From: Nitrospira sp.
GTDB lineage: Bacteria > Nitrospirota > Nitrospiria > Nitrospirales > Nitrospiraceae
DNA length: 12,252 bases
Reading direction: 5' to 3'
Assembly (NCBI GenBank): GCA_024998705.1
Contig: JACOEF010000518.1
Span: 1 to 12,252 of the forward strand
The position numbers and the translations under genes were made by a program. The notes under the pieces are model-generated. The model did not search any database, had not been told where the DNA came from, and was given only the letters and a program-made list of their open reading frames with translations. Below are positions 1 through 12,252 of the stretch, one piece after another (the stretch's first letter is position 1; each line of letters opens with the position of its first letter).

Positions 1-553
1 ACAGAGCCGTCAGACCCATCCGTCCATTACCGATCTGCTCATCAAGGCATCGGCGCTGGCGTTGCGTCGGCACCCGGAGATCAACGTTTCCTTTGCCGGT
101 GACGCGATTAGACGGTACGAGCAGATTGATATCGGGGTCGCGGTCGGCATGGAAGACGGTCTAATTACGCCGGTGATTCGAGACTGCGGTGCCAAAACGC
201 TGGCCGAGATTTCTGCGGAGACCAAAACGTTGATCGAGCGGGCCAGGCAAAAGCGCTTGCAGCCGCAGGAATATACAGGGGCGACCTTTGCCATCTCCAA
301 CCTGGGGATGTTCGACGTGGATAACTTTATCGCGCTGCTCATGCCGCCGCAGGCCGCTGCGATCGCCGTCGGGGCGATCCGGGATGTGCCGGTGGTGACC
401 AAAGGGACAGTGACCGCCGGACGGCGCATGAAGGTCACCTTGTCGTGTGATCACCGGGCGCTCGATGGCTTGATGGGTGCGCAGTTTCTGAAGGAGTTTA
501 AACGTGTGCTGGAGCATCCGCAGGAATTGGTGGCTCCGGTGGTACAATCATGA
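1..553 (+). CDS. pdhC: Dihydrolipoamide acyltransferase (E2), C-terminal part, 5' end outside window
   Basis: This is the catalytic (inner-core) domain of a 2-oxo acid dehydrogenase E2 subunit, which transfers the acyl group from lipoyl-lysine to CoA in the cytoplasmic dehydrogenase complex. The reading frame is open from base 2, so the start, the lipoyl domain(s) and the E1/E3-binding domain lie upstream of the window. The family active-site motif DHRALDG (HxxxDG; His codon at 452-454) is present, as are the conserved stretches GVAVGMEDGLITPVI, FAISNLGMF and PPQAAAIAVGAI. The stop TGA (551-553) overlaps the lipA ATG in an ATGA arrangement, so the two are probably translationally coupled. The lipoate synthase next door makes the cofactor E2 carries, which fits a pyruvate dehydrogenase operon. 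A 2-oxoglutarate or branched-chain E2 cannot be excluded from the catalytic domain alone, so the symbol is a best guess (aceF is a synonym). Confidence 0.9.
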   Translation, partial: QSRQTHPSITDLLIKASALALRRHPEINVSFAGDAIRRYEQIDIGVAVGMEDGLITPVIRDCGAKTLAEISAETKTLIERARQKRLQPQEYTGATFAISNLGMFDVDNFIALLMPPQAAAIAVGAIRDVPVVTKGTVTAGRRMKVTLSCDHRALDGLMGAQFLKEFKRVLEHPQELVAPVVQS

Positions 554-1479
554 GCTTCATACGTATTGATGATGTGCGAAAGCCTGGCGTGGAGTCTGCG
601 ACTGCGTTGAGTGATCCGCACGCAGCTCCCCAATCCCGCCGCCTACCGCCCTGGTTTAAGGTAAAGCTTCAGACTGGCCCGGATTATCACGATATTCGCA
701 AAACCATGGATCGGCTCAACCTGCACACGATTTGTGAAGAAGCACGTTGTCCGAACATGTGGGAATGCTGGAACGCCCGCACGGCGACCTTTTTGATTCT
801 CGGCGATATCTGTACGCGGAGATGCCACTACTGCTCGGTTGCCACCGGCCGGCCGCATGAGGTCGATCGCGAAGAGCCATTACGGGTCGCAGAGGCCGTC
901 CAGGCCCTCAACTTAAGACATGCCGTGATCACGTCGGTGAACCGCGATGAATTGGACGACGGCGGCGCGTCGGTCTTTGCCGAGACGATTCAGCATATCC
1001 GGCGGTTGATTCCCAGTTGCACCATTAAGGTGCTTATTCCGGATTTTGAAGGCAATGCAGCCGCGCTGGCCCTGGTCGCCGCCGAGAAGCCAGATATCCT
1101 GAATCACAATATCGAAACGGTGCGGCGCTTGTTCCCATCGATCCGGCCGCAGGGGAAATATCAGCGGTCGATTGAGTTGCTGGGCCGGGCGAAACAGATG
1201 GGCATGACGACCAAGTCTGGCCTGATCCTCGGCATGGGCGAAATGACGGATGAAGCCAGGGAGGTCATGCCCGACCTGCGTGCGGTCGACTGCGACATCT
1301 TGACCATCGGTCAATATCTGCAACCTACCAAAGAGCATCTTCCCGTAGCCCGCTTCTACCACCCGGACGAATTCGCCACCTTGAAAGAAGAAGGCCTTGC
1401 CCTCGGTTTCCGCCACGTCGAATCGGGGCCGTTAGTCCGCAGTTCCTACCATGCGGAGCAACAGGTCACGGGGCATTGA
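550..1479 (+). CDS. lipA: Lipoyl synthase (radical SAM)
   Basis: LipA inserts two sulfur atoms into protein-bound octanoyl groups, completing the lipoyl cofactor of E2 and GcvH subunits. The 309-residue length is normal. Cys62, Cys67 and Cys73 (CEEARCPNMWEC) would bind the auxiliary, sacrificial 4Fe-4S cluster. Cys88, Cys92 and Cys95 (CTRRCHYC, the CxxxCxxC radical-SAM motif) would bind the SAM cluster. The C-terminal RSSY motif at 297-300 supplies the serine ligand of the auxiliary cluster. TSVNRDELDDGG and GLILGMGE are further family motifs. The ATG at 550 overlaps the E2 stop, supporting this start; there is no strong separate ribosome binding site. The roughly 30 residues before the conserved PPWFKVK are variable, as is usual for this family. 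No lipB is visible next to it. I see no damage to the gene. Confidence 0.97.
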   Translation: MSFIRIDDVRKPGVESATALSDPHAAPQSRRLPPWFKVKLQTGPDYHDIRKTMDRLNLHTICEEARCPNMWECWNARTATFLILGDICTRRCHYCSVATGRPHEVDREEPLRVAEAVQALNLRHAVITSVNRDELDDGGASVFAETIQHIRRLIPSCTIKVLIPDFEGNAAALALVAAEKPDILNHNIETVRRLFPSIRPQGKYQRSIELLGRAKQMGMTTKSGLILGMGEMTDEAREVMPDLRAVDCDILTIGQYLQPTKEHLPVARFYHPDEFATLKEEGLALGFRHVESGPLVRSSYHAEQQVTGH

Positions 1480-1559
1480 ACACTGCCTCCGGGGTCATTC
1501 TCGTATCGCTCAAGGTCCCAACGGACGGCGTACTTGTAGGCCTCGGTCTTTCGCTCGCT

Positions 1560-1572
1560 CCGGCCTAGCCGG
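1560..1572. terminator. Weak candidate hairpin between convergent genes
   Basis: CCGGC-CTA-GCCGG forms a 5-bp GC stem with a 3-nt loop, in the gap between the convergent lipA and permease genes. There is no T-run on either strand, so it would be at best a weak or factor-assisted bidirectional terminator. The location is the main argument for it. Confidence 0.25.
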
Positions 1573-1617
1573 GCGACCCTGGTGAACGTCCTGCCCAGTG
1601 CCAGGCATCCATTCATG

Positions 1618-1643
1618 CGCCATTCGCTATCAGCCATGGGCTC
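1618..1643. repeat. Degenerate intergenic repeat, copy 1
   Basis: These 26 bases match 8667-8692 at 20 of 26 positions in the same orientation (cgccat..ggctat..gcc.tg.gctc pattern). On the opposite strand the unit reads as short GATGGC/GATAGC-like words. Both copies lie outside genes. This could be a dispersed intergenic repeat of the host genome, or chance similarity between low-complexity spacers. Confidence 0.35.
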
Positions 1644-1660
1644 TTCGCGGCCGTGCGTAC

Positions 1661-2893
1661 TCATTCATAATGCAGCGCTTCGATCGGGTTCATGCGCGAG
1701 GCTTTGTTGGCCGGATAGAGGCCGAAGAAGATGCCCACGGCGAGAGAAAAGAGGAACGCGACGGCGATCGCTTGCGACGAGATAATCGTGGGCCAACCGA
1801 TGAGGCGAGTGAGGAGCCGTGCGCCGGCGATGCCGAATACCACCCCGGCCACTCCGCCGATGGCCGTGAGGATGATCGCTTCGACCAGAAACTGCAGCAG
1901 AATGTGGGTGCGTTTGGCCCCGACGGCCATACGGATGCCGATCTCCCTGGTGCGTTCCGTCACCGAGACCAAGAGAATATTCATGATGCCGATCCCGCCG
2001 ACCACGAGGGAAATGGAGGCGATGCTGAGCAGCATCACCATCATGGTCCGGCTGGCCCCGGCCACGGTTTTGGCGACGTCTTCCATGGTGCGGATCGTAA
2101 AGTCGTTTTATTCGGCCGGATGAATCCGGTGCCGTGCGCGCAGGAGTTCTTTCGTCTCCTCGACGGCGGCGGGAATGCTGTAGCGGTGCTGGGTGCCGAC
2201 CATGATGATGCCGACGGTCCCGAGGAACTTTGTCCCCAGGACTTTTCGCTCAGCGGTGGTGAACGGGAGGACGACGATGTCGTCCTGATCCTGTCCGGAG
2301 AGGGATTGGCCTTTGGACGAAAGAATGCCGATAACGCGCAGCGGCACGTTTTTGAGCCGGATCTGCGCCCCGATGACTTCCTCTCCGCGCTCGAAGAGGT
2401 TGTCTACGACGGTTTTTCCCAGCACCACCACTTTGGCGGCGGCGTCCTCGTCCGCTTGAGTGAAGAAGTTGCCGTCGGCTACCGGCCAGTTGCGAAGGTC
2501 GGGAAAGGCGGTGGTGGTGCCGAGTGCGATGGTGTTCCAATTCTTATGCTCGTGGATGGCTTGGAGGACGGATCGTGAGGCATAGGTGACGAGGCTGATG
2601 TCACCGACGCGTTTTTCGATCTCGCGCGCATCGTCGACGGTGAGGGTCGACACACTGCCGAGCCCTCCGCGCACGCCGCCCGTGGTGGTGGCGCCGGGGA
2701 CGATAATGAGCACATTGGTGCCGAGGCTGGCGATTTCTCGTTGGACTGAGGCGGTCGCGCCCTGTCCGAGACTCACCATGCCGACGACGGCGCCGACGCC
2801 GATGACGATGCCGAGCATGGTCAACCCCGCGCGTAGTGGATTGCGCCGGAGCACACGCAGGGCGGATTGGATGGTCAGCCAAAGAAAGCTCAT
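1661..2893 (-). pseudogene. MacB-like ABC transporter permease interrupted by an in-frame TAA
   Basis: A permease of the MacB/LolCDE type (FtsX fold), lacking the N-terminal ATPase domain of classical MacB. Such permeases work mechanically from the inner membrane, with an ATPase and a periplasmic adaptor, to drive export through an outer-membrane channel. The ATG at 2893 begins MSFLWLTIQSALRVLRRNPL, followed by the first membrane segment (about residues 17-40) and a periplasmic domain. Codon 262 is TAA (2108-2110, complement). Translation resumes in the same frame and continues for 148 codons with three membrane segments and the family ending PANKASRMNPIEALHYE, stop at 1661-1663. Without the stop the protein would be 410 residues, normal for the family. 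One substitution (for example GAA to TAA) explains it. A product ending at codon 262 would lose the FtsX core. The ATG at 2086 could permit reinitiation but has no visible ribosome binding site. The gene starts 10 bp after the adaptor gene, so the two are one operon. Confidence 0.85.
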
Positions 2894-2903
2894 GGCAGAT
2901 TCG

Positions 2904-4223
2904 TCACCGTATCTTCGGCCCAAACTCAAAGCCCGGTGGGAGTTTTTCCTGGGCGCTCTCCTCCGCCGTCGTGATCCCCACGATGGCGGCATCACCTTCG
3001 CGCACCTCGCCGGTCGTAATTTCTGTGAACAGCGAGTCGGCGATACCCGTGTTGATCGCTGCCGCCCGGACACGACCCGTCGGCTCCAACACCCAGAGCT
3101 GCGCCGCCTGGCGATCCACCGGCACACCGGGCATCCGGAATCGCAAGGCCGCGTTGGGGGCGCGGAGCGCATCTTCGTTGCGCGCCGTCACGATGGTGAT
3201 GTTGGCCGTCATGCCGGGCTTGAGTTTCAGTTCGGGGTTTTCGACGGAGATGATCACGTCGTAGGTGACCACATTCTGGATGCTGACCGGGGCGTTCCGG
3301 ACCTGCGTCACAAGGCCGTGAAAAAACTCGCGCGGGTAGGCATCTACACGAAAGTCGGCGGACGTGCCCTCGGTGACGCCGCCGATATCCGATTCGCTGA
3401 CATTGGCAATGACCTGCATGCGGGTGAGGTCCTGCGCGATCACGAAGAGGGTCGGAGTTTGGAAGCTGGCGACGACCGTTTGCCCTTCCTCTACGTTACG
3501 GGACACCACCGTGCCGTTGACCGGTGAAAAAATGGTGGTGTAGCCCAGGTCCAATTCTGCAGACGAAAGCGTCGCCTTGGCTTGATCGACCTGGGCTTGA
3601 GACAAATCCACCTGTGCTCCGGCATCGCGATAGTTGGTTCTCGACAGATCCAGGTCCGACTGGGCGACGAACTGCTGTTCCCGCAGTGCGGCGATGCGAT
3701 CCAATTCGAGCCTTTTCTGTGCGAGCATGTTCCGTGCTTTGGCCAATGTGGCTTTGGAGATTTTGAGCGCGGCTTTGGCCTGGCTGACTTTCGCTTGGTA
3801 CGGTTTCTGGTCGATGGAGGCGAGGATCTGGCCTTCCCGCACGATCGAGTTAAAGTCGGCGTAGATTTTTGCGATCTTTCCGGAGACCTGACTGCCGACC
3901 TGCACCGAGATGACGGGGTTCACGGCTCCCGTGGCTGTGACTAATGAAGTGATCGGCCCGCGATCGACGAAGAGGGTCTTATAGTGATCGGCCACTGGGT
4001 CATGAGCCCACCAATACCAGACGCCAAGAGCCAGGAGCGCGAGGAGTCCCCCCGTCCCTATCAGGAGCGGGATCCGTCGCTTTCTGAGAGGAAGGGCCCT
4101 CGCCCCGGTTATGGCAGGTGCCCGATCATGGCCTTGACCTTGCACTACCGGAACGGGAGCCAGCACGACCGGGGTCGGGTGGGTGGTCTGCCGCGGGTCC
4201 TGTTCCGGGTGATCTGCCGCCAT
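2904..4223 (-). CDS. MacA/HlyD-family periplasmic adaptor (membrane fusion protein) of an efflux pump
   Basis: 439 residues. The adaptor links an inner-membrane transporter to an outer-membrane channel. It has a cytoplasmic proline-rich N-terminus, a basic stretch (RKRR, 47-50) and one membrane anchor at about 51-72. Next come the biotinyl-lipoyl half-motif (ITSLVTATGAVNPVISVQVGS), a long alpha-helical hairpin (about 145-235, AKAALKISKATLAKARNML and similar), and the second lipoyl half (TTIFSPVNGTVVSRNVEEGQ). The beta-barrel and membrane-proximal domains follow, including VTYDVIISVENPELKLKPGM, which is typical of MacA. The start at 4223 is supported by AAGAGG (4230-4235) 6 bp upstream. A sigma-54 promoter match (4253-4266) would put the transcript start near 4241, giving an 18-nt leader that just contains this site. 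The reading frame is intact, in contrast to the permease behind it. The substrate is unknown; MacA-type systems export macrolides, peptides, siderophores or lipids. Confidence 0.9.
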   Translation of the reverse strand: MAADHPEQDPRQTTHPTPVVLAPVPVVQGQGHDRAPAITGARALPLRKRRIPLLIGTGGLLALLALGVWYWWAHDPVADHYKTLFVDRGPITSLVTATGAVNPVISVQVGSQVSGKIAKIYADFNSIVREGQILASIDQKPYQAKVSQAKAALKISKATLAKARNMLAQKRLELDRIAALREQQFVAQSDLDLSRTNYRDAGAQVDLSQAQVDQAKATLSSAELDLGYTTIFSPVNGTVVSRNVEEGQTVVASFQTPTLFVIAQDLTRMQVIANVSESDIGGVTEGTSADFRVDAYPREFFHGLVTQVRNAPVSIQNVVTYDVIISVENPELKLKPGMTANITIVTARNEDALRAPNAALRFRMPGVPVDRQAAQLWVLEPTGRVRAAAINTGIADSLFTEITTGEVREGDAAIVGITTAEESAQEKLPPGFEFGPKIR

Positions 4224-4229
4224 AAATGA

Positions 4230-4235
4230 CCTCTT
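4230..4235 (-). promoter_or_regulatory. Ribosome binding site of the adaptor gene
   Basis: AAGAGG on the minus strand, 6 bp before the ATG at 4223. It fixes the start and falls inside the short leader predicted from the sigma-54 promoter at 4253-4266. Confidence 0.7.
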
Positions 4236-4252
4236 GCCTCGTCAGGGAAGAC

Positions 4253-4266
4253 GCAAGAGAAGTGCC
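4253..4266 (-). promoter_or_regulatory. Sigma-54 promoter of the adaptor/permease operon
   Basis: Read on the minus strand: cGGCAC-ttctc-TTGCg. The -24 GG (4266-4265) and -12 GC (4254-4253) are separated by exactly 10 bases. The match to the consensus TGGCAC-N5-TTGC is complete except for the first T, which is C. Transcription would start near 4241, 18 nt before the adaptor ATG, with the AAGAGG ribosome binding site inside the leader. The position and the divergent sigma-54 activator gene support the call. Confidence 0.75.
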
Positions 4267-4297
4267 GTTGGGGGATGGGTGCACAGCTCGAGGAAGT

Positions 4298-4309
4298 GGC
4301 CTGTTGGCC
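4298..4309. repeat. GGCC dyad, proximal copy (possible activator site)
   Basis: GGCC-TGTT-GGCC on the plus strand. Its reverse complement GGCCAACAGGCC matches GGCCATACAGGCC at 4370-4382 apart from one inserted base. Its centre is about 62 bp upstream of the predicted sigma-54 start of the adaptor operon, a normal distance for an enhancer-binding protein site. Identity as an activator site is an inference. Confidence 0.4.
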
Positions 4310-4369
4310 TCGTGGGCGTGGGGCAGGAGGGCTGGTCTGTGAGGGAAGATGGGGCAATTGGCGACAGTC

Positions 4370-4382
4370 GGCCATACAGGCC
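4370..4382. repeat. GGCC dyad, distal copy (possible activator site)
   Basis: GGCC-ATACA-GGCC, the inverted near-copy of 4298-4309. Its centre is about 135 bp upstream of the predicted adaptor-operon start and about 73 bp (close to 7 helical turns) from the other copy, so both would face the same side of the DNA. It also lies about 105 bp before the NtrC-like gene and could serve autoregulation. Confidence 0.4.
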
Positions 4383-4470
4383 TGCGGCACGACGCCCCTT
4401 GACCGCCCGGGAGTAAGCCGATTAGGCTGTGCCCGCACTCGTTGCAGGCCGGTCCGGTGAGGAATCAAGA

Positions 4471-4476
4471 GAGGGA
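4471..4476 (+). promoter_or_regulatory. Ribosome binding site of the NtrC-like regulator
   Basis: GAGGGA ends 5 bp before the ATG at 4482 and supports that start. No convincing promoter is visible for this gene. TTGACC (4399-4404) with TAGGCT 18 bp downstream is a poor sigma-70 match. Confidence 0.55.
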
Positions 4477-4481
4477 CCCGT

Positions 4482-5860
4482 ATGACTGAGGAATGGGGCG
4501 CGGTATTGGTTGTCGACGATGATGCGGAGATGCGCAGTCTGCTGTGCGATGTGTTGCAAGGCCGGGGGCACCAGTGCACAGGGGTCGGGAGCGGCGACGA
4601 GGCGCTTCAGCAGCTGAGCGAGGAAGATTATGCCGTGGTCCGCACCGACCTCCGGATGAAAGGCATGCTGGGCACCGAGCTGCTGGCGGAAGTGAAACAT
4701 CGGTATCCCGATATCGGCGTGATCTTGATGACGGCCTTTGGATCTGTGGAGACGGCGGTGGATGCGATGCGGCATGGCGCCAGCGACTATCTGACCAAAC
4801 CGGTGAAAACCGAGGAACTGGTGCGGGTGGTCGAGCGCGCGATCCGGGAGGCGGCACTCCGACGGGAAGTCAGCCGGCTACGAAAAGAGGTCCACAAGGA
4901 GTACAGCTTCCATCAGATTCTCGGCAAGAGCAAGCCGATGCAAGCGGTCTTCGACCTCATTCGACGCGTGGCCGACAGCCGACCAACGTGTTGATCACCG
5001 GAGAGAGCGGGACGGGAAAAGAACTGGTCGCCAAGGCCATTCATTACAATAGCGACCGGCGGGATGCTCCGTTTGTCCCGGTCAACTGCGCCGCGATTCC
5101 CGAACAATTGCTGGAGAGCGAACTCTTCGGGCACATGCGCGGCTCGTTTACAGATGCCAAGATGGACAAGCGCGGGCTCTTTGAAGAGGCTCAGAAGGGC
5201 ACGTTGTTTCTGGATGAAATCAGTGAACTACCGCTCATGCTTCAGGCCAAACTCCTGCGCGCGATTCAGGAACGAGAGATCCGCCGCGTAGGGGCGACCA
5301 AATCCATTCCCGTGGACGTGCGCATCATCGCCGCCACGAACCTGAACCTCGCCGAGGCAGTGAAGCACAAGCGGTTCCGCGAACACTTCTACTACCGACT
5401 TAATGTCATTGAGTTGCGGCTTCCTCCGCTACGGGAGCGTCGGGAGGATATTCCGATCCTGGTGGATGCATTTTTGAAGAAGTGCGCCGACAGCAGAGGC
5501 AAGCAGGTCAAGGGACTCAGCGAATCCGCCCTCGCCATGCTGGCCGATTATGCCTGGCCGGGGAATGTACGGGAGTTGGAGAACGTGATTGAGCGGGCCG
5601 TCACGCTGAGCCATGGGGATATGATCGGCGCGGACGATTTGCCGGTGCAGGTGCAAGGATCGCGCGGCGATCGCCGGATTCTCGATGAAGCAGCGGAACA
5701 CACCCTGCCGCTGCATGAGGTAGAGAAAGAATACATCGTGAAAATTTTGGAAAAGACAGGCGGCAATAAGTATCAGGCCGCACATGTCTTGGGTATCGAT
5801 CGAAAGACCCTGTACCGGAAACTCGCTGAGATCGAAGGCAAACCACACTCAGACGCGTAG
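4482..5860 (+). pseudogene. NtrC-family sigma-54 response regulator, frameshifted
   Basis: Receiver - AAA+ - Fis-type HTH regulator that would activate sigma-54 RNA polymerase when phosphorylated. The first frame (4482-4994) encodes the receiver with Asp12/Asp13, phospho-acceptor Asp56 (RTDLRM), Thr84 and Lys106, then the linker up to RRVADS. It then runs into TGA at 4992-4994. The frame one base back, from 4979, continues exactly where the family should: [15 protein letters not shown] with Walker A at 5000-5023, Walker B LFLDEI around 5204-5221, PWPGNVREL, and the HTH ([22 protein letters not shown]) ending at 5860. One lost base in agcC-Cgacc restores [14 protein letters not shown], the usual family sequence, and gives 459 residues. 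The sigma-54-contact loop reads GSFTDA instead of GAFTGA. The stop TAG touches the ATG of the kinase gene, its presumed partner. As read, the product is a bare receiver with linker; sequence error is an equally live explanation. Confidence 0.88.
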
Positions 5861-8587
5861 ATGCACCGTCACACCCTCGCGCTGGGAGCCATCGGCGTGC
5901 AGTCCCCTCATCAGAAATCTCTGCTGCGTGAATACGGCCTTCCGTTGCTGTTGACGATCGGGATCTTCGTCCTGGATCTGTCGGCGCCCGCCGGGATCGA
6001 CCTGTGGTTGCTCTATGCGATTCCGTGGACTCTGATTGCCGCCTCCTCCCTCGGCCCGGTGTCCCGCTCTTGTATGGGGGCGGTGGTGTTGCTGGCGCTC
6101 ATCGGCCCTCTTGCGTCATCTACCGAGTCCCTGCCGTTCCTCACATGGCTCAATCGTCTCCTCGGCATCGGGATCATGGGGCTCGTGGCTGCGTTGATCG
6201 CCGGCCGTCGGTCTTCTCTTCTGAGCCCGGATGCGAGCCCCGGCCTGTCGGACGGAACGTTCGCGGCGCCAGAGACTGAGCGACATCGAACTGCGGCCGC
6301 CGACGCGCTGGCCGCCGAAGCCCGCGTCCGGGCTGAAGAAGCGGTGGCCGATGCGATGCTCGGAGAACGCCGTGCCGAAGCAGAACTGCATCAAGACAAA
6401 CTCCGCTTCGAAGGCATCGTGCACTCGGCGATGGATGCCATCGTGACGGTCGACGAAGCGCACAAGATCGTGCTGTTCAACCAGGCGGCGGAAAAGATGT
6501 TTCAGTGGGGCGCCGAGGAAGTATTGGGACGGCCGCTGGATCGATTGCTTCCCGAGCGTTTCCGTAGTGCCCATCACGAACACATCCGGGAGTTCGGCCG
6601 CTCCGGTATCACCGCACGGCAAATGGGCGCGTTGGGCATGGTGACGGGGGTCCGGGCCAACGGGGAAGAATTTCCGATCGACGCCTCGATCTCGCAGATC
6701 GGTACGGATGGGACGCGGTACTACACCGTCATCCTCCGCGATATGACCGAACGGAAACGGCTCGAACAGGAACTGGCGGAGCGCGAGGCCCTCTTACGGG
6801 CGATCATCGAGACCGAGCCTGAATGTGTGAAACTGCTCGACCTGGATGGCACGGTCCGAACCATTAATGCGGCAGGGCTTGCCATGCTCGAGGCCACGAG
6901 CAGTGCCGAGGTCGTCGGACGGGATATGTGCTTTCTGGTCACCGCCGAGTTTCGATCGCGCGTCCGCGAAGTGGTCGGTAAGGCCGGACGGGGAGAAACG
7001 GGGCGATTGGAGGTTCAGATCGTCGGTTTCCTGGGGACTCCCCGGTGGCTGGATATGCACGTGGTGCCTCTGCGTTCAGCCGATAGCACCGTTACCGCGA
7101 TCTTGGGAGTGACGCGCGATGTGACCGAGTGGAAAAAAACGGAAACGCGGCTGCGCCAAAGCGAAGACCGGTATCGCCGGCTCCTGGCGGTCTTGCCGGA
7201 TGCCATCCTGGTCAACCGTGAGGACCGGATCATCTTTATCAACGAACAGGGGGTCCGGCTGTTCGGAGCCCGGTTGGCAGAGGAGATTCTCGGAAAGTCG
7301 CTGTACGACTTGGCGCATCCCGACTACCACGAGTTGGTCGGTGCGCGTATCCGGCATCTCCTGGAGCCTGGCAACACGGTGCCGGAGGTCGAGGAAAAGA
7401 TTGTGCGGTTGGATGGGGTGAGTGTGGATGTGGCCGTCAGGGCCGCTCGGTTCCAGGACGAGGATGGGGTCGGGATACTGGTCGTCTTGCGGGACATTTC
7501 GATGCGCAAAGCGGCGGAGCAGAAGTTGCGGGAGAGCGAAGAGCGGCTTCAAAGTTTATTGGGGGCGATGGAGGATGTGATCTGGTCCTCGTCGCTGGAT
7601 CAATCCACGATGTTGTATGTCAGTCCGTCCGTCAGAGAGATCTATGGACGCCCCGCCGAAGCGTTTTGGGCCCGACCTTCGTTATGGCTGGAGGTCGTTC
7701 ATCCCGACGATCGCGTGATTGCCGAACAGGCGCGACAGGCTCTTCTGACGACGGGCGAGTTCGATGTGGAGTATCGCATCATCCGGCTCGACGGCGACCT
7801 GCGGTGGTTGCATGACCGCGGACGGATCATCAAGGATGCAGAAGGCCATCCGTTGCGGATCGATGGCATTGCCAGTGACATCACGGAGCGGAAGCGCCTC
7901 CAAGCGCAACTTCGTCGGACGGAGCGGGTGGCTGAGCTTGGAACGGTGGCTTCCGGCATGGCGCACGAGATCGGCACGCCCATGAACGTGATTCTGGGCC
8001 GGGCCGAATACCTGATGGAGCGCACGAAGGAAGAGCCGGTCAGGAAGGGGCTCCAGACCATCGTCAGCCAGGTCGAACGAATCACGCGAGTCATGAATCA
8101 GTTGCTGGCGTTTGCCCGTCGGCGTCCGATCGAACACCGTGCCTCGGACTTGCGTCGGACCATTGAGGACAACCTGGAAATTTTCCAGGAACGCCTGTCG
8201 CATAGCCGCATCAGCGTCGAAACCTCATTTGCCGACGCCTGCCCATTCGTACACGCCGATGCCGATCAGATGAGCCAGGTCCTGATCAATCTGGTGATGA
8301 ATGCGATTCATGCGATGCCTGAGGGAGGGGTCTTGAAGCTGGCATTGGCGCCGGACCGTGAGATGGTCCGGTTCACGGTGTCGGATAGCGGTCACGGGAT
8401 GCCCCGCGACGTGATTGCCAAGGTGTTCGACCCGTTTTTTACCACCAAGGAGTTTGGGAAGGGAACCGGCTTAGGTCTGACGGTGGTGAAGGGCATCATT
8501 GAGGAGCACAGCGGGACGATCGAGGTGGAGAGTAAGCCTGACCAGGGGACGACCTTCACCATCTGCCTGCCGGTAGGTAAGAGCTGA
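5861..8587 (+). CDS. Membrane-bound sensor histidine kinase with four PAS domains
   Basis: 908 residues. The N-terminus holds about four hydrophobic segments (27-42, 47-65, 71-86, 97-115) with almost no periplasmic loop, followed by a charged coiled coil (about 140-185). Four PAS domains lie at about 183-298, 305-422, 432-546 and 556-675, each ending in the D-(M/V/I)-(T/S)-x-(R/W)-K type motif. The kinase core follows: H-box SGMAHEIGTPMN with His702, N-box NLVMNAIHAM (Asn810 and Asn814), VSDSGHGM (Asp842), the F-box FDPFFTTK and GTGLGL at 868-873. All catalytic motifs are intact. It would phosphorylate the NtrC-like regulator encoded immediately upstream, and possibly the stand-alone receiver downstream. 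The ligand is unknown; PAS domains can sense redox state, gases or small molecules. The ATG abuts the preceding TAG and lacks a good ribosome binding site. GTG at 5897 has GGGAG (5884-5888) 8 bp upstream and could be the true start, 12 codons shorter. Confidence 0.93.
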   Translation: MHRHTLALGAIGVQSPHQKSLLREYGLPLLLTIGIFVLDLSAPAGIDLWLLYAIPWTLIAASSLGPVSRSCMGAVVLLALIGPLASSTESLPFLTWLNRLLGIGIMGLVAALIAGRRSSLLSPDASPGLSDGTFAAPETERHRTAAADALAAEARVRAEEAVADAMLGERRAEAELHQDKLRFEGIVHSAMDAIVTVDEAHKIVLFNQAAEKMFQWGAEEVLGRPLDRLLPERFRSAHHEHIREFGRSGITARQMGALGMVTGVRANGEEFPIDASISQIGTDGTRYYTVILRDMTERKRLEQELAEREALLRAIIETEPECVKLLDLDGTVRTINAAGLAMLEATSSAEVVGRDMCFLVTAEFRSRVREVVGKAGRGETGRLEVQIVGFLGTPRWLDMHVVPLRSADSTVTAILGVTRDVTEWKKTETRLRQSEDRYRRLLAVLPDAILVNREDRIIFINEQGVRLFGARLAEEILGKSLYDLAHPDYHELVGARIRHLLEPGNTVPEVEEKIVRLDGVSVDVAVRAARFQDEDGVGILVVLRDISMRKAAEQKLRESEERLQSLLGAMEDVIWSSSLDQSTMLYVSPSVREIYGRPAEAFWARPSLWLEVVHPDDRVIAEQARQALLTTGEFDVEYRIIRLDGDLRWLHDRGRIIKDAEGHPLRIDGIASDITERKRLQAQLRRTERVAELGTVASGMAHEIGTPMNVILGRAEYLMERTKEEPVRKGLQTIVSQVERITRVMNQLLAFARRRPIEHRASDLRRTIEDNLEIFQERLSHSRISVETSFADACPFVHADADQMSQVLINLVMNAIHAMPEGGVLKLALAPDREMVRFTVSDSGHGMPRDVIAKVFDPFFTTKEFGKGTGLGLTVVKGIIEEHSGTIEVESKPDQGTTFTICLPVGKS

Positions 8588-8599
8588 TGGCCTATTGCA
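8581..8599. repeat. Possible further copy of the degenerate intergenic repeat
   Basis: gagctgatggcctattgca at the 3' end of the kinase gene matches the reverse complement of 1643-1625 at 13 of 19 positions. A second AGCTTATGGCC-like word follows at about 8602-8612. Similarity is weak; it is listed because it flanks the same spacer as the copy at 8667-8692 in opposite orientation. Confidence 0.2.
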
Positions 8600-8666
8600 T
8601 AGAGCTTATGGCCGGGATTGAAGAATCCTTGGGATTGGTGGGACTCTTTTCTTCGCTCGTACCAAA

Positions 8667-8692
8667 CGCCATCGGCTATTCGCCGTGAGCTC
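8667..8692. repeat. Degenerate intergenic repeat, copy 2
   Basis: The partner of 1618-1643 (20 of 26 identical, same orientation), lying in the spacer after the kinase gene. Confidence 0.35.
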
Positions 8693-8810
8693 CGCTCCTC
8701 CCGCTGTAGCGCTTCGGGACAGGGCTTTTTCCGGGGTGGGGCCTTTCTCGCCAGAGCCTGATTCCTATGCTCCCTGTTTGGTAAACCATTCATAGATATT
8801 TATTATTGAA

Positions 8811-8823
8811 ATTCAAATATTTG
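8811..8823 (+). promoter_or_regulatory. IHF-like or activator element before the receiver promoter
   Basis: ATTCAA-ATAT-TTG fits the IHF consensus WATCAA-N4-TTR with one mismatch. It overlaps the perfect 10-bp palindrome CAAATATTTG. It ends 24 bp upstream of the -24 element at 8848. The same ATTCAA-N4-TTG pattern occurs before the other plus-strand sigma-54 promoter (11125-11137), in both cases followed by one base and AA. Confidence 0.4.
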
Positions 8824-8847
8824 CAATCTCTTGTGGATCGCCTGAAA

Positions 8848-8862
8848 TGGCACATCGTTTGC
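8848..8862 (+). promoter_or_regulatory. Sigma-54 promoter of the receiver gene
   Basis: TGGCAC-ATCGT-TTGC, a full match to the sigma-54 consensus with GG (8849-8850) and GC (8861-8862) exactly 10 bases apart, followed by G as at the other two sites. The predicted start is near 8874. It lies directly downstream of an AT-rich block, typical for enhancer-activated promoters. Confidence 0.82.
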
Positions 8863-8876
8863 GTTATTTTGTGCTC

Positions 8877-9308
8877 ATGGTGACCTATTCTGAAGGAACG
8901 CGCGCGGAAGGGCGCACACCAGCCGTGTTGTTGGTGGTGGAGGATGACAAGGATATGCGGAGCCTGCTCTGCGATGAGTTGTGGGGAGAGGGCTATCAAT
9001 TGCGTGAAGCGAGCAATGGTGACGAAGGGCGGGCTGCGGTCATGCGGGCGGCCCCTGATTTGATCGTGACCGATTTAAAGATGCCGGCCGGAGGTTTCGA
9101 ATATGTCCATCGATTGAGGCGCTGTGTGCCTGGGTGCCCCATTATCGTGATGACTGCCTTCGGCGATGCCCAGACGAAAGACGAGGCGCTGAAAAACGGT
9201 GCCACGGCCTATTTCGACAAGCCGGTTCGGCTGTCGGAATTGAAGGCCACGGTGAAGCAACTGTTGCAGCATCCCGGAGGTCGGCCGGCGGATGGACTGG
9301 TACACTGA
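8877..9308 (+). CDS. Stand-alone receiver-domain protein (CheY/Spo0F-like response regulator)
   Basis: A single receiver domain with no output domain, acting by protein contact or phosphotransfer. From the ATG at 8877 (143 residues) the acid pocket is Asp23/Asp24, the phospho-acceptor Asp66 (VTDLKMP), then Thr93 and Lys115 (DKPV); all key residues are present. An in-frame ATG at 8847 overlaps the predicted sigma-54 promoter and lies upstream of its start site, so it is unlikely. The ATG at 8877 would be only 3-4 nt from the 5' end, nearly leaderless. GTG at 8925, with GGAAGGG at 8906-8912, is an alternative that would begin just before the first beta strand. The receiver resembles that of the NtrC-like protein (both have D-x-MRSLLCD and MTAFG), suggesting duplication. 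It is probably phosphorylated by the upstream kinase, and may act as a phosphate sink or as an input to the activator encoded next. Confidence 0.85.
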   Translation: MVTYSEGTRAEGRTPAVLLVVEDDKDMRSLLCDELWGEGYQLREASNGDEGRAAVMRAAPDLIVTDLKMPAGGFEYVHRLRRCVPGCPIIVMTAFGDAQTKDEALKNGATAYFDKPVRLSELKATVKQLLQHPGGRPADGLVH

Positions 9309-9343
9309 ACATCGGCGGTGGCGGATACGTGTTTTCGCGAGGT

Positions 9344-9360
9344 CTCCCCCAAGGGGGGAG
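9344..9360 (+). terminator. GC hairpin after the receiver gene
   Basis: CTCCCCC-AAG-GGGGGAG, a 7-bp stem with a 3-nt loop, 35 bp after the receiver stop. Only a mixed GGTTGTCTTC follows, not a T-run, so termination would be partial or factor-dependent. It may separate transcription of the receiver from that of the activator gene. Confidence 0.5.
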
Positions 9361-9362
9361 GG

Positions 9363-9392
9363 TTGTCTTCGTCGTGGCAGGCGTAGTACAAA
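9363..9392 (+). promoter_or_regulatory. Weak sigma-70-like promoter before the activator gene
   Basis: TTGTCT (9363-9368) and TACAAA (9387-9392) with an 18-bp spacer, each matching 4 of 6 consensus bases. It lies just after the hairpin at 9344-9360 and 60 bp before the activator ATG. It could supply constitutive activator, but this is a weak match. Confidence 0.25.
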
Positions 9393-9439
9393 TAGGGCCT
9401 CTCTAGTGTAGAAAGGCTCCGCTTGGTTCCTATCGAAAC

Positions 9440-9445
9440 GAGGAG
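9440..9445 (+). promoter_or_regulatory. Ribosome binding site deciding the activator start
   Basis: GAGGAG, 7 bp before the ATG at 9453. This favours ATG 9453 over the in-frame TTG at 9423, which has no such site. Confidence 0.75.
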
Positions 9446-9452
9446 TGATGAG

Positions 9453-10859
9453 ATGGCCGGATCTCAATCACAAGTAACGCCCCGTTCTCCCTTTACCGAT
9501 CCGATTCTGGCTGCTCGCTTGGAGGCTCTGAAGCAATTGGCTGATGGGCTGACCGACCGCGTCGTCGTGATGGATCGGGAGCTCAATGTCGTGTATGCGA
9601 ATGCCGCCGCTTGGGCCCAAGCCGGGGCATCGCCCGCAGTCACCAAGCCGGCCAAGTGTTATCAAGCGTTTGTCCAAATGACCGATCCTTGCGGGACCTG
9701 TCCCGCTGAGTCGGTGTTTACGACGGGAGAGGTGCTGACGGTTTCCTGCAACACATCGGGCGATGGGACAGCCTGTGGTCTGCACCAGGCATTTCCCTTG
9801 GTATCGTCCTCAGGGGAGGTTGCCTCGGTCCTCGTGCTGTTTCATAAGCGGCCGGAATCGCTCAGTATTCCAACGTCGCTGTCCCAGCACAGGCTGGGTC
9901 GGTCTCGCCCGGAACGGACCGAATCGAGATTAGGCGATCTGGTCGGCGCGAGTCAGGCCATGCATCAGTTGTTTGAGATGATCCGTTTGGTGGCCGATAG
10001 TTCCGCCACGGTGTTGATCCAGGGGGAAAGCGGCACGGGAAAAGAACTGGTGGCCCGGACGATTCATCAGACCAGTTATCGTCGCGACAAGCCCTTTGTG
10101 GTGGTTGATTGCGGGGCGCTTCCGGAAACGTTGTTGGAGAGTGAACTATTCGGCCATGTGAAGGGGGCATTTACAGGGGCGGCAGGGGCCAAGCCAGGGC
10201 TGTTCGAAGAGGCTGACGGGGGCACGATCTTCTTAGATGAGATCGCCGATACTTCTCCGACCTTCCAGGCTAAGCTCCTGCGCGTCTTGCAGGAAGGGGA
10301 GATCAAGCGAGTCGGCGGAACACAGCCGGTCAAAATCGATGTCCGTGTCATTTCGGCTACCAACAAGGATTTGACGGACCTTGTAAAGGCTAAGGCGTTT
10401 CGTCAAGACCTCTACTACCGGTTGGCCGTGTTGCCCGTTCATCTTCCGCCGTTACGTGACCGGAGAGGCGATATTCCTCTGTTAGTGTGCAAGTTTATCG
10501 AGGATTCCTGCCAGCGGCATCGTCAGGAATTGCGTCAGGTGAGCGAAGAGGCCATGCGCGCCTTGACTGCTGCGCCCTGGCCCGGGAATGTGCGAGAACT
10601 GCAGCATTACATTGAGCGCGCGGTGGTGACGACGACCCACCGGGAGCTGACGTGTGCGGATCTGGTCGCGGTGGGATCTGCTTCTGCTGATGATGGCGAC
10701 CTCCGGACGGTTGGCCGTGGTGCAGCGCGGCAGGCTGAGCGGGTTCGTATCCTTCAGGCGCTGCAACAGACCTCAGGGAATCGGCTGCAAGCGGCTCGGT
10801 TACTCAAGATCAGTCGGGCCAGTCTCTACAACAAGCTGCACGACCTGGGCATTCAATAG
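9453..10859 (+). CDS. Sigma-54-dependent activator with Cys-rich N-terminal PAS domain
   Basis: 468 residues: PAS domain (about 20-135), AAA+ sigma-54 interaction domain (about 165-400) and Fis-type HTH (about 430-468). There is no receiver domain, so its activity is probably set by the PAS domain or by a partner protein. Walker A is GESGTGKE at 191-198; the sigma-54 loop is the canonical GAFTGA at 238-243; Walker [18 protein letters not shown] and the HTH (NRLQAARLLKISRASLYNKL) are complete. The PAS domain holds Cys69, Cys80, Cys83, Cys99 and Cys108, including a PCGTCP motif, which could bind iron-sulfur, haem or another metal, or act as a thiol switch; which of these is unknown. Start chosen at 9453 because of GAGGAG 7 bp upstream. 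It is the only intact sigma-54 activator in the window and lies next to two sigma-54 promoters (8848 and 11179), so it is the best candidate to drive the receiver and multicopper oxidase genes. Confidence 0.92.
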   Translation: MAGSQSQVTPRSPFTDPILAARLEALKQLADGLTDRVVVMDRELNVVYANAAAWAQAGASPAVTKPAKCYQAFVQMTDPCGTCPAESVFTTGEVLTVSCNTSGDGTACGLHQAFPLVSSSGEVASVLVLFHKRPESLSIPTSLSQHRLGRSRPERTESRLGDLVGASQAMHQLFEMIRLVADSSATVLIQGESGTGKELVARTIHQTSYRRDKPFVVVDCGALPETLLESELFGHVKGAFTGAAGAKPGLFEEADGGTIFLDEIADTSPTFQAKLLRVLQEGEIKRVGGTQPVKIDVRVISATNKDLTDLVKAKAFRQDLYYRLAVLPVHLPPLRDRRGDIPLLVCKFIEDSCQRHRQELRQVSEEAMRALTAAPWPGNVRELQHYIERAVVTTTHRELTCADLVAVGSASADDGDLRTVGRGAARQAERVRILQALQQTSGNRLQAARLLKISRASLYNKLHDLGIQ

Positions 10860-11011
10860 CTCAGGCGCGTGCCAGGATTTTCTGTCACCTCCCTTCTCGT
10901 AATTCACTCAATTCTTCTGTGTAATCAGCCAGATCCTTCTTCGCCTCCAGCTGGTCTTAATGAACAGCTGTCCCATATTGCCCCAAAAAACGGCATCGAT
11001 CGTCCATCATT

Positions 11012-11072
11012 TTAGACAGTGCAAGTCATTGTATTTTAAGCATTATTGTTAATTGTATGGCTGGCTGTCTAA
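11012..11072. repeat. Inverted repeat TTAGACAG / CTGTCTAA (possible activator sites)
   Basis: TTAGACAG (11012-11019) and CTGTCTAA (11065-11072) are perfect 8-bp inverted copies 45 bp apart, centred roughly 135-190 bp upstream of the predicted start at 11205. GACA/TGTC half-sites are common in enhancer-binding protein sites; an activator role is inferred. Confidence 0.35.
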
Positions 11073-11124
11073 TCGCCTGGAAAACTGTAGCATTTCACGC
11101 CCGTTCCGTTATTCCTACGAGAGT

Positions 11125-11137
11125 ATTCAACGTATTG
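11125..11137 (+). promoter_or_regulatory. IHF-like or activator element before the oxidase promoter
   Basis: ATTCAA-CGTA-TTG, one mismatch from the IHF consensus, 41 bp upstream of the -24 element at 11179. It shares ATTCAA-N4-TTG-Y-AA with 8811-8826. Confidence 0.4.
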
Positions 11138-11178
11138 TAAACATGAGCAAAGTTCTGTTGATAGTTATTTCTGTCTGT

Positions 11179-11193
11179 GGGCATATCAATTGC
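11179..11193 (+). promoter_or_regulatory. Sigma-54 promoter upstream of the multicopper oxidase
   Basis: gGGCAT-ATCAA-TTGC, with GG (11180-11181) and GC (11192-11193) exactly 10 bases apart. It differs from TGGCAY-N5-TTGC only at the first base. It is followed by GTT, as at the 8848 promoter. The predicted start near 11205 leaves a 230-nt leader before the oxidase ATG. Confidence 0.65.
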
Positions 11194-11231
11194 GTTGTAG
11201 CCGCAGTGCTGGGGAAGGTGAGGGTGATTAG

Positions 11232-11366
11232 GACCGGCCTCCGAATAACCTGCTCCCTCAAACTTTGAGGACATCCTTCACCAGCCCTTTTTCCTTTTGG
11301 AGCGTTTCGTGGAGGGAACGAGGAGAGGCCGGGGGTAGCCGGGGTCCTGCCTGACGGAGGCCGGTC
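11232..11366 (+). repeat. 12-bp inverted repeat enclosing the oxidase leader
   Basis: GACCGGCCTCCG (11232-11243) and CGGAGGCCGGTC (11355-11366) are perfect reverse complements 111 bp apart. In RNA they could close a large stem enclosing most of the leader; as DNA they could be a pair of protein sites. Confidence 0.6.
11256..11270 (+). other. Small hairpin in the oxidase leader
   Basis: CCTCAAACTTTGAGG folds as a 6-bp stem with an ACT loop, inside the region enclosed by the 12-bp inverted repeat. It has no T-run. Confidence 0.4.
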
Positions 11367-11389
11367 ACACGACCACGTTTTTTAACCAC

Positions 11390-11409
11390 TCCCGCGGAAG
11401 GGCGCGGGA
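11390..11409 (+). other. Hairpin just before the oxidase ribosome binding site
   Basis: TCCCGCG-GAAGGG-CGCGGGA, a perfect 7-bp stem ending 8 bases before the ribosome binding site. The CTCCC at 11389-11393 could alternatively pair with GGGAG (11422-11426) in that site, so a switch between exposed and hidden site is possible. Confidence 0.45.
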
Positions 11410-11416
11410 ATTTATC

Positions 11417-11424
11417 AAGGAGGG
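11417..11424 (+). promoter_or_regulatory. Strong ribosome binding site of the multicopper oxidase
   Basis: AAGGAGGG, within a longer AGGAGGGAGG run, 10 bp before the ATG at 11435. It fixes the start. Confidence 0.8.
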
Positions 11425-11434
11425 AGGCCGACAT

Positions 11435-12252
11435 ATGAGGTCTTCAGTGCATGTGTCACAGCGCAAGCGCATACGCCCTGGGGCGTTGCGTAAGCTGCAG
11501 GCGGCGCTGCTATCGGGCAGTTTGCTCGCGGCGCCGTGGGTGTTTGCGGCCGGGCCGGGTGATCAGTCGCATGAGGGACATGCGACGCCGGTTGCCATGC
11601 CGGGCTGGACCCAGACCCTGAAGGGTCAGACCGTGGTGGAAAACGCCATGGAGGGTCGTGCGGGTAATGCAGAGAAGATGGAGATGCAGCACCACCGCCT
11701 GATGGAGAAGTTGGAGCAACAGGCGCAGACGGATGCCAAGGCGCAGCAGACCTCCGGTGCATTCAATGAAATGTCGATGATGCACCAATATATGGGGCAG
11801 GATGGGAGCAGCTTCCTGCTGGCGTCCGATTCGTCCAAGGGCGAGCCGGTCATGACGTCAGGGGGGAAATGTCCCGCCAATGCGCCGGTTAAGACGTACG
11901 ACGTTTCGATGATCAACATCGAAATCAGCTTGAACCGATGGCTCGACTTCTATCCCGGGTACATGTACGTCCATACCGGGGATATCGACAAGGTTCGTGC
12001 TGAGGAAACCAAGAACAAGGAAGCGCGGGAAAAAGACGGATTCGATCCGGGTGCGGTGACGACCGGAAACCAGGGCGATGCGATTCAGCCGCTGGTGCTC
12101 CGCGCCAACCAGGGCGATTGCGTCAAGATGACGCTGCGCAATCAGATGGAGGGCGAGGATGGCAGCTTGGTCATCCAGGCCTCCAGCATGATCGTGAGCG
12201 CCACGGGCAAGCCTGCGACCACGACGAACCCGGACACGGTGGTGTCGCCGGG
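11435..12252 (+). CDS. Exported multicopper oxidase-type cupredoxin protein, N-terminal part, 3' end outside window
   Basis: 272 codons are visible and the frame is open at the window end. Residues 1-38 look like a secretion signal: a long basic N-region (RKR, RPGALRK), a hydrophobic core ALLSGSLLAAPW and a likely cut after VFA. A Met/His-rich stretch follows (SHEGHA at 45-50, MEMQHHRLM at 82-90, MSMMHQYM at 113-120), which could bind copper. The first cupredoxin domain begins after Cys146 (CPANAPVKTYDVSMINIEISL) and includes PLVLRANQGDCVKMTLRNQ (219-237), the pattern of domain 1 in multicopper oxidases. The His ligands of the copper centres should lie beyond the window, so catalysis cannot be confirmed. 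The mature protein would be periplasmic. Its substrate is not known from this sequence; proteins of this appearance are found in Nitrospira. A strong ribosome binding site, a structured leader and a sigma-54 promoter precede it. Confidence 0.8.
   Translation, partial: MRSSVHVSQRKRIRPGALRKLQAALLSGSLLAAPWVFAAGPGDQSHEGHATPVAMPGWTQTLKGQTVVENAMEGRAGNAEKMEMQHHRLMEKLEQQAQTDAKAQQTSGAFNEMSMMHQYMGQDGSSFLLASDSSKGEPVMTSGGKCPANAPVKTYDVSMINIEISLNRWLDFYPGYMYVHTGDIDKVRAEETKNKEAREKDGFDPGAVTTGNQGDAIQPLVLRANQGDCVKMTLRNQMEGEDGSLVIQASSMIVSATGKPATTTNPDTVVSP

Follow-up and report, generated by a model that had tools for sequence, protein, structure and literature searches.

The window analysed here, by which we mean the whole 12,252-nt stretch of a Nitrospira MAG, encodes an export system, two sigma-54 activators with a kinase and a receiver protein, and the start of a giant oxidase. 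On the minus strand lie a MacB-type ABC permease (1661..2902), with Pfam FtsX and MacB_PCD pieces and an in-frame stop between 2087 and 2110, and a macA-like periplasmic adaptor (2904..4223) matching HlyD_D23 and RND_mfp above their cut-offs and the MacA model below its own. The plus strand carries an NtrC-like response regulator (4482..5860; receiver, AAA+ and Fis domains), a histidine kinase (5861..8587; four PAS stretches, HisKA and HATPase in Pfam), a single-domain receiver (8925..9308; Response_reg; in our reading probably with a GTG start), a Cys-PAS sigma-54 activator (9453..10859; Sigma54_activat, lid and HTH_8), and the N-terminal part of an MnxG-like giant multicopper oxidase (11435..12252), within which the contig ends. 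Both activators contain Sigma54_activat (PF00158), and by eye the Cys-PAS protein has GAFTGA, the loop motif of this class, where the NtrC-like protein has GSFTDA. The two Cys motifs of the former are both present in 67 of 79 loci, including the window. The domains thus agree with an initial annotation of this DNA that had named an NtrC-like regulator, its kinase and a Cys-PAS activator, except that the NtrC-like frame is broken here near 4980-4994 and that the PAS_4 match falls below the Pfam cut-off. This gene is intact in 23/24 genus loci tested and macB in 20/21, the window being the exception in both cases. The intact NtrC-like orthologue of N. defluvii scores under every NCBIfam cut-off shown (best AtoC, 496.3 of 714), including that of the NtrC equivalog TIGR01818 (453 against 558.6 bits), to which the two pieces in the window score 118.0 and 316.4. 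A conserved genus block upstream of the regulator gene contains what we read as a sigma-70-like promoter (4399..4428, plus; TTGACC, 18 bp, TAGGCT).

Sigma-54 promoters have GG and GC dinucleotides at a set spacing within a TGGCAC-N5-TTGC-like context, and three sites in the window show both this spacing and a consensus-like context. They precede macAB (4253..4267, minus, CGGCACTTCTCTTGC, predicted start 4241), the receiver gene (8848..8862, plus, TGGCACATCGTTTGC, predicted start 8874) and the oxidase gene (11179..11193, plus, GGGCATATCAATTGC, predicted start 11205). Under an approximate sigma-54 matrix they take ranks 1-3 on both strands of the window (scores 17.2, 14.7 and 13.0; next 11.9). 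Counting the window, they are kept in 22/23, 25/25 and 24/24 genus loci, respectively, the one locus without a macA-side site being L132, where the macA match is partial (53%). With L132 excluded from the macA alignment, a site scoring at least 12.9 occurs in 22/22, 25/25 and 24/24 aligned rows, compared with column-shuffle means of 0.4, 0.2 and 0.57 rows and maxima of 5, 2 and 6 (30 shuffles per region). Three of the 29 genus genomes, which have no activator match, are not counted, a locus with an unmatched flanking gene drops from the count for that region, and L043-L050 are omitted where L123-L147 represent the same genomes; many of the loci are close kin, and the counts are not independent events. 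Among distant loci, 31/51 have a receiver-gene site scoring 12.9 or more, the remaining 20/51 having no strong site there (for the receiver, regulator and activator upstream counts, the gene match had to begin by residue 12 and to sit far enough from the contig end). For the oxidase, genus and distant loci pooled, 52/59 have a site of at least 12.9 and 56/59 one of at least 12; oxidase counts exclude loci without an oxidase match or with short upstream sequence, and the 59-locus count also matches beyond residue 60. The proposal that all three sites lie in non-coding DNA holds provided the receiver gene begins at GTG 8925; the second site would overlap the receiver ORF as listed from 8847. A single rpoN match was found in the genome. 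A 15-mer identical to one of these sites on contig C422 was considered as a copy of the locus and rejected, as blastn aligned nothing in the 3 kb around it (L006) with the window.

Gene order is similarly stable, with regulator and then kinase ahead of the activator in 23/23 genus and 29/33 distant loci. Alignment across relatives shows three predicted sigma-54 promoters conserved before macAB, before the receiver gene with the Cys-PAS activator, and before the MnxG-like oxidase, in line with earlier claims of three such promoters, each with a different transcription unit behind it and sigma-54 regulators close by. The Cys-PAS activator gene itself has neither a sigma-54 site nor a dyad pair of the type described below within 150 nt in any of 24 genus loci, which fits co-transcription with the receiver gene. 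A GC-rich inverted repeat seen by eye between these two genes, at about 9341-9360, could stop transcription. A macA match above 60% is present at 21/23 genus loci versus 0/33 distant loci with enough upstream sequence, so that export looks like a genus-level addition to the module. In 23/41 distant loci an oxidase gene is no more than 3 kb away from the activator; where found, it is usually preceded by the sigma-54 site and by dyad B and the leader RNA described below.

Candidate binding sites upstream of the promoters fall into two types. A 17-bp dyad, A (TGNNGC-N5-GCNNCA), occurs in pairs 31-34 bp apart before the macA promoter, the receiver promoter and the regulator's own gene: A1a (4350..4366) and A1b (4383..4399) are 33 bp apart, the latter adjoining the -35 element of the regulator promoter, and A2a (8705..8721) and A2b (8737..8753) are 32 bp apart. 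A different dyad, B (TGTCYA-N6-TGGAMA type, with 18-bp geometry), precedes the oxidase promoter as B3a (11001..11018) and B3b (11066..11083). Genus counts for both dyads were made on the matrices' own training sites; with the A matrix trained on the genus only, A pairs were recovered in distant loci before 27/51 receiver genes and 31/49 regulator genes, against a block-shuffle expectation of 0.00. The difference between A and B suggests two binding specificities and hence a cascade. One further A-type dyad, A3 (10969..10985), is also found upstream of the oxidase promoter, which complicates any assignment of activators to dyads. Prediction of a regulon from the A dyad alone was abandoned, as perfect A dyads number 98 genome-wide versus 87 when the pattern is read backwards, each palindrome being listed on both strands.

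The oxidase transcript is predicted to start at its sigma-54 start with a three-way-junction RNA (11203..11289, plus), in which P1 pairs 11208-11218 with 11275-11285 and an invariant 13-mer spans 11231-11243; the window's own copy has one mismatched P1 pair. Across homologues 98.0% of cells are paired, 13/22 pairs show double changes and none of 500 shuffles equals this, the covariation exceeding both shuffles and slid controls. It is borne by P1 and P3, P2 and its apical stem being without two-sided variation. The RNA, which like the frame break is absent from the initial annotation, was detected in 182/235 Nitrospirales genomes, with one match in the genome of the window. For 61 of 62 exact 13-mers a sigma-54 box (score of at least 12) ends 35-39 nt before GGACC, and this nearly fixed distance places the beginning of the fold only a few bases from the predicted +1. 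The oxidase lies downstream in 33/35 loci inspected, 30 of these 35 being the best-scoring matches. Eighteen of 18 further copies also precede oxidase paralogues, nine of them with a sigma-54 score below 5 just upstream. When the whole window was searched against Rfam, nothing with E<=1 matched the leader, and the one match elsewhere, to a miRNA model at 8831-8871 (E 0.3), scored far short of the gathering threshold. The leader thus appears to be a previously undescribed folded RNA that starts at the oxidase sigma-54 site.

Complementarity between this RNA and the oxidase ribosome-binding site suggests what it may do. The sequence GGAGGCCG (11423..11430, plus) at the oxidase Shine-Dalgarno is complementary to the invariant CGGCCTCC of the leader hairpin; a 12-nt complement to the hairpin, CGGAGGCCGGTC (11355..11366, plus), and an extra GAGGCCG copy (11325..11331, plus) lie between the two. 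GGAGGCC stands at the ribosome site of 55/60 oxidase loci, and of 31/36 outside the genus, versus 1/240 other gene starts. Starts were selected in part for having GGAGG, without regard to the CC after it, and GGAGG of any kind occurs at only 16/240 control starts, so that the fair comparison for the CC is 55/59 versus 1/16. A cruder start finder applied to 93 leader instances, diverged paralogues included, recovered GGAGGCC in 63 and no start in 7; several ribosome sites of the paralogue copies read GGAGGCTG or otherwise. In nested folding of 12 leaders that we picked from 54, pairing at the ribosome site costs energy in nearly all, nested folds excluding pseudoknots. In the minimum folds of the window and L091 the hairpin pairs with an upstream GAGGCCG copy, and in that of L107 with the copy near the start.

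Taken together, we consider it likely that the locus is a conserved Nitrospirales sigma-54 module, in which a kinase-regulator-activator-oxidase cascade is joined by a translational step in the leader. The PAS kinase would phosphorylate the NtrC-like regulator, and the regulator would bind the paired A dyads and use sigma-54 to activate both macAB and the receiver/activator unit, probably also adjusting the sigma-70 promoter of its own gene. Binding of the Cys-PAS activator, or of both activators, to the dyads before the oxidase may then switch it on; this assignment of activators to dyads is inferred from position. On the resulting transcript the invariant CGGCCUCC of the leader could pair with the GGAGGCCG ribosome-binding site, providing translational control. 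More tentatively, and as somewhat less than an even prospect, we suggest that expression of the oxidase passes two gates, a two-activator sigma-54 cascade and an order-wide RNA switch whose hairpin chooses between GGAGGCCG and the upstream GAGGCCG copies. A single relay for export and oxidase, as originally envisaged, is plausible. Conservation supports the promoters, the units behind them and the local regulators; the dyads suggest two specificities, and none of the 33 distant loci with enough upstream sequence has a macA match above 60%.

That the sigma-54-like sites are chance matches is a reading to which we give very little credence. Sequence alone would not reveal the three as special: the MAG has 84 matches to GGCAYN5TTGC versus 43 for the reversed pattern, and 15 to exact TGGCACN5TTGC versus 7, and a three-mismatch scan of the window found no excess (46 found, 48 expected). 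Genome-wide rank, once suggested as a check on the sites, fails to separate them from chance matches and was dropped as evidence. Conservation in nearly every genus locus, where column shuffles average fewer than 0.6 rows, and the near-constant distance from box to leader RNA argue against chance. A rather unlikely arrangement, though a more credible one than chance, is that the NtrC-like protein alone reads all dyads, with the Cys-PAS activator serving targets elsewhere and no cascade. A3 is indeed A-like (mean score under the A matrix 13.1, minimum 5.4) and sits 32 bp upstream of B3a, which is the A-pair spacing. Against this, B dyads score about -11 under the A matrix and differ in geometry, and in distant oxidase upstream regions the best dyad-B match reaches p<=0.04 in 36/36 while A3 does so in only 18/36.

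For the leader, the main competitor to ribosome-site pairing is action through a protein, for example CsrA bound to the GGA-rich copies, or through stabilisation of the 5' end, which we regard as doubtful yet a substantial possibility. CsrA is present in 5/5 genomes searched, so the GGA-rich leader could be protein-bound instead; in 41/56 leaders the stretch from the RNA to the ribosome site holds one or more additional copies of GAGGCCG or GGAGGCC, versus 0.07 per shuffled leader, and the junction hairpin is retained in the predicted minimum fold of 9/12. The CC that follows GGAGG, rare at other starts, nevertheless corresponds to the hairpin's invariant GG, and we know of no reason why CsrA would need an invariant 13-mer. 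A riboswitch responsive to copper or manganese and dedicated to the oxidase would fit the invariant hairpin and the single gene family found downstream, in both the inspected loci and the further copies. We nonetheless judge it improbable, given that no Rfam model matches at the leader and that the single match in the genome means that no other metal gene there carries a copy at that threshold.

By sequence the oxidase of this locus is MnxG-like: its N. defluvii orthologue (1645 aa) matches MnxG of PDB 9bxa in five stretches (E 1.6e-83), as well as Cu-oxidase_3. In its passages on the enzyme, a Nitrospina study describes a putative multicopper oxidase that is also conserved in Ca. N. defluvii and for which a ROS/Mn role is proposed (PMC3578206); this is likely the same gene, and the word 'sigma-54' is absent from the text of that study. 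Members of Nitrospira rank among the main oxidisers of nitrite and ammonia. With reference to MnxG genes in their MAGs, a part in removing manganese in water filters has been suggested for them (PMC12070406), and the passages on manganese removal do not describe control of the oxidase. What the module provides is a set of exact and testable promoter positions, sites where the activators may bind, and a leader RNA, present in 182/235 Nitrospirales genomes, that could be probed in vitro without culturing the organism. If our reading is true, a giant oxidase would be gated by both a sigma-54 cascade and an RNA switch of an order-wide leader class.

Several known systems share parts of this design. 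As in NtrB/NtrC, AtoS-AtoC and ZraS-ZraR, a receiver/AAA+/Fis regulator stands beside a PAS kinase with sigma-54 targets; unlike these, the cluster adds a lone receiver, a second (Cys-PAS) activator and an oxidase target. The A dyads resemble those of E. coli glnA, where 17-bp dyads are paired about three helical turns apart. Sigma-54-dependent and NifA-like regulators have been noted near nxrAB in Nitrospira, in the passages of PMC6606698 on these genes, and are of the same activator class in the same organisms; no nxr gene was recognised by eye among the ORFs of a 21-kb N. defluvii stretch. The downstream gene is an MnxG relative, and its closest known counterparts are MnxG of Bacillus and the putative multicopper oxidase of Nitrospina and Ca. 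N. defluvii (PMC3578206). Finally, a covarying 5' leader with a complement at the ribosome site recalls riboswitch-type leaders that sequester the Shine-Dalgarno, but differs from them in having no Rfam family at E<=1, in preceding one gene family so far, and in a fold that begins at a sigma-54 start.

The window is the entire contig C30 of a 4.16 Mb MAG (1028 contigs, 88.8% complete), and Ca. Nitrospira defluvii is among the nearest named relatives fetched (91% identity for the Cys-PAS activator, an AAA+ sigma-54 activator encoded at 9453..10859 plus). The cluster opens with macB and macA on the minus strand, followed by genes for an NtrC-like regulator, a four-PAS kinase, a single receiver and the Cys-PAS activator, and takes in the first part of a multicopper oxidase gene; domain matches bear out the regulator, kinase and activator which the initial annotation had placed between the promoters. 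By sequence comparison the oxidase is a relative of MnxG, with a length of 1645 aa in N. defluvii. Where 8 kb or more of upstream sequence is available, the activator gene is preceded by those of regulator and kinase in 23/23 loci within the genus and 29/33 outside it (exceptions L102, L104, L107 and L108). A macA match above 60% occurs in 21/23 and 0/33, respectively. An oxidase lies at most 3 kb downstream of the activator in 23 of the 41 distant loci with enough sequence. At L085 (11899), L087 (8602) and L091 (11727) the oxidase is not adjacent, and TGGCAC-N5-TTGC is found ~390–560 nt past the activator, before other genes; in two loci, L089 (before 8543) and L094 (before 13096), a gene that reads in translation as AmoC-like separates the activator gene from a strong sigma-54 site. 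The long open frame opposite macB (1598-2578 plus) is probably merely antisense to it.

In this assembly the frame of the NtrC-like gene is broken (4980-4994) and macB carries an in-frame stop (2087-2110). The regulator is intact in 23/24 genus loci, the window being the sole exception, and in 36/37 distant loci (L056 has a stop), while macB is intact in 20/21 genus loci. An error of the draft assembly is the simplest reading of both defects, although a real lesion is conceivable.

The three sigma-54 sites reported in the initial annotation were recovered in place, on the macA side (4253-4267 minus), before the receiver (8848-8862 plus) and before the oxidase (11179-11193 plus), and are the top three scoring positions of the window under an approximate sigma-54 matrix. 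As a pattern alone they do not stand out genome-wide, with 84 sites for GGCAYN5TTGC versus 43 for its reverse, and a three-mismatch scan of the window returned 46 matches versus 48 expected. Conservation in related genomes is decisive: the same site is the best match of its intergenic region in 22/23, 25/25 and 24/24 genus loci, respectively, window included (3/29 genus genomes without an activator match fall outside these counts), and column shuffles gave a mean of 0.2–0.57 rows versus 22, 25 and 24 observed. The macA-side site is missing only at L132, where macA itself is matched just partially (53%). A strong site also precedes the receiver in 31/51 distant loci. We thus consider the three predicted promoters real because they are conserved.

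A 17-bp A dyad (TGNNGC-N5-GCNNCA) is found in two pairs: one, with a spacing of 33 bp, in the interval from the macA promoter to the regulator gene, and the other, with a spacing of 32 bp, ahead of the receiver promoter. Applying a matrix built from genus sites to distant loci revealed pairs 31–34 bp apart before the receiver in 27/51 and before the regulator gene in 31/49, with 0.00 expected from block shuffles. One A dyad abuts the −35 element of the regulator gene's conserved sigma-70-like promoter, which suggests that the regulator may control its own gene. Upstream of the oxidase promoter, a B dyad (TGTCYA-N6-TGGAMA) reached p ≤ 0.04 in 36/36 distant regions and in the 24/24 genus regions that form its own training set (50 shuffles each), and an A-like dyad did so in 18/36 and 19/24, respectively. 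As an economical reading of dyads and promoters, we infer a cascade in which the NtrC-like regulator would control the Cys-PAS activator and the latter the oxidase; the regulator may also act directly on the oxidase. The cascade assumes a common transcript for receiver and activator. In its favour, neither a sigma-54 site nor an A pair lies within 150 nt of the activator gene in 24 genus loci; against it, a GC-rich inverted repeat seen by eye between the two genes (~9341-9360) is a possible terminator or attenuator. A-like dyads also form a pair, with a spacing of 34 bp, at L054 (14778-14828), ahead of a gene outside the cluster that is possibly a further regulon member.

The most surprising part of the module is the oxidase leader RNA, ~230 nt that are conserved far above the surroundings of the promoter. 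Its first 87 nt (11203..11289 plus) are predicted to fold into a three-way junction of P1 (11 pairs), P2 and P3, with P2 bearing the invariant GGACCGGCCTCCG (11231-11243). Standard pairs fill 98.0% of pair cells across 42 sequences, 40 of them distinct, and 13/22 pairs show double changes, values reached by 0/500 shuffles. The double changes are confined to P1 and P3; the P2 apical stem never varies, so covariation is uninformative on it, for or against. A covariance model matched 182/235 genomes of Nitrospirales (27/37 genera), leaving 53 without a match at E ≤ 0.01, and Rfam gave no match at the leader. In a draw from the phylum 112/395 genomes carried the element, and all matching genomes among the matches listed belong to the order. 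An oxidase directly follows in 33/35 loci (30 being best-scoring matches), the exceptions being L179, with just a 73-aa oxidase match, and L181, with none. All 18 further copies (L183-L195), picked from second or weak matches, lie ahead of oxidase paralogues (48–78% identity), and nine of them keep the fold without a sigma-54 site of score ≥5 just upstream, indicating that the RNA and the promoter are separable. For the main set, the distance from the end of the sigma-54 box to GGACC is 35–39 nt in 61/62 exact copies of the 13-mer, putting the fold at the predicted start of transcription.

The ribosome site of the oxidase carries GGAGGCC, complementary to the invariant leader hairpin, in 55/60 loci versus 1/240 other gene starts. 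Only 16 of these controls have any GGAGG, and the fair contrast is therefore 55/59 versus 1/16; a cruder start finder gave 63/93 instances, diverged paralogues included. In 41/56 leaders, GAGGCCG or GGAGGCC occurs at least once more. CsrA was found in 5/5 genomes searched, making protein binding a live rival explanation of how the leader functions.

Passages of published work concern sigma-54 regulators near nxrAB (PMC6606698), a multicopper oxidase with a proposed ROS/Mn link (PMC3578206), and Mn removal, with MnxG described for MAGs of Nitrospira (PMC12070406). The literature covered also included PMC11995701, PMC12342949, PMC9040806 and PMC12542776, as well as PMC11109978 and PMC6429828, which contained none of the terms looked for. 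No title on the promoter set or leader RNA appeared among the matches listed (e.g. best 25 of 76, 20 of 928 and 10 of 317; subscription papers and preprints lie outside this scope). The circuit is an additional example of a familiar sigma-54 type, and the leader RNA makes it a distinct variant.
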